From positions 186,001-250,000 of the forward strand of contig NZ_JACOGF010000004.1 of assembly GCF_014284335.1 (NCBI RefSeq): a stretch of DNA of 64,000 bases, written 5' to 3'. A program made the position numbers and the translations under genes. This document shows positions 1 to 64,000 of the stretch, in pieces. Source of the stretch: Undibacterium hunanense. Lineage in GTDB: Bacteria; Pseudomonadota; Gammaproteobacteria; Burkholderiales; Burkholderiaceae_D. The notes under the pieces were generated by a model. That model was not told the origin of the DNA and did no database searches. It was given only the letters and a program-made list of their open reading frames with translations. How positions within the stretch are numbered: position 1 is the stretch's first letter; each line of letters starts with the position of its first letter.

Positions 1-1
1 A

Positions 2-70
2 GTCGTGCGGTTCTGGATCATCACCATGTTGCTGGTTTTGCTGGGTTTGTCTTCACTGAAGTTGCGTTAA
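2..70 (+). CDS. mraY: MraY C-terminus (partial)
   Basis: Only the last 22 codons and the TAA stop are in the window. They encode a hydrophobic tail beginning VVRFWIITMLL and ending SLKLR. This matches the C-terminal membrane helix of phospho-N-acetylmuramoyl-pentapeptide transferase, the enzyme that makes lipid I at the inner membrane. Its position directly before murD is the standard dcw-cluster order. The 5' part is cut off by the window edge, so the call rests on this short tail plus synteny. Confidence 0.85.
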   Translation, partial: VVRFWIITMLLVLLGLSSLKLR

Positions 71-149
71 GTTTATTGTGCCATGCGCTGATTGTGTGCA
101 TGGCTTATCAGACGCCTGTTGTTTGTTTTGATTGATAGAAATAGTGGTT

Positions 150-1655
150 ATGGATTTTTCGGGAAAACATGTCTTGGTTCTGGGCCTGGGTGAAACCGGG
201 CTGGCAACGGCGCAATGGTTGCTGCGCGCCGGCGCGCGCCTGCGTGTTGCCGATACCCGTGAAACTCCGGACAGGTTGGCACAGTTGCAGGTACTGTCTG
301 ACCAGATCGAATTTATTGGCGCAGCTTTTGACACCACTTTGCTGGACGATATTGATCTGGTGGCCGTTAGCCCTGGTTTATCACCCTTGCGTGAACTGCA
401 AGACCTGCTACCGGTAGCTAATGAAAAATCCATACCGGTCTGGGGTGAAATCGAATTGTTTGCCCAGGCCCTGCTGGCTTTGAAGGCAGAACGCGATTAT
501 CAACCCAAAGTCATCGCCATCACAGGTACCAACGGCAAGACCACGGTGACCAGCCTGGTTGGTTTGCTGGTGGAACGTGCTGGCCTGACTGTCAAAGTGG
601 CTGGCAATATCAGCCCGGCGGTGCTGGATGTCTTGAGAGAATGTCTGGAGCAGGATGCTTTACCCCAGGTCTGGGTGCTTGAGCTGTCCAGCTTCCAGTT
701 GCATACCACGCATAGTCTGCAAGCTGATGTCGCTACCGTATTGAATATCACCCAGGATCATCTGGACTGGCATGGCAGCCTGCAAGCTTACTGCGCCGAC
801 AAGGCACGCATTTTTGGCGAGCAGACTTTGCAGGTCCTGAACCGTGATGACGCACTGGTTATGGCCATGGCCAAAACACATGGCAATGCCGTCAGCTTTG
901 GTGTTGATGCCCCCAAACACCTGGCTGACCTGGGTTTATTGAATGAACATGGCATGGGTTGGCTGGCAGTCGCCAATGCCGCTGAAGATGCGCCAGTTGT
1001 GACAAACAGCCGCCGCAAGAAAAAAGAAGTGGAAGAAATTCCTACCATGGTCACCCGCCTGATGCCGACCGATGCCTTGCAAATTCGTGGTCAGCATAAT
1101 GCCGCGAATGCCCTGGCTGCGCTGGCACTGTGCCGTGGCATAGGTTTGTCGTTCGCACCTTTGCTGCATGGCTTGCGTGATTACAAAGGCGAACCGCACC
1201 GTGTCGAACAGGTTGCCCAGATTGCTGGTGTTGACTATATCGATGACAGCAAAGGTACCAATGTTGGTGCCACCGTGGCAGCCCTCAAAGGTTTGGGACA
1301 ACAATCCGACGCTTTGCACAAACGTATCATCCTGATTGCCGGTGGCGAAGGCAAGGGACAGGATTTTTCTCCTCTGGCAGATCCGGTGGAGCGGTATACC
1401 AAGGCTGTCATCCTGATCGGCAAGGCGAAAGAAGAACTGCAGCAGGCGTTGGCGATTACCGGTGTTTCTTTACACGATGTCGCCAGCCTGGAAATGGCAG
1501 TACAGGCCGCAGCAGAAATCGCCGCAGAGGGTGATATTGTCTTGCTGTCACCAGCCTGTGCCAGCCTCGACATGTTCCGCAATTATGCGCACCGCGCCCA
1601 GGTATTTGTGGATGCAGTACGCGAAATTGCATTGGCCCGGGGAGAGGTGTGCTGA
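150..1655 (+). CDS. murD: UDP-N-acetylmuramoyl-L-alanine--D-glutamate ligase
   Basis: MurD adds D-glutamate to UDP-MurNAc-L-Ala in the cytoplasm during peptidoglycan precursor synthesis. The 501-residue product has an N-terminal Rossmann-like segment ([10 protein letters not shown]), then the Mur-ligase ATP-binding loop TGTNGKTT near residues 125-132, then the central and C-terminal ligase domains. A TTG six codons upstream is also in frame. ATG at 150 is preferred because [12 protein letters not shown] aligns with family N-termini. The stop overlaps the ftsW ATG (TGATG), so the two are probably translationally coupled. It is slightly longer than the 440-470 residues usual for the family, with a charged insertion ([10 protein letters not shown]) around residue 290. 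Confidence 0.96.
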
Positions 1656-2872
1656 TGAAACAGCTACTGCTACCCCTGCAAAAATGGTCGCCATTCGGCA
1701 GCCCACCGGCGAATACCAACCTGGTCAGTCGCTCCAAGATGATGGACTACGATCAGCCGCTGGTCTGGGTCACCATCATCCTCATGCTGTTTGGCATGGT
1801 GATGGTGTATTCCGCCTCGATTGCCTTGCCAGATTCGCCCAAGTACGCGAATTACAAGAATTCGCATTTTCTGATTCGTCAGGCGATTTTTGTGGTTATT
1901 GCCCTGATCGCAGGTGCTCTGGTGTTCCGCATTCCCATGGCGACCTGGCAGAAATATGCGCCTTACCTGTTTGTCGGCACGCTGGTGTTGCTGGTTGCCG
2001 TACTGATACCAGGGCTGGGCAAGGGGGTAAATGGTGCCAAGCGCTGGTTGTCATTCAAGGTGTTGAATCTGCAGCCATCCGAATTGATGAAATTGTTCAT
2101 GGTCCTGTATGCCGCCGACTATACCGTGCGCAAACAGGAATACATGCACAAACTGACCAAGGGTTTTGTGCCCATGCTGGCGGCAGTTGGTGTGGTGGGC
2201 TTGCTTCTGTTGCTGGAGCCTGATCTGGGTGCTTTTGGCGTCATCGTCTGTATTGCCATGGGTATCCTGTTTTTAGGCGGCATCAATGGCGTCTGGTTTG
2301 GTGGTATCGCGGCAACTCTGGTCGGTATCTTCACCTCGGTGATCTTGCTGTCACCGTGGCGGCGTGAGCGTATTTTTGCCTACCTGAGCCCATTTGAAGA
2401 AGATCATGCACTGGGCAAGGCGTATCAGCTCACGCATTCCCTGATCGCTTTTGGCCGGGGTGAATTATTTGGTGTAGGTCTGGGTGCCAGTGTGCAAAAA
2501 CTGCATTATCTGCCAGAAGCACATACGGATTTTCTACTGGCTGTCATCGGAGAAGAGCTGGGCTTCGTTGGTGTCATGGCGGTGGTGCTTTTATTTTACT
2601 GGCTGCTCAAGCGTGCTTTTGAAATTGGCCGTCAGGCTATCGCCCTGGATCAGACTTTTGCCGGGCTGACCGCCAAGGGCATAGGTATATGGATAGGTGT
2701 GCAGGCTTTTATCAATATGGGCGTCAACCTGGGTTTGTTGCCGACCAAGGGTTTGACCTTGCCCTTGATGAGTTATGGTGGATCAGGTGTCATGATTAAT
2801 TGTGTAGGGCTGGCGATACTGTTGCGGGTGGATTATGAAAACCGCGTCCTGATGCGTGGAGGCCGCGCATGA
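1655..2872 (+). CDS. ftsW: Lipid II polymerase / division protein FtsW
   Basis: FtsW is the SEDS-family septal glycosyltransferase that polymerises lipid II with its partner FtsI. The 405-residue product has about ten hydrophobic segments after a cytoplasmic N-terminal stretch of some 35 residues. The polar motifs expected of SEDS proteins are present: NGAKRWL in the middle and the C-terminal [20 protein letters not shown] two codons upstream is in frame, but the ATG overlapping the murD stop is the natural coupled start. It overlaps murG by 4 bases. Confidence 0.96.
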
Positions 2873-3960
2873 GCCAATTCGTCCAAAAAATGCCCAAGAA
2901 ATTATTGATCATGGCAGCCGGCACCGGTGGACATATTTTCCCCGGTCTGGCGATTGCCGACATCATGCGCGAGCGTGGCTGGCAAGTCAGCTGGCTGGGC
3001 ACGCAAATCGGCATGGAAGGGCAGATAGTCCCCAAGCACAATATCGCCATGGACAATATTGATTTCTCTGGCCTGCGTGGCAAGGGTTTGTCGCATACGG
3101 TCAGTGGTGCTTTCAAGCTGGTCAAGAGCTTCTTTAGCTGCTTTGGCATCATCGGTCGTCGCCAGCCGGATGTGGTATTGGGCATGGGCGGCTATGTCAC
3201 GGTACCTGGCGGCATCATGGCCGCCTTGCGTGGCAAGCCTGTAGTCCTGATGAATGCTGACGCCGCTTTGCTGTTGTCGAACAAGGCATTGCGTCCTTTC
3301 GCCAGTAAATTACTGTTTGGACTGCCATCAGCAACAGTGACTGCAGATCAAAAAACAGAAGTGATAGGCAACCCGATACGTAAAGAAATTTGCGAATTGC
3401 CGGTACCGGCAATTCGCTATGCAGCACGCACCGGCCCTTTGCGCATACTGGTAGTGGGGGGCAGCCTGGGTGCCAAAGTATTGAATGATGCAGTACCGCA
3501 AGCACTGGCCTTGTTGCCAGAAGCCCAGCGTCCAGTGATAACACATCAGTCTGGCAAACAGCATATAGAAGCCTTGCGCCAGAGTTATGCGCAGGCAGGT
3601 GTACAGGCTGAGGTACTGGATTTTATTGACGACATGCCACGCCGTTATGCCGAAGCAGATCTGGTGATATGCCGTGCCGGTGCGATCACCGTATCTGAAT
3701 TAACGGCCGCCGGCGTGGCCAGCATGCTCGTGCCTTTCATGGCGTCGAGTACTTCGCACCAAAAAGAAAACGCCATTTGGATGGCAGGGCAGAAAGCCGC
3801 CATCCATTTGCCACAAACTGAATTGAGTCCAGCCTTGCTGGCAGAGAAATTAAAAGTACTGGACAGAGCGCAATGCCTGGCGATGGCTGAAACAGCCTAC
3901 GCCCTGGGGCAGCGCGAAGCCAGTGCCAATATCGCCCATATTCTGGAAGCATTAGCATGA
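2869..3960 (+). CDS. murG: UDP-GlcNAc--lipid I GlcNAc transferase
   Basis: MurG transfers GlcNAc from UDP-GlcNAc to lipid I, making lipid II on the inner face of the cytoplasmic membrane. It is 363 residues, normal for the GT28 family. The N-terminal glycine-rich loop [16 protein letters not shown] lies near residues 16-31. The C-terminal UDP-sugar domain has [12 protein letters not shown] and the [15 protein letters not shown] region. It starts at the ATGA overlap with ftsW and overlaps murC by 4 bases, so the four mur/fts genes form one tightly coupled block. Confidence 0.97.
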
Positions 3961-5342
3961 AACACAAAGTCAAACACATCCATTTTGTAGGCATAGGCGG
4001 CTCAGGCATGAGCGGTATCGCCGAAGTCTTGCTGAACCTTGGTTATACCATTTCCGGTTCTGATCTTGGCAGCAATGCTGCATCGAAACGTCTGGCACAA
4101 TTGGGTGCCAAGGTGATGCTGGGTCATACGGCGGACAATATTGACGGTGCAGATGCCGTCGTTACCTCGACCGCAGTCAAGGGTGACAATCCGGAAGTTA
4201 TCGCTGCGCGTGCCAAACATATCCCCATCGTGCCACGTGCAATGATGCTGGCCGAGCTCATGCGTCTGAAAAGCGGTATCGCCATTGCCGGCACCCATGG
4301 CAAAACTACGACCACCAGTCTGGTGGCCAGTGTGTTGGCACAGGGTGGACTTGATCCTACTTTCGTGATTGGCGGTTTGCTTAATAGTGCCGGTGCCAAT
4401 GCCAAACTGGGCAGCGGTGATTTCATCGTTGCCGAAGCGGATGAATCAGATGCTTCTTTCCTGAACCTGCTGCCGGTGATAGAAGTCATCACCAATATCG
4501 ATGCCGACCATATGGAAACCTATGGCCATGACTTCGCCCGTCTGAAGCAGGCATTCATAGAATTTACCCAGCGCCTGCCATTTTATGGTGTGGCCGTTTT
4601 GTGCCTGGACGATGCGAATGTGCGTGAAATCATGCCTTTCGTCTCCAAACCTATTGTCACTTACGGCTTTCATGAAGATGCCGATGTGCGTGCTGTCGAT
4701 GCTACGGCGTCTGGCGGCAAGATGCATTTCACAGTCGTGCAAGATGGCTATGAGAATATGCAAGTCAGCCTGAACCAGCCTGGTATGCACAATGTACAAA
4801 ATGCCTGCGCCGCGATAGCGATTGCGCGTGAAGTTGGCGTCAGTGACGAAGCGACACAAAAAGCCCTGAGTGATTTCAACGGGGTCGGGCGCCGTTTTAC
4901 CCGTTATGGCGAAATCGCATTGGCCAATGGCGGTACTTTTGCCCTGGTGGATGATTATGGTCACCATCCGGTGGAAATGGCAGCAACGCTGGCAGCGGCA
5001 CGTGGTGCCTACCCCGGCCGCAGACTGGTGCTGGCTTTCCAGCCACATCGCTATACCCGTACCCGCGATCTGTTTGAAGATTTTGTGCGCGTGATTTCTG
5101 ATGCGGATGCAGTGGTGCTGGCAGAAGTGTATGCGGCAGGTGAAGCGCCGATACTGGCGGCGGATGGCCGTTCCCTGTCCCGTGCCCTGCGCGTTATGGG
5201 AAAGGTAGAGCCGGTATTTGTCGAAGATATGCAAGAAATGCCCGATAGTATTCTGCGGGTATTGAAAGACGGCGATGTGGTCATCGTCATGGGTGCGGGT
5301 TCCATTAACGCTGTGCCAGCAAAACTGGCACAGCCGGTATGA
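3957..5342 (+). CDS. murC: UDP-N-acetylmuramate--L-alanine ligase
   Basis: MurC attaches the first amino acid, L-alanine, to UDP-MurNAc. The 461-residue length is typical. The Rossmann loop GIGGSGMSG lies at about residues 12-20 and the ATP loop GTHGKTTTT at 112-120. The C-terminal domain has DDYGHHP and FQPHRYTRT, both conserved in MurC. The ATG lies inside the murG stop region (4-base overlap). The next gene, ddl, starts 22 bases downstream. Confidence 0.97.
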
Positions 5343-5364
5343 AAAACTAAATGATCAAAATATC

Positions 5365-6327
5365 ATGAGCGAATTGAATGTGAAATCACTGGGGAAAGTA
5401 GGCGTGCTGTTTGGTGGCCGTTCGGCCGAGCGCGAAATTTCCATTATGTCCGGCACCGGCGTATTGCAAGCTCTGTTAAGTAAAGGGGTTGATGCCCATC
5501 CGTTTGATACGGCCGAGCGCAGCATTGCGGAACTGGCAGCAGAAAAATTTGACCGCGTATTTATCGCCCTGCATGGCCGTTATGGTGAAGATGGCAGCCT
5601 GCAAGGTGTGCTGGAACAATTAAACATTCCCTATACCGGCAGTGGCGTAATGGCGTCAGCTGTTGCCATGGACAAGATATTTACCAAACGTATCTGGCAA
5701 ACCCATGGTCTGGCGACCCCTGCTTATGCGGTACTGACAGCGGAAACAGAATTGCGCCGCGTACCTGATGAACTGGGTCTGCCACTTATCATCAAGCCGC
5801 CACATGAAGGCTCTACCATAGGCATTACCAAGGTCAAAGGCTATTCCGACATGCAGGAAGCCTATGCCCTGGCAGCGCAGTTTGATGAAGTGGTACTGGC
5901 AGAAGAATTTGTCGAAGGCCGTGAACTGACCGTGGCGATATTGGGCAAGGGCAGGCAGGCATATGCCTTGCCAATTACCGAGATCGTTGCGCCGGAAGGC
6001 AATTACGATTACCAGAACAAGTATTTTACGGATGACACCAAATATTTGTGCCCGGCACCACTGGACCAGGCGCTGACGGATGAGATACGCAAAATGGCAG
6101 TGGATGCCTATCTGTCACTGGATTGCGAAGGCTGGGCACGGGTTGACGTGTTGTTGCGCAAATCGGATAACAAGCCTTTCCTGCTGGAGATCAATACATC
6201 GCCAGGTATGACCGGCCATTCGCTGGTGCCGATGGCGGCAAAGGCAGTAGGAATGAGTTACGAAGATTTATGTGTAGAGATTTTGAGAACGGCGAGTCTG
6301 AAAATCAGATCTGAAGTGAAAAAGTAA
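5365..6327 (+). CDS. ddl: D-alanine--D-alanine ligase
   Basis: Ddl is an ATP-grasp ligase that joins two D-alanines for the peptidoglycan pentapeptide. The 320-residue product opens with [14 protein letters not shown], has the substrate loop around [12 protein letters not shown], and ends with the metal-binding [15 protein letters not shown] longer in-frame ORF runs back into murC, but [11 protein letters not shown] at 5365 gives the family length. Alr, which makes the D-alanine, is encoded elsewhere in this window at 22.6 kb in an apparently catabolic setting. Confidence 0.95.
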
Positions 6328-6345
6328 AACGGCAGAAACTGAAAA

Positions 6346-7164
6346 ATGTGGCATGACACCAAATTGATGAATAACACGGCAAACGCATTGTTTGCCCTGG
6401 TGTTGCTCATTCTGGTGATGTCGGGTGTGTGGTGGTTGATACAAAGGCCGATTTTTACCTTGCGTGTAATACGGGTGGAAGCGGCCAATATCAACAATGC
6501 CGCCAATGCAGGAAATGCCAGCAATGGCGGTGCCTTGCGGCATGTAAGTGCACTGACGATCAGGAACACCGCTCTGCCCAAAATCAGGGGGAATTTTTTT
6601 ACGGCGAATCTGGATTCGGTGCGTGCTGCTTTTGAAACCGTGCCCTGGGTACGCAAGGCCAGTGTGCAAAGGGAATGGCCAAACAAACTGGTGGTGACGC
6701 TGGAAGAACATATTGCCATGGGTACATGGGGTGAAGCGGGTCAGTTGATTTCTGTGAAAGGTGATGTATTCACCGCCAATCTGGCAGAAGCAGAAGAAGA
6801 TGCCGACCTGATCGCCCTCAGCGGACCGGATGGCAGCGAGAAAGAAGTCCTGGCTCAGTATCAGGAATTTAAAACCTGGTTTGCCAAAGTCAGTCTGGAA
6901 CCAGAGATTGTGAATTATTCCAGCCGCTATGCCTGGAGCCTGAAATTGAACAATGGCATGCAGGTGCAGTTAGGCAGGGTGCAGGATGGAACGACGCTCA
7001 AGAGCAGGGTAGATAAATTGATGACGATCTACCCGCAGTTGATCGCCAGTTTGCAGGACAGTATTGAAAGTGTGGACATGCGTTATCCGAATGGCCTAGC
7101 GCTCAAATCGAGTCATAGCAATATCGGATTGAAAAAGCAAACAAAAGCAAGTGGAAAGACATGA
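6346..7164 (+). CDS. ftsQ: Cell division protein FtsQ
   Basis: FtsQ is a bitopic membrane protein that links early and late divisome components through FtsB/FtsL. The 272-residue product has a short cytoplasmic N-terminus, one membrane helix (about residues 10-30), then a POTRA-type domain with RNTALPKIRGNFFTANLDSV and PWVRKASVQREWPNKL. It sits between ddl and ftsA as expected. Its TGA overlaps the ftsA ATG by 4 bases. Confidence 0.95.
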   Translation: MWHDTKLMNNTANALFALVLLILVMSGVWWLIQRPIFTLRVIRVEAANINNAANAGNASNGGALRHVSALTIRNTALPKIRGNFFTANLDSVRAAFETVPWVRKASVQREWPNKLVVTLEEHIAMGTWGEAGQLISVKGDVFTANLAEAEEDADLIALSGPDGSEKEVLAQYQEFKTWFAKVSLEPEIVNYSSRYAWSLKLNNGMQVQLGRVQDGTTLKSRVDKLMTIYPQLIASLQDSIESVDMRYPNGLALKSSHSNIGLKKQTKASGKT

Positions 7165-8393
7165 CAAAAGACGCTAAAAATCTGATCGTTGGTCTCGATA
7201 TCGGCACCTCAAAAATTGTGGCGGTAGTGGCAGAAGTCATGCCTGATGGTCGCCATGAAGTCATCGGTCTTGGACAACATGAATCCAAGGGCTTGAAAAA
7301 AGGGGTGGTCGTCAATATCGAAGCGACAGTGGAATCCATACAGCGGGCGCTGGAAGAGGCCGAGCTGATGGCCGACTGCAAGATCCGTCATGTCTATACC
7401 GGCATAGCGGGTAGCCACATTCGCAGTTTTAATTCCAGCGGCATGGTCGCCATCAAGGACAAGGAAGTTACCGCGGCCGATGTATCGCGCGTGATCGAAA
7501 CTGCCAAGGCGGTCAACATCCCGACTGACCAGCAGTTGCTGCATACTTTGCCGCAAGAATTTATCGTTGACAGTCAGGATGACGTGCGCGAACCGATAGG
7601 CATGAGCGGTATCCGTCTGGAAGTCAAAGTGCATATCGTCACCGGTGCCGTGTCGGCAGTGCAGAACATCGTCAAGTGCGTACGCCGTTGCGGGCTGGAA
7701 GTATCTGACCTGATTTTGCAGCCTATGGCATCTGCCGAAGCAGTGCTGACCAAGGATGAAAAAGAACTCGGCGTGGTGCTGATTGATATCGGCGGTGGTA
7801 CCACCGACGTGGCGGTTTTCAGTGAAGGTGCAATCCGTCATACCGCAGTCATCCCTATTGCTGGTGACCAGATCACCAATGATATTGCGATGGCCCTGCG
7901 TACACCGACATCGGAAGCAGAAGAAATCAAGGTGCGTTTTGGGGTCGCCAAGCAGGTGCTGGCAGACCCGTCGGATACGCTGGAAGTGCCGGGTCTGGGT
8001 GATCGCGGTCCGCGTTCATTGTCACGCCAGGCACTGGCTGCCGTCATTGAACCGCGTGTTGAAGAATTATTTGCGCTCGTGCATCAGGTAGTACGTGAAT
8101 CCGGTTATGAAGATGTGCTGTCTTCGGGCATCGTTCTGACAGGTGGTTCTGCTGCCATGCCGGGCATGGTTGAGATGGCCGAAGATATCTTTCTGAAGCC
8201 GACCAGATTAGGTATGCCAGCGTACAGTGGGCAATTGGCAGATGTGGTACGCAGCCCGCGTTACGCCACAGTTTTGGGGTTGTTGTTGGAAGCGAAGAAG
8301 CAGTATTTGCGTGGTCATCTGGTCACACGGCAGGAAGGTTCTGCCAAAGCGGTCTGGCAACGCATGAAAGAGTGGTTTTTAGGGAATTTTTAG
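7161..8393 (+). CDS. ftsA: Actin-like division protein FtsA
   Basis: FtsA is the actin-fold ATPase that tethers FtsZ filaments to the membrane. The 410-residue product has the phosphate-1 motif GLDIGTSKIVAVV near the start, phosphate-2 LIDIGGGTTDVAVF in the middle, and the adenosine motif GIVLTGGSAAMPGM. It ends with an amphipathic tail (VWQRMKEWFLGNF) of the kind that binds the membrane. It overlaps ftsQ by 4 bases and is followed by a 120-base leader before ftsZ. Confidence 0.97.
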   Translation: MTKDAKNLIVGLDIGTSKIVAVVAEVMPDGRHEVIGLGQHESKGLKKGVVVNIEATVESIQRALEEAELMADCKIRHVYTGIAGSHIRSFNSSGMVAIKDKEVTAADVSRVIETAKAVNIPTDQQLLHTLPQEFIVDSQDDVREPIGMSGIRLEVKVHIVTGAVSAVQNIVKCVRRCGLEVSDLILQPMASAEAVLTKDEKELGVVLIDIGGGTTDVAVFSEGAIRHTAVIPIAGDQITNDIAMALRTPTSEAEEIKVRFGVAKQVLADPSDTLEVPGLGDRGPRSLSRQALAAVIEPRVEELFALVHQVVRESGYEDVLSSGIVLTGGSAAMPGMVEMAEDIFLKPTRLGMPAYSGQLADVVRSPRYATVLGLLLEAKKQYLRGHLVTRQEGSAKAVWQRMKEWFLGNF

Positions 8394-8401
8394 CTTGTAT
8401 T

Positions 8402-8433
8402 TTGTATCTAAATTGGTGTAGTCCTTTTATAAT
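8402..8433 (+). promoter_or_regulatory. Putative ftsZ promoter
   Basis: A perfect TATAAT hexamer lies at 8428-8433 in the ftsA-ftsZ gap, about 85 bases before the ftsZ start. The best -35 candidate is TTGTAT at 8402-8407, but the 20-base spacing is long, so the -10 carries most of the weight. Extra promoters just before ftsZ are common in dcw clusters. Confidence 0.45.
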
Positions 8434-8452
8434 AGTTTGATCTACAGTTATT

Positions 8453-8489
8453 AGTCGCTAGTCGTCACATGTGGTGATGCCTAGCGACT
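8453..8489 (+). promoter_or_regulatory. ftsZ leader stem-loop
   Basis: A perfect 9-base inverted repeat (AGTCGCTAG at 8453-8461, CTAGCGACT at 8481-8489) encloses a second small stem, TCAC/GTGA. It sits between the putative TATAAT and the ftsZ Shine-Dalgarno (GGAGGA, about 8505-8510). There is no T-run, so it is not an intrinsic terminator. It could be an RNA stability or translation-control element, or a DNA operator. Confidence 0.5.
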
Positions 8490-8516
8490 GATAACTGCCT
8501 ACCTGGAGGAGTCATG

Positions 8517-9710
8517 ATGGAGTTCGATATGGTTGATAACGCCACACAAGGCACCGTAATTAAGGTTGTCGGCGTGGGCGGTGCAGGCGGCAATGCAGTC
8601 CAGCATATGATTAACAAAGGCGTTTGCGGTGTTGAGTTCATCGCCGCCAATACAGATGCGCAGGCACTCTTGCTGTCCAAAGCGCATAACGTCATACAGA
8701 TCGGTGAAACCGGTCTGGGTGCAGGTATGAAACCTGAAGTCGGGCGCAAGCTGGCGGAAGATTCCCGTGCACGTATTGAAGATGCATTGCGCGGCGCGCA
8801 CATGGTCTTCATCGCCGCAGGTATGGGTGGTGGTACAGGTACTGGTGCCGCACCTATCGTTGCCCAGGTTGCCAAAGAATTGGGCGCCCTGACAGTCGCG
8901 GTGGTATCCAAGCCTTTTTCTTATGAAGGCAAAAAATGCATGGACATCGCCGACGAAGGTCTGGAAGCGCTGTCTCAGCATGTGGATTCGCTGATCATCA
9001 TTCTCAACGAAAAACTCGAAGAGATCTATGAAGACGACAGCATGATCGAATGGCTGCAGCACGCCGATGACGTACTCAACAATGCCGTAGCCGGTATTGC
9101 TGAAATCATCAACGTGCCTGGTCATATCAACGTCGATTTCAATGACGTGAAAACCATCATGGGCGAGCAGGGCAAAGCCATGATGGGTACGGCAACCGCT
9201 TCTGGTGTTGACCGTGCACGCATTGCAGCCGAACAGGCAGTTGCTTCACCGCTGCTGGATGGTATCGATCTGTCTGGTGCACGTGGTGTGTTGGTGAATG
9301 TGACTGCCAGCCGTGGCCTCAAAGGTAAAGAGATCAAGGAAGTCATGGCAGCAGTACGCGCCTTCGCCGCGCCGGATGCATCCATTGCACAAGGTATTGC
9401 GTATGACGACACCATGGGTGACGACATCCGTGTAACGGTCGTGGCAACTGGTCTGGGTCGTGGCAAGAAAAATATCCAGCTGGTACAAACACCGGTATTG
9501 CGTACAGGTACCCACAATGAACCAGTGATGGCCAGCCCTGTCATGACATCCGGCACGATTTCTACCGGTACGATAGGAACAGGATTTGATGGTCTTAGCA
9601 AACCGGCTGTATGGCGTCGCGAATCAGCGTCAGAGACAGTACGTGCGCTGGAAAAAAATGGCATGGAAACATATGACATTCCGGCTTTCCTGCGCAAGCA
9701 GGCGGACTGA
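8517..9710 (+). CDS. ftsZ: Tubulin-like division GTPase FtsZ
   Basis: FtsZ polymerises into the Z-ring at midcell. The product is 397 residues from this ATG; the ATG immediately before it (8514) is equally usable. The leading VVGVGGAGGNAV nucleotide loop, the tubulin signature GGGTGTGAAP near residue 105, and the C-terminal DIPAFLRKQAD peptide that binds FtsA and ZipA are all present. A strong GGAGGA Shine-Dalgarno lies just upstream. An intrinsic terminator follows, closing the dcw operon. Confidence 0.98.
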   Translation: MEFDMVDNATQGTVIKVVGVGGAGGNAVQHMINKGVCGVEFIAANTDAQALLLSKAHNVIQIGETGLGAGMKPEVGRKLAEDSRARIEDALRGAHMVFIAAGMGGGTGTGAAPIVAQVAKELGALTVAVVSKPFSYEGKKCMDIADEGLEALSQHVDSLIIILNEKLEEIYEDDSMIEWLQHADDVLNNAVAGIAEIINVPGHINVDFNDVKTIMGEQGKAMMGTATASGVDRARIAAEQAVASPLLDGIDLSGARGVLVNVTASRGLKGKEIKEVMAAVRAFAAPDASIAQGIAYDDTMGDDIRVTVVATGLGRGKKNIQLVQTPVLRTGTHNEPVMASPVMTSGTISTGTIGTGFDGLSKPAVWRRESASETVRALEKNGMETYDIPAFLRKQAD

Positions 9711-9729
9711 TGTTTTCAGTCTCCAGAAC

Positions 9730-9762
9730 AACGCCAGTTTCGAAAGAAGCTGGCGTTTTTTT
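9730..9762 (+). terminator. Intrinsic terminator after ftsZ
   Basis: A 12-base stem with one G-U pair (AACGCCAGTTTC against GAAGCTGGCGTT) closes a GAAA tetraloop and runs straight into a T-tract. It begins 20 bases after the ftsZ stop and marks the end of the dcw transcript. Confidence 0.9.
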
Positions 9763-9792
9763 ATTGGGGAATTGAAAAGCCAGACCAAAAAG

Positions 9793-10045
9793 CTCACCAC
9801 AGAGACACAGAGGCACAGAGAAAGGCAAGAGAAAGGCAATTCATATCTTGATACAGTCTCTTGCATTTTTTCATAAAACTATTCATCAATGGTTACTAAA
9901 CCATGGAAAAGTGCCTTCTTTCTCTTGCCTTTCTCTGTTGTGTAGCAGGGAATTCGTGCGGCCCGCGTAGGGCGGCATGCCGCGCGCCTGCGAAACGAAG
10001 GCTGCTTGCAAGCAGCCTTTCCTTTCTCGGTGTCTCCGTGGTGAG
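9793..10045. repeat. Intergenic inverted-repeat element (about 253 bp)
   Basis: The ends are imperfect inverted copies: CTCACCACAGAGACACAGAG at the left, and the complement of CTTTCTCGGTGTCTCCGTGG at the right. Inside, a perfect 20-base inverted pair lies at 9816-9835 and 9918-9937, and a perfect 22-base palindrome (AAGGCTGCTT, GC, AAGCAGCCTT) lies at 9998-10019. The ACCACAGAGACACAGAG type of repeat occurs between genes in many bacteria. It accounts for most of the 498-base gap between ftsZ and the peroxiredoxin gene. No coding function is seen here. Confidence 0.6.
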
Positions 10046-10208
10046 AGGTCTTAAGTATTATCCTTTTAACTCCTGCAAGAAAATTCTAGCTCAGGCATAC
10101 TGGCGTCCTTCACTGTCGGTGTTGATATGGCGCAAACTTCCTGCATCTACGCGGGAGCCGCATTCAGCAAGGCTTTGAATATCCGAATACTTATCTAGGG
10201 AGCATAAA

Positions 10209-10715
10209 ATGACAATCAAGATTGGCGATACCCTGCCTGAAGGCAGTCTGGCAGAATTTATTGAAGTGGAATCCGAAGGATGTTCACTGGGACCAAATAC
10301 TTTTAACGTGTCGGACCTGACCAAAGGTAAGACCATCGCTATTTTTGGTTTGCCTGGTGCTTATACACCAACTTGTTCCGCCAAACATGTGCCTGGCTAT
10401 ATCGCCAATGCTGCAGCCCTGCAAGCCAAGGGCGTGGATGAAATCTGGTGCATCTCCGTCAATGACGCATTCGTCATGGGCGCATGGGGCCGCGATCAAA
10501 AAGCCACAGGTATTGTACGCATGATGGCTGACGGCAATGCGGCTTTCAGCAAGGTATTGGGCCTGGATGCAGATTTCAGCAAATTCGGCATGGGCACACG
10601 CTCACAGCGTTATTCCCTGCTGGCAGTAGATGGTGTGGTCAAGCAACTCAATATTGAAGAAGGCGGCAAGTTCGAAGTATCGAACGCAGAAACACTGCTG
10701 GCACAATTGGGCTAA
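10209..10715 (+). CDS. Peroxiredoxin (Prx5/AhpE-like redoxin)
   Basis: This is a thiol peroxidase that reduces H2O2 or organic peroxides, probably cytosolic as it has no signal peptide. The 168-residue product has the Prx5-type active-site region GLPGAYTPTCSAKHVPGY with the likely peroxidatic Cys at residue 56. A second Cys at 25 lies near the N-terminus. The late GTRSQRYSLLAVDGVV segment is typical of this subfamily. A GGGAG ribosome site lies 8 bases before the ATG. It is monocistronic and bounded by its own terminator. Confidence 0.92.
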   Translation: MTIKIGDTLPEGSLAEFIEVESEGCSLGPNTFNVSDLTKGKTIAIFGLPGAYTPTCSAKHVPGYIANAAALQAKGVDEIWCISVNDAFVMGAWGRDQKATGIVRMMADGNAAFSKVLGLDADFSKFGMGTRSQRYSLLAVDGVVKQLNIEEGGKFEVSNAETLLAQLG

Positions 10716-10740
10716 TCCTGATTTGTCATCTTCAGTAGTA

Positions 10741-10773
10741 AAAAACGGCGCTGCACCTGTGCGCCGTTTTTTT
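10741..10773. terminator. Intrinsic terminator, possibly bidirectional
   Basis: AACGGCGC pairs with GCGCCGTT around a 9-base loop, flanked by A5 on the left and T7 on the right. It lies between the convergent peroxiredoxin and acetyltransferase genes and could serve both strands. Confidence 0.9.
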
Positions 10774-10822
10774 ATGGGGCCTATGGAACTTAATTCAGTA
10801 TTTGATTCAGTACTGGATCCAT

Positions 10823-11317
10823 TTACTCCAGTGCCTTGGACATGATGTGTGACTGCACGCCATAGCCTTGTGCCCTGTAAAACGCCATGGCGTTTTGATT
10901 GAAGTCGAATACTTCCAGCCTTAGCTCCACCGCCTGATGTTCACGCCCCCAGGCGGTAGCTGCATCCATCAGCATGCTTCCCACTCCTTGTTGCTGATGC
11001 CGGTCTGACACCACGATGGTGCCGATGCGGCATATGCGCCGACAGTATAAAAAAGGGATGGTCATGTTTTCATGCCAGCTCAGGGTAATGAAGCCGATCA
11101 CGGCATCATTCTGGCAAGCCAGCAGCGCGCAGGTGTGTGCCGCCTGAAAAGATGCCTGCCAGAACAGGCGATCAAGTTCACGCTGGTTGTGCTTCACAAA
11201 AATATGCGGGGCTTGCGCATGGTGTTGGGCATTGATCTGATCACTGAGCTCACACATGGCTTCCACATCTTCAGACGTGGCTTTACGGATGGTAACTGTT
11301 GTTGTTTGTGTATGCAT
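10823..11317 (-). CDS. GNAT family N-acetyltransferase
   Basis: This is a 164-residue acetyl-CoA-dependent transferase of unknown substrate. The N-terminus (VTIRKATSEDVEAMCELSDQIN) is the usual first strand and helix of GNAT folds. The acetyl-CoA loop IGTIVVSDRHQQQGVGSMLMD lies around residues 108-128, and NQNAMAFYRAQGY is the conserved last element. It is convergent with the peroxiredoxin gene. Its start region abuts a MITE-like repeat shared with the lpxC upstream region. Confidence 0.85.
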   Translation of the reverse strand: MHTQTTTVTIRKATSEDVEAMCELSDQINAQHHAQAPHIFVKHNQRELDRLFWQASFQAAHTCALLACQNDAVIGFITLSWHENMTIPFLYCRRICRIGTIVVSDRHQQQGVGSMLMDAATAWGREHQAVELRLEVFDFNQNAMAFYRAQGYGVQSHIMSKALE

Positions 11318-11338
11318 TGATTTTGCTTTTATCCAGTC

Positions 11339-11507
11339 TTAGAACCTGTTTGCGATCTTACTGCGCGAGCGCAATCTAAATCTGCGCAGGGCTCATGCGC
11401 TGCTCAAAATGCTCATGTACTAGTGTACATTCCGCTTTTTGCGCTGCGCTTTATGTTTCCCTAACCCCGCTGACGCTCGCTCGCTACAGATCGTAAACAC
11501 GTTCTTA
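11339..11507. repeat. MITE-like palindromic element before lpxC
   Basis: The 20-base ends (TTAGAACCTGTTTGCGATCT at 11339-11358, and the complement of 11488-11507) match at 17 of 20 positions as terminal inverted repeats. The interior is also loosely palindromic around a central ATGTAC-TAGT-GTACAT (11415-11430). The length is about 169 bp and there is no ORF. This looks like a non-autonomous mobile repeat or a long RNA hairpin. Confidence 0.65.
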
Positions 11508-11529
11508 CATGGGAAATGATACTAACCGA

Positions 11530-11535
11530 TATAAT
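11530..11535 (+). promoter_or_regulatory. TATAAT hexamer just before lpxC
   Basis: A perfect -10-like TATAAT ends only 6 bases before the lpxC ATG at 11542. If used, transcription would begin at or next to the start codon, giving a leaderless message, with the -35 region falling at the right end of the repeat (TTACAT at 11505-11510, spacing 19). No Shine-Dalgarno is visible at 11542. Weak overall. Confidence 0.3.
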
Positions 11536-11541
11536 AGCGTG

Positions 11542-12477
11542 ATGTTAAAACAACGAACAATCAAACATCCGGTCAAGACCATAGGCGTCGGTTTGCATTC
11601 CGGCACCAAGGTGGAACTGATCATGCGCCCGGCACCGGTGGATACCGGCATCATCTTTACCCGTACTGACCTGGTTCCCCCGGCTGTTTTGCCTGCCCAG
11701 GCGCTGATGGTGGGTGATACCCGCATGGCATCGACCTTGTCGAATGAAAACGGCAAGGTGTCTACGGTCGAACACCTGTTGTCTGCCTGCGCCGGATTGG
11801 GTATTGATAATTTATATATCGATGTCAGTGCTGAAGAAATTCCCATCATGGATGGTTCGGCTTCTTCCTTTGTTTATCTGTTGCAGCAGGCTGGCATGCA
11901 GGAACAGGCTGCTGCCAAGAAATTCATACGCGTACTGAAAGCCGTGGAAATCCGTGAAGGCACAGGCAAGTCGGAAAAATGGGCCAGGCTGGAACCCCAT
12001 GATGGTTTCAAGCTGCATTTCTTCATTGAGTTCAATCATCCGGCTGTCGATGGAACCGTGCAGACAGCAGAAGTGGATTTTGCCCGCGCCTCTTTCGTGC
12101 AGGATGTAGCACGGGCACGTACTTTTGGCTTTATGCAGGATGTGGAAATGCTGCGTGGAATAGGCCTGGCGCGTGGTGGTTCCATGGAAAATGCCATCGT
12201 CATGGATGAATACCGCATCCTGAATTCAGACGGTTTGCGCTTTGATGATGAGTTTGTACGCCACAAAATACTCGATGCGATTGGTGACCTGTACCTGATC
12301 GGTCATCCTTTCCTGGCAAGTTATACCGCTCACAAATCGGGCCACGGTCTGAATAATCAGTTGCTACGCGCCCTGTTGGCAGATCCTGGCGCGTATGAAA
12401 TCGTCAGCTTTGATGATGCCGGTATGGCACCACCTACTTATGCGACACAAGTGGAACGCGAATGGGCAGTGGTCTGA
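11542..12477 (+). CDS. lpxC: UDP-3-O-acyl-GlcNAc deacetylase
   Basis: LpxC is the zinc deacetylase that commits UDP-3-O-acyl-GlcNAc to lipid A synthesis. The start [21 protein letters not shown] matches the family N-terminus; an upstream ATG at 11509 would add 11 unsupported residues. The 311-residue product has the zinc ligand region [15 protein letters not shown], the MDGSASSF segment, and the C-terminal [15 protein letters not shown] with zinc and catalytic histidines. Placement after the dcw cluster is typical of proteobacteria. Confidence 0.96.
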
Positions 12478-12488
12478 CCAAAATAGAA

Positions 12489-12527
12489 TTGGTCGGTCAA
12501 AAAGACCTGATCCGCCGTGCGGACCAA
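12489..12527 (+). terminator. Branched hairpin after lpxC
   Basis: TTGG at 12489 pairs with CCAA at 12524. Inside lie two perfect stems, GGTC-AAAAA-GACC and TCCGC-CGT-GCGGA, giving a three-way-junction shape. CTTATTTTG follows, with only a short T-run. It begins 11 bases after the lpxC stop. It may be an inefficient terminator or a 3'-end stabiliser between the convergent lpxC and DUF721 genes. Confidence 0.4.
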
Positions 12528-12588
12528 CTTATTTTGTAACAGTAATTAATAAAATACTTGTTCTTTTGACTTCCCGGATTTATCAGGT

Positions 12589-13098
12589 TTAACCCTGCCC
12601 ACCAGGCCGGTGGCGTTGCAGTAAACGCCCCAGCGCCGCTCTTAAATCAGCGTTTTGCGAAGTCTTTTCCAGCGTCTGTTCCAATTGACCAAATGCTTGC
12701 AGGGCTTTGCCGGAAAAAGCTATTTGCTTTACGGCAACGGGTTTTTCAACGACCCGCTTGACTTGTACTTTGATACGGATTGCGTTAATCTGCCAACCCC
12801 GTTCTTGCAAATTTACTTGCAATTTCGGACATTGTTGTTTCAATTTAGTCGCCAGCGCAGCATTGGGCGCCGATAGCGTCAGTTGTCCTTCAGACACCTG
12901 CATGACCTCACAGGTCTCAAATATTGGCGGCAATATTGCCTCGCAATCTTTTTGCAGCGCCAGATTGCGCTGCACCGTGGGCAGCAGCGAAGCAATTTTA
13001 TCGTTACTGCGCAAAAAATCGGCGGCACCGCTGGCAGCCGGCACTTTGCGGCCGCGTTTGATGTTAATTGGGTAAGAAGGACGTGATGATGTTGACAT
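12589..13098 (-). CDS. DUF721 / DciA-like protein
   Basis: A 169-residue protein whose middle (LLPTVQRNLALQKDCEAILP, then LTLSAPNAALATKLKQ) matches the DUF721 family. Some members of that family (DciA) load the replicative helicase in bacteria lacking DnaC. The N-terminus is basic (INIKRGRKVP) and could contact DNA. A DUF721 gene divergent from an M23 peptidase and secA is a recurring arrangement in Betaproteobacteria. The helicase-loading role is by family analogy only. Confidence 0.8.
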   Translation of the reverse strand: MSTSSRPSYPINIKRGRKVPAASGAADFLRSNDKIASLLPTVQRNLALQKDCEAILPPIFETCEVMQVSEGQLTLSAPNAALATKLKQQCPKLQVNLQERGWQINAIRIKVQVKRVVEKPVAVKQIAFSGKALQAFGQLEQTLEKTSQNADLRAALGRLLQRHRPGGQG

Positions 13099-13180
13099 GC
13101 GCTATACCTTACCACAAAGACGCCCCGCGAAATGCCGCAACGCTGGTCGCCAATAGAACTGTTTTAAGAGGAGCATATTG

Positions 13181-14128
13181 ATGCAAATCATTTTGATGCA
13201 CTCCCGCTTTACCCAAGCCAAATCCGTGACCCTGTCGTCACGCCATGTCATTTTCGGTCTGTTCAGTTTTCTTCTGATTATTACCTTGTGTGCAGCCATG
13301 ATGGCGGCATTGACCCTGCGGCTTGCCAGTGCAGATTTGCCGGTTCTGCGTGATCTGGTGCCAGTGGCCACCGCAGAGGTGAGTAATAAAGACAAGTATA
13401 TGAAAGAAAACCTGGCCGCCATGGCTGCCAAGCTGGGCGAGATGCAGGCCCAGTTGATACGTCTGGATGCCCTGGGTGAACGGGTACAAGGTCTGGCTGG
13501 CGTCAAGCCGGAAGAATTCAACTTCAAGGAACTGCCAGGACGGGGCGGCCCGGAGGTGACATCGCAACCAGCCAAGGAGTTGAACATGGAAGAATTCCAG
13601 GCCGCGCTGGATGCCATGTCGCGTGATGTCGAACACCGTTCCGATTACATGAACGTGGTCGAGACAAAATTGATGGGTTTCAAAGTGCAGTCCAAGCTTT
13701 TGCCCACCATTCAACCAGTGAATGTTGCCTATAATGCATCCGGTTTTGGCTGGCGGCTTGATCCGTTTTCTGGCCGCAGCGCTTTCCATGAAGGCATCGA
13801 TTTCTCCAGCCCGACCGGCACGCCTATCGTGGCTGCGGCTGGTGGCGTGGTGGTGGCGGCTGAATATCATCCGCAATTTGGGAATATGGTCGAAATTGAT
13901 CACGGTGGCGAGATCATGACGCGCTATGCCCATTCGTCCAAGGTCTACGTCAAACTCGGTGATATCGTGAAACGTGGGCAGCATATTGCCGACATCGGCT
14001 CTACCGGCAGGTCTACCGGCGCTCACCTGCATTTTGAGGTGCATGTCAAAGGCGTGCCACAAAATCCCCATAAATTCTTGTCGGCAGGGGCAAATCAGGC
14101 GAATCTGGCGGCCCTGGGTCAAAAATAA
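13181..14128 (+). CDS. M23 family metallopeptidase, membrane-anchored
   Basis: This is a probable peptidoglycan DD-endopeptidase or an EnvC/NlpD-like amidase activator. The 315-residue product has one N-terminal membrane segment (about residues 20-48), a coiled-coil stretch (about 70-165) and a C-terminal LytM domain. The zinc ligands are intact: H203 and D207 in FHEGIDFS, and H282/H284 in GAHLHFEVH. An intact site suggests catalysis rather than a degenerate activator. ATG at 13181 has a strong AAGAGGAG ribosome site; a TTG one codon earlier is unlikely. It lies upstream of secA. Confidence 0.92.
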   Translation: MQIILMHSRFTQAKSVTLSSRHVIFGLFSFLLIITLCAAMMAALTLRLASADLPVLRDLVPVATAEVSNKDKYMKENLAAMAAKLGEMQAQLIRLDALGERVQGLAGVKPEEFNFKELPGRGGPEVTSQPAKELNMEEFQAALDAMSRDVEHRSDYMNVVETKLMGFKVQSKLLPTIQPVNVAYNASGFGWRLDPFSGRSAFHEGIDFSSPTGTPIVAAAGGVVVAAEYHPQFGNMVEIDHGGEIMTRYAHSSKVYVKLGDIVKRGQHIADIGSTGRSTGAHLHFEVHVKGVPQNPHKFLSAGANQANLAALGQK

Positions 14129-14157
14129 ACTTGAGTTTGCGGGATTTGTCTCCAACT

Positions 14158-14173
14158 CCAGACTTATGTCTGG
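14158..14173 (+). terminator. Small hairpin after the M23 gene
   Basis: CCAGAC pairs perfectly with GTCTGG around a TTAT loop, 29 bases after the M23 peptidase stop. No T-run follows, so termination is uncertain. It lies in the 192-base gap that should also hold the secA promoter. Confidence 0.35.
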
Positions 14174-14320
14174 CATTCATATATGCTGCCTTGTCAGTTT
14201 ATCAGGCAGTGTTTGTAGCTATTTGGATGCCGCATGGTAAAATCACAGGTTAGCCTATTGTTGCTGTCGAATTAATCATTTGCGGCCGCTTTTTTCAGAA
14301 TTTAACTTTCCGTTCATAGC

Positions 14321-17080
14321 ATGTCATTCCTGACCAAGATATTCGGCAGCCGCAACCAGCGGCTTTTGAAGCAATACCAAAAGACTGTGCGTGAGATCAA
14401 CGCACTGGAACCCCAGTTCGAGGCTTTGTCAGACGAGGCTTTGAAGGCCAAGACTGGCGAGTTCAAGACGCGTGTTGCCAACGGGGAGACGCTGGACAGT
14501 ATCCTGGTGGAAGCCTTTGCGGTCTGCCGCGAAGCCAGCAAACGCGTATTGAAAATGCGCCACTTTGATGTGCAGATGATAGGTGGCATGGTGCTGCATT
14601 ACGGCAAAATTGCCGAAATGGGCACTGGCGAGGGTAAAACCCTGATGGCGACTTTGCCTATCTACCTCAATGCCCTGTCCGGCAAAGGTGTGCATGTCGT
14701 TACCGTCAATGATTACCTGGCGCAGCGCGATGCCGAATGGATGGGTATCCTGTACGGCTGGCTGGGTCTGAGCACGGGTATCAACCTGTCGCAGCTTGAT
14801 CATGATGCCAAGCAGCTCGCTTATGCATCTGATATTACCTACGGCACGAATAATGAATACGGTTTTGATTATCTGCGCGACAACATGGTGTATGAAGCCA
14901 AGGACCGCGTACAGCGCAGCCTGAATTTCGCCGTCGTCGATGAAGTCGATTCCATCCTTATCGATGAAGCACGTACACCGCTGATCATCTCTGGCCAGGC
15001 AGAAAATCACACTGAGCTGTATTACAAGATCAATGAAGTCCCGAAACTGCTGACCTTGCAGATTGGTGAAGAAACACCGGATGGCAAGGGCAAGATAGAA
15101 GTCCCGGGTGATTACACCAAGGATGAAAAAGCCCACCAGGTATTGTTGACTGAAGCTGGTCACGACAAGGCTGAACGCATTTTGACGCAAATGGGTCTGC
15201 TGCCGGAAGGCGCTTCCCTGTACGATGCGGCAAACATCACCCTGATCCATCATCTGTACGCCGCCTTGCGTGCACATGCCCTGTATTTCAAAGACCAGCA
15301 CTATGTGGTGCAGAATGACGAAATCGTCATTGTCGATGAATTTACCGGCCGCATGATGACGGGCCGCCGCTGGTCCGATGGCCTGCATCAGGCGGTTGAA
15401 GCCAAGGAAGGCGTGCGCATCCAGAATGAAAACCAGACTCTGGCTTCCATTACCTTCCAGAATTATTTCCGTATGTACGCCAAACTGTCAGGCATGACAG
15501 GTACGGCAGATACCGAAGCCTATGAATTCCAGGAAATCTATGGCCTGGAAACTGTCGTCATTCCACCTAACCGCCCATCCCAGCGTAAGGACAGGCAAGA
15601 TCAGGTGTACAAGTCGGCGCAGGAAAAATACGGCGCCATGCTGATCGACATCAAGGATTGCTATGAGCGCGGTCAGCCGGTGCTGGTTGGTACGACTTCG
15701 ATTGAAAATTCTGAACTGCTGTCCGGCATACTGACGCAGGCAGGTTTGCCGCACAATGTCTTGAATGCCAAGCAGCATGCACGTGAAGCGGAAATCATTG
15801 CCCAGGCCGGTCGTCCGAAAGCGATTACCATCGCTACCAACATGGCGGGTCGTGGTACCGATATCGTGCTGGGTGGTAATGTGGCCAAGCAGGTGCAGTT
15901 GATCGAAGCCAATCCTGATTTGTCGGATGCCGATAAATTTGCCCAGTCACAAAAACTGCGTGATGAATGGCAATCCCTGCATGAACACGTGGTGAATGCA
16001 GGTGGCTTGCATATCGTCGGCACCGAGCGTCATGAATCCCGTCGCGTCGACAATCAGTTGCGTGGTCGTTCCGGTCGTCAGGGTGACCCTGGTTCTTCCC
16101 GTTTCTACCTGTCGCTCGACGATACGCTGTTGCGTATTTTTGCCGGTGACCGTGTACGTGCCATCATGGACAGGCTGAAAATGCCTGAAGGTGAACCGAT
16201 AGAAGCAGGCATCGTCTCGCGCTCCATTGAATCGGCGCAGCGCAAGGTCGAAGCCCGTAACTTTGATATCCGCAAACAATTGCTGGAATATGATGACGTC
16301 GCCAATGACCAGCGTAAAGTGATTTACCAGCAGCGTAATGAATTGCTGGAAGCGCAGGACATGTCCGAACTGATTTCTTCACTGCGTCATGGCATGTTCC
16401 ACGACATCGTGCGTGAATATGTACCGGCAGAATCGGTGGAAGAACAGTGGGATATTCCTTCCCTCGAAGCTGTATTGCGCAATGAATGGGCGCTTGATAT
16501 TCCTTTGGCAAAAATGCTGGAAGAAGAAGCCAATCTGAACGATGAAGACATCATGGAACGCGTGCAAAAAGCGGCCAATGATGTCTACCAGGCCAAGCTG
16601 GATATCGTCGGTAAAGATTCATTCGCCGGGTTCGAGCGCAGTGTCATGCTGCAAAGTATAGATTCACACTGGCGTGAACATCTGGCTGCGCTGGATCATC
16701 TGCGTCAGGGTATCCATCTGCGTGGTTATGCTCAGAAAAACCCGAAACAGGAATACAAGCGCGAAGCGTTTGAACTGTTTGGCCAGATGCTGGACCAGAT
16801 CAAGAATGAAGTGGTCAGAACCGTGGTTACCGTACGCATACAGTCTCGTGAAGAGATAGAAGCGGCGGAAGAGCAGTTGGCACAGTCGCAGATTGAAAAC
16901 GTGCATTACCAGCACGCCGATTTTGATGCCGATGCCTCGGCAGAAGAAATAATGGCACCGGGTGTGATTGCTGATGATGGTCAGGCGGAAGTCGGTTACG
17001 CCCTGAAAATCGGCCGCAATGATCCTTGCCCATGCGGTAGCGGCAGAAAGTTCAAGCAATGCCACGGCAGACTTGCCTGA
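14321..17080 (+). CDS. secA: Preprotein translocase ATPase SecA
   Basis: SecA drives Sec-dependent protein export at the inner membrane. The 919-residue length is normal. The Walker A motif MGTGEGKT lies near residue 101 and the [15 protein letters not shown]alker B region near 207. [13 protein letters not shown] and [10 protein letters not shown] belong to the second motor domain. The C-terminal zinc tail [13 protein letters not shown] binds SecB and phospholipids. No secM-like gene precedes it; the M23 peptidase occupies that place. An intrinsic terminator follows. Confidence 0.98.
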
Positions 17081-17118
17081 TTGATTTGATAGCCTGATCA
17101 GCAGTACAGAAAGACCAG

Positions 17119-17145
17119 AGGGACGAAGCGATTCGTCCCTTTTTT
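17119..17145 (+). terminator. Intrinsic terminator after secA
   Basis: AGGGACGAA pairs with TTCGTCCCT around a GCGA tetraloop and is followed by TTTTT. It ends the secA transcript 39 bases after the stop. Confidence 0.92.
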
Positions 17146-17210
17146 ATGGCCATGATTTTATGGCTGTCATTTTATGACGATCACATCTGCACGAAATGCA
17201 CTGAAGAGAG

Positions 17211-17996
17211 CTAAGGCAGATTACCCTGTAAGTCACGCACCAGTTGCAATAACTTTGGGCGTACCTCATGCAATAGAAATTCCTTGCTCAGCAAGAAGGC
17301 CGGGCCACCGCAGTTAATGGCCACCGGTGCCTGCCCGGCACCTGGTGAAAAGGCGATGGCGATGGCATTCACATCTGTTTGCCAGTCGCCGAAAGAACTG
17401 CAGCAAGCAAATTCCCTGACCTCTTGCAGGCTGCGCTGTATGCCGGCTTCCAGATCTGGCCATTGCTCGTCCTGTGTAGTACGAATTTCAGTCAATACAA
17501 CTTCGCGTTCAATAGCCGGCAGGCTGGCCAGCAATGCCCGCCCCATGGCAGTAGTCGCAAGCGGGATGCGCGAACCTACATCCAGGCTCAGGGTCAACGC
17601 ATTCTGGCTGCGACAGTTTTCTATATAAATCATGCTGAGTCTGTCACGCATGCCTAGCGACACCATTCCTCTGGAAAAATCTGCCAGTTCCTGCATCAGG
17701 GGTCGTGCCAGTTGCCGTACGTCGAGCCGCGCAATCATGGCACTGCCCAGCGCCAGGGTGGCTGACCCCAGGCGATATTGTCCCTGGCTGGCGATGTAAT
17801 GCAGATAGCCCAGTTTGGTCAGGGTATAGGTCAGGCGCGATACCGTGGACTTGGGTAACTGACAGCGCTGGGCAATTTCCTGATTGCCCAATGCCTTGTC
17901 GCCAGGACGAAAACAGGCCAGCACATCGAGCCCGCGTGCCAGTGCGGTAACGAAGTGACGATCTTCCTTCATCGTGCCATGGTGGGTGTCATCCAT
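17211..17996 (-). CDS. IclR family transcriptional regulator
   Basis: A 261-residue regulator with an N-terminal winged helix (about residues 15-75: SLARGLDVLAC-type helix, then CQLPKSTVSRLTYTLTKLGYL) and a C-terminal effector-binding IclR domain (about 90-255) with AMGRALLASLP. It is transcribed away from an acyl-CoA dehydrogenase gene. The 197-base shared intergenic region contains a perfect palindrome. The arrangement suggests it controls that dehydrogenase, and perhaps itself, in response to an acid or CoA-pathway metabolite. The effector is unknown. A second in-frame Met lies 8 codons in. Confidence 0.9.
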   Translation of the reverse strand: MDDTHHGTMKEDRHFVTALARGLDVLACFRPGDKALGNQEIAQRCQLPKSTVSRLTYTLTKLGYLHYIASQGQYRLGSATLALGSAMIARLDVRQLARPLMQELADFSRGMVSLGMRDRLSMIYIENCRSQNALTLSLDVGSRIPLATTAMGRALLASLPAIEREVVLTEIRTTQDEQWPDLEAGIQRSLQEVREFACCSSFGDWQTDVNAIAIAFSPGAGQAPVAINCGGPAFLLSKEFLLHEVRPKLLQLVRDLQGNLP

Positions 17997-18093
17997 ACCT
18001 GTTGGTCTTTGCTAAAAATCAATAAGTCATCTTACTGCATGGTCGCCAAAAGGCTTGACCTTGACAGAGCGCGGGCCTAAAGTGGAAATCAAT

Positions 18094-18128
18094 GTTCTAT
18101 TATGGAACTTAATTCTGCATTGCAGAAT
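18094..18128. promoter_or_regulatory. Candidate IclR operator region
   Basis: A perfect palindrome ATTCTGCA-T-TGCAGAAT spans 18112-18128, and a GTTC-N7-GAAC inverted repeat lies just upstream (18094-18108). Both sit in the gap between the divergent IclR and acyl-CoA dehydrogenase genes. IclR-family regulators bind such short palindromes in shared promoter regions. Assignment to this regulator is by position only. Confidence 0.5.
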
Positions 18129-18193
18129 AACATATCCAAACCCAAGGCTGATACAAGCCTTACATTGCACAAGCTGCCCATCCCAGGATAACC

Positions 18194-19375
18194 ATGGACT
18201 TGAATTTCACCTCTTCTGAACTGGAATTTCGTCGAGAAATTCAGGAGTTTTTACAGCAATCCCTGCCAGCCGATATTCGTCAAAAAGTCAGGCATGGCAT
18301 ACCGCTGGAAAAACGGGATTACCAGCGCTGGCAGCAAACCCTGCATGTGCATGGCTGGGGTGGAAGTTCCTGGCCAGCTGAATTTGGTGGTACCGGATGG
18401 TCAGCCGTGCAGCGTTATATTTTTGAAGAAGAATGTGCGGCCGCAGGTGCACCGCGTCTGCCGCCTTTTGGTATCAAGATGGTGGCGCCAGTCTTGATGG
18501 AATTTGGCTCTCCGGCACAACAACAGCGATTCTTGCCCAAAATTCTGGCGGCAGAAGAATGGTGGTGTCAGGGTTATTCGGAGCCGGGCTCAGGGTCTGA
18601 TCTGGCATCTGTCAAAACCACGGCAGAGCGTATGCGGGATGCAGGAGGTGAATATTACCGGGTCAATGGGCAAAAAACCTGGACCACGCTGGCCCAGTAT
18701 GCAGACTGGATATTTTGCCTGGTGCGCACCGACCGTGAGGTCAAGCCACAACGTGGCATTTCCTTCCTGCTGATCGATATGAAGTCGCCGGGGGTGACCG
18801 TCAGACCTATCATCACCATGGATGGCGCGCATGAAGTCAATGAAGTCTGGTTTGATGATGTCAGGGTGCCGCTGGACAATCTGGTTGGTCAGGAAAACCA
18901 GGGCTGGACCTATGCCAAATTCCTGCTTGGGCATGAACGCACCAATATCGCTGGTATCGGTATCGCCAAAAGAGAGTTGACACGACTCAAGCGTGTCGCT
19001 GCCCAGGAATGGAAGAATGGCCGTCCATTACTGGAAGACGCCCGGTTTGCTGCCAGTATTGCACAAGTAGAGATTGATCTGATGGCGCTGGAAATGACCA
19101 ATCTGCGTGTGCTTTCAGCCGAAGAACAGCAACGTGCGCCCGGGCCAGAAGCGTCCATATTGAAGATCAAGGGGACCGAGATCCAGCAAGCTATTACCGA
19201 CATGCTGATGCAGGCGGTAGGTGAGCAGGCACTTGCACTCAGGGACCGGTCCGACATGTCAGAGATTGCAAGTTCACTCGCCATCAATTACCTGAACATG
19301 CGCAAGCTGTCGATTTATGGTGGTTCGAATGAAATACAAAAAAATATCATTGCCCAAATGATCATGGGTTTATAA
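18194..19375 (+). CDS. Acyl-CoA dehydrogenase family protein
   Basis: A 393-residue FAD flavoprotein that should introduce a 2,3-double bond into an acyl-CoA and pass electrons to ETF. The N-terminal helical domain precedes the FAD/substrate segment WWCQGYSEPGSGSDLAS and VNGQKTWTT. The C-terminal domain ends with NYLNMRKLSIYGGSNEIQKNIIAQ, the usual FAD-binding end of the family. The substrate cannot be read from the sequence. It stands alone opposite an IclR gene, with no CoA ligase or hydratase beside it. Confidence 0.92.
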   Translation: MDLNFTSSELEFRREIQEFLQQSLPADIRQKVRHGIPLEKRDYQRWQQTLHVHGWGGSSWPAEFGGTGWSAVQRYIFEEECAAAGAPRLPPFGIKMVAPVLMEFGSPAQQQRFLPKILAAEEWWCQGYSEPGSGSDLASVKTTAERMRDAGGEYYRVNGQKTWTTLAQYADWIFCLVRTDREVKPQRGISFLLIDMKSPGVTVRPIITMDGAHEVNEVWFDDVRVPLDNLVGQENQGWTYAKFLLGHERTNIAGIGIAKRELTRLKRVAAQEWKNGRPLLEDARFAASIAQVEIDLMALEMTNLRVLSAEEQQRAPGPEASILKIKGTEIQQAITDMLMQAVGEQALALRDRSDMSEIASSLAINYLNMRKLSIYGGSNEIQKNIIAQMIMGL

Positions 19376-19429
19376 ACCATGAATATATATAAGGAATAAG
19401 GACCGCGAATTTCCGTACCGCAAACATGC

Positions 19430-19457
19430 TTCGCAGCGCAGCAAAATGCCCTACAAT
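19430..19457 (+). promoter_or_regulatory. Possible argJ promoter
   Basis: TACAAT at 19452-19457 with a weak TTCGCA at 19430-19435 (16-base spacing) lies about 30 bases before argJ, giving a short leader that includes the AGGAAA ribosome site. The -35 is poor, so confidence is low. Confidence 0.3.
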
Positions 19458-19488
19458 GTCGGCTTGATTTCAACGCTAGGAAACTATT

Positions 19489-20727
19489 ATGGCCGTCAAT
19501 TCTCCCATTCCTGTTGCTGCTGACCTGAAGCCGGTAGCTGGTATTCGCCTGGGCTATGCCGAAGCCGGCATACGCAAAGCCAACCGCAAAGATGTCCTGG
19601 TAATGGAATTGGCTGCGACGGCCACGGTGTCGGGTGTGTTTACCACCAATCGTTTTTGCGCCGCGCCGGTTCAGGTATGCAAGGCCCACCTGGAAGGCCT
19701 GCTCATGAGCTCTGCCCCCATCCGGGCGCTGGTCATCAACACCGGCAATGCGAATGCCGGTACTGGTGATGCGGGCCTGGCTGCTGCCAATGCAACCTGT
19801 GCAGCCCTGGCTGAATTGCTGGATTGCGAAGCGGCACAGATATTGCCATTTTCTACCGGTGTGATCCTGGAACAACTGCCCGTCGACAGACTGGTTGCCG
19901 GTTTGCCCAAAGCCATAGAAAACCTCAAGGCAGATAACTGGTTTAATGCGGCAGAAGCCATCATGACTACCGACACCCAGCCCAAAGCTGCGTCGGCAAT
20001 GGTCAGCATCGGTGGTAAAACTGTCACCATGACCGGTATCAGCAAAGGCGCCGGCATGATCAAGCCAAATATGGCGACCATGCTGGGTTACCTGGCGCTG
20101 GATGCCAAAGTGGCGCAAAATGTGCTGGACCATCTGGTCAAGCAGGCTGCTGACAAATCCTTCAACTGCATCACCATTGATGGCGACACGTCGACCAATG
20201 ATTCCTTCATGCTGATCGCCACCGGCGCCGGTGAAGTGGAAGTGAATGATATCGATACACCTGAATATGCCTTGCTGGCAGAAGCCGTGACGGCCTTGTC
20301 GCAAAAGCTCGCGCACATGATCATTCGTGATGGCGAAGGCGCCACCAAGTTCATGACCATTGCCGTGGAAGACGGACGTGATGTGGAAGAGTGCCGCAAG
20401 ATTGCCTACTCCATCGCCCATTCACCACTGGTAAAAACAGCCTTCTTTGCCTCTGACCCCAATCTTGGCCGCATCCTGGCAGCGATAGGTTACGCCGGTG
20501 TCGGTGACCTGGATGTCAGCAAATTGAATTTGTACCTGGATGATGTATGGGTTGCCAAAAATGGTGGCCGTAATCCTGATTACCGCGAAGAAGATGGTCA
20601 GCGCATCATGAAGCAAAGTGAAATCACCATACGCGTGAAGCTGGCACGCGGTGATGCCCAGGCAACGGTATGGACTTGCGATCTGTCGCATGACTATGTA
20701 TCGATCAATGCTGATTACCGTTCCTGA
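19489..20727 (+). CDS. argJ: Bifunctional ornithine acetyltransferase / N-acetylglutamate synthase
   Basis: ArgJ recycles the acetyl group between N-acetylornithine and glutamate in arginine synthesis, and may also use acetyl-CoA. The 412-residue precursor contains the autocleavage region [17 protein letters not shown], where the Thr after NMA becomes the nucleophile of the beta chain. Near the N-terminus, [11 protein letters not shown] is conserved. Downstream lie DUF815 and mutT, a trio common in Betaproteobacteria with no obvious arginine link. Confidence 0.95.
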
Positions 20728-20750
20728 TATCCTTCACGAGTAAGCTTGCC

Positions 20751-21620
20751 ATGACCCAGCTCGACCAATTTTTATCCCGTGCAGAACACTTGCTGACCCG
20801 GCTGGAAGGTTTGCTACCCGCTGCTTCACCCGTGCCTGACTGGCAATTGGGCCATGCATTTCGCTGGCGCAAACGTGGTGGGCAGGGCTATCTGCAAGTG
20901 GTGCGTCATGTGTCAGACATTGCGCTGGATGACTTGTGTCATGTCACCATTCAGAAAGCCCAGATAGAACAGAATACCCGCCAGTTTGTGCATGGCAAAC
21001 CCGCCAACAATGTCTTGTTGACGGGCGCGCGCGGTACCGGCAAATCGTCTCTGATCAAAGCCTGCCTGAACCAGTTTGCTGACCAGGGTTTGCGTCTGAT
21101 CGAAGTCGATAAAACCGATCTGGCGGATTTGCACGATATCGTTGATCTGATCGCTGAACGGCCAGAACGCTTCATCGTTTTTTGTGACGACCTGTCGTTT
21201 GAAGAAGGTGAGGCCGGTTACAAGGCTTTGAAAGTGGCGCTCGATGGCAGTATTGCCGCGCAATCGGACAATGTACTAATCTATGCCACATCCAACCGCC
21301 GCCATCTCTTGCCGGAGAAAATGTCCGATAACGCCAGTTATAAATATAGCGACGATGGCGATTTGCATCCGGGTGAAACGGTAGAAGAAAAAATTTCCCT
21401 GTCTGAACGCTTTGGTTTGTGGGTGTCGTTCTACCCCTTCAAGCAGGATGATTATCTGGATATCGTCGCCCACTGGCTGACGACCATGGGATGCACTGCT
21501 GCACAAATCAATGAAGCACGCGGCGACGCTCTGCGCTGGGCATTGCAGCGTGGTTCACGTTCTGGTCGCGTCGCCTGGCAATTTGCGCGCGATTATGCTG
21601 GCCGCATGACGGAGTCCTGA
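20751..21620 (+). CDS. DUF815 AAA+ ATPase
   Basis: A 289-residue protein of the DUF815 family. The Walker A loop GARGTGKSS lies at residues 92-100, and the acidic FIVFCDDLSF is the probable Walker B at about 144-153. A sensor-like YATSNRRHLLPEKM follows. The fold is AAA+; the biological role of the family is not established. It is 23 bases after argJ and one base before the mutT ATG, so the three genes are probably one transcript. Confidence 0.88.
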   Translation: MTQLDQFLSRAEHLLTRLEGLLPAASPVPDWQLGHAFRWRKRGGQGYLQVVRHVSDIALDDLCHVTIQKAQIEQNTRQFVHGKPANNVLLTGARGTGKSSLIKACLNQFADQGLRLIEVDKTDLADLHDIVDLIAERPERFIVFCDDLSFEEGEAGYKALKVALDGSIAAQSDNVLIYATSNRRHLLPEKMSDNASYKYSDDGDLHPGETVEEKISLSERFGLWVSFYPFKQDDYLDIVAHWLTTMGCTAAQINEARGDALRWALQRGSRSGRVAWQFARDYAGRMTES

Positions 21621-21621
21621 T

Positions 21622-22026
21622 ATGACGGCAAAACCTGTAGATGTCGCCGTCGGCATATTAATGAAAGCCAATGGTGATGTCTTGCTGGGCCAGCGCCCCG
21701 CTGGCAAACCTTATGAAGGTTACTGGGAATTCCCGGGTGGCAAGGTCGAGGCAGACGAATCCATACTGGCCGCGCTAAAGCGTGAATTTGTGGAAGAGCT
21801 GGGTATACAGATCGTTTCTGCCGAGCCCTGGTGTGGTGTCGAACATATTTACCCGCATGCCCACGTCAGGCTGCATTTTTATATCAGCCGTGAATGGCAG
21901 GGCGAACCACAAAGCCTGGAAGGCCAGGCCTTTGCCTGGCAGGGCAGTGTTGCCGTCACACCCTTGTTACCTGCCACCATCCCTCTGCTGGAATGGCTGG
22001 ACCTGTTGCGCAGCGAGCCTGCCTGA
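21622..22026 (+). CDS. mutT: NUDIX hydrolase, MutT-like
   Basis: This is probably an 8-oxo-dGTP pyrophosphatase that cleans the nucleotide pool. The 134-residue length suits MutT. The complete NUDIX box G-x5-E-x7-REUxEExGU runs from G40 to I62, and the preceding GYWEFPGG is typical of true MutT. It starts one base after the DUF815 stop and is the last gene of the argJ cluster. A GC-rich hairpin follows. Confidence 0.9.
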   Translation: MTAKPVDVAVGILMKANGDVLLGQRPAGKPYEGYWEFPGGKVEADESILAALKREFVEELGIQIVSAEPWCGVEHIYPHAHVRLHFYISREWQGEPQSLEGQAFAWQGSVAVTPLLPATIPLLEWLDLLRSEPA

Positions 22027-22040
22027 GTGAGTGTTACCTA

Positions 22041-22066
22041 CAGGCCCCGATTGCGGGCCTGCTTTT
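22041..22066 (+). terminator. Probable terminator after mutT
   Basis: CAGGCCC pairs with GGGCCTG around a 7-base loop and is followed by CTTTTCG, a short T-run. It begins 15 bases after the mutT stop. Confidence 0.6.
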
Positions 22067-22069
22067 CGT

Positions 22070-22368
22070 TGTTTTCTTCCGCTCCCCCGTCGCTCTTTTT
22101 CACTTTATTGCACCATTTCTTTGCCAGCACCTGCATGGTATGGCGCACAGTCTGCGTCTGCTCTCCCTGTTTGCAGGTGTAAACCCTGGTATCGACGCTC
22201 ATGCCGATGACCCTGACCCCAATTTACTGATTTATTTGCTGAAAGCTTTTCCTGGTGGCAATTTTAGCTTGATGCAGACTGTCTTTTTATGACAAGCAAT
22301 CCGTAGTATCACTTATTGTCCTAAGCATTAGTCGCTGAGATTATCTGTGCTTTATTTTATATCTGGAC
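22070..22368. other. Intergenic stretch, no gene recognised
   Basis: Between the mutT hairpin and the alr regulatory region I see no ORF with family resemblance, no RNA gene and no clear repeat. Base composition shifts to AT-rich from about 22270 onward, where the alr control region begins. Confidence 0.5.
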
Positions 22369-22408
22369 TGTATCTAAAACAATACACTGTATTCAAAAAT
22401 GTACAGTG
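22369..22408. promoter_or_regulatory. Two TyrR-box-like palindromes upstream of alr
   Basis: TGTATC-N6-AATACA at 22369-22386, and TGTATT-N6-TGTACA at 22388-22405 (with CAC/GTG flanks extending its symmetry to 22385-22408). Both have the 18-base layout of the TyrR box, TGTAAA-N6-TTTACA. They start 19 bases apart, about two helical turns, and lie some 170-205 bases before the predicted start of transcription. This is an enhancer-like position for a sigma-54 activator. Confidence 0.65.
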
Positions 22409-22470
22409 TTCGATTTTCAGTACGCTATAGAGCGTGAATGCCTCTCAAAAAGAGCAAGAAAATCAGTGGG

Positions 22471-22488
22471 TGTATCGTTTTAAATACA
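22471..22488. promoter_or_regulatory. Third TyrR-box-like palindrome upstream of alr
   Basis: TGTATC-GTTTTA-AATACA repeats the half-sites of the first box exactly, with a different 6-base spacer. It is centred about 97 bases upstream of the predicted sigma-54 start site. Three matching sites in 120 bases is hard to explain by chance, even in AT-rich sequence. Confidence 0.65.
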
Positions 22489-22549
22489 GTTTTTTTGCTG
22501 CTGCCGAAATAAATTTTATAAGTCGTTGAATTTCTTCAATAAAATTTTG

Positions 22550-22565
22550 TGGCATGACGATTGCT
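22550..22565 (+). promoter_or_regulatory. Sigma-54 promoter of alr-dadA
   Basis: TGGCATGACGATTGCT matches 11 of the 12 defined positions of the sigma-54 consensus TGGCACG-N4-TTGCW, with the invariant GG and GC exactly 10 bases apart. Transcription should start near 22576, 33 bases before the alr ATG. Three enhancer-like palindromes lie upstream, and a GAFTGA-type activator is encoded 3 kb downstream. Confidence 0.8.
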
Positions 22566-22572
22566 ATAACTA

Positions 22573-22595
22573 ATCGCATGATTCATGCATGCGAT
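22573..22595 (+). promoter_or_regulatory. Hairpin at the alr 5' end
   Basis: ATCGCATG pairs perfectly with CATGCGAT around ATTCATG, directly before the GGAGTGG ribosome site of alr. Depending on the exact transcription start it would form at the 5' end of the message or overlap the initial transcribed DNA. Function unknown. Confidence 0.4.
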
Positions 22596-22608
22596 GGAGT
22601 GGTGAAAA

Positions 22609-23721
22609 ATGAGGCAAGTTGCTGGAAGAGCAGGTGCAGTACTTCGTATTGATTTAAAAGCAATACGTTATAACTATCGCCTTTTGCAGGGTTTGTTGGG
22701 TAAGGCGAAATGTGGGGCCGCAGTCAAGGCAGATGCTTATGGCCTAGGTGCCATACCGGTGGTGCAGGCACTGTATGCAGAAGAATGTCGCGATTTTTTT
22801 GTCGCCCATCTGGAAGAGGGTATTGCCTTGCGCCAGCACTTACCCGCCGATGCTGCAATCTATATCATGCATGGCGCACCTGTGGGGTATGACGCTGAAT
22901 TGCTGGAACATAATTGTATCCCCGTCCTGAACAGCCTGCCGCAAATCCTGGCATGGCGCGATCTGGCCAGGCAACAGCAGCGCCGTCTGCCTGCCATTGT
23001 GCAATTCGATACCGGCATGGCCAGAATGGGCTTGTCCGATGCTGAAGTCGGTCTCTGGCAAGATGATGCCGGTTTGACCGATGGTATCGATCTGCTTTAT
23101 GCCATGAGTCACCTCGTCAGCGCCGAAGACCAGTCCAGTCCGGTCAATCATCAACAATTACAGCGCTTCAATGACTTGCGCGAACGCATACCTGCATGCC
23201 AGGGCTTGCCTGCCAGCCTGGCAAATTCATCCGGCATTTTCCTTGGTTCCGATTTTCATTTTAAGCTTGCACGTCCGGGGGCTGCCCTGTATGGCGTGGC
23301 ACCGGTAGCCGGGCAGGCCAATCCCATGCGGGCGGTTGCTCATTTGCAGGGCAGCATCATCCAGACCCGCGAAATTCCTGCCGGTACCGGCGTGGGCTAT
23401 GGTGCCAGCTGGCGCAGCAGCCAGACCAGTCGCATTGCGACCGTTGCTGTCGGCTATGCCGATGGCTGGATGCGCAGTCTCAGCAATCGCGGCATCGCCC
23501 ATATTGCAGGCCAGGCAGTGCCCATGGTCGGCAATGTCTCCATGGACACTATTACCCTGGATGTGAGCACTGTGGCCGCTGAACACTTGCTGCCAGGCAC
23601 GCTGGTTGACTTGATATCTGCCGACAATACGGTAGATCAGGTGGCAGCCAGGGCTGGCACGATAGGCTACGAGATATTGACTAGCCTGGGGGCCCGCTAC
23701 GAGCGCACTTACAGCGATTAA
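22609..23721 (+). CDS. alr: Alanine racemase (probably catabolic)
   Basis: This PLP enzyme interconverts L- and D-alanine. The 370-residue product has the PLP lysine K40 in AAVKADAYGLG and the opposing catalytic tyrosine Y264 in GVGYGASW. It is followed by dadA, which oxidises D-alanine, so the pair funnels L-alanine to pyruvate. A DadX-like catabolic role fits better than cell-wall supply, though it could do both if it is the only racemase. The ATG at 22609 has GGAGTGG upstream. Control by sigma-54 is predicted. Confidence 0.94.
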   Translation: MRQVAGRAGAVLRIDLKAIRYNYRLLQGLLGKAKCGAAVKADAYGLGAIPVVQALYAEECRDFFVAHLEEGIALRQHLPADAAIYIMHGAPVGYDAELLEHNCIPVLNSLPQILAWRDLARQQQRRLPAIVQFDTGMARMGLSDAEVGLWQDDAGLTDGIDLLYAMSHLVSAEDQSSPVNHQQLQRFNDLRERIPACQGLPASLANSSGIFLGSDFHFKLARPGAALYGVAPVAGQANPMRAVAHLQGSIIQTREIPAGTGVGYGASWRSSQTSRIATVAVGYADGWMRSLSNRGIAHIAGQAVPMVGNVSMDTITLDVSTVAAEHLLPGTLVDLISADNTVDQVAARAGTIGYEILTSLGARYERTYSD

Positions 23722-23770
23722 GTTCACATCTGCCCGGTGCTGGCGGTAAAAAAACAATAGCCGGGTAAAT

Positions 23771-23803
23771 AGCAGAATATAAGCAGAATATAAGCAGAAT
23801 ATA
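23771..23803 (+). repeat. Three tandem 11-bp repeats between alr and dadA
   Basis: AGCAGAATATA is repeated three times without gaps at 23771, 23782 and 23793, followed by a degenerate AATAAGAGAATATAAAT. The run lies in the 125-base alr-dadA spacer just before the dadA ribosome site. The 11-base period is close to one DNA turn. Confidence 0.8.
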
Positions 23804-23846
23804 AATAAGAGAATATAAATAGCAGGATCAAAATAGGAGAGGCAGC

Positions 23847-25139
23847 ATGAAAGTAGTGATATTGGGGGCAGGTGTCATAGGAACGGCGTCAGCCTATTAC
23901 CTGGCCAGGGCCGGGCATGAGGTGACGGTGATAGAGCGCCAGCCGGCAGCGGGGCTGGAAACCAGTTATGCCAATGCCGGTGAAGTGTCACCCGGTTATT
24001 CTGCCCCATGGGCTGGCCCGGGTGTTCCCCTGAAGGCCATCAAATGGCTGATGATGCAGCATAGCCCACTGGCGATACGGCCCAGCCTTGACCCCAGCAT
24101 GTGGCGCTGGGTTACGCAAATGCTGATGAACTGCACCACCAAACGCTACGAGATCAATAAGGGACGCATGCTGCGTATGGCAGAATACAGCCGTGACGTC
24201 TTGCAGCAATTGCGCAGCGATACCGGCATCAGCTATGACGAACGGACCCAGGGCACGTTGCAACTGTTCCGCAATCAGCAGCAACTTGATGGTGCCGAGG
24301 CAGATATTGCCATTCTTAAACGCTATGATGTCCCGTATGAAACACTGGACAAGGCAGGCTGCCTGAAAGTCGAACCGGCACTGGCGAATGTGCAGGAGAA
24401 ATTTGTAGGTGCCTTGCGTTTGCCCGGCGATGAAACAGGTGACTGCTTCAAGTTCACCCAAAATTTATCGAAGCTGGCACAAGAACTCGGTGTGCAGTTC
24501 AAATACGGCGTCAGCATACAAAGACTGGTTAAAAGTGGCGATACCATCAGTTCCGTCATCACCTCGGAAGGAGAGATCAAGGCCGATAGTTTCGTACTGG
24601 CCCTGGGCAGCTATTCACCGATTCTGTTGAAAGAACTGGATATCCGGATCCCGGTCTACCCCATCAAGGGTTATTCCATCACCGTGCCTATCACCGATGC
24701 GCACAAGGCACCAGAATCCACCGTCATGGATGAAACCTACAAAGTCGCGATCACCCGCCTGGGTGACCGCATACGTGTAGGTGGTACTGCAGAAATCACG
24801 GGCTATAACCTGGACCTGCGTGCTGAGCGTCGCGCCACGCTGGAACATTCAGTGACTGATCTGTTCCCCGGTGGCGGTGATGTCGCCAAGGCAGAATTCT
24901 GGACTGGCCTGCGCCCGATGACACCGGATGGTACGCCGGTGATAGGCCCGACTCCTTACCGTAATCTGTATCTGAACACTGGCCACGGCACCCTGGGCTG
25001 GACCATGGCCTGCGGTTCCGGTCAGTTTATTGCAGACATTGTTTCTGGCAAACGACCTGCCATTTCGACCGAAGGTTTATTCATGGACCGTTATGGCAGT
25101 GCGAATCGTCCTATTTTTGTTACCAAGGAGCTGGCATGA
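23847..25139 (+). CDS. dadA: D-amino-acid dehydrogenase, small subunit
   Basis: DadA is a membrane-associated flavoprotein that oxidises D-alanine and other D-amino acids to 2-oxo acids and ammonia, feeding electrons to the respiratory chain. The 430-residue length matches the family. The FAD-binding [14 protein letters not shown] is at the N-terminus, followed by [19 protein letters not shown], typical of Dad[16 protein letters not shown] and [16 protein letters not shown] form the C-terminal FAD site. It has an AGGAGAGG ribosome site and overlaps the next gene by 4 bases. Confidence 0.96.
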
Positions 25140-25726
25140 ATCAATTTGAAGAATTACTTTCATCGACTCAGGTTTTTTCTGATGCCAACCTGAATGCGCG
25201 CTTTTATACGGCGATAGAATTGCTGGCGCAAATCATGATGGTGATGCCGCGTACTGCAAATATCACCACACTGGCCCAGGCCACTGGCAAAACTCCACGC
25301 CTGATCCGTTCCATCCTGGCAACATTGAACAAGGATGATCTGGTCAGCCGCGACGCCAAGGAAAAAGATGCCTGGCATTGTCGTGATTGCAACGGCATCA
25401 TTACCCTGGCAGATGTGTATCGCTGTTTTGTCATGGCAGAGGAAAAGGCGGCAGCCAAGGCCATAGAAAAACAGGCGCAGGATCAGACAAAAGCACAGGC
25501 CCAGCAGGCACAAGAGACGGAAATGCAGCATGAAAGACGCATTACCCGTACTTCCAGCCAGCAAAGTGTTGATCTGCTGATGATGCAAGTTAAAATGACG
25601 CTCAATCGTGCAGTTTTGCAGCAACTTGAGCAATTTGACCTGGGCCGCTTGCGTGGCCTAGCATCGAACAGCTCATTCCGCCGCCAGCATGCGCGTCCGC
25701 GCGGATATATTCCAGAACCCTTTTAA
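25136..25726 (+). CDS. Rrf2-like winged-helix protein
   Basis: A 196-residue protein. The first 100 residues resemble an Rrf2-type regulator: [16 protein letters not shown], then [28 protein letters not shown], then [11 protein letters not shown] CxxC (CRDC) lies near residue 84, but not the three-cysteine cluster of Fe-S Rrf2 proteins. A Lys/Gln/Ala-rich helix (about 103-135) and a basic tail follow. Its ATG lies inside the dadA stop, so it is translationally coupled to a catabolic gene. It may be a local feedback regulator. Target and signal are unknown. Confidence 0.65.
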
Positions 25727-25768
25727 ACCAATACCACCTTCAGCTCACGTCAGGTCCATTCTTCCAGC

Positions 25769-27328
25769 ATGCGCATTAATATACAGTTCAAGGACCGTGT
25801 CGGTATTGCCCATGAAATCCTGGCGGTGCTGGCGCGTCGCGGCCTGAATGTGGTGGCGGTGGAAGTGGATCCGCCGCATATTTATATCGACAGTCCGGAA
25901 CTGCTGGATTTCATGCTGCCATCCCTGCAGGCAGACTGTCAGCAGGTACGGGGTGTCGGTGACATCAAGGTGCTGGATGTCTTGCCCGGCATACGGCGAC
26001 GCCTGAATCTCGATACCATGATGGCTGTTATGGAAGACCCGGTGCTGGCTATTGATGCAGGCGGACATATCGTGATCGCCAATGCGGCTGCAGCCACAGC
26101 AGTCCGCTTGTCAGAAGCCGAGCTATGCCAGCGCAACCTGAACCAGGTGCTGGACGATACCGGTATCCTGGAAGAGCTGCTGACCAGCGGTTTTCGTCTG
26201 CCCAGCCGTGAAGTCATACTCAATGGCGAACCTTTTTTCATGGATGTCACGCCTGTATCCGAACCCCAGGGTATGGATATTGCCCAGCATGGCCGCTCAG
26301 TGGGCGCAGTGCTGACCTTTCATGCACCGACACGCATAGGTGGCCGCCTGCATGCATTGCAACATTCTGAAGGTAGTGGCTTTCATTTCATTATCGGTGA
26401 ATCCGAGCAGATACGCGCCCTGAAGACGCGGGCTGCCAGGGTTGCCGTGGTCGATGCCCCCCTGCTGATTACCGGCGAGACTGGCACCGGCAAAGAATTG
26501 CTGGCGCAGGCCTGTCATGGTGTCAGTGGTCGCAGCAATGCGCCTTTCCTGGAATTGAATTGTGCTGCCTTGCCAGAAAGCCTGGCTGAAAGCGAATTGT
26601 TTGGCTACACCTCGGGCGCCTTTACCGGCGCCCAGCGTGGTGGCAAACCAGGCCTGTTTGAAATGGCGGATGGTGGCACCGTATTTCTCGATGAAATCGG
26701 TGAAATGTCGCTGTATTTGCAAGCCAAACTGCTGCGCTTTCTCAACGATGGTAAATTCCGCCGTATAGGCAGCGACAAGGAAGTCAGGGTGAATGTGCGC
26801 ATCATCAGCGCCACCCACCGTAATCTGCGCAAGATGGTGCAGGAGGGCAGTTTCCGCGAAGACTTGTTTTACCGCCTGAACGTACTGCATCTGGAAATGC
26901 CGGCCTTGCGCGAGCGTCCTGACGATATCCTGCCTCTGGCCAGGCATTTTATCGAACGTGCCTGCACCCAGGCGCAAAAGCCCGTTTGCCGCCTTAACTC
27001 GGCAGCCTGCGCTGCGCTGGTGTCAAATCACTGGCCAGGTAATGTCCGGCAATTGCAGAATGTCGTGTTCAGGGCGATTACCATGTCAGATCAGCGTGTG
27101 CTGGATGCGGCAGACCTGGATTGGGCAGAAGGCAGCATTACTGCCGACGTGGTGAAAAGTGACGTGACCGAGAGTTGGGAAGATTCGGTGAATGCGTTTG
27201 AGCGCAGTCTTCTGGAATCCATGTATCCGCAATATCCGTCCAGCCGCAAGCTGGCGATGCGATTGGCTACCTCGCATTCCATGATCGCCACCAAATTACG
27301 TAAATACGGTATTCCGCAAAAGCGCTAG
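25769..27328 (+). CDS. TyrR/PhhR-like sigma-54-dependent activator
   Basis: A 519-residue regulator with TyrR architecture. An ACT-like amino-acid-binding domain (about 1-75: FKDRVGIAHEILAVLARRGLNVVAVEV) comes first, then PAS (about 80-185), AAA+ (about 205-435) and a Fis-type helix-turn-helix (about 475-519). Walker A GETGTGKE is at 236-243 and an intact GAFTGA loop at 283-288, so it should contact sigma-54 RNA polymerase, unlike E. coli TyrR, which lacks that loop. It follows the Rrf2-like gene by 42 bases. TyrR-box-like sites before alr are its natural targets, with an amino acid as likely ligand. Confidence 0.88.
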   Translation: MRINIQFKDRVGIAHEILAVLARRGLNVVAVEVDPPHIYIDSPELLDFMLPSLQADCQQVRGVGDIKVLDVLPGIRRRLNLDTMMAVMEDPVLAIDAGGHIVIANAAAATAVRLSEAELCQRNLNQVLDDTGILEELLTSGFRLPSREVILNGEPFFMDVTPVSEPQGMDIAQHGRSVGAVLTFHAPTRIGGRLHALQHSEGSGFHFIIGESEQIRALKTRAARVAVVDAPLLITGETGTGKELLAQACHGVSGRSNAPFLELNCAALPESLAESELFGYTSGAFTGAQRGGKPGLFEMADGGTVFLDEIGEMSLYLQAKLLRFLNDGKFRRIGSDKEVRVNVRIISATHRNLRKMVQEGSFREDLFYRLNVLHLEMPALRERPDDILPLARHFIERACTQAQKPVCRLNSAACAALVSNHWPGNVRQLQNVVFRAITMSDQRVLDAADLDWAEGSITADVVKSDVTESWEDSVNAFERSLLESMYPQYPSSRKLAMRLATSHSMIATKLRKYGIPQKR

Positions 27329-27365
27329 TCCTGATAGATGGGGATAGCCTCTTAAGGAGCTGGTC

Positions 27366-27542
27366 TTATTGCGTCAGGTCAGGATCTTCAGGCAGATTGA
27401 CGGCAGGTATCGTATATTTTTCTTCCGCCCAGGCACCCAGATCAATCTGCTTGCAGCGTTCAGAACAAAATGGACGCCAGCGGTTCGCTTCTTTCCATTC
27501 CACCTTGTTTTTACAGGTGGGACAGTCAACAAAAGTGGCCAT
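27366..27542 (-). CDS. yacG: DNA gyrase inhibitor YacG (small zinc protein)
   Basis: A 58-residue [21 protein letters not shown] at its start and [13 protein letters not shown] in the middle. The four cysteines (CPTC and CSERC) form the zinc-binding site of YacG, which binds GyrB and inhibits gyrase in E. coli. It starts 2 bases after the zapD stop. The coaE-zapD-yacG order is the standard proteobacterial arrangement. Small and easily overlooked, but the motif and synteny make it secure. Confidence 0.93.
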
Positions 27543-27544
27543 AG

Positions 27545-28300
27545 TTAAAAATTACAGAGAGTCAGGTCAAACGGGATATCGTTTTCGAAAGCCTTGGGCT
27601 TCATGTCACCATCCTGTGACATATAACGTATCCACAACATATATTTATTTGCAGAAATTTCAGGAATGGCTCCCAGTTCCTGCGCCACACTGACGCGCAG
27701 CAACTGGTACACCTTGCCCTGCAACATTTGCTGGTAACTGCCAGCCTGGGCGATCACTTTTGAGGTGGAGCCAGATTCGCGCAACAGGCGCAGGACTACA
27801 TTAATGGCACCAAACAAGGGAGCAATCGGAGCAAACCAGGCACTGATGTCAGAATAACGTTTTTCGGGTGAATTTTTTTGCCATGCGTGATAGCTGGGCA
27901 AATCAAACTCGCAGGCACCACCCGGAATAATGGTGCGGCCACGTATGCTCATCAGCCATTCATTATCGCGCACGTTCTGACCGGTTTTACCGGTGCTGGC
28001 AACCAGGGCCGTGCTGGCGCGATCGACATCGTCCAGAACCTTGTCGAGCATGTCGGCCTGTACATTCGGATTGGACTTGAAACTGATGAGAGTGTGTTTC
28101 TGTCTTTCGAGTTCTTGCAAGAGATCGGATTTGAGGTCGGCACGACCAGCGACTTCCAGCATTTCGAAAATGGTGGCAAGGGCAACGTGATGCTGCATGG
28201 GGTCAGACTGATGCAGGAAAAATGTGAATTTTTCGTATAAGTCTTCCAGCCGCAATAACGTGCGAATACGCTCGTTAAAAGGGTATTCGTAAACAATCAA
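27545..28300 (-). CDS. zapD: Cell division protein ZapD
   Basis: ZapD (YacF) cross-links FtsZ filaments and stabilises the Z-ring. The 251-residue product starts [25 protein letters not shown] and contains [21 protein letters not shown], both diagnostic for the family. It lies between coaE (137-base gap) and yacG. Its partner FtsZ is encoded at 8.5 kb in this window. Confidence 0.94.
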
Positions 28301-28355
28301 AATAGTTTCCCTGTCAAAATTTGTGCTAATTCAAGCTGCACATGATTCTGAACCA

Positions 28356-28434
28356 TACTGTGTGAAATTACAAACATCGCGTGCAGATTCTTTCAAAAAA
28401 ATTGACGCATCAACGTGTATTCCTTCACACAGTA
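28356..28434 (-). repeat. Long-range inverted repeat between coaE and zapD
   Basis: TACTGTGTGAA at 28356-28366 and TTCACACAGTA at 28424-28434 are perfect 11-base complements separated by 57 bases. On the minus strand the first arm begins 4 bases after the coaE stop. It could close a large RNA loop in a coaE-zapD message or be a paired protein-binding site. Confidence 0.5.
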
Positions 28435-28437
28435 CAC

Positions 28438-29052
28438 CTATTTTTTCATCTCTGCATACGCCAGGTATTGATGATGCAGTTGTACTACCTGCGCACGGAT
28501 ATTTTCCAGTGGTCCCTGATTCGTGATGACGTCATCTGCCGCCGCCAGTCTTTGTTGCCGGCTGGCCTGATTATGCATGATGGCCTGCACCTGTTCCCGG
28601 TTCAGGCGATTGCGTGACATGACACGCTGGATTTGTGTTTCTTCGTCGCAATCAACTACCAGCACACGGTCCACACGGCTTTTCCAGCTGCCCGATTCCA
28701 CCAGCAGGGGAACCACAAAAATCAGATAACTGCCTCTGGCAGTGCTGACGGCTTGCTCGGTTTCCTGGCGGATAAGCGGGTGCAGTATGTTTTCCAGCTT
28801 GTGTTTTTGTGCCGGATCAGAAAATACCAGTTCGCGCATGGCAGACCTGTCCATGGCACCATCTGCGGTCAGCAATTCATAACCAAATTGCGCCAGAATA
28901 GCTGGTATGGCCAGTCCGCCAGGCACCGTGAGCTGATGGGCAATGACATCGGTATCAATCAGGGCAGCACCCAGTTCGCCGAGGATATTGGCAATAGTGG
29001 TTTTGCCACTGCCTATGCCACCAGTCAGGCCCAGCGCAAAACGGGCAGGCAT
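28438..29052 (-). CDS. coaE: Dephospho-CoA kinase
   Basis: CoaE phosphorylates dephospho-CoA, the last step of coenzyme A synthesis. The 204-residue product opens with the P-loop [14 protein letters not shown], has the [10 protein letters not shown] segment, and [22 protein letters not shown] near residue 130. It overlaps the prepilin peptidase gene by one base, the conserved pilD-coaE coupling of Beta- and Gammaproteobacteria. Confidence 0.96.
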
Positions 29053-29915
29053 TACATGATGCCCAGGTAATAGTCCACGATCTGATGTCCCCAGACCAGG
29101 GCAATCAGGCCGGCACCAGCGAGATAAGGGCCAAACGGAATCTTTGTTTCCCAGCCCAGCTTACTCAGTACGATTATGGCAATGCCAATCACAGACCCAA
29201 CCAGTGACGACAATAAAATTACTACGGGCAGCATGCCCCAGCCCATCCATGCGCCTAGTGCTGCTAGCAGTTTAAAGTCGCCATAGCCCATGCCATCTTT
29301 GCCTGTGATGAGCTTGAAAGCCCAATAAACAGACCATAGTGCCAGGTAACCGGCGACTGCTCCAATGACTGCTTCCTGAAGCGGTGCGAAGGTTGCATTG
29401 ATATTGAGTAGCAGTCCCATCCATAGCAGCCCCAAAGTCATGTCGTCAGGTAACAATTGTGTATCAATGTCGATAAAGGTCATCGCCACCAGCAACCAGG
29501 CGAAGACGACCGCTGCCATGCCGCCAATGCCACTGCCGAAATGCCATATCATCCCGGCAGACAAGGCTGCCGTGAGTAACTCTATGAGGGGATAGCGTAC
29601 CGAGATTTTTGCTTTGCAAGACTTGCACTTGCCGCCCAGTAATAGATAACTGACTACAGGTATGTTTTCCAGCGCTGTAATGTTATGGCCACAATGCGGG
29701 CAGGCGGAACGAGGCAACACCAGGTTGTAGCGATCAGTATGTGGTAAGGGTAGCCCCTTTTCACTGGCATAATAATTATCTTCCTGGCGCCCCATGATTT
29801 TGGGCAGGCGATAAATTACAACGTTCAGAAAGCTCCCTATCAGCAGGCCGAGTATGCCAAAAAACAGCGTACTCAGCCAAAACCCCGGGGCTGCAAACAA
29901 AAGCAATTCCAGCAT
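29052..29915 (-). CDS. pilD: Type IV prepilin peptidase / N-methyltransferase
   Basis: PilD cleaves and N-methylates type IV prepilins at the inner membrane. The 287-residue product has two CxxC zinc pairs (CPHC and CKSC) in the N-terminal cytoplasmic domain, then several membrane helices. The two catalytic aspartates lie in [14 protein letters not shown] and [10 protein letters not shown]. Start and stop overlap pilC and coaE by one base each, so the genes are co-translated. Confidence 0.96.
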
Positions 29916-31147
29916 CAGACCACCGAACCCAGTTTGAAAATTGGCAGGTACATCGCGACCACCAGGCCACCAATGACCACACCCAGAATCGCCATGATCA
30001 TCGGTTCCATCAGACTGGACAGGGAAGCAACAGCTTCATCCACCTCATCTTCATAAAAATCAGCGACCTTGCCCAACATGGAATCCAGCGCACCGGATTC
30101 TTCACCAATCGACACCATTTGCGTGACCATATTCGGGAAGACATTCGAGTTTTGCATGGCGACGGTCAGGCTGACACCGGTACTGACTTCCGTCTGGATT
30201 TTGATGGTGGCATCCAGATAAACAGCATTACCGGCGGCACCACCAACCGAGTCCAGCGACTCAACCAGCGGCACACCAGCGGCAAACATGGTCGCCAGGG
30301 TACGTGTCCAGCGTGCAATGGTGGCTTTACGGATCACATCACCAAACACGGGGGCCTGTAACAGCAAGCGGTCCATGGTCTGCTGCATTTTTAAAGAACG
30401 TCTCCAGGATTGCATAAAGAAGTATACGCCACCAAACACTCCGCCAAAGATCAGGTACCAGTATCTGACAAAGAAATCGGAAATCGCCATGACGAACAGG
30501 GTAGGTGCCGGCAAATCAGCACCAAAACTTTTGAATACCTCTTTAAACGCCGGTACCACCCAGATCATGATGACGGCGGTCACAATGAAAGCAATCCCCA
30601 GAATGGCGATAGGGTACGTCAGGGCAGATTTGATCTTGGCCTTGATGGCCAGGGTTTTTTCCTTGTAGATCGCAAGGCGGTTCAGCAAATCTTCCAGAAT
30701 ACCGGCTTGCTCACCAGCGCCGACCAGATTACAGAACAGCGGGTCAAAATACAGGGGAAACTTGCGGAACGCCTGGTTCAGACTGGTGCCGGTCTCAACG
30801 TCGCCCCGGATATCCTGCAATAACTTGGAAACGGAAGGATTGGAGTGACCTTTGGATACAATATCAAAAGACTGTAGCAAGGGTACGCCGGCTTTCATCA
30901 TGGTGGCTAACTGACGCGTGAACAGGGTGATGTCTTTGTCAGTGATTTTTTTGCCGGTACTATAGCTTTTTTTCTTCAGCTTGGTGACCAGAATGCCCTG
31001 ACGGCGCAAGGTGGCGTTGACAATCGCTTCGCCGCCAGCGCGCAATTCACCCCTTACGGTTTTACCAAACTTGTCCTTGCCCTCCCAGGCAAATAAATGT
31101 TCTTTGACCTGCGACGATTTGACGGGCCTTGCCGGATTAGTTGCCAT
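29915..31147 (-). CDS. pilC: Type IV pilus inner-membrane platform protein
   Basis: PilC is the polytopic platform on which the PilB and PilT motors act. The 410-residue product has two duplicated T2SSF domains. The first has FTRQLATMMKAGVPLLQSFDI and the second WTRTLATMFAAGVPLVESLDSV. Three membrane helices are visible (about 175-200, 220-245 and the C-terminus). It is 15 bases downstream of pilB and overlaps pilD. Confidence 0.96.
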   Translation of the reverse strand: MATNPARPVKSSQVKEHLFAWEGKDKFGKTVRGELRAGGEAIVNATLRRQGILVTKLKKKSYSTGKKITDKDITLFTRQLATMMKAGVPLLQSFDIVSKGHSNPSVSKLLQDIRGDVETGTSLNQAFRKFPLYFDPLFCNLVGAGEQAGILEDLLNRLAIYKEKTLAIKAKIKSALTYPIAILGIAFIVTAVIMIWVVPAFKEVFKSFGADLPAPTLFVMAISDFFVRYWYLIFGGVFGGVYFFMQSWRRSLKMQQTMDRLLLQAPVFGDVIRKATIARWTRTLATMFAAGVPLVESLDSVGGAAGNAVYLDATIKIQTEVSTGVSLTVAMQNSNVFPNMVTQMVSIGEESGALDSMLGKVADFYEDEVDEAVASLSSLMEPMIMAILGVVIGGLVVAMYLPIFKLGSVV

Positions 31148-31162
31148 ATGACTGTTCTCTTA

Positions 31163-32890
31163 TTATTCGTTGGTACATCCGAGCACTTCCTCGAGACTGG
31201 TCAGACCCTGTTTCACCTTCAACAGTCCTGACTGACGCAAATTCCGGATGCCTTCGCGTTGTGCCTGTTCTTCGATTTCCATCGCGCTGCCACTGGCCAG
31301 AATGATGCGTTCTATCGATTCGGAAATAGGCATCAACTGGTAAATACCAACGCGACCTTTGTAACCGCCGCCGCTGCAGCGTTCACAGCCGACCGGGCCA
31401 TAGGGTTTCCAGGTGCCGTCCAGGTCATCATCCTTGAAACCGGCCTGTAGCAAGACCTCATCCAGCACGTCGACTGGTTTTTTGCAGGTACAGAGACGGC
31501 GTGCCAGCCTTTGCGCGGTGATCAGGATAACGGATGACGCGATATTGAAGGGCGCCACTCCCATGTTCATCAGACGCGTCAGTGTTGCCGGGGCATCATT
31601 GGTATGCAGGGTGGAAAACACCATGTGACCTGTTTGCGCGGCCTTGATGGCAATATCGGCTGTTTCCAGATCACGAATCTCACCCACCATGATGACGTCA
31701 GGATCCTGACGCAGGAAAGATTTCAGTGCCGCCGCAAAGGTAAGACCGGCCTTGTCATTGACGTTGACCTGATTGACGCCGGGCAAGTTGATCTCGGCCG
31801 GATCTTCCGCTGTGGAGATATTGATGCCTGGTTTATTGATGACATTAAGGCAAGTGTACAGCGACACCGTTTTACCAGAGCCGGTCGGGCCAGTGACCAG
31901 CACCATGCCGTAGGGGCGCTGAATGGCATCCAGCAGAATGGCTTTATGATCCGGATCGTAACCCAGGGCATCAATACCCATCTGTGCCTGGGACCCATCC
32001 AGAATACGCATTACGATCTTTTCGCCAAACAGCGTGGGCAGTGTGCTCACACGAAAGTCGATGGATTTGCTGGCGGACAACTGCAATTTCATGCGGCCAT
32101 CTTGCGGAATACGTTTTTCAGAAATATCCAGCTTGGAGATCACCTTGATACGCGAAGCCAGTTTTTCCTTGATGGCCAGTGGTGGCTGGGCAATTTCTTT
32201 CAGTTCGCCGTCAACGCGGAAGCGGATGCGATAAAATTTTTCAAAGGGTTCAAAATGCAAATCGGAGGCGCCCATGTTGATCGCATCCACCAGCATTTTT
32301 TGAAGGAATTTAACGACCGGCGCATCATCAATTTCTGTTGCCTGGGTATCAGCAGCAGCCTGATTGAGGTCTTCTTCCTTGAATTCGAGTTCAAAATCAT
32401 CGCCGGCGATGTCTGCCAGGGTTTGTTCTGAGGTTTTACCCAGTCTGTCCAGCAGTTTGACCAGCGCATCATGTTGCACGATGATGATGTCAACACCCAG
32501 ACCAGTCTGAAACTTGACCTGATCAAGTGCCGAGTTATTGGTCGGATCGGACAGCGCAAGCGATACCTTGTTGCCTTTTTTGGCAATCGCTATCATGCGC
32601 TGCGCCTGCATGAGCTTGGGATCAACCAGCTTTTCCGGTATCAGTGACTCATTGATCAGCGATAAATCCAGCAGTGGATAACCAAACACATCCGAGCAAA
32701 ACGTCGCCAGGTCGCGTGCATTGATAAAGCCGCTTTGCAGCAAGCCATCAATGAAGGGGGTTTTTTCGATCTGGGTTTTTTTACTGACGACATCCACCTG
32801 GGCCGCAGTCAATAAATTGGCTTGCGTCAGTGCGCGCGCCAAACCTGAGGTCGGGGTGAGGGAAGCTGAATTTGGTTGGACTGCGGACAT
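31163..32890 (-). CDS. pilB: Type IV pilus extension ATPase
   Basis: PilB is the hexameric motor that powers pilus extension. From the ATG at 32890 (MSAVQPNSASL) the product is 575 residues; a longer in-frame start at 32944 lacks support. The N-terminal MshEN-like region (about 1-150) precedes the ATPase core with Walker A GPTGSGKT and the DPDVIMVGEIRDLETADIA Asp/Walker B region. A four-cysteine zinc site is present (CTCKK, CERC). It is first in the pilB-pilC-pilD-coaE operon, while pilS and pilR lie 22 kb away. Confidence 0.95.
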   Translation of the reverse strand: MSAVQPNSASLTPTSGLARALTQANLLTAAQVDVVSKKTQIEKTPFIDGLLQSGFINARDLATFCSDVFGYPLLDLSLINESLIPEKLVDPKLMQAQRMIAIAKKGNKVSLALSDPTNNSALDQVKFQTGLGVDIIIVQHDALVKLLDRLGKTSEQTLADIAGDDFELEFKEEDLNQAAADTQATEIDDAPVVKFLQKMLVDAINMGASDLHFEPFEKFYRIRFRVDGELKEIAQPPLAIKEKLASRIKVISKLDISEKRIPQDGRMKLQLSASKSIDFRVSTLPTLFGEKIVMRILDGSQAQMGIDALGYDPDHKAILLDAIQRPYGMVLVTGPTGSGKTVSLYTCLNVINKPGINISTAEDPAEINLPGVNQVNVNDKAGLTFAAALKSFLRQDPDVIMVGEIRDLETADIAIKAAQTGHMVFSTLHTNDAPATLTRLMNMGVAPFNIASSVILITAQRLARRLCTCKKPVDVLDEVLLQAGFKDDDLDGTWKPYGPVGCERCSGGGYKGRVGIYQLMPISESIERIILASGSAMEIEEQAQREGIRNLRQSGLLKVKQGLTSLEEVLGCTNE

Positions 32891-33184
32891 AGGGTCTTTT
32901 GAGTAAAATTTACCAATACAATCAGTTGCCTTAGGATAATGCAACTAAGCCCGTTATTTGTAAAGGCGTTCAGGGGGTAACCCGGCAGCCAAGCGGCAAA
33001 TAAGCAGCAAATAAGCGGTAAAAAGACCAGTATTGTAACTTTCGTATCACTGTGCCTGCTATTCGTTACAGGAGTGTTACAAATTTTGCCCAGTGATCAA
33101 GCCCTGTCGTCCACCTCAAATTGGCCCTGTACTGGCCCTGAATTTACTGCATTCTTGAAGGAAGATGTGAGGGCCTGCAAAAGA

Positions 33185-34165
33185 TTAATGATTGCGCCCT
33201 ACGGCAAAAGCGCATAACTGCACCATGGCCTGTTTGTAGCTGCTTTCTGGCAAGCCGACAATGGCAGCAGCCGCGCGGTCGGCCGCTTTGACTGCTTCAT
33301 TTTGCGTATAGGCCAAGGCACCAGAACTGGTAATGGCCTTCAGGATGGCATCAAATTTTGATTCGTCGCCATTTTCTATGCAGGCACGCACCAGCTCTTG
33401 TTCGGCAGCACTGCCGTTCTTCATCAGATAAATCAGTGGCAGGGTAGGTTTGCCCTCGCGCAAATCATCGCCTACATTCTTGCCTATATCTTCGGCATTG
33501 CCAGAATAATCCAGGACATCATCAATCAGTTGAAATGCCGTGCCCAGCGAACGGCCATATTCGCCAGCCGCTTCAATTTCCTGCGCATTGGCACCGGCAA
33601 TGAGGGCGCCGATTTCGGCTGCGGCTTCAAACAGCTTGGCTGTTTTTGAACGTATGACCTGCAGATAGCGTTCTTCCGTTACATCTGGATCATGCATATT
33701 CAACAACTGCAAGACCTCACCTTCAGCAATGACATTGGTTGCATCTGCCAGTATCTGCATGATTTGCATGTTGTTGATGGAAACCATCATCTGGAAGGCG
33801 CGCGAGTACAGAAAATCACCCACCAGCACCGATGCCGCATTGCCAAACAGGGCATTCGCTGTCTTGCGCCCGCGCCGTAGTGAGGATTCATCTACGACAT
33901 CATCGTGCAGCAGGGTGGCGGTATGGATAAATTCTACAATCGCGGCCAGCTCGTGATGATGTTTCCCCTGGTACTGATAGGCATTCGCCACCAGCAAGAC
34001 CAGTACTGGTCGTATCCTTTTTCCGCCGGCACTGATGATGTATTCGGCAATCTGATTCACCAGCGGTACTTCAGAATGCAGTTTATTACGTATGACCTGG
34101 TTGACTTCCGACATGTCAGAAGCAATAAGTTCAGTGATGGGATTGGGGTTGTTTGTGGCAGACAA
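33185..34165 (-). CDS. ispB: Octaprenyl diphosphate synthase
   Basis: IspB makes the long polyprenyl tail of ubiquinone. The two Asp-rich motifs LLHDDVVDES and QLIDDVLDYSG and the GGKRIRP substrate site are present. The start is uncertain: the ORF is open to 34237, but homologues begin near SATNNPNPITELIASDM, so a TTG at 34165 with GCAGG upstream is preferred. The ATG at 34213 is the alternative. It diverges from rplU, the usual ispB/rplU arrangement in proteobacteria. Confidence 0.9.
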   Translation of the reverse strand: MSATNNPNPITELIASDMSEVNQVIRNKLHSEVPLVNQIAEYIISAGGKRIRPVLVLLVANAYQYQGKHHHELAAIVEFIHTATLLHDDVVDESSLRRGRKTANALFGNAASVLVGDFLYSRAFQMMVSINNMQIMQILADATNVIAEGEVLQLLNMHDPDVTEERYLQVIRSKTAKLFEAAAEIGALIAGANAQEIEAAGEYGRSLGTAFQLIDDVLDYSGNAEDIGKNVGDDLREGKPTLPLIYLMKNGSAAEQELVRACIENGDESKFDAILKAITSSGALAYTQNEAVKAADRAAAAIVGLPESSYKQAMVQLCAFAVGRNH

Positions 34166-34333
34166 GGGGAAACCTGCAAAAAATCCAGAATGGCCGAGAT
34201 TATACGATGCCATGCCATTGTTTTGCTTGAATTGCACCAGCGCTCTTTGCTTTATTATACTTTCCGGTCATTAAACGCCCCGGTGTTTGGCTGTAGCGAG
34301 CCCTGGGCTGCTGAAAAAATATGCAAATAGTCT

Positions 34334-34362
34334 TTGACGCTTATTCCGGAATTATGTACAAT
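34334..34362 (+). promoter_or_regulatory. rplU-rpmA promoter
   Basis: TTGACG (34334-34339) and TACAAT (34357-34362) are separated by exactly 17 bases, a strong housekeeping sigma-70 promoter. It gives a leader of about 70 bases before rplU, containing a TTTTCCCG/CGGG(A)GAAAA-type hairpin near 34370-34411 that might take part in ribosomal-protein autoregulation. Confidence 0.8.
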
Positions 34363-34441
34363 TTGTGGTTTTCCCGATTTCCCAGATGGTTTCTCAGTCC
34401 GGCGGGAGAAAATTCCTAATTTTTATTTGATGAGGTTTCAC

Positions 34442-34753
34442 ATGTACGCGGTCATAAAAACCGGAGGCAAGCAATACAAAGTTGTCGCTGGTGAAAAACT
34501 TAAAGTAGAACAGATACCTGCAGACATTGGCTCCGAAATCACCATAGATCAAGTGCTCGCATTGGGCGCTGGCGAGACCATTAAATTTGGTGCTCCACTG
34601 GTCACAGGTGCTACGGTGCTGGCTAAGGTTATAGATCACGGTCGTCACGACAAAGTGCGCATTTTCAAAATGCGTCGTCGTAAGCATTATCAGAAACGTC
34701 AAGGCCATCGCCAAAACTACACTGAATTGCAAATCGTATCTATCAACGGCTAA
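34442..34753 (+). CDS. rplU: 50S ribosomal protein L21
   Basis: L21 binds 23S rRNA in the large subunit. It is 103 residues, the standard length, starting [14 protein letters not shown] and ending with the basic [19 protein letters not shown] segment typical of the family. It is followed 45 bases later by rpmA (L27). Confidence 0.98.
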
Positions 34754-34798
34754 TCCGTAGATAAGTTAATTTACCTGAACTTAAGGAGCTAATTAAAA

Positions 34799-35056
34799 AT
34801 GGCACACAAAAAAGGCGGCGGCACCACGCGCAACGGCCGTGACTCAGAATCGAAACGCCTTGGCGTTAAAGTCTACGGCGGCCAAGCTATCAATGCTGGC
34901 GGTATCATCATTCGTCAACGCGGTACACGCGTACACGCTGGTGAAAACGTTGGTATGGGCAAAGATCACACTTTGTTCGCTCTGGTTAATGGCAAAGTAC
35001 AATTCGCGATCAAAGGTGCAGCACGTCACCAGTTCGCAATTGTTGTTCCAGCGTAA
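34799..35056 (+). CDS. rpmA: 50S ribosomal protein L27
   Basis: L27 lies near the peptidyl-transferase centre. The 85-residue product begins [20 protein letters not shown] and has the [15 protein letters not shown] core. There is no N-terminal extension needing processing, so it is the proteobacterial form. A strong AAGGAG ribosome site precedes it, and a terminator follows before obgE. Confidence 0.98.
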
Positions 35057-35097
35057 TGCATTGAAGTAATTCAAAGCAGGGCGCAAGCCAGTATGAT

Positions 35098-35129
35098 AAA
35101 AAGGCTCTGCCATCGGTAGGGCCTTTTTA
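35098..35129 (+). terminator. Terminator after rpmA
   Basis: AAAAAGGC pairs with GCCTTTTT, with a further inner TGCC/GGTA pairing, ending in TTTTT. It begins 42 bases after the rpmA stop. Confidence 0.75.
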
Positions 35130-35248
35130 GTTGGATTTGATCGCTATTCCAGCTAAATAAAGCGGTGCATGCCACCCAGACTATTTCTCTCCGCAAATAC
35201 ACCCTGCATGGTCAGTTTGGTGTTAGCCCTTTTAATTTGAAGAAATCC

Positions 35249-35299
35249 TGTATAAATTTATTGTTCCATCAGGTTACAAAAATTTATACAAGCTTTTTT
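35249..35299 (+). promoter_or_regulatory. AT-rich hairpin before obgE
   Basis: TGTATAAATTT (35249-35259) and AAATTTATACA (35280-35290) are perfect 11-base complements around a 20-base loop, followed by AGCTTTTTTA and then the obgE ribosome site AGGTGG. The shape is terminator-like but immediately precedes a start codon, so attenuation is possible. The left arm also contains TATAAA, a possible -10 element. Confidence 0.5.
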
Positions 35300-35301
35300 A
35301 G

Positions 35302-36423
<1,122 letters not shown>

Positions 36424-36424
36424 T

Positions 36425-36453
36425 AAAAAACCTGGTGAAAGCCAGGTTTTTTT
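36425..36453 (+). terminator. Terminator after obgE
   Basis: AAAAAACCTGG pairs with CCAGGTTTTTT around TGAAAG, running into T7. It begins at the obgE stop codon. Confidence 0.93.
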
Positions 36454-36513
36454 ACGTCTGCCATCAACTACCCAACAACTGCCGATCAAATGCCTCGTAC
36501 CCGTCAAGGATGG

Positions 36514-36642
36514 AATATCAATGATTATTTTGATATTGGAATAATTTCTTTTTAATAATATAAATCCCATAAAAAATAGAATATTCCATTTAAATCTGAA
36601 TTAAATTTAGATTGCAACGATACTATCCATATAAAGTATAAT
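36514..36642 (+). promoter_or_regulatory. AT-rich proB upstream region with palindrome and promoter
   Basis: A perfect AATATCAA...TTGATATT inverted repeat (36514-36537) opens a strongly AT-rich stretch of about 140 bases. A TATAAT at 36637-36642, with TTGCAA at 36612-36617 (19-base spacing), is a plausible proB promoter giving a leader of some 55 bases. AT-rich tracts of this kind often bind nucleoid proteins. Confidence 0.45.
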
Positions 36643-36701
36643 TTTGATTTGCTGCGAGCTTGTGCGCAGTGACATCTCCAAATTTATATCCGTATTCATT
36701 T

Positions 36702-37820
36702 ATGCAATCTGTCATTCAGCAAGCAAAACGTCTGATTATCAAAGTAGGTTCATCCCTGGTGACCAATGATGGCAAAGGCCTGGACAAACAAGCCATTGCC
36801 AAATGGGCTGCCCAGATCGCTGGTCTGCGCGCCATGGGTAAGGAAGTGGTGCTGGTCAGCTCTGGCGCAATAGCCGAAGGGCGGCAACGTCTGGGCTTTG
36901 AAAAGCGACCGACTGCCATCCACGAACTGCAGGCTTGCGCTGCTGTCGGGCAAATGGGCCTGGCACAGATTTATGAAAGCAGCTTTCGTGAACACCAGAT
37001 AGGTACCGCGCAGATTTTATTGACGCATGCCGATCTGGCCGACCGTGAACGTTACCTGAATGCGCGTTCTACCCTGTTTACCTTGTTGCGCCTGGGCATT
37101 GTCCCCATTATTAATGAAAATGATACGGTGGTCACCGATGAAATCAAGTTTGGTGACAATGACACTTTGGGCGCATTGGTTGCCAATCTGATCGAGGGCG
37201 ATGCCCTGATCATTCTGACTGACCAAAAAGGTTTGTACACGGCTGACCCACGCAAGGACCCGAATGCCAGCTTTGTGCACGAGGCACGTGCCGGTGACCT
37301 GGCGCTGGAAGCCATGGCCGGTGGTGCTGGCTCCAGTCTGGGCAGTGGCGGCATGCTGACCAAGATATTGGCCGCCAAACGGGGTGCGCGTTCAGGTGCG
37401 CATACCGTCATTGCCTGGGGACGCGAAGAAAATGTTTTGCTGCGCCTGGCGCAGGGCGAATCCATAGGTACGCAACTGATTTCGCAAATGGCACCTGTGG
37501 CCGCGCGCAAGCAATGGATGATGGATCATTTGCAAACACTGGGCCAGGTTGTGCTGGATGCTGGCGCAGTACAAAAACTGACGCGCGAAGGAAAATCTTT
37601 GCTGCCTATAGGCGTGCTGGATGTGCGTGGTGAATTCAGCCGTGGTGCAGTGGTCACCTGTTGTGATGAGGCCGGTACGCCGGTAGCCAGGGGGCTTATC
37701 AATTACTCAAGCGCTGATGCGCGCCGTATCAAGCGCCACGCGTCAGCAGAAATTGCATCCATACTCGGCTTTGTGGAAGAGTCAGAACTGATACACCGCG
37801 ATAATCTGGTGCTGCTATAA
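36702..37820 (+). CDS. proB: Glutamate 5-kinase
   Basis: ProB phosphorylates glutamate in the first step of proline synthesis and is normally feedback-inhibited by proline. The 372-residue product has the amino-acid-kinase domain ([16 protein letters not shown] at the start, then [17 protein letters not shown]) and a C-terminal PUA domain (about 278-360). An upstream TTG at 36660 is in frame but [16 protein letters not shown] is the natural start. proA is not adjacent; proB follows obgE, as in many Betaproteobacteria. Confidence 0.96.
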
Positions 37821-37825
37821 AAATT

Positions 37826-37853
37826 GAGCGCTGAATTCAGCGCCCATTTTCAT
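37826..37853 (+). terminator. Terminator-like palindrome after proB
   Basis: GCGCTGAATTCAGCGC (37828-37843) is a perfect palindrome 7 bases after the proB stop, followed by CCATTTTCATTT. The T-run is interrupted, so termination may be weak. Confidence 0.55.
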
Positions 37854-37884
37854 TTCTGCAATATGATTTTAATCATTGAGCATT

Positions 37885-38400
37885 TTAATAATATGACATT
37901 TTCTTGCCGCGCAATTTATCCAGCAAGACATTGACCTTGCCTGCTATTGTCCGGCCTTCACAAAAGTAATCCGAAAACAGGGTGCTATGCTGTTTGTTGG
38001 CACCAGTGCTGGAAATGGCATCCCATTGATTGCGACGCGAGCGCGACCAGGTACCGTCCGGGCGTCCAAAGGCAAATAATTTAACCTCATATGACTGGCA
38101 GCGCAGGCCTTCGTAGCTGATGTTTTTGGCCCCGCCATCGCTGGTGGCTACCAGGGTATAACGAATGGTACCGTCACTTGCGACCAGCAGGGACTTGGTA
38201 TCAATCGCAAAAGACTGGCTGTTGCTTTTATAGAAATTCAGCAGGTTTTCAGCTTTCGGTGCTTCTGGCAATTGCAGGGCGACTTCGCGCCATTCCTTGT
38301 CTTCTTCGTCAGCAGGTTCTTGCGCATGTAGCAGGGGGGCTGACAGCAGCAGGGTGCAAAACAGGCTGCTTGCCAGATGGCGTAAATGTAGTGTTGGCAT
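37885..38400 (-). CDS. CNP1-like family protein, secreted
   Basis: A 171-residue protein with a signal peptide (about residues 1-26, ending LLHAQ) and a mature domain resembling the CNP1-like family (cryptic neisserial protein): KEWREVALQLPEAP, then FAIDTKSLLVASDGTIRYTLVATS, then EGLRCQSYEVKLFAFGR. It is probably periplasmic; its function is unknown. It lies 3 bases downstream of rppH and is probably co-transcribed with it. CNP1-rppH adjacency recurs in Betaproteobacteria. Confidence 0.85.
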   Translation of the reverse strand: MPTLHLRHLASSLFCTLLLSAPLLHAQEPADEEDKEWREVALQLPEAPKAENLLNFYKSNSQSFAIDTKSLLVASDGTIRYTLVATSDGGAKNISYEGLRCQSYEVKLFAFGRPDGTWSRSRRNQWDAISSTGANKQHSTLFSDYFCEGRTIAGKVNVLLDKLRGKKMSYY

Positions 38401-38403
38401 AAA

Positions 38404-38976
38404 TTATTTAGATTCTTCCGGCTCGGTTTTCTTGATGTCGCGGCCCGGCTGCGCCTGTTGCTGATTGCGCAAATACCGGTTGCGGTTGGAATTCGGGTGT
38501 TCGGCACGGTGCACATAGCGTGACAATTCCTGCAAGGCCAGTTGGTAGACTCCCCGCTTGAATTCGATTACCACGTCCAGTGGTACCCAGTAATCATGCC
38601 AGCGCCATGCGTCAAACTCTGGATGGGTGCTGGCGCGCAGATTGACATCGCAATCACGGCCTATCATACGCAACAGGAACCAGATTTGCTTTTGCCCACG
38701 GTAATGCCCGCGGATTTCACGCTTGATAAAGTGATCGGGCACCTCATAGCGCAGCCAGTCGCGGGTGCGACCGATGACTTTGACGTGCTCTGGAAGCAGA
38801 CCAGTTTCCTCTTCCAGTTCCCGGAACATGGCCTGTTCCGGCGATTCACCGTATTTGATACCCCCCTGGGGGAATTGCCAGGAATGCTCGCGCACCCGCT
38901 TTCCCCACCAGACTTCATTGTTGGCGTTTAGCAAAATTATGCCAACGTTAGGGCGGAAGCCTTCACGATCCAGCAT
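38404..38976 (-). CDS. rppH: RNA 5'-pyrophosphohydrolase RppH
   Basis: RppH removes pyrophosphate from the 5' end of mRNA and so triggers RNase E decay. The start [17 protein letters not shown] fits the family; an ORF start four codons earlier does not. The 190-residue product contains [12 protein letters not shown] and RELEEETGL of the NUDIX box, and a Gln/Arg-rich, probably disordered tail of about 40 residues, longer than in E. coli. It diverges from proS. Confidence 0.95.
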
Positions 38977-39051
38977 GTTCAACCTCAAAACTTTCTGTGG
39001 CTAAACGGCCTGCTCCTGCAATAGATAGCGTTTGTTACATCGAAAAACCCC

Positions 39052-39093
39052 GCGATTTTCAGCGGACAGCCTCCAGGGAGGCGAACAAATCGC
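39052..39093 (+). promoter_or_regulatory. Nested hairpin upstream of proS
   Basis: GCGATTT (39052-39058) pairs with AAATCGC (39087-39093), enclosing GCCTC-CAGG-GAGGC. It lies in the divergent rppH/proS intergenic region, about 100 bases before proS. There is no T-run or T-box motif. It could be a leader structure of proS or a DNA site. Confidence 0.35.
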
Positions 39094-39191
39094 AGTTTCC
39101 TTCATCAAATGTGCAAAGAGTGGGCGCATTAGCCAGCTAATCCTTTAAAATTGAGTTGATTATAACCCTCCATTTAAAAAGAATCACTGTC

Positions 39192-40940
39192 ATGCGTGCT
39201 ACACGATTTTTTATTTCCACACTGAAAGAAGCGCCTGCCGATGCCGAGATCGTCAGCCATAAACTGATGATGCGTGCAGGCATGATCAAACGCCTGGGTT
39301 CTGGCATTTACAACTACATGCCCATGGGCCTGCGCATTATTCGTAAAGTTGAAAACATTGTTCGTGAGGAAATGAATCGCGCCGGTGCGGTTGAAATGCT
39401 GATGCCAGTGATACAGCCCGCCGAATACTGGCAGGAAACCGGCCGCTGGGACAAGTTCGGCCCGCTGATGATGCGCGTGAAAGATCGCCATGGCCGTGAC
39501 TATGTGATACAGCCTACGTCGGAAGAAGTCATGACCGATGTCGCACGTACTGAAATTCGCTCTTACCGTCAGTTGCCGGTCAATTTTTATCACATCCAGA
39601 CCAAATTCCGTGATGAACGCCGTCCACGCTTTGGCCTGATGCGCAGCCGTGAATTCACCATGAAGGATGCGTATTCCTTTGACCGCGATCCGGCTGGCAT
39701 GCAGCAGTCATATCAACTGATGTATGACGCCTATACCCGTATTTTCCAGCGTCTGGGCCTGCAGTTCCGTGCCGTGGCGGCAGATAACGGTGATATCGGC
39801 GGTTCCGGCTCGCATGAATTCCACGTGATTGCTGAAACAGGTGAAGATGCGCTGGTGTATTGCCCAAGCTCTGATTATGCGGCCAATATGGAAGCTGCTG
39901 AAGGCGTGCCACTGCTGGCTGAGCGTGCAGCAGCCAAAGCTGAACTGAGCAAAACGGCCACACCCGGCAAGGCCAAATGCGAAGATGTCGCTGCCTTGCT
40001 CAACATTCCCTTGCAGCAGACCGTCAAATCCATCGTTCTGACTGTTGAAGATGAAGAAAAAGGCGAAGCTGGCAAACAACTGTGGCTGTTGCTGCTGCGT
40101 GGCGATCATGAATTGAATGAAGTCAAAACCGGCAAGATCCCTGGTCTGGCTAACTATCGCTTTGCCAGTGAATCTGAAATCATTGAATGGTTTGGTACGC
40201 CACCCGGTTATCTGGGCCCTATCAATACCAAAAAACCAGTCAGGATCGTGGCTGATCGCACTGTCGCCAATATGGCTGACTTTGTCTGCGGCGCGAATGA
40301 AGCGGACTTCCACTTTACCGGCGCTAACTGGGGTCGTGATATTCCTGAGCCGCAAGTTGCCGACATTCGCAATGTGGTGGCTGGCGACCCATCACCAGAT
40401 GGCAAGGGCGTACTGGCGATACAGCGCGGTATTGAAGTCGGCCATGTATTCCAGCTTGGTACCAGCTATTCGCAGGCAATGAAAGCGACTTTCCTGGATG
40501 AAAACGGCAAACCGCAATTGCTGCAAATGGGCTGCTATGGCATTGGCGTTACCCGTATTCTGGGTGCTGCGATAGAACAAAACTTCGATGACAAGGGCAT
40601 AGTCTGGCCTGCGTCGATTGCACCATTTGAAGTGGTCATCTGCCCTATGGGCATGGACCGCAGTGAAGCCGTCAAAACCGAGACAGAAGCGCTGTACCAG
40701 GCTTTGCTGGCAGCGGGTGTGGATGTCATTCTGGATGACCGTGGCGAACGTCCGGGCGCCATGTTTGCTGACTGGGAATTGATAGGCGTACCGCATCGCG
40801 TTGTCATTGGTGACCGTGGCCTGAAAGAAGGCAAGCTCGAATACCTGGGCCGCCGTGACAGCGAAGCCAGTAATGTGCCGGTGACAGAGATGCTGGCTTT
40901 CATACAGTCAAAACTGGCGGGAAATCAAGTCGCAGGATGA
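39192..40940 (+). CDS. proS: Prolyl-tRNA synthetase
   Basis: ProRS charges tRNA-Pro. The 582-residue product is the bacterial type: a class II catalytic core ([20 protein letters not shown], motif 2 [17 protein letters not shown]), an inserted editing domain at about residues 225-400 that clears Ala-tRNA-Pro, and the C-terminal anticodon domain. ATG at 39192 is chosen over an upstream start because MRATRFF is the family N-terminus. It overlaps the transglycosylase gene by 4 bases. Confidence 0.97.
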
Positions 40941-41656
40941 GGTATTTTTTCTTGCGCTTTTGCGTATGGCGCAAAGGAAGTGCTGGCAATCGCCGTTCGC
41001 CTGGGCTGCATAGCCCCGGCAGGCGATGGATACAAACCATCGTCTGCCTGGCTACCTGCCTGCTTGTTTTTTCTGGATTGCCGGCCCAGGCCGGTAATCA
41101 GAAAGAAGAAGCGATGGCCGATGGCGTACGATTGGCGCTGGCCAAGGCTATTTCTGATTCGACGCCACCCAAGCCCACATTCAGCAATATAGAAGAACGT
41201 ATCAAATACCTTAACTGGCTGGGGGAAATGTCGTCGCGTCTGAAGCGTCGTATTCCCGACATGCAGACCCGCCGTGAATTACTTGAAGCGATCTGGTATG
41301 AATCCAAACGCGCCGGTCTTGATACCGCCATGGTCATGGGCCTGATACAGGTAGAGTCTGCTTTCCGTAAATATGCCACCTCGGTAGTGGGTGCACGCGG
41401 CTATATGCAGGTCATGCCTTTCTGGTCGCGTGTCATCGGTGACGGCGATGCCAAAAAATTGTTCCAGATGCAAACCAACCTGCGTTACGGCTGCTCCATC
41501 CTGCGCATGTATATAGACATGGAGAAGGGCGATCTCTATCTGGCCCTGGGCCGTTACAATGGCAGCCGTGGCCGCCCGGAATATCCCAAGGCCGTGCTGG
41601 CAAACTGGAAGAACTGGGAATTCAGCGGCGAAAGCGCATCGCAGCTCCGCAAGTAG
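40937..41656 (+). CDS. Lytic transglycosylase (SLT domain)
   Basis: A 239-residue exported enzyme that cleaves the glycan backbone of peptidoglycan with formation of 1,6-anhydroMurNAc. A basic N-terminus and hydrophobic segment (about 34-50, ending GLPAQA) form the signal. The SLT domain (about 110-230) has the catalytic Glu in GLIQVESAF, then [12 protein letters not shown] and [11 protein letters not shown]. It begins inside the proS stop (ATGA), so it is coupled to proS. Two membrane-anchored paralogues of unknown function follow. Confidence 0.9.
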
Positions 41657-41755
41657 CGTATTGCGCTACGCTGAGTCTAGTCAAACAATCCCTTGGAATA
41701 ATGGCGGGCCAAGCCTGGCCTGTCATTTCACAATACGGTGATAACGCAGGCTGCT

Positions 41756-41809
41756 CATGTTACTCATGTTGCCCATGTCGTACATGTTGCTTACGTTGCT
41801 TATGTAGTT
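41756..41809 (+). repeat. Six degenerate 9-bp tandem repeats
   Basis: CATGTTACT, CATGTTGCC, CATGTCGTA, CATGTTGCT, TACGTTGCT and TATGTAGTT run head to tail without gaps. In the frame of the next gene they would encode a (H/Y)V(A/T/V) triplet repeat if translation began at the GTG at 41738. They lie just upstream of the more likely ATG at 41843. Confidence 0.85.
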
Positions 41810-41842
41810 GATGCCGATTATGTCGATACACCAGGGAAGCTC

Positions 41843-42547
41843 ATGCAGGCACTTTATTATCGCGAAGAAATTGCCAGTACAGGCTGGATGAAAGCACTCC
41901 AGTCACGCTGGCAAATGCTGGTCGCGGTAACACTTGCCCATCTCCTGCTTATTGCCCTGTGGCCCTCTGTGCGCATGCATAAAAGCGATAGTTTTATATC
42001 TCAGGCATTGTGGGTGAAAATGCTGGAAGTACCTGCACCGGCCAAATCCCGACAGGCGGAGCCGGCGTTAGTGCCAGCACCAGCACCAATACATAAGCTG
42101 CCGTTGCCAGCCAGAGCCTCGCCAGTCAGGCCCGTGCCAGCGGTGCAGACACCTGTCGCTGCAGTTGCTGCCAGCCCAGAAGTGAGCCCTGCTGCTCAAA
42201 CCAACGAGCCGCTCAGCCAGGCGATCACTCCGGAACTGGCAGGAGAGAATTCTGTCATCCTACAGCGCGATATCCGTTCCATCATCAAAGCGGTGGAGCG
42301 TGAAATGCCAAATCGCATACTGACCGATATCCGGCCAGAAAAATCCTCCATGGTCGCATTTGCCATCAATGTTGCAGCCGCAGCGCGTCCACGTGGTACA
42401 AGCTATAAAAATATAGTCATGGCTGACGGTACTGCCATGACCAAGGTCACGACATCTGCCGGTTCGTATTGCGTGATTGGTGCCAAGCCAGGCGCGGATA
42501 TCAGCAAGGCACCAGGTATACGAACTGTCAGTTGCGGCAGCTATTGA
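41843..42547 (+). CDS. Membrane-anchored protein of unknown family (paralogue A)
   Basis: A 234-residue protein I cannot assign to a family. The topology is TonB-like: a short cytoplasmic N-terminus, one membrane helix (about 23-40, MLVAVTLAHLLLIALWP), a Pro/Ala-rich periplasmic linker (about 60-130) and a C-terminal domain. Its end, DGTAMTKVTTSAGSYC then KPG then VSCG, matches the downstream gene, so the two are tandem paralogues. Two C-terminal cysteines could form a disulfide. ATG at 41843 has GGGAAG upstream; a GTG at 41738 would add 35 residues of repeat. Confidence 0.75.
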   Translation: MQALYYREEIASTGWMKALQSRWQMLVAVTLAHLLLIALWPSVRMHKSDSFISQALWVKMLEVPAPAKSRQAEPALVPAPAPIHKLPLPARASPVRPVPAVQTPVAAVAASPEVSPAAQTNEPLSQAITPELAGENSVILQRDIRSIIKAVEREMPNRILTDIRPEKSSMVAFAINVAAAARPRGTSYKNIVMADGTAMTKVTTSAGSYCVIGAKPGADISKAPGIRTVSCGSY

Positions 42548-42617
42548 TGGTTTCAGGATATCGCAGTGAACACGCAAATACCCTGTTAGACAGCTCAAGG
42601 CAAATCGGAGGATAGCA

Positions 42618-43295
42618 ATGCTGGTACTGGTACCTGATTATCGCAACAACACCAGGCATGCTGGCTGGCAGATACTGCTGGCAGTGTTGTTCTTGCATGC
42701 CGGTCTGTATTTGTTGTGGCCATTGCTAAAGACCGGCTTGAATGAAGAGAAAATCAGCGCAGGTAGCCTGATTTTCCTGGATCTACCCATAGTAGCCAAA
42801 CCATCAGTGCAAGAACCGGATAAAAAGGAGGCGCAGAGAACGGCACAGCCCCGGTCTGTCTCTGCACCGCCAGCCAACGATCACCCAAGGACAGCCACAG
42901 AAAACACGCCTGAGCCTGTAAGCCCGGATATCGGTGTAGCGCCAGAGCCTCAAGCTCATCCCCAGCCGAACTCTCAGCCGAATTTTCAGTCCAATGCCAG
43001 CATTAACCGCGACGTAGGGGAAGTCTTCAAGGGGCTGAAAAAGGATTTCCAGGAGCGTGAACGCTTCGCCAGCAAAGCAAACGTCGATCCGATTGCGAAG
43101 ATGGGCGAGCGCATTGCCCTGTCAGGCACGGTCAATCGCGTGGGCGTCAAGCATGAAGTGCATATACTGGGCGATGGCCGCCCGGTATCGAAAGTCATCA
43201 CCCCTTTCGGCACCTATTGCATACTGCACCGCAAGCCGGGCGAGATCATAGGCAATGAACTGGCGACTGTGCCGGTTACCTGCGGGAATTTGTGA
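42618..43295 (+). CDS. Membrane-anchored protein of unknown family (paralogue B)
   Basis: A 225-residue paralogue of the preceding gene, separated by 70 bases. One membrane helix (about 16-36) is followed by a Pro/Gln/Asn-rich linker (about 65-120) and a C-terminal domain. The shared signature is DGRPVSKVITPFGTYC, KPG, then VTCG, with the two cysteines in the same relative places as in paralogue A. Both also share an amphipathic stretch before it (IRSIIKAVERE against VFKGLKKDFQERE). It has an AGGATAG-type ribosome site and a terminator 95 bases downstream. Function unknown; an envelope role is inferred from topology and the upstream transglycosylase. Confidence 0.75.
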   Translation: MLVLVPDYRNNTRHAGWQILLAVLFLHAGLYLLWPLLKTGLNEEKISAGSLIFLDLPIVAKPSVQEPDKKEAQRTAQPRSVSAPPANDHPRTATENTPEPVSPDIGVAPEPQAHPQPNSQPNFQSNASINRDVGEVFKGLKKDFQERERFASKANVDPIAKMGERIALSGTVNRVGVKHEVHILGDGRPVSKVITPFGTYCILHRKPGEIIGNELATVPVTCGNL

Positions 43296-43390
43296 TTGGT
43301 GGGTGGAAGCCGGGAGTGACTCAGTAGTAAGCCAACATTAAGCCAACAGCAGGCCAGCAATAAGCCACAGTAAAGCTGCCACAAGAAACA

Positions 43391-43417
43391 AAAATGCCCG
43401 CGCGATGCGGGCATTTT
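43391..43417. terminator. Terminator between paralogue B and the SWIB gene
   Basis: AAAATGCCCGC pairs perfectly with GCGGGCATTTT around a 5-base loop. The A-tract and T-tract make it usable on both strands, between convergent genes. Confidence 0.88.
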
Positions 43418-43485
43418 CGTTTGGGATGGGACTGAATGCTTCCCTTTAAGTCTCCCAAAGCAACTTCGGAATCTGCTGCTAAAAA

Positions 43486-43893
43486 TCAGGACAGATGACC
43501 GGAAATGAGTTTAGTCATTTCAAACATGGACACTTGTTTCTTGCCACCGAAGACGGCTTTCAACTTGTCATCCGCGTTGATGTTGCGTTTGTTTGCTTCA
43601 TCTTGCAGTTTGTGTTTCTTGATGTATTCCCATACTTTTTTAGTGACTTCAGTACGAGGAATTGCTGCTGCACCGATGACTGCTGCCAGAACTGGAGAGA
43701 TAGTCATAGGTTTCATGAACGCTGCATTTGGCTTGCGCGCTGCTGCTGGCTTGGCTGCTGCAACCTTTTTAGGAGCGGCTGCTTTCACTGCTGGTTTAGC
43801 GGCTGCTGCTTTTGGAGCTGCTGCTTTCGCTGCTGGTTTAGCCGCTGGTTTGGCTGCCGGTTTTGCTGCTGGTTTCTTTGGTGCTGTTGCCAT
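43486..43893 (-). CDS. SWIB domain protein with histone-like tail
   Basis: A 135-residue protein. Residues 1-55 are a lysine/alanine/proline-rich tail (KPAAK repeats) like eukaryotic H1 and bacterial H1-like proteins. Residues 58-135 form a SWIB/MDM2-type domain (MTISPVLAAVIG, then RTEVTKKVWEYIKKHKLQD, DDKLKAVFG, SMFEMTKLISGHL). It probably binds DNA and bends or compacts the nucleoid; SWIB proteins also occur in chlamydiae. It follows the ffh terminator, and an AGGAGG-like ribosome site lies just before the start. Confidence 0.88.
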   Translation of the reverse strand: MATAPKKPAAKPAAKPAAKPAAKAAAPKAAAAKPAVKAAAPKKVAAAKPAAARKPNAAFMKPMTISPVLAAVIGAAAIPRTEVTKKVWEYIKKHKLQDEANKRNINADDKLKAVFGGKKQVSMFEMTKLISGHLS

Positions 43894-44065
43894 AAATAGC
43901 CTCCTTCACAAATTTCGTGGACGGAGCTTTGATCGTTTTGAAAAGCTCCTGCATTGCGTCACTTCACGCATCGCTAATAGTGGTGCGGTTTTTACAGGGA
44001 CGCAAGTGTTTTTTGCTGGTTTTTGTCGAAAAAGTGCAGGAATTTGCCTGTCGTTGGATTTACGC

Positions 44066-44110
44066 CTAAAAAAAAGCCGGATAAGCGCCATTTTGGCTGC
44101 TATCCGGCTT
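44066..44110 (-). terminator. Terminator after ffh
   Basis: Read on the minus strand, AAGCCGGATA pairs with TATCCGGCTT, with extra inner GC pairs, and runs into a T8 tract. It lies 30 bases past the ffh stop and upstream of the SWIB gene. Confidence 0.88.
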
Positions 44111-44139
44111 CTTTCTTCAGAGGGAAACGCAGAGTGAAA

Positions 44140-45507
44140 TCAACGTTTTCCTGGCATCATTCCCTTCATGCCGCGCAACATTTTCATCATGCCACCGCCA
44201 CGCAATTTCTTCATCATGGATTGCATCTGATCAAACTGGGTCAGCATGCGATTGACTTCCTGTATCTGTACACCGGCACCGGCAGCGATACGACGCTTGC
44301 GCGATGCCTTGATCAATTCCGGTTTGGCTCTTTCCTGCGGAGTCATGGAATTGATCATGCCTTCCATGCGGCGCACCTGTTTTTCAGCCTGGTCCATATT
44401 CGCGCCGCTGGCGGCCTGTTGCATCTGGGCCGGCAGCTTGTCCATCAGGTTGGACAAGCCACCCATGTTCTTCATCTGCGAAATTTGCAGTTTGAAGTCA
44501 TTCATATCGAATTTGCCGCCATCCTTGAGCTTGTGTGCCAGATTCTGGGCGGCAGCCACATCCATGCCTTTTTGGGCGGATTCAACCAGGGCCAGGATGT
44601 CACCCATGCCCAGGATACGATTCGCCATGCGGGTGGCATCGAAAGATTCCAGGCCGTCGAGTTTTTCCGCCACACCGACAAACTTGATCGGCTTGCCGGT
44701 GATATGACGTACCGACAAGGCTGCACCACCGCGTGCGTCACCGTCCAGCTTGGTCAATACCACGCCCGTCAAAGGCAGGGCATCGTTAAAGGCTTTGGCG
44801 GTATTGACGGCATCCTGACCCAGCATGGCATCAACCACGAACAGGGTTTCTATGGGATTGACGGCGGCGTGAACGGCCGCAATCTCTTGCATCATCGCTT
44901 CATCTATACCCAGACGGCCAGCGGTATCAATGATCAGTACATCGTGATAGTGCTTTTTGGCGTAGTCGAGGGCGGCCAGAGCAATATCAACTGGTTTGTC
45001 CGTCGGCAGGGATGGAAAAAAGTCGGCACCGACCTGCGATGTCACCGTCTGCAACTGGCCTATCGCAGCAGGACGGTAAACGTCGGCAGAAACGGTTAAT
45101 ACCTTTTTCTTTTTTTGCTCTTTCAGATATTTCGCCAGTTTACCAACGGTCGTGGTTTTACCGGCACCCTGCAAACCAGCCATCAGGATAATCGCCGGTG
45201 GCTGGCAGGCGAAGCTCAGTTGCGAAGCATCTTCACCCAGATCGGCACCCATCAGGGTTGCCAGCTCTTTCTGGACTACACCAACCAGGGCCTGGCCCGG
45301 GGTCAGGGAAGAAATCACTTCTTCGCCCATGGCTTTTTCTTTGACGCGGGCGATCAGTTCACGTACGGCGGGCAGGGCAACGTCGGCTTCCAGTAAGGCC
45401 ATGCGTACTTCGCGCAGCATGTCGGCAGTATTGGATTCGGTCAGGCGGGCTTCGCCGCGCATGGTCTTGACGACTTTGGCAAGGCGCTGGGTAAGGTTAT
45501 CGAGCAT
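44140..45507 (-). CDS. ffh: Signal recognition particle protein Ffh
   Basis: Ffh binds 4.5S RNA and signal sequences of membrane proteins and docks with FtsY. The 455-residue product has the N domain, the G domain (GLQGAGKTTTVGKLA, DTAGRLGIDEAMM, TKLDGDARGG), and the Met-rich M domain ending MLRGMKGMMPGKR. In most Beta- and Gammaproteobacteria the neighbour on this side is ypjD. Here that gene lies more than 8 kb away, past an accessory block. Confidence 0.97.
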   Translation of the reverse strand: MLDNLTQRLAKVVKTMRGEARLTESNTADMLREVRMALLEADVALPAVRELIARVKEKAMGEEVISSLTPGQALVGVVQKELATLMGADLGEDASQLSFACQPPAIILMAGLQGAGKTTTVGKLAKYLKEQKKKKVLTVSADVYRPAAIGQLQTVTSQVGADFFPSLPTDKPVDIALAALDYAKKHYHDVLIIDTAGRLGIDEAMMQEIAAVHAAVNPIETLFVVDAMLGQDAVNTAKAFNDALPLTGVVLTKLDGDARGGAALSVRHITGKPIKFVGVAEKLDGLESFDATRMANRILGMGDILALVESAQKGMDVAAAQNLAHKLKDGGKFDMNDFKLQISQMKNMGGLSNLMDKLPAQMQQAASGANMDQAEKQVRRMEGMINSMTPQERAKPELIKASRKRRIAAGAGVQIQEVNRMLTQFDQMQSMMKKLRGGGMMKMLRGMKGMMPGKR

Positions 45508-45768
45508 GTTTGCTTAAAGAATCTTGAATAAAAATCAATGAAATGCGATGGCCTGCTACAGTTCGCTTATATCTTTATCAAGATATAAGGATGGCTATCG
45601 CAATAGCAAGGCAGTGTTACAAGACAGTGTTTATCAGCGCAAGCAGCGCTACAATGGCCATGCTTTATTGTGACAGCCTGCAAGACAGGCAAGAATAAAC
45701 GGGCATTTTACCTGATCATCAAGACGGACTCAGGCATTTCGCTTTATGGCAGTGACGGTAAAATTTAA
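45508..45768. other. Intergenic region upstream of ffh
   Basis: No gene recognised. It must hold the ffh promoter on the minus strand. A perfect 10-base stem, CTTATATCTT-TATC-AAGATATAAG, lies at 45566-45589; it has no T-run and may be an operator or transcript feature. Confidence 0.5.
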
Positions 45769-45788
45769 AATTCTGGATTTCCAGAATT
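45769..45788. promoter_or_regulatory. Palindrome AATTCTGGA/TCCAGAATT
   Basis: Nine-base arms around TT form a perfect palindrome containing TTCTGG-ATTT-CCAGAA. The same half-sites with a 6-base spacer recur at 47472-47489 before the next solute-binding-protein gene. It lies about 140 bases upstream of a possible sigma-54 promoter, an enhancer-like position. Confidence 0.55.
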
Positions 45789-45892
45789 ATTTAATGGGTT
45801 TTGTGCGGTTTTTCGCACACATGCGTAAAACTACGGATGTATTTCCTTATGGACAGGAGTTAAATCCGGTAGACAGCCCTCATTCCGTCGCT

Positions 45893-45908
45893 TGGTATGA
45901 AGTCTGCT
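45893..45908 (+). promoter_or_regulatory. Possible sigma-54 promoter upstream of the LivK-like gene
   Basis: TGGTATGAAGTCTGCT keeps GG-N10-GC and matches 9 of 12 consensus positions. Its last base is the first base of the 270-bp inverted-repeat element, so a transcript starting here would begin inside the element. GG-N10-GC alone is frequent by chance, so this is tentative. Confidence 0.35.
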
Positions 45909-46177
45909 AGAACTCATTTCATAAATAGGAGTGAGTGCGAACAAGACGATTTGGGATGTAGTGCAAGGCGTGACGCGCAGCTAAGGCTGGTGCCTTAGCA
46001 AGCGGCACAACGCTGCAATACGCCCAAATCGTCAGTTCCCGAAGGGTTTGCCTCATAACGCGTGCTGGACTGCGTTGGACTCGTTGTCAATAGGCCCACT
46101 ATTGACTGCCTCGTCCGCCTTGCCAGCCCGCGTTATGAGGCAAACGCATCTCGCTCCTATTTATGAAATGAGTTCTA
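45908..46177. mobile_element. MITE-like element with perfect 24-bp terminal inverted repeats
   Basis: The ends, TAGAACTCATTTCATAAATA and 4 more bases (45908-45931) and their exact complement (46154-46177), form perfect 24-bp terminal repeats. Nested inside are GTTTGCCTCATAACGCG... against its complement (46046-46068 / 46123-46145, 22 of 23 matching), a GACGATTTGGG/CCCAAATCGTC pair, CTAAGGC-TGGT-GCCTTAG and TCAATAG-GCCCA-CTATTGA. There is no ORF, so it is non-autonomous. A single-stranded copy would fold into a multi-armed structure. Confidence 0.75.
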
Positions 46178-46222
46178 AATAAGAGCGCACTAAAATAGCT
46201 GCTCATCAATCAGGAGACAAAC

Positions 46223-47383
46223 ATGAAACCACTTCAACGCGTGTGGCATTTGCCGCGCGCCCTTGGCTTTTGCGCCCTTGTCCTCATTCCCGGCCTGTTC
46301 CCCGCAGTATCCCAGGCGGAAGAGGGAGTGACTGATTCCACCATATTGATAGGGCAGACTGTTGGCCTGACCGGTCAGATTGCCGGTCCCGTCAAAGAGA
46401 TGAATGCGGGTGCTGCCGCCTATATATCCCAGATCAATAAAGCCGGTGGTATCAATGGCCGCAAAATTGAGTTGCGCATCTTGGATGATCAGTTTGATCC
46501 GGCCATTGCTGCTGCCAATGCCGAAACCCTGGTCAAAAAAGAGCATGTCTTTGCCCTGTTTCAAAGCCGTGGCACGCCCCATACCCAGGCGATTCTGCCG
46601 GTACTTGCTGCCAATAAAATCCCCTTGATCGCACCAAGCACCGGTGCGGCTGTGTTTCACGCGCCGACGAATCGCTACCTGTTCAATGTGCGCGCAAAAT
46701 ACCAGGATGAAGTCAAAAAAGCGGTGGAGCAGTTTTCCACCATAGGTTTGAAGGATATCGGCATTGTCCATGTCGACGATACGTTTGGTGGGGATGGCCT
46801 GGCCGGTTTTTCTGCTGCCATGAGCAATTTCAAGATGCAACCCTCGGTCGTCGCCAAGTACGACCGGGCCAAGCCGGATGTTGCCAGGGCTGTGGATGAG
46901 GTGATGAAATCGCCAGCCAAGGCACTGGTGATAGTCGGCTCTGCTACCACCGTGTCGGAAATCATACGTGGGCTGCGGGCCAAAGGCAGCGTTATACAGA
47001 TCATGACGCTCTCGAATAATGCATCGCAATCGTTTATTGATTCGCTGGGGCCGGCGGCCACGGGTATCATGGTGTCGCAGATCATGCCTGCACCACATCT
47101 GGTATCAAGCATACTGGGGCAAGAGTTCAAGTCTATTGCCAAAGAGCATGGCGTGACCGCCTCATATGCAGCGATGGAGGGCTTTGTCTCTGCCAAAGTG
47201 CTGGTGGAAGGATTGCGCCGTAGTGGCAAGACACTGACCCGTGAAGGTTTGGTGCGGGCACTGGAAAGCATGCACAAGATAGATCTTGGCGGTGTGACTG
47301 TCACGTATAGCGAGCGCGACCATAGCGGCAGCGAATTTGTCGAATTGACGATGATAGGCCGCGACGGCAAATTTGTACGCTAG
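46223..47383 (+). CDS. ABC transporter substrate-binding protein, LivK-like
   Basis: A 386-residue periplasmic binding protein of the branched-chain-amino-acid/amide type (Peripla_BP_6). A signal peptide ends at about residue 33 (AVSQA-EEG). The mature part opens ILIGQTVGLTGQIAGPVKEMNAGAAAYISQIN, followed by GRKIELRILDDQFDP, typical of the family. No matching permease or ATPase is adjacent; the next ABC genes belong to a different class. It may act as an orphan binding protein or a co-sensor. CAGGAGAC is the ribosome site. A MITE-like element separates it from a candidate promoter. Confidence 0.88.
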   Translation: MKPLQRVWHLPRALGFCALVLIPGLFPAVSQAEEGVTDSTILIGQTVGLTGQIAGPVKEMNAGAAAYISQINKAGGINGRKIELRILDDQFDPAIAAANAETLVKKEHVFALFQSRGTPHTQAILPVLAANKIPLIAPSTGAAVFHAPTNRYLFNVRAKYQDEVKKAVEQFSTIGLKDIGIVHVDDTFGGDGLAGFSAAMSNFKMQPSVVAKYDRAKPDVARAVDEVMKSPAKALVIVGSATTVSEIIRGLRAKGSVIQIMTLSNNASQSFIDSLGPAATGIMVSQIMPAPHLVSSILGQEFKSIAKEHGVTASYAAMEGFVSAKVLVEGLRRSGKTLTREGLVRALESMHKIDLGGVTVTYSERDHSGSEFVELTMIGRDGKFVR

Positions 47384-47471
47384 GCAAATTGTGGAGACGG
47401 TATATTTTGCGTGGCAGACAATGCGAAAACACCGACAAACACCATCCGGCTATCCGGAACTTCGCACGGGC

Positions 47472-47489
47472 TTCTGGCCTGCACCAGAA
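47472..47489. promoter_or_regulatory. TTCTGG-N6-CCAGAA palindrome
   Basis: Perfect 6-base arms around CCTGCA, centred about 75 bases upstream of the predicted sigma-54 start site. The half-site matches the palindrome at 45769-45788. It is a candidate binding site for the DctD-like regulator encoded downstream. Confidence 0.5.
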
Positions 47490-47529
47490 AAAATTGAATA
47501 AAATCAGTTGTTTACCTTGCGTTATAAGC

Positions 47530-47545
47530 TGGCACAATATCTGCT
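47530..47545 (+). promoter_or_regulatory. Probable sigma-54 promoter of the ABC operon
   Basis: TGGCACAATATCTGCT matches 10 of 12 positions of TGGCACG-N4-TTGCW, with correct GG-N10-GC spacing. Transcription should start near 47556, 47 bases before the first gene of the ABC operon. The block also encodes a sigma-54-type response regulator. Confidence 0.6.
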
Positions 47546-47602
47546 ATTCATGTTGAGTAAGTAAAAATCAAATCAGAAATCCACCATTTCAAGGAGACAA
47601 AG

Positions 47603-48574
47603 ATGTTCAAAAAGATTTTGCTCGCCAGTGTTATTGCTTCCAGTCTGTTGGCCGCTACTAGCCAGGCCCAGGAAGTTGTCAGGCTTGGCAATCTGAAATT
47701 CGCCCATTACGGTGCGGTGTCCTACATCAAGGAAATCGCTCCCAAATGCGGTATCAAGGTGGAAGAACGCGTTTTCGCCAAAGGTCTTGATGCCATGCAG
47801 GCAGTGATTGCCGGTGAGCTTGATGTCGGTGCCGTTTCATCAGAGGCAGTGATTTCTGCACGTGCCAGTGGTACACCGATTTACCTGGTTGCCGGCTTTG
47901 CCAAAGGTGGAGCACGTCTGGTGGGCCGCGCTGATCTGGGCATGAAAAGTGTGAAAGACCTGAAAGGCAAAAAAGTCGGTGTGACACGTGGTGGTATCCA
48001 GGATATTCTGCTGGCAGCCGAACTGTCGCAAAATGGCCTGACTTACTCCGACCAGCCAGGCAAGGATGTGCAAATCATTTATCTTGGTTTCCCTGACCTG
48101 AACCAGGCTTTGTTGGGCAAAAATATTGATGCCATCATGCAGTCCGAGCCTTACTCTTCGCAAGCCATCAACAAAGGCTTCGGCAATGAAATCATCAAGC
48201 CTTACGACACACCAATAGGTGAGCCGGTACGCACCATGGTCATGACCGAGAAGTTCTATAAGGAACGTCGTCCTGTCGCAGAAAAATTCATGCGTTGCTT
48301 TGTCGAAGCCACCAAGACCTTTATCGACAACAAGGAACTGGCTGAGAAATATGTGCGTGAAAACATGTTCAAAGGCCAGGTCAGTCACGAAGATTTTGTG
48401 AACGCCATAGAAAATTCACCTTACTCTTATGATGTGACGCCAGAGCATATCCAGATCACCACTGACCTGATGCAAAAGTATGGCGTCGGCAAAATGGCCA
48501 AACCACCAGTCGCCAAGGATTGGGTAAAAACCGATCTTCTGGAACAAGCGAAGAAAAGCCTGAACATCAAGTAA
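47603..48574 (+). CDS. NitT/TauT-family substrate-binding protein
   Basis: A 323-residue periplasmic protein of the NMT1/SsuA/TauA type. The signal peptide ends near residue 22 (ATSQAQ-EVV). The mature domain has VIAGELDVGAVSSEAVISARASGTPIYLVAGFAKGGARLV and DLKGKKVGVTRGGIQDILL, usual for this fold. The substrate could be a sulfonate, nitrate, an aromatic acid or a pyrimidine; the sequence does not say. First gene of a binding protein-permease-ATPase operon, with an AAGGAGAC ribosome site. Confidence 0.9.
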   Translation: MFKKILLASVIASSLLAATSQAQEVVRLGNLKFAHYGAVSYIKEIAPKCGIKVEERVFAKGLDAMQAVIAGELDVGAVSSEAVISARASGTPIYLVAGFAKGGARLVGRADLGMKSVKDLKGKKVGVTRGGIQDILLAAELSQNGLTYSDQPGKDVQIIYLGFPDLNQALLGKNIDAIMQSEPYSSQAINKGFGNEIIKPYDTPIGEPVRTMVMTEKFYKERRPVAEKFMRCFVEATKTFIDNKELAEKYVRENMFKGQVSHEDFVNAIENSPYSYDVTPEHIQITTDLMQKYGVGKMAKPPVAKDWVKTDLLEQAKKSLNIK

Positions 48575-48650
48575 GTCACCAGTTTGAGTCCAGGGTGGGT
48601 GTCATGTACATGGACGCTCACCCGGCTCATCAATTCTTGAAGGAAAAATC

Positions 48651-49469
48651 ATGAAATTCAAATGGCGTGAAATGGGCGCGGGCTTGATCGTGCCTGTCAT
48701 TTTGATTGTAATCTGGCAATTTGTCACCAGCATGGGCTGGGTCAATGCGCAGGTACTGCCTTCGCCTGTGGCGGTGGTCAAGAAGTGGATAGAGTATGCG
48801 TCACCGTATGAAGCACGTGATGTGGCCACCACCAGTTGGCTGGCCTGGGCTTTTTCTGGCGAACTGATACGCGATACCATGGGCAGCATGTATCGGGTGG
48901 TAGTCGGATTTGTAGTCGGTGCAGGTCTGGCCTTGCCCCTGGGATTGGCCATGGGATCCAGTCAGCGTGCCTATGCATGGATGAATCCGCTGCTGCAGGT
49001 ATTGCGCCCGATTCCCCCCATCGCTTATATTCCTCTTTCCATCTTGTGGTTTGGTCTGGGTAATCCGCCGGCAATCTTCCTGATCGCCATCGGTGCTTTC
49101 TTCCCGGTACTGATGAATACCATCGCCGGTGTGCGTCATGTTGACGGCATCTATATCAGAGCTGCGCGTAATCTGGGTGCCAGCCAGTCCACCATGTTCC
49201 TGCGTGTGATGTTGCCCGCAGCCGTGCCTTACATTCTGTCTGGCGTCAGGATAGGTATAGGTACTGCTTTCATCGTCGTGATCGTATCGGAAATGATCGC
49301 TGTGAATAATGGCCTGGGCTTCCGTATTCTGGAAGCGCGTGAATATTTCTGGTCAGACAAAATTATCGCCGGCATGTTCAGCATAGGTTTGCTGGGGCTG
49401 GCAATCGATCTGGCGATGAACAAACTGAACAATTATTTGCTGCGCTGGCACCGTGGACTGGAGAACTGA
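48651..49469 (+). CDS. ABC transporter permease, SsuC/TauC-like
   Basis: A 272-residue inner-membrane permease with about six helices. The EAA loop that contacts the ATPase is visible as YIRAARNLGASQSTMFLRVMLPAAVPYILSG (residues about 168-198). The periplasmic entrance segment after the first helix has VNAQVLPSPVAVVKKW. It lies 76 bases after the binding-protein gene and one base before the ATPase start. Confidence 0.92.
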   Translation: MKFKWREMGAGLIVPVILIVIWQFVTSMGWVNAQVLPSPVAVVKKWIEYASPYEARDVATTSWLAWAFSGELIRDTMGSMYRVVVGFVVGAGLALPLGLAMGSSQRAYAWMNPLLQVLRPIPPIAYIPLSILWFGLGNPPAIFLIAIGAFFPVLMNTIAGVRHVDGIYIRAARNLGASQSTMFLRVMLPAAVPYILSGVRIGIGTAFIVVIVSEMIAVNNGLGFRILEAREYFWSDKIIAGMFSIGLLGLAIDLAMNKLNNYLLRWHRGLEN

Positions 49470-49470
49470 G

Positions 49471-50268
49471 ATGAGCAATACCCATATCAAAATTCAAGGC
49501 GTGAATAAAATTTTTAAAACCGCCGACAAGGAAGTCGTGGCTTTGCGGGATATCAACCTGGAGATACCGGAAGGCCAGTTTGTATGCCTGCTTGGCCCTT
49601 CCGGCTGCGGCAAATCGACCTTGTTGAACGCCATTGCCGGCTTTTCCCTGCCTACTTCCGGCAGCATTAACGCCAATGACATGATAGTCAAAGCCCCTGG
49701 CCCCGATCGTGGCATGGTGTTTCAGGAATATGCACTGTTCCCCTGGATGACGGTGGAACAGAATATTGCCTTTGGCCTTGAAATCAAGGGCATGGGCAAG
49801 GCAGAAATCCAGCAGCGTGTCGCCAGTTTATTGGGCATGCTGGGTTTAAGTGACTTCAAGGCACGCTTCCCCAAGGACTTGTCTGGTGGTATGCGACAAA
49901 GGGTGGCCATCGCCCGCGTGCTGGCACTGGATTCGCCCATCATGCTGATGGACGAGCCCTTCGGTGCGCTGGACGCATTGACACGTCGCAATCTGCAGGA
50001 TGAATTGCTGCGTATCTGGTCCGAACTGAAAAAGACCATCATCTTTGTGACGCACAGTATAGAAGAAGCCATTTATCTGGCCGACCGGATTGTCGTCATG
50101 ACTTACCGGCCAGGTACGGTGAAAAAGGATTTACTGATAGAGCTGCCACGTCTGCGCGATCCTTCCGACCCCGCCTTCAACACACTCAAGCGGGAATTGG
50201 GACAACTGGTCATGGAAGAGCAGCAAAGGCATCATAATGATGAATTGAAGATGGCAGCGGTAGATTAG
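49471..50268 (+). CDS. ABC transporter ATPase, SsuB/TauB-like
   Basis: A 265-residue nucleotide-binding subunit. Walker A is GPSGCGKS, the Q-loop follows at FQEYALFPW, the signature is LSGGMRQRVAIAR, and Walker B ends LMDEPFGALDA. The H-loop is FVTHSIEEA. The start MSNTHIKIQGV with GGAG upstream is preferred to an in-frame start 6 codons earlier that would overlap the permease. It completes the importer. Confidence 0.94.
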   Translation: MSNTHIKIQGVNKIFKTADKEVVALRDINLEIPEGQFVCLLGPSGCGKSTLLNAIAGFSLPTSGSINANDMIVKAPGPDRGMVFQEYALFPWMTVEQNIAFGLEIKGMGKAEIQQRVASLLGMLGLSDFKARFPKDLSGGMRQRVAIARVLALDSPIMLMDEPFGALDALTRRNLQDELLRIWSELKKTIIFVTHSIEEAIYLADRIVVMTYRPGTVKKDLLIELPRLRDPSDPAFNTLKRELGQLVMEEQQRHHNDELKMAAVD

Positions 50269-50281
50269 TCTGATCCGGTTA

Positions 50282-50309
50282 GCGCGAGGTCGGATGACCG
50301 GCCTCGCGC
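50282..50309 (+). terminator. Strong hairpin after the ABC operon
   Basis: GCGCGAGG pairs with CCTCGCGC, with an inner CGG-ATGA-CCG stem, beginning 13 bases after the ATPase stop. It lacks a T-tract and is followed by TATAAT (50317-50322), which may be the -10 of the kinase gene. Confidence 0.5.
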
Positions 50310-50339
50310 AAGTTCTTATAATAGAGGATGTAGAATGAT

Positions 50340-50394
50340 TGTCTGTCTTCCTTGCAGAACCACCTCCTTTTCAATACATCAAGATTGACAGACA
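50340..50394. promoter_or_regulatory. TGTCTGTC/GACAGACA inverted repeat before the kinase gene
   Basis: Perfect 8-base arms at 50340-50347 and 50387-50394 flank 39 bases. It lies 60 bases before the kinase start, downstream of a TATAAT, so it may form a leader hairpin or paired operator sites. Confidence 0.35.
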
Positions 50395-50453
50395 TGGCGA
50401 CTGAGCCTTGCGTGGATGAATAAGTGCACGTGACATCCAGCTATCCAAACAGC

Positions 50454-52256
50454 ATGAGTACTCACCAGCGCCGTCTGGTGATGCTTGGTATCGCGTTCAT
50501 GGCAGTCTTGCTGGTGGTGGTCAGCTATTTATATGCAGCCAGGGCTGCCAAGGAAAACATACAGCTTGCCGGAGACCGACAGTTGCAGATCATCGCGCTG
50601 GATATCGAATCGGTGCTCGAACGTTACGAGACCCTGCCTTTTGCCATCTCTTATCTGCCACTGACCACCCAGGCTCTGCTGAATAGCAAGGATAAAGTGC
50701 TTATCCAGACCCTGAACCAAAACCTGCAAGAGCTGGCAGAACAGGCCAAGGTGGCAGCCATCTACCTGATGGATGTGAAGGGCAATACGATTGCCGCCAG
50801 CAACTGGGCCAGCAGTCAAAGTTACATGGGGCAGAATTTTGGCTTCCGGCCTTACTTTTCCGAGGCGATAGGGGCTGCCAGACCGGGGCATTTTTATGCA
50901 ATAGGCAATACCACCAGTATTCCAGGCTATTTCATTTCACAGCCCGTTTATCCACCCGGTAGCAAGCGTGGTAGCTTGCCACCTCTGGGTGTGATAGCCG
51001 TCAAGATCAGCCTGGATGAATTTGAACAAGCCTGGCACAGCAGCGAAGAGCCAATTGCACTCAGCGATAGCCAGGGCGTGGTGTTTTTGAGTAACCGGCA
51101 AGCATGGAAGTATCATAGTCTCAAACCTTTGACGAATACGGTGCAGCAAAACCTGAAAGATACCCTGCAATATGGCGGTAAAAGCATTGCACCGGTAGCG
51201 CAACTGCCGTTGATTGAGCAAAAAGGTTTTGATGATTATCTGTTGCGTCCGATAGGGCGACTGCAATGGCAGTTGATGCTGTTTCCGGACCAGGGCAAGG
51301 TATTGCGTGCAGGTTTGCAGACAGCATTGCTGGTGACTTTAATACTGGTCATCGTACTGGCTTTTGCGGCTTTTTACGATCAGCGCCAGCGTCGCCTGGA
51401 AGAAGGGCGTCTGGCTCAACGGGCATTGAAGCAGGCAGCCGATGAACTGGAACTGCACATCGCCCAGCGCACCCGGCAACTGACGCAGGCTAATGAAGAA
51501 CTGGAAGCCAAGTACCGCAAGCTGAAGCAGACCGAGAATTTGCTGCGCTCCACCCAGAATGAAATGGTGCAGGCTGGCAAGCTGGCCATGCTGGGACAAA
51601 TGGCGACCGGCATCACGCATGAACTGAACCAGCCGCTGACTGCCATACGGGCTTTTGCCGACAATGCCATTACTTTCATGAACCGTGGCAGGCATGAACA
51701 GGCGCAGGCCAATCTGGAACATATCAGTCATGCCAGTGAGCGCATGGGCAGTATCATTGCGCAGTTAAAAGGCTTTGCCAGAAAAAGCCCGAATGCGATT
51801 GCTGTGGTCGATGTGCCGCTGGCCATCAAGTCGGCTGTGTCCTTGCTGCAAAGTGAAATAGAGCGGCGCGGCGTTCATTTGCAGATACTGGCCGGACAGC
51901 CAGCTACGGTGCTGGGTGATACCGTCAGGATAGAACAGGTGCTGATCAACCTGATACGCAATGCTCTCGATGCGGTGGAAGCCAGTCAGGTCAGGGACGT
52001 GCAGGTGCGGCTGGAAAGTGACCAGCAGATGGTCAGGATTGTCATCAGCGACAGCGGCACGGGCATTCCGCAACATGTGGCAGAACATTTATTTGAACCC
52101 TTTTTTACCACCAAGGAAGTGGGACAGGGTCTGGGACTGGGGCTGGCTATTTCTTCATCCATCGTGCAGGCCATGAATGGCAGCCTGAGTGCAGGTAACC
52201 GTGAACAGGGTGGGGCGGAGTTTATCGTCTGTATTCCTGTTTATCTGTCATCCTGA
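50454..52256 (+). CDS. DctB-like sensor histidine kinase
   Basis: A 600-residue membrane sensor kinase. Membrane helices at about 8-30 and 284-308 enclose a periplasmic double-Cache-type domain, as in DctB, which senses C4-dicarboxylates. A coiled coil follows, then HisKA with the phospho-acceptor His389 in GITHELNQPLTAIRAF, and the HATPase with NLIRNALDA and GQGLGLGLAISS. The start is uncertain: ATG at 50454 lacks a clear ribosome site and a GTG at 50424 is in frame. Its position after an ABC operon suggests it senses that substrate; no dctA is nearby. Confidence 0.86.
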   Translation: MSTHQRRLVMLGIAFMAVLLVVVSYLYAARAAKENIQLAGDRQLQIIALDIESVLERYETLPFAISYLPLTTQALLNSKDKVLIQTLNQNLQELAEQAKVAAIYLMDVKGNTIAASNWASSQSYMGQNFGFRPYFSEAIGAARPGHFYAIGNTTSIPGYFISQPVYPPGSKRGSLPPLGVIAVKISLDEFEQAWHSSEEPIALSDSQGVVFLSNRQAWKYHSLKPLTNTVQQNLKDTLQYGGKSIAPVAQLPLIEQKGFDDYLLRPIGRLQWQLMLFPDQGKVLRAGLQTALLVTLILVIVLAFAAFYDQRQRRLEEGRLAQRALKQAADELELHIAQRTRQLTQANEELEAKYRKLKQTENLLRSTQNEMVQAGKLAMLGQMATGITHELNQPLTAIRAFADNAITFMNRGRHEQAQANLEHISHASERMGSIIAQLKGFARKSPNAIAVVDVPLAIKSAVSLLQSEIERRGVHLQILAGQPATVLGDTVRIEQVLINLIRNALDAVEASQVRDVQVRLESDQQMVRIVISDSGTGIPQHVAEHLFEPFFTTKEVGQGLGLGLAISSSIVQAMNGSLSAGNREQGGAEFIVCIPVYLSS

Positions 52257-52320
52257 GCGATATGAATTCGCTGCGCTCCACCTGTTTCAAACCACTTCAT
52301 TTGTCCAAGGAAAAAACGCC

Positions 52321-53670
52321 ATGACAGGCTTGCTGGCTATATTAATAGAGGATGAACAGGCAGTGCGCCTGGCAACCACACAGACGCTGGAGCTCGGTGG
52401 TTTCGAAGTGACTGCCTGCGCCAGTGCCGAACTGGCTGATCAATACCTGAAAGCAGACTTTGCCGGCATCATCGTCACCGATGTGCGCCTGCCGGGAAAA
52501 TCTGGTCTGGATGTACTCGAAAAAGTCCGGGCCATCGACCATGAATTGCCGGTCATTATCATTACCGGCCATGGCGATGTCAGTATGGCGGTCGACGCGA
52601 TGCGCCATGGTGCCTATGATTTCCTGGAAAAGCCGTTTGCCGCCGAACGCCTGCTGGATGCCTGCTTGCGGGCTCAGGAGAAACGTCGCCTGGTCATGGA
52701 AAACCGCAAGCTGAAATCATCCTGGCTCAGCCATGCCAGCACGCCCGACCTGATAGGTAAGAGCGCCCAGATGGAGCGGGTACGCAAGTTCATTCACAGC
52801 ATAGGTCCGGCCCAGGTAGATGTGCTGATTAATGGTGCTACCGGTTCCGGCAAGGAAGTGGTGGCGCGGCAACTGCATCTGGCCAGTGGTCGCAAGGGCG
52901 AATTTGTCGCCATTAATTGCGGGGCTTTGCCTGAAGCTGTATTTGAAAGCGAAATCTTTGGCCATGAAGCCGGTGCTTTTACCAGTGCCCAGAAACGCCG
53001 CATAGGCAAACTGGAATATGCGCACGGGGGTACGGTATTTCTTGATGAAATTGAAAGTATGCCGCTGAACCTGCAAATCAAATTACTGCGTGTCTTGCAG
53101 GAGCGCAGCCTGGAAAGATTGGGTGGTAATCAATCGGTGGCACTGGATTGTCGCGTGATTGCTGCCAGCAAGACCGATTTGCTGAAGCTCAGTGCGCAAG
53201 GGCAATTCCGCGAAGACCTGTATTTCCGTCTGAGTGTCATCAGCATCAATCTGCCCAGGCTGAATGAGAGACGCGAAGATATTCCCTCGCTGCTGTCGTA
53301 TTTTGTGCAAAGGGCAGCACAGCGCTACCAAAAACCGGTACCCGGCTGGTCACCAGCACAGATGCAGCACTGGATGCAGGCCGACTGGCAGGGGAATGTA
53401 CGTGAATTGCGCAATTTTGCCGATCAACTGGTGCTGGGTGTAGCCGAATTTGCCGATCAGCGCTTTCATCTTGACAGTGGCCCGGATAGCACGGCCACCA
53501 GCCTGCCGGAAAGAATCGATGCCTATGAAGCCAGCCTGATACAGGCGGCATTGGAAAGCAGCGGCAACAATGTGGCAAGCGCTGCCGAGGCACTGGGTAT
53601 CCCCAAAAAGACCCTGTATGACAAAATGAAAAAATATCAAAAAACCTTGTCTAATCTGACTCCAACCTGA
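52321..53670 (+). CDS. DctD-like sigma-54 response regulator with GAFTSA loop
   Basis: A 449-residue regulator. The receiver (about 1-120) has the phospho-acceptor D54 in IIVTDVRLPGKSG and K104. The AAA+ domain (about 143-370) has Walker A NGATGSGKE at 171-179, and a Fis helix-turn-helix lies at the C-terminus (GNNVASAAEALGIPKKTLYDK). The sigma-54 contact loop reads GAFTSA (218-223) rather than GAFTGA. ATG at 52321 with AAGGAAAA upstream is chosen; the longer ORF overlaps the kinase. It is the partner of the DctB-like kinase 64 bases upstream. Confidence 0.87.
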   Translation: MTGLLAILIEDEQAVRLATTQTLELGGFEVTACASAELADQYLKADFAGIIVTDVRLPGKSGLDVLEKVRAIDHELPVIIITGHGDVSMAVDAMRHGAYDFLEKPFAAERLLDACLRAQEKRRLVMENRKLKSSWLSHASTPDLIGKSAQMERVRKFIHSIGPAQVDVLINGATGSGKEVVARQLHLASGRKGEFVAINCGALPEAVFESEIFGHEAGAFTSAQKRRIGKLEYAHGGTVFLDEIESMPLNLQIKLLRVLQERSLERLGGNQSVALDCRVIAASKTDLLKLSAQGQFREDLYFRLSVISINLPRLNERREDIPSLLSYFVQRAAQRYQKPVPGWSPAQMQHWMQADWQGNVRELRNFADQLVLGVAEFADQRFHLDSGPDSTATSLPERIDAYEASLIQAALESSGNNVASAAEALGIPKKTLYDKMKKYQKTLSNLTPT

Positions 53671-53788
53671 CGTCGGCAGAGTAAACAGCCAGGTGGATAT
53701 CCTTGCCAGGTTTGCTCTTGCGCAGGAAATAACCATGCTTTCCTGTGCTTAATCCGACTTTTGGCAAGACATGGTGTAAACTTGTTCC

Positions 53789-54598
53789 ATGCAAATCTAT
53801 CTATCCTTTCTTGCTGCTGCCCTATATATACTGAGCATTTTGTTGCCGGGGCGTCTGCGCCTGCTGATCAGTACTGCAACGACACTGGGCTGGCTGGTGC
53901 ATGGGGCGGCATTGTGGCTGACCATTTTTTCTGACCATGCGCTGCGGGTGGGGTTTGCCGTCATGCTGTCGGCGGCATTGTGGGTATCGGTATTTGTCTG
54001 CTGGCTGGAAAATCGCAACTTCTCACTGGAAGGCTTGCGCTTTCTGCTGATGCCGAATGCTGCCCTGATGGCCATATTGCCGGGATTTTTCCCCGGCAGC
54101 CTGATAGCCTTGAACGGTAAAACCACCATGTTCCCCTGGCATGTGATTGTGGCCATGCTGGCGTATAGCACGCTGACCATAGCCGCTTTCCATGCCGTCG
54201 TCATGACGATACAGGATAAGCATTTACATAAATTGCGTGGCATCAGGCAGCGTCAATGGTTGCAGACCTTGATAGAGCGTCTGCCGGCCCTGATGACCAT
54301 GGAAAAAATCCTGTTCCGTTTCATCATTTTTGGTTTTGTACTGCTGACCCTGACGGTCTTGTCAGGTGTTATTTTTTCTGAACAGGTGCTGGGCGTGGCT
54401 TTCAAGTGGGATCACAAGACCCTCTTGTCTCTATTGTCCTGGCTGTTGTTTGCGATTTTGCTGGCGGGCCGTTTCTGGAAAGGCTGGCGTGGCAAGACCG
54501 TTCTCAGCTTCACCCTGTCAGGCTTCATTACTTTGCTGCTGGCGTATGTCGGTAGCCGCTTTGTGCTGGAAGTGTTGCTGCACAGGAGCCTCGCATGA
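53789..54598 (+). CDS. CcsA/YpjD-like cytochrome c assembly family membrane protein
   Basis: A 269-residue polytopic protein with about eight hydrophobic segments. It resembles the CcmC/CcsA superfamily: FPWHVIVAMLAYSTLTIAAFHAV carries a conserved His and TM pattern, and FKWDHKTLLSLLSWLLFAIL a second. The E. coli homologue ypjD is a neighbour of ffh. Function in Proteobacteria is not established; heme handling is suggested by family. It overlaps the next gene by 4 bases. Confidence 0.83.
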   Translation: MQIYLSFLAAALYILSILLPGRLRLLISTATTLGWLVHGAALWLTIFSDHALRVGFAVMLSAALWVSVFVCWLENRNFSLEGLRFLLMPNAALMAILPGFFPGSLIALNGKTTMFPWHVIVAMLAYSTLTIAAFHAVVMTIQDKHLHKLRGIRQRQWLQTLIERLPALMTMEKILFRFIIFGFVLLTLTVLSGVIFSEQVLGVAFKWDHKTLLSLLSWLLFAILLAGRFWKGWRGKTVLSFTLSGFITLLLAYVGSRFVLEVLLHRSLA

Positions 54599-54843
54599 AT
54601 TTCCTGCTATGGGCGGTGCTGGCGGTTCTGGTGATACTGGCCCTGAAGAAGAAAGCCCGCTCGACGCTGGATCAGGCCCAGGCCAGGCAACACCCGCCGC
54701 CGGAACAGGCAGCCAGCAGGCCAGCCGCGAAAGCCGAAACCATGGTGTGCTGCGCGCATTGCCAGGTGTATCTGCCGGCATCCGAAGCCATATATGTTGG
54801 TGAGCAGATATATTGCTCACAGGCGCATGCCGACCATGCATGA
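54595..54843 (+). CDS. PP0621 family small zinc-ribbon-like protein
   Basis: An 82-residue protein with an N-terminal membrane helix (about 2-17), a short basic linker and a C-terminal cysteine-rich segment (CCAHCQVYLPASEAIYVG then YCSQAHADHA). The CxxC plus C-x3-H pattern suggests metal binding. The arrangement matches PP0621-type proteins found between ypjD-like genes and pilS. Function unknown. Translationally coupled to the gene before it. Confidence 0.82.
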   Translation: MNFLLWAVLAVLVILALKKKARSTLDQAQARQHPPPEQAASRPAAKAETMVCCAHCQVYLPASEAIYVGEQIYCSQAHADHA

Positions 54844-54863
54844 AAGCGACGGTAGGCTGAACC

Positions 54864-56621
54864 ATGCCTGACACCTATATCCCGGACGCTGAACCCAGCT
54901 ACTCATTCTGGCGTTCATTGCAGACCCTGAACGGGTCGCGTATCGTGGTTGCTGCCAGCCTGCTGGCCTTGCTCAGCTTGCGCAGCGGCAGGGATATCTG
55001 GGTGGCCGAACATTTGCTGGTGCGCGATATCTGCCTGGCGTATTTCGGGGCATCGTTCGGCTTCGTCATTTTGAAGCTTTTGTACCGGCGTCGTTTCATG
55101 TGGCAGTTAACGCTACAGATGCTGGTCGATATCACGGTGATTTCCATCCTGTATTTTGCCAGTGGTGGCAGCAAAAGCGGCCTGGGTATTCTGTATCTGT
55201 TCCCGCTGGCAGGCGCTGCCATTCTCAGCCCCCTGGTATGGGCCTTCTTTTTTACCTCCATCGTCGTCTTGTTCCTGTTGTCAGAGAGCGTGTATCGCCT
55301 CCTGCAACTGGAAGTAGGTACTCCCCTGTCGCAGGCCGGTTTGTATGGCGCCACTTATTTTGCCGTGGTGTATGTCGTCAGTCGTTTGGCAAATAACGTG
55401 ATACGCCAGGAACATCTGGCGACGCAACGCGGAAATGCCCTGGCCATACAGCAGGCCATCAACCAGTTGGTGATTGCCGATATGGGCGATGGCATCCTGG
55501 TACTGAATCAGTCGGGCTGCATGTTTGAAATCAACCCGGCGGCGGTGCGCATGCTGGGCGGTAACCTGACCAAGGAAATGGTCGGCGTAGAATTGGCCCA
55601 TATTTCAGCCTTGCGTCCCATCGTCGAGATTTTAAGTTCCATGCAGAATCGCAATGTGCTGCAGGACCGCAAGAAAGATGAGGAAATTTCCTTTGTTTCC
55701 ATTCGCTGCTATCTTGACGACGTGCGACCAGAAGCCAAGGTCGGGGTAACAGAAACCGAATTGTATGACCGTAGCGAGCGCCCGCATTTTATTACCCACC
55801 TGAAGCTGCGCTTTGTTGCCGTGAAGGGTGTTAACGTGGCTGGCATGCCCCGGCAGGTCGGAACTTATACCATCATTTTCATGCAGGATGTATCGGATAT
55901 TGAAAACCAGGCCCAGCAACTGAAGCTGGCTTCCATGGGGCGTTTGACTGCCAGCATTGCCCATGAAGTGCGTAATCCATTGTCGTCAATCTCGTATGCA
56001 GCTTCGTTGCTGAATGAAGATCTGGATAATCTGGGGGCTGACAAGCCACAGGCGGCACGCCTGCTGAAAATCGTCGACGACAATGTATCGCGTCTGAACC
56101 AGTTGATTGAAGACATCCTGAAGCTGTCGCGCAAGGCCCAGCCCGATGTTGAACCTTATTATCTGGTTAACAGCATAAGAGTCATGGTGCAGGATTTTGC
56201 CGAAACCAAGGGCTTGGCTGCGGATTTGATTACCGTTGAAGATGAAAGAAACTTCCTGGTCAGTTTTGATCCCAGCCATTTGCGTGAAGTTGTTTTGAAT
56301 TTATTATCGAATGCGATACGCTATGCCAGTGGACAGCCTGGCAGCATACGTTTATATGCGCATGTGAATGCCACCGGCAGGCAGGAGCTGCATATACAGG
56401 ACGATGGCCCGGCCATTCCCTATGATGTCAGAGCCCATTTGTTCGAGCCTTTTTACACGACTTCACGCATGGGTACCGGGCTGGGGTTGTATATGGCAAG
56501 GGAGTTGTGCCTGAACAATCATGCATTACTGGATTATGAATACCGCGTTGAAGAGATGGACGATGGCAAGAACGAGCCCAGCGGGCGCTTTGTGATTAAT
56601 TTCTCAGGATATAGTGCATGA
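54864..56621 (+). CDS. pilS: Type IV pilus sensor kinase PilS
   Basis: PilS senses pilin levels in the inner membrane and controls PilR. The 585-residue product has six N-terminal membrane helices (about 28-180), a PAS domain (about 195-345), HisKA with H367 in SIAHEVRNPLSSISYA, and a HATPase with NLLSNAIRYA and GTGLGLYMARELC. It overlaps pilR by 4 bases. The ypjD-PP0621-pilS-pilR order is typical of Betaproteobacteria. Confidence 0.94.
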   Translation: MPDTYIPDAEPSYSFWRSLQTLNGSRIVVAASLLALLSLRSGRDIWVAEHLLVRDICLAYFGASFGFVILKLLYRRRFMWQLTLQMLVDITVISILYFASGGSKSGLGILYLFPLAGAAILSPLVWAFFFTSIVVLFLLSESVYRLLQLEVGTPLSQAGLYGATYFAVVYVVSRLANNVIRQEHLATQRGNALAIQQAINQLVIADMGDGILVLNQSGCMFEINPAAVRMLGGNLTKEMVGVELAHISALRPIVEILSSMQNRNVLQDRKKDEEISFVSIRCYLDDVRPEAKVGVTETELYDRSERPHFITHLKLRFVAVKGVNVAGMPRQVGTYTIIFMQDVSDIENQAQQLKLASMGRLTASIAHEVRNPLSSISYAASLLNEDLDNLGADKPQAARLLKIVDDNVSRLNQLIEDILKLSRKAQPDVEPYYLVNSIRVMVQDFAETKGLAADLITVEDERNFLVSFDPSHLREVVLNLLSNAIRYASGQPGSIRLYAHVNATGRQELHIQDDGPAIPYDVRAHLFEPFYTTSRMGTGLGLYMARELCLNNHALLDYEYRVEEMDDGKNEPSGRFVINFSGYSA

Positions 56622-58063
56622 GTATGAATGATGTTGCGAGTTGCCCCCGCATCCTGGTTGTGGATGATGAGGCGCATCTGCGTGAATTACTGGAAATTAC
56701 GCTCATCAAAATGGGCCTGGATGTAGATAGCGCAGAAAACCTCGCCATCGCCCGGCAGCAACTGCTCAAACACAGTTATGCCCTGGTTCTGACTGACATG
56801 CGCCTGCCCGATGGATCGGGCATGGAACTGGTGCAGGAAGTCAGTACACTATATAAGAACACACCGATTGCCGTGATTACCGCTTTTGGCAGTGCCGACA
56901 ACGCCGTGGTTGCGCTCAAGGCCGGGGCTTTTGACTATGTGTCGAAGCCGGTGGCGCTGGATCAGTTACGCAAACTGGTCAGATCTGCCCTGCAAACCAA
57001 TGAAGTACAGAAAGAGCAGCAGGCAGCACCGGCAAAGCTGGCCAGTACTTTTAATTCTTTCCTCATCGGTCAGTCACAGGGCATGCAGGAAGTCCGCCTG
57101 CAGATCAGCCGCCTGGCACGCAGCATGGCTCCAGTCATCATTACCGGTGAATCGGGTAGTGGCAAGGAACTGGCTGCCAGAGAAATTCATACCATCAGCG
57201 CCCGCTCGGCCAAGCCCTTTGTTGCCGTGAACTGTGGTGCGATACCAGAAAATCTGATGGAAGCCGAGTTTTTCGGTTACCGCAAGGGGGCCTTCACCGG
57301 TGCTGCCGATGACCGCGACGGTTTCTTCCAAGCTGCCAACGGCGGTACCCTGATGCTGGATGAGGTGGCCGACCTGCCTTTGCCGATGCAGGTGAAGTTG
57401 TTGCGCGCCATACAGGAACGCCGCGTGCGCAAGGTTGGCGCCACCGTGGAAGAGGCAGTGGACGTGCGCATCATCAGCGCCACCCATCAGAATCTGGCGA
57501 TATGTGTCGAAGAAGGACGTTTCCGTCAGGATCTGTATTACCGCCTGAATGTCATCGAGCTGCATTTGCCGCCTTTGCGCGAGCGACTGGAAGACATCGT
57601 TGAACTTTCCTCCAGCATTTTGAAGAAACTCACCGGCACAGACATCACTATGTCATCACCGGCGATTGATGCCCTGATCAGCTACGATTTTCCCGGTAAT
57701 GTACGCGAGCTGGAAAACATACTTGAACGCGCCATCGCCTTTGCCAATGATGGCTGCATCGAGGTGGCCGACCTCGCACTGCGTGGTACCAGGAAACTGG
57801 CCGAGCCATTTTTGTTGCCCGTCTCAAACGTAGACGCTGTGGTTCACAGCCGTCCTGTGATGGATGCAGGTTTCCCGGCGGATGTATTTACTGCACCGGA
57901 TTTACCCTGCTCACTACCTGAGTATCTGGAAAATGTGGAACGCGAAATGATCAGGCGCGCCTTGAGCCAGACCAAGAACAATCGCACCCAGGCAGCAGAA
58001 TTGCTGGGCGTCAGTTTTCGGCAACTGCGCTACCAGATACAAAAATTGAAAATCCAGGAATAG
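56618..58063 (+). CDS. pilR: Type IV pilus sigma-54 response regulator PilR
   Basis: PilR activates sigma-54-dependent transcription of the major pilin gene, which is not in this window. The 481-residue product has a receiver with D60 (LVLTDMRLPDGSG), Walker A GESGSGKE, an intact GAFTGA at 224-229, and a C-terminal Fis domain (NNRTQAAELLGVSFRQLRYQIQKL). Comparison with the DctD-like protein 4 kb upstream highlights the altered loop there. Confidence 0.95.
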   Translation: MSMNDVASCPRILVVDDEAHLRELLEITLIKMGLDVDSAENLAIARQQLLKHSYALVLTDMRLPDGSGMELVQEVSTLYKNTPIAVITAFGSADNAVVALKAGAFDYVSKPVALDQLRKLVRSALQTNEVQKEQQAAPAKLASTFNSFLIGQSQGMQEVRLQISRLARSMAPVIITGESGSGKELAAREIHTISARSAKPFVAVNCGAIPENLMEAEFFGYRKGAFTGAADDRDGFFQAANGGTLMLDEVADLPLPMQVKLLRAIQERRVRKVGATVEEAVDVRIISATHQNLAICVEEGRFRQDLYYRLNVIELHLPPLRERLEDIVELSSSILKKLTGTDITMSSPAIDALISYDFPGNVRELENILERAIAFANDGCIEVADLALRGTRKLAEPFLLPVSNVDAVVHSRPVMDAGFPADVFTAPDLPCSLPEYLENVEREMIRRALSQTKNNRTQAAELLGVSFRQLRYQIQKLKIQE

Positions 58064-58082
58064 AAAATCCTGGCACTGACCC

Positions 58083-58280
58083 GGCGCAGCTCTGCGCCTG
58101 TTCGCAGCCTTTGCATTGACAGGCGCGCTTACGGTTTTGCCACATTCAACCATATTCAACCACATTCCCCGCATGGATATCGCACGTTAGTGCCCACTTG
58201 CGTATCTGCGCCAGTCTTCTGCGCGTTTTTTGCCATGTCAATCACTTATCCTGCATTTGCGCAAAAAAATAATTCCATTA
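58083..58280. other. pilR-nrdA gap, upstream part
   Basis: A GGCGCA-GCTC-TGCGCC hairpin (58083-58098) lies 20 bases after pilR and could end its transcript, though it lacks a T-tract. Beyond it I see only short direct repeats (ATTCAACCA-like) and no gene. Confidence 0.4.
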
Positions 58281-58325
58281 TTTACATGTAAAGCGGTTGC
58301 ATATGCACCGATGCGGCACTAGAAT
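58281..58325 (+). promoter_or_regulatory. nrdA promoter with upstream palindrome
   Basis: TTGCAT (58297-58302) and TAGAAT (58320-58325) have an ideal 17-base spacing. Immediately upstream, TTTACATGTAAA (58281-58292) is a perfect 12-base palindrome, a possible activator or repressor site. Predicted transcription starts near 58332, about 245 bases before the nrdA start. Confidence 0.65.
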
Positions 58326-58360
58326 TAGGGCAAATAAAAATTAACGCACTATATGTAGTG
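58317..58360. promoter_or_regulatory. Pair of NrdR-box-like sites
   Basis: CACTATATGTAGTG (58347-58360) fits the NrdR box pattern (ACACWATATAnWGTGT-like). A poorer CACTAGAATTAGGG lies exactly 30 bases upstream (58317-58330), overlapping the -10. Two NrdR boxes about three DNA turns apart are the usual arrangement for repression of nrd operons. Confidence 0.6.
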
Positions 58361-58577
58361 GTTTGGCTGATTTTGTTTGTTTTCTTGCCCTGGTTCAATT
58401 TCCCTTCTTGATTTGCAATTGATTTAGTAATTGATATGAACAAAATAGTCGGATAGATGTGTCGGCTGTCCGGCCATGAACTGTAATGCGTAATACCCGT
58501 TTTAATCCATAAACCATCAGCGACCCTGCCAATTCCTGGCGTTGATGGGAAAAAATAACACTGCATCCGGAGGATCA

Positions 58578-61493
58578 ATGCACTCTTCTATTGAAATATC
58601 CACTTTGTCCAAGCCAGATCTGGGATCGGTTTTGAATGCGACCACAGCACCTGCTGTCGCCAACCTGAACAGCTACAGCGAATATCGCATTATCCGCCGT
58701 AATGGTTCCGTGGTCGGCTTCGAACCGTCCAAAATCGCTATTGCCATGACCAAGGCTTTTCTGGCGGTCAACGGCGGACACGGTGCCGAATCCGCCAGGA
58801 TCCGTGAACTGGTGGAACAGATGACGGCCAGTGTGGTCGCTGCGCTGTTGCGCAGGCAGCCAGCCGGCGGTACCTTCCATATAGAAGATGTGCAAGACCA
58901 GGTTGAACTGGCCCTGATGCGTTCCGGCGAACATGATGTCGCCCGTTCTTATGTGTTGTACCGTGCCAAGCGCATGGAAGAACGTCGTCGCGTGCATGAT
59001 GTCCCTGGTCAGGCAGAATCTGCTGCGCCACAATTGAATGTCATCGTTGATGGTCAGCCGCGTCCACTGGATGTGGCAGAAGTGCGCAAGATGATTGCCG
59101 CTGCCTGCCTGGGTCTGGACAAACTGGCTGATCCGGATGCGATTCTGGCCGAGACTTTGAAGAATCTGTACGACGGTGTACCGGTAGAAGAACTGTATAA
59201 ATCCGCCATCCTGGCTGCCCGCGCGCTGATGGAAAAAGAACCAGCCTACAGCCAGGTCACAGCGCGTCTGCTGTTGCATACAGTCCGTAAAGAAGTGTTC
59301 GGCAAGGAAGTGGCGCAACAGGATGCCGCAGAAGAATACGTAGAGTACTTCCCGAAATTCATCAAGAAAGGCATAGAAGCCGATCTGCTGGATGCCAAAC
59401 TGGCGCAGTTTGATTTGAAAAAACTGGCGAATGCCCTGGTTGCTGACCGTGATCTGCAATTTGGTTATATCGGTCTGCAAACTTTGTATGACCGTTATTT
59501 CCTGCATATTCGTGGTACCCGCGTTGAAATGCCGCAGGCTTTCTACATGCGTGTGGCCATGGGCCTGTCCCTGAATGAAATTGATCGCGAAGCCCGCGCC
59601 ATAGAATTTTACAATCTGCTGTCCAGTTTCGATTTCATGAGCTCGACACCGACCCTGTTCAATTCCGGTACCCAGCGTTCACAACTGTCTTCCTGCTATC
59701 TGACGACCGTGGCCGATGATCTGGATGGCATCTACGAAGCCATTAAAGAAAACGCACTGCTGGCAAAATATGCGGGTGGTCTGGGTAATGACTGGACACC
59801 GGTACGCTCACTCGGTGCGCATATCAAAGGCACCAATGGTAAATCCCAGGGTGTTGTTCCTTTCCTGAAAGTGGTCAACGACACAGCCGTGGCGGTGAAC
59901 CAGGGTGGCAAACGCAAAGGTGCAGTCTGCGCCTACCTGGAAACCTGGCACATGGATATTGAGGAATTCCTCGACCTGCGCAAGAACACCGGCGATGACC
60001 GTCGTCGTACCCATGACATGAATACCTCGAACTGGATCCCTGATCTGTTCATGAAGCGTGTCATGGAAAAAGGTGACTGGACATTGTTCTCACCTTCCGA
60101 CGTACCGGATCTGCACGACAAATATGGCAAAGCCTTCGAGCAGGCTTATGTCGCGTATGAAGCGAAAGCGGCCAGTGGCGAACTGACACTGTCGAAAAAA
60201 ATCCCGGCACTGGACCTGTGGCGCAAGATGTTGTCCATGCTGTTTGAAACTGGGCATCCATGGATCACGTTCAAAGATCCTTGCAATATCCGTTCACCAC
60301 AACAGCACGTCGGCGTTGTTCACAGCTCCAACCTGTGTACAGAAATTACCCTGAACACCAACGACAGCGAGATCGCCGTATGTAATCTGGGTTCGGTTAA
60401 CATGCCTGCCCACATGAAAGATGGCAAGCTGGATCACGTTAAATTGAAAAAAACTGTAAGCACAGCCATGCGCATGCTGGATAACGTGATCGACATCAAC
60501 TATTATGCAGTCAAGAAGGCACGTGATTCCAATCTGCGTCACCGTCCTGTTGGTCTGGGTATCATGGGTTTCCAGGATTGCCTGCACATGATGCGCATTC
60601 CTTATGCATCGATGGACGCCGTACAGTTTGCTGACACTTCCATGGAAGCCGTTTGCTATTACGCTTACCTGGCATCGACCGAGCTGGCAGAAGAGCGTGG
60701 CCGTTACAGTTCTTATCGTGGTTCGCTGTGGGACCGTGGCATCTTGCCGCAAGATTCCCTGAAGCTGCTGGCTGAAGAACGTGGCGGTTACCTGGAAGCC
60801 GATTTCTCGGAAAGCATGGACTGGACAGTGGTACGTGATCGCATCAAGCAATTTGGCATGCGCAATTCGAACTGCGTGGCAATTGCACCGACGGCGACCA
60901 TTTCCAACATCATTGGTGTGTCTGCCTGTATCGAGCCGACTTACCAGAACCTGTATGTGAAATCGAATCTGTCTGGCGAATTTACAGAAATCAATGAACA
61001 TCTGGTGCGCGATCTGAAAGACCGTGGCCTGTGGGATGAAGTCATGATTGCCGATCTTAAATACTTTGACGGCAGCCTGGCACGTATTGATCGTATCCCT
61101 GAAGACCTGCGCGCCCTGTATGCAACTGCATTTGAAGTCAGCCCATCCTGGCTGGTGGAAGCTGCTTCGCGTCGTCAAAAATGGATAGATCAGGCGCAGT
61201 CCCTGAACATCTATATGGCAGGCGCATCCGGCAAGAAACTGGATGAAACTTACAAGCTGGCATGGTTGCGTGGTTTGAAAACCACGTATTACCTGCGCAC
61301 GATTGGTGCAACGCACACTGAAAAATCCACCAGCAAAACCGGTGCATTGAATGCGGTGTCGGTGGATGGCAATAGCGGTGGCTATGCTGCGGCACCAGCC
61401 AGCGTATCAGCGGCAGCGCAAGAGACCGATGGCCCAGCCTGCATGCTGCGTCCTGGTGATGCCGGCTTTGAAGAGTGCGAAGCCTGCCAGTAA
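58578..61493 (+). CDS. nrdA: Class Ia ribonucleotide reductase, alpha subunit
   Basis: NrdA reduces ribonucleoside diphosphates to deoxyribonucleotides. The 971-residue product has an N-terminal ATP-cone (YRIIRRNGSVVGFEPSKIAIAM) for allosteric control by ATP/dATP. The catalytic barrel includes SSCYL, the NLCTEI segment and ATISNIIGVSACIEPTYQN. The C-terminal redox pair is CEACQ. The ATG at 58578 has GGAGGA upstream; an in-frame ATG 11 codons earlier is less likely. NrdR-like sites lie in the upstream region. Confidence 0.96.
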   Translation: MHSSIEISTLSKPDLGSVLNATTAPAVANLNSYSEYRIIRRNGSVVGFEPSKIAIAMTKAFLAVNGGHGAESARIRELVEQMTASVVAALLRRQPAGGTFHIEDVQDQVELALMRSGEHDVARSYVLYRAKRMEERRRVHDVPGQAESAAPQLNVIVDGQPRPLDVAEVRKMIAAACLGLDKLADPDAILAETLKNLYDGVPVEELYKSAILAARALMEKEPAYSQVTARLLLHTVRKEVFGKEVAQQDAAEEYVEYFPKFIKKGIEADLLDAKLAQFDLKKLANALVADRDLQFGYIGLQTLYDRYFLHIRGTRVEMPQAFYMRVAMGLSLNEIDREARAIEFYNLLSSFDFMSSTPTLFNSGTQRSQLSSCYLTTVADDLDGIYEAIKENALLAKYAGGLGNDWTPVRSLGAHIKGTNGKSQGVVPFLKVVNDTAVAVNQGGKRKGAVCAYLETWHMDIEEFLDLRKNTGDDRRRTHDMNTSNWIPDLFMKRVMEKGDWTLFSPSDVPDLHDKYGKAFEQAYVAYEAKAASGELTLSKKIPALDLWRKMLSMLFETGHPWITFKDPCNIRSPQQHVGVVHSSNLCTEITLNTNDSEIAVCNLGSVNMPAHMKDGKLDHVKLKKTVSTAMRMLDNVIDINYYAVKKARDSNLRHRPVGLGIMGFQDCLHMMRIPYASMDAVQFADTSMEAVCYYAYLASTELAEERGRYSSYRGSLWDRGILPQDSLKLLAEERGGYLEADFSESMDWTVVRDRIKQFGMRNSNCVAIAPTATISNIIGVSACIEPTYQNLYVKSNLSGEFTEINEHLVRDLKDRGLWDEVMIADLKYFDGSLARIDRIPEDLRALYATAFEVSPSWLVEAASRRQKWIDQAQSLNIYMAGASGKKLDETYKLAWLRGLKTTYYLRTIGATHTEKSTSKTGALNAVSVDGNSGGYAAAPASVSAAAQETDGPACMLRPGDAGFEECEACQ

Positions 61494-61627
61494 GTGGTAA
61501 ATGTGCAGCAAATAAATCGCCAGCAAGTGTCGGGGTGAGCTGCAAGATCTGAAGGTTGCGGGAAGAGGTGCAGGCCAGGCTTCTTCCCATGAAAATACAA
61601 GCTGTTACAAAAGTAAGGAAATAAATA

Positions 61628-62806
61628 ATGTTATCTTGGGATGATGAAGTCACGCCGGCAGCCCCGGCAGCGCCAGCACCACGTCATGTGGGTGGTATGG
61701 ATTTGCAGCAGCGTTCGCAGGCGCAGGATGTCGCCCTGAATCCGGCGCTGGTCAGCAAACCGGTCGTGGTTTCTCCCGAAGACGTGGCTCGCCGTGTCAA
61801 TGCCGCCGACAAACGTATCATCAATGGCACCACCGACGTCAATCAACTGGTTCCCTTCAAATATAAATGGGCCTGGGATAAATACCTGGCAGGTTGCGCC
61901 AACCACTGGATGCCGCAAGAGATCAATATGCAGCGTGATATTGAGCTCTGGAAAAACCCGAATGGCCTGACAGAAGATGAACGTCGTCTGGTGAAACGCA
62001 ATCTGGGTTTCTTTGTGACTGCCGATTCCCTCGCTGCCAATAATATCGTGCTCGGTACCTACCGCCACATCACTGCGCCAGAATGCCGCCAGTACCTGTT
62101 GCGCCAGGCGTTTGAAGAGGCTATCCATACTCACGCCTATCAATACATCGTTGAATCGCTGGGTCTGGATGAAGCAGAAATCTTCAATGCCTACAATGAA
62201 GTGGACTCTATCCGCGACAAGGATCAGTTCCTGATTCCTTTCATCGATGTGCTGACCAACCCTCAATTCAAGACCGGCACCACAGAGGCAGACCAGACTT
62301 TGCTCAAGTCCCTGATCGTATTTGCCTGCCTGATGGAAGGCCTGTTTTTCTATGTCGGCTTCACGCAGATTCTGGCGCTTGGCCGTCAAAATAAAATGAT
62401 GGGCGCGGCTGAACAATACCAATACATCCTGCGCGACGAATCGATGCACTGCAATTTCGGGATCGATTTGATCAATACAATTAAGATGGAAAATCCGCAT
62501 TTGTGGACTCCAGCATTTCGCGATGAAATTAAATCGTTGTTTTTGCGTGCTGTGGAGTTGGAATATCGTTACGCAGAGGATACAATGCCGCGTGGAGTGC
62601 TCGGTTTGAATGCACCAATGTTCAAAGGTTATTTACGCTTCATTGCAAATCGCCGCGCACAACAAATTGGTCTCGAAGCGCTGTTCCCTCAGGAAGAAAA
62701 TCCTTTCCCTTGGATGAGTGAAATGATAGACCTGAAAAAAGAGCGCAACTTTTTTGAGACACGTGTAATTGAGTATCAAACTGGCGGAGCCCTTAACTGG
62801 GAATAG
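61628..62806 (+). CDS. nrdB: Class Ia ribonucleotide reductase, beta subunit
   Basis: NrdB holds the diiron-tyrosyl radical used by NrdA. The 392-residue product has the iron-ligand segments [19 protein letters not shown] and [11 protein letters not shown], each with an E/DxxH. About 60 N-terminal residues rich in Pro/Ala/Gln precede the conserved core, longer than in E. coli. It is 134 bases after nrdA and likely on the same message. Confidence 0.96.
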
Positions 62807-63328
62807 GTGAAGGAACAATGCTGTTGAACAGCGACCACCGCAAGCCGGTACAGCTAAGTTCTGATGTGATGTAAAGCCAGTCTTGATTAAATGAAGTTTT
62901 GCTTCATATGCGCATTGCGAAGGTAATGCGACATTTCTGGAAACCGGGCAAACAGGGTTAATCACTAAATGATTATCTAAGTTGATCAGAACAAACCTGT
63001 GGATGACTCATAAGTTTGCACAAGATGTAAAACGCGAGAGGCCTCACCAAACTGAATGGACAGTCATAGATTAAATTGCTTTGAACTGTTAGTGCCGCAA
63101 TACCTGGCGAAACTGGGTATTGTGGCTATTGGTCTTTGTATTTCGCAAAAGGATACCGACGTCGGCTTTTAGCTCTGGCCGGCGGTTTTGGGTTTGCGCC
63201 ATGACGGGAGCGTCGGGCATTTGGCAAACCATGATGGCTGAAGTGCTACATCAATAGAGGGGATGCAGCAGTTCGGCCGGTGCAGAATTCATTAGCGCAA
63301 ACAGCGAACTTGTTTGTGCCGATGAATA
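62807..63328. other. nrdB to H1-like gene gap
   Basis: No gene is recognised in this stretch. Three hairpins are visible: ATGAAG-TTTTG-CTTCAT (62891-62907), CGCATT-N8-AATGCG (62911-62930) and CAATACC-N11-GGTATTG (63098-63122). None has a T-tract. They could belong to the nrdAB 3' end or the leader of the next gene. Confidence 0.45.
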
Positions 63329-63364
63329 ATCCGCTTGAATGGATCGAGCGGATTTAATTTTTAT
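63329..63364 (+). terminator. Terminator-like hairpin before the H1-like gene
   Basis: AATCCGCT (63329-63336) pairs perfectly with AGCGGATT (63348-63355), followed by TAATTTTTAT. It lies only 36 bases before the H1-like start, so it may end upstream transcription or act as an attenuator in that gene's leader. Confidence 0.5.
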
Positions 63365-63399
63365 CTGATTTTTTCCATCTCTATCGAAGGAGAAACAAA

Positions 63400-64000
63400 A
63401 TGGCAACAGCACCACAACCGTCACCAGACGAACCAGTAGCAGCCAAGAAGCCGGCCGCTAAAAAAGCCGCAGCTAAAGCAAAACCAGCAGCTGCAAAGAA
63501 AGCCGCCGCAAAGCCAGCAGCAAAAGCTGCAGCTAAGGTAGCAAAACCAGCAGCGAAAAAAGCAGCCGCTAAACCGGCAGCTAAAGCAGCGGCCAAGCCA
63601 GCAGCAAAAGCTGCAGCCAAACCAGCCGCCAAAGCAGCTAAACCAGCAGCAGCTAAAAAAGCCGCCGCCAAGCCAGCAGCAAAAGCCGCAGCTAAACCAG
63701 CAGCCAAGGCAACAAAAGCAGCAGCAAAGCCAGCAGCTAAAAAGGCAGTAGCCAAACCAGCAGCTAAAAAAGCCGCCGCCAAGCCAGCAGCAAAAGCTGC
63801 AGCTAAACCAGCAGCCAAGGCAACAAAAGCAGCAGCAAAGCCAGCAGCTAAAAAGGCAGTAGCCAAACCAGCAGCTAAAAAAGCCGCCGCCAAGCCAGCA
63901 GCAAAAGCCGCAGCGAAGCCAGCAGCCAAGGCAACAAAAGCAGCAGCAAAGCCAGCAGCTAAAAAAGCAGTCGCCAAGCCAGCAGCTAAAGCAGCAGCCA
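63400..64000 (+). CDS. Histone H1-like lysine/alanine-rich protein (truncated by window)
   Basis: The ORF starts MATAPQPSPDEPVAAKKPAAKK, with a good GAAGGAGA ribosome site, and is still open at the window end after 200 codons. Almost the entire sequence is Lys, Ala and Pro in KPAAK/KKAAAK units, like eukaryotic H1 tails and AlgP/HctB-type bacterial proteins. It should bind DNA non-specifically and compact the nucleoid. Most of the visible 3' half consists of 37-codon tandem repeats. Its N-terminus resembles the SWIB protein tail at 43.9 kb. Confidence 0.88.
   Translation, partial: MATAPQPSPDEPVAAKKPAAKKAAAKAKPAAAKKAAAKPAAKAAAKVAKPAAKKAAAKPAAKAAAKPAAKAAAKPAAKAAKPAAAKKAAAKPAAKAAAKPAAKATKAAAKPAAKKAVAKPAAKKAAAKPAAKAAAKPAAKATKAAAKPAAKKAVAKPAAKKAAAKPAAKAAAKPAAKATKAAAKPAAKKAVAKPAAKAAA
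63661..63993 (+). repeat. Three 111-bp tandem repeats in the H1-like gene
   Basis: Units beginning GCCGCCGCCAAGCCAGCAGC start at 63661, 63772 and 63883, exactly 111 bases (37 codons) apart. They differ by only a few, mostly silent, changes, such as GCC/GCT in the same Ala codon. The array may continue beyond the window. It is in frame, so copy-number change would lengthen or shorten the protein without a frameshift. Confidence 0.9.

Follow-up and report, generated by a model that had tools for sequence, protein, structure and literature searches.

Which regulator, and which kind of promoter, controls alanine catabolism in Undibacterium hunanense? The genes dadAX, encoding the enzymes of this pathway, are known as targets of Lrp/DadR control. 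In the stretch of DNA analysed here (64,000 nucleotides, hereafter the window) the alanine racemase gene alr is preceded by elements of a different kind, and the initial annotation had proposed that sigma-54 and a TyrR-like activator are at work. Our analysis of the locus, of its counterparts in related genomes and of the relatives of its regulator indicates that alr-dadA-orf3-tyrR is very probably a sigma-54 operon, run by its own GcsR-like activator of the TyrR family and serving alanine catabolism. Boxes, predicted promoter, their conservation and spacing, gene order, the GAFTGA loop and rpoN are all read directly from the genome sequences; what they would do in the cell is discussed further below.

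The alr locus and the elements upstream of it

The three TGTA-N10-TACA palindromes that had been pointed out upstream of alr are exact in the sequence (at 22369, 22388 and 22471), and the identical half-sites TGTATC/AATACA ascribed to two of them belong to boxes 1 and 3. Re-reading the putative sigma-54 site gave the same result as before: it lies 43 bases before the alr ATG (22609) and agrees with the consensus at 11 of 12 positions. Absent from that earlier account were the tyrR-like gene of the same operon, a weak box at 22407-22424 and an IHF-like site at 22519-22531 (Table 1). A hairpin at the presumed start (22573-22595) was discarded as a candidate element, as comparison of the leaders by eye found it not generally conserved.

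Table 1. Predicted regulatory elements and genes of the alr locus (coordinates of the window; offsets are from the sigma-54 16-mer)
Feature	Sequence	Position	Strand	Remarks
TyrR-type box 1	TGTATCTAAAACAATACA	22369..22386	.	-181; mean column identity 0.80 (38 genus loci)
TyrR-type box 2	TGTATTCAAAAATGTACA	22388..22405	.	19 bp after box 1; -162; mean column identity 0.75
Weak degenerate extra box (tentative)	TGTTCGATTTTCAGTACG	22407..22424	.	19 bp after box 2; -143
TyrR-type box 3	TGTATCGTTTTAAATACA	22471..22488	.	-79; best conserved box (0.83); in place in 37/38 loci, window included
IHF-like site	ATTCAACGACTTA	22519..22531	-	1 mismatch to the IHF consensus WATCAANNNNTTR
-24/-12 sigma-54 promoter (predicted)	TGGCATGACGATTGCT	22550..22565	+	TGGCACG-N4-TTGCW, 11/12 positions
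alr, alanine racemase		22609..23721	+	Pfam PF01168/PF00842; TIGR00492 229.9 bits (cut-off 168)
dadA, D-amino acid dehydrogenase		23847..25139	+	NF001933 704 bits (cut-off 383)
orf3, Rrf2-like winged-helix protein (predicted)		25136..25726	+	PF02082 in homologues; structure model
tyrR-like gene, presumed operon activator		25769..27328	+	ACT-PAS-AAA+(GAFTGA)-HTH_50 sigma-54 activator

The four genes are probably cotranscribed, and the dadA stop and the orf3 start share four bases (ATGA). The upstream neighbour of alr is a Nudix gene on the same strand that ends at 22026, and past its end lies a terminator-like hairpin (22041-22061). This hairpin is weak evidence because terminator-like matches are as common in shuffled sequence: between 21600 and 27700 we counted 7 such matches against 6.1 in shuffles, and 5 promoter-like matches against 5.8. 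For orf3 itself no Pfam or NCBIfam match was found at 1e-3; PF02082 is matched at E<=1 by 22 of the 23 aligned homologues, one of which (locus L143) lies above the cut-off. When the orf3 model, whose confidence is modest (mean pLDDT 67.5), was compared with PDB structures, a protein of the Rrf2 family came out best (E 1.2e-4, TM-score 0.36 by query), and the orf3 product is predicted from this model to bind DNA.

The TyrR-like activator that the initial annotation had postulated turned out to have a candidate within the same operon: a TyrR-family gene encoding an intact GAFTGA loop. Its product matches the Pfam families ACT (27.6 bits, cut-off 27), PAS (24.0, cut-off 22.6), Sigma54_activat (230.9) and HTH_50 (53.2), and an alignment with E. 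coli TyrR (2jhe) spans the whole ACT-PAS part. Against the NCBIfam TyrR equivalog NF008085 it scores 485.8 bits, under the cut-off of 576, and the five relatives run on this model were all under the cut-off as well. The sigma-54 contact loop GAFTGA, which E. coli TyrR does not retain, is intact in 37 of 37 genus proteins; elsewhere it is replaced in Colwellia and reads GAFSGA at locus L148, and the pattern for the motif around it was unmatched in four Vibrio-type proteins. Ten matches to the sigma-54 activator domain are present in the genome, the tyrR-like protein of the window being the only full-length one, and the closest named proteins (75-94% identity) are mostly from Undibacterium.

The boxes had been compared with the TyrR/PhhR-type site TGTAAA-N6-TTTACA. 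This comparison holds for the outer TGTA/TACA, which is kept by construction of the search, and fails for the inner positions: the consensus is of the TGTATTGA type, with T at positions 5 and 6 at frequencies of 0.81 and 0.65 and A at only 0.08 and 0.06 (70 boxes).

Chance expectation and conservation within Undibacterium

When the upstream region (450 bp) was dinucleotide-shuffled 2000 times, the shuffled versions held 0.011 exact boxes each on average; 0.05% of them had two or more and none had three. Sigma-54 sites with no more than one mismatch averaged 0.0035 per shuffled region. Genome-wide (6.28 Mb) TGTA-N10-TACA alone is not enriched, with 46 sites versus 73 for the reversed control, and hence the argument rests on clustering, position and conservation; given these 46 sites, three inside 120 bp would be expected about 2e-5 times. 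The pattern TGGCAYG-N4-TTGCW has 10 sites on both strands together versus 1 for its reversed control. Scored with a matrix from 70 boxes of other Undibacterium loci (window left out), the three alr boxes rank 1, 1 and 4 among the 46 exact sites, and no other exact site both falls outside ORFs (counted from stop to stop, minimum 100 codons) and has within 350 bp a sigma-54 site with one mismatch or none. For L188, the highest-scoring exact site elsewhere (20.2 bits), no sigma-54 site with up to two mismatches is present within this distance, and L184 is the only other exact site outside ORFs that has one with two mismatches. The stricter TGTAT-N8-ATACA occurs one to six times in each of eight other genus genomes, at least once at alr in every case, whilst the three non-alr sites examined all lie inside long ORFs. 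Shuffles, genome counts and conservation together rule out a chance origin of boxes and promoter. A wider regulon in the same genome was rejected for exact sites only, on examination of the 46.

Of 43 Undibacterium genomes, 39 yielded the regulator, and 39 of 43 yielded alr when its fragments are counted. Our genus set consists of 37 loci beside that of the window, 36 of them whole and one (L142) cut by a contig end; left out were G009, whose protein is partial, and three cases at contig ends (G139, G144 and, in G142, the second contig). The order alr, dadA, tyrR on one strand is common to the window and the 36 whole loci, with orf3 between in 24 of these 37. Conservation of the palindromes in close relatives had been named in advance as a point on which the earlier proposal could fail: at least one exact box is present at all 37 other Undibacterium loci, and two or more at 23 of them. 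The sigma-54 site departs from the pattern at one position at most in 36 of the 37 and at two in L141, and box 3 is likewise in place at 36. Linked tyrR, at least one exact box and the promoter occur together at 38 of 38 genus loci, whilst the RpoN DNA-binding domain was detected in 40 of 42 genus genomes, that of the window included, and missed in G142 and in the 56%-complete G134. Some loci deviate: box 1 or 2 is degraded or missing in L131, L132, L133 and L138, and L137 has one recognisable box and lacks both box 3 and the IHF-like site.

Mean column identity over the 38 genus loci is 0.75-0.83 for the boxes and 0.87 for both the IHF-like site and the sigma-54 site, versus 0.45-0.57 for the spacers. 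The weak extra box is no better than the spacers (0.57): averaged over the 38 loci, the matrix score at its offset of +19 ranks third, yet is negative (-11.7), and the box, present 19 bp after box 2 at many loci, is unrecognisable in the 11 loci of the L124-L138 group. An IHF-like site (at most one mismatch, minus strand, within 60 nt of the promoter) is present at 37 of 38 loci, compared with a mononucleotide shuffle value of 0.083; it is exact in 10 of the 38 and mostly lies 48-51 bp after box 3. The distance from box 3 to the promoter, scored at 37 loci, falls into classes of 79-83 (25 loci), 90-92 (11) and 102 (1), that is, in steps of about one helical turn, and the extra length of the longer spacings sits between the IHF-like site and the promoter. 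These classes track clades and may reflect only two to three independent events; for this reason, and because Noviherbaspirillum loci break the spacing, we take the helical spacing as support for looping and not as proof.

Lrp-type loci and relatives of the regulator outside the genus

The earlier proposal had set this control apart from the Lrp type, and the same contrast is seen inside the family. Among 116 family genomes, 20 have alr at E <= 1e-40: five Undibacterium, two with linked tyrR (G095 and G115) and 13 without tyrR. The gene order at the 13 tyrR-less loci is dadA-alr, and none of the 13 has an exact box or a sigma-54 site with fewer than two mismatches in the 450 bp before dadA; L155 has a one-mismatch box and L152 a two-mismatch sigma-54-like site. 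A divergent ORF with an Lrp-like motif is present at 12 of the 13, L158 being the exception, and four of these ORFs run against Pfam were all Lrp/AsnC. No divergent Lrp/AsnC gene lies beside alr in the window, where the upstream neighbour is the same-strand Nudix gene. Compared with an Lrp-like protein of the family (L150), the best matches listed among Undibacterium proteins are 45-49% identical; in the window genome the best match among the four listed of eight is on contig C32, not C54.

Outside Undibacterium, all three tyrR-bearing Noviherbaspirillum loci (L144, L148, L149) have boxes and promoter before alr or dadA, in L149 as one-mismatch boxes only, and the spacing is altered: box 3 lies at -74 and -73 in L148 and L149, respectively, and box 2 at -149 in L144. 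One genome (G100) carries the genus code of these Noviherbaspirillum genomes and has dadA-alr without tyrR and with an Lrp-like gene, which places the two modes of control in a single genus. In G095 (L143) the order is tyrR-alr-dadA, with the promoter before alr and boxes at -182, -163 and -82. Boxes and promoter precede orf3-tyrR in G025 (L146), a locus with neither alr nor dadA and with GSFSGA in the regulator, whilst G021 (L147) has a tyrR-like gene with no dadA, alr, boxes or promoter nearby. Scans for the regulator gave at least 4 of 369 genomes in the class and at least 7 of 399 in the order, counts that may be too low because only three to four candidates were scored per genome.

The closest Pseudomonas relatives found share 55-59% identity with the regulator, and gcvP lies in the fetched flank at 13 of 17 loci (in L030 by NCBIfam assignment), as GcsR would lead one to expect. 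With the loosened pattern TGGC-N7-TTGCW, a -24/-12-like site was found at 13 of the 17, namely 12 of the gcvP-flanked loci and L032. Averaged over these 13 loci, box half-sites score best at offsets of -82, -182 and -163. All three exceed the 99% level of mononucleotide shuffles in this sample of related species of one genus, and they equal the alr offsets (-181, -162, -79) to within three bases; offsets of -21 and -33 beside the promoter also exceed this level. Amongst seven other relatives the same test was weaker: only -161 was above 99%, and -83 and -182 ranked high, below the level. Exact boxes at -161 and -84 lie before a Na/Ala symporter gene in L172 and boxes before an amino acid permease gene in L171, each with a weak -24/-12 site that appears only with the loosened pattern, there being none with up to two mismatches to the strict pattern near the boxes. 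In L173 tyrR diverges from a same-strand group of dadA, a Na/Ala symporter gene and alr, and the boxes, at -162 and -81, are imperfect. Boxes at -133 and -81 stand before a pyruvate-oxidoreductase-like gene in L174; other box positions are -149, -130 and -71 in L038 and, deviating, -236, -217 and -83 in L028, and no box was found in L175. Linkage and layout suggest that the window activator is nearer to GcsR than to TyrR/PhhR; it is on these two features that the assignment rests, as the protein tree (54 proteins) leaves the deep order unresolved and the comparison was made without a PhhR sequence.

Proposed mechanism, rival readings and known systems

The earlier claim that alanine catabolism is under sigma-54 and a TyrR-like activator gains support from the conserved boxes and promoter, from the tyrR gene with GAFTGA in the operon and from the RpoN domain encoded in the genome. 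In the mechanism that we propose, sigma-54 RNA polymerase would transcribe the operon from the -24/-12 site, with the RpoN dependence that this implies, and the TyrR-family activator of the operon would bind the boxes at -181, -162 and -79, perhaps also weakly that at -143. Alanine (L or D), sensed through the ACT-PAS part, would probably trigger binding or oligomerisation; a DNA bend, possibly introduced by IHF at its candidate site, could place the hexamer on the promoter via a DNA loop, where the GAFTGA loop and the ATPase would open the promoter complex. As tyrR is the last gene, induction of the operon would raise the activator too, a presumed positive feedback. Some observations weigh against this mechanism: the score under the TyrR equivalog cut-off, the tyrR-like genes of G021 and G025 at loci without alr and dadA, the altered loop in G025 and L148, the degraded or missing elements in L131, L132, L133, L137 and L138, the different spacing in Noviherbaspirillum and the Lrp-like gene of G100. 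Strict sigma-54 control of alr would also be odd if this were the sole racemase.

It is also conceivable that the same sigma-54/TyrR machinery answers to an aromatic amino acid, as with PhhR and TyrR, and that alanine catabolism is one target of an aromatic regulon. Membership of the TyrR family, the end-to-end alignment of the ACT-PAS part with 2jhe and the database names of some relatives (regulators of aroF/aroG/tyrA) speak for such a signal, which we nevertheless consider unlikely: the regulator gene is tied to alr-dadA, its relatives are flanked by gcvP (13 of 17 in Pseudomonas) or elsewhere adjoin alanine symporter genes, and each of the other 43 exact sites in the genome either falls inside an ORF or has no sigma-54 site (one mismatch allowed) within 350 bp. 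Far less probable still is that TyrR represses or fine-tunes a sigma-70 promoter and that the -24/-12 likeness is incidental, for GAFTGA is intact in all 37 genus proteins, few elements are as well conserved as the -24/-12 site, the boxes begin 79-181 bp upstream of it and no sigma-70-like match was found in 22062-22608. This reading has its model in E. coli TyrR, described as sigma-70 dependent and without sigma-54 contact (PMC3162934). The palindromes could in principle be bound by another regulator, given the ten sigma-54 activator domain matches in the genome (window gene included) and an operon that itself encodes a predicted DNA-binding protein, the Rrf2-like orf3 product. Exact boxes are however kept in those genus loci, 13 of the 37, where orf3 is not detectable, box type and spacing resemble those of GcsR promoters, and the tyrR-less loci have no exact boxes (0 of 13), so that we regard a different binder, be it the orf3 product or another enhancer-binding protein, as very improbable.

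A broader picture can also be drawn, for and against which we find the case evenly balanced. A GcsR-like clade would keep a single layout in beta- and gammaproteobacteria alike, with a pair of boxes at a 19 bp interval, a third box about 81 bp beyond them and the promoter after roughly another 81 bp. The genes behind this layout would have been exchanged, with glycine cleavage genes in Pseudomonas, alr and dadA in Undibacterium and, in other families, either dadA or alanine symporter genes. The Undibacterium activator would sense alanine, raise its own level from the end of the operon that it controls and take the place of Lrp/DadR, putting a racemase that perhaps also supplies D-alanine under sigma-54. 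The machinery is of a known type, boxes and sigma-54 activator both being known; here it appears to stand where relatives have Lrp-type control. One promoter would predict the control of alanine catabolism for a whole genus. Within one bacterial family the Lrp-type regulator appears to have been exchanged for one of the sigma-54/TyrR type, and our findings suggest that the name 'regulator of aroF/aroG/tyrA' is misleading for such proteins. The layout that alr has in common with GcsR promoters offers a route to find the targets of such activators and lets one ask how the ligand changes while the DNA layout stays.

No paper listed in our searches of an open library describes, in its title or first lines, TyrR/sigma-54 control of alr-dadA as in Undibacterium. 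According to a study of the regulon in 196 genomes, TyrR is conserved in gammaproteobacteria and absent in other classes, and its targets are aromatic (PMC5343134); E. coli TyrR is reported to have lost the sigma-54 contact and to depend on sigma-70 (PMC3162934). Family and outer half-sites TGTA/TACA are common to these PhhR/TyrR systems of Pseudomonas and E. coli and to the window; the targets described for these systems are aromatic (PMC5343134, PMC3162934). For Shewanella TyrR, control of several amino acid degradation pathways has been predicted, dadA being absent from the text (PMC3223726), whilst a review of sigma-54 includes both GcsR and PhhR (PMC8657755). A precedent is TyrR of Azospirillum brasilense Sp7, needed for regulating D-alanine use: dadA mRNA is missing in the tyrR mutant (PMC6375630). 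As in the window, this TyrR has GAFTGA and adjoins dadA, with three predicted boxes and a predicted -12/-24 site between the genes; unlike the window, tyrR and dadA form a divergent pair with another box consensus, and 'alr' is absent from the main text of that report (PMC6375630).

The Lrp/DadR-type dadAX systems share the enzymes DadA and Alr with the window; the Lrp-type loci of the family differ from it in the divergent Lrp/AsnC gene (12 of 13), the order dadA-alr and the lack of an exact box and of a close -24/-12 site. There is a close likeness to GcsR of P. aeruginosa PAO1, which together with RpoN activates the glycine cleavage operon gcs2 from three 18-bp sites (PMC4894688). Both systems combine an ACT-PAS-AAA+-HTH activator with an RpoN-type promoter (predicted here) and three 18-bp sites, and in both the regulator gene lies beside a target in the catabolism of a non-aromatic amino acid (PMC4894688). 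No glycine cleavage genes are linked to the window regulator, the linked genes being alr, dadA and orf3. Thus, where GcsR has glycine cleavage as target, glycine as effector and the site consensus TGTAACG-N4-CGTTCCG (PMC4894688), the Undibacterium system has alr-dadA as its target, the regulator gene at the operon end and boxes of its own type.

Loci outside Undibacterium that carry the tyrR-like gene

At the G095 locus (L143), tyrR stands first in the gene order and is immediately preceded by two TGTA-N10-TACA boxes, one exact and one with a single mismatch; this position directly before the leading gene suggests a putative autoregulation of tyrR in this genome. At the G025 locus (L146), from which alr and dadA are absent, the boxes and the sigma-54 promoter are retained upstream of orf3-tyrR, and the sigma-54 contact loop (GAFTGA) of the TyrR-like protein reads GSFSGA.

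orf3 and further features of the window

The orf3 product is predicted to be an Rrf2-type winged-helix protein, with homologues close to tyrR also found in G095, G025 and two Noviherbaspirillum loci; orf3 was undetected in 13 of the 37 Undibacterium loci. Two repeats were also observed: an AT-rich short tandem repeat of the AGCAGAATATA type between alr and dadA, and an inverted repeat that spans the presumed transcription start, 5' of the ribosome site. Elsewhere, the window encodes two more sigma-54-activator AAA+ domains, and an acyl-CoA dehydrogenase gene adjoins that of an IclR-family regulator.

Coordinates of the features discussed
Feature	Sequence	Position	Strand	Remark
Inverted repeat	window	22573-22595		8 bp
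Tandem repeat	window	23771-23819		spotted by eye
orf3	window	25136-25726	+	operon member; no family match at 1e-3
tyrR-like gene	window	25769-27328	+	
IclR-family regulator	window	17211-17996	-	PcaR/PcaU/PobR-like; score under cut-off for PcaR/PcaU/PobR
AAA+ domain	window	52750-53559		
AAA+ domain	window	57056-57778		
Boxes before tyrR	L143	1675-1711		
Promoter region and orf3-tyrR	L146	3006-5621		
Symporter and TyrR-like genes, boxes	L172	4234-5924		
Symporter and TyrR-like genes, boxes	L173	2505-5568		

Naming and gene context of the relatives

Several relatives of the regulator bear the JGI name 'regulator of aroF, aroG, tyrA and aromatic amino acid transport', which the gene context examined does not support. 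In the loci L172 and L173, TyrR-like genes of other families adjoin Na/alanine symporter genes and are accompanied by boxes, with a -24/-12 element that is weak in L172 and has one mismatch in L173.
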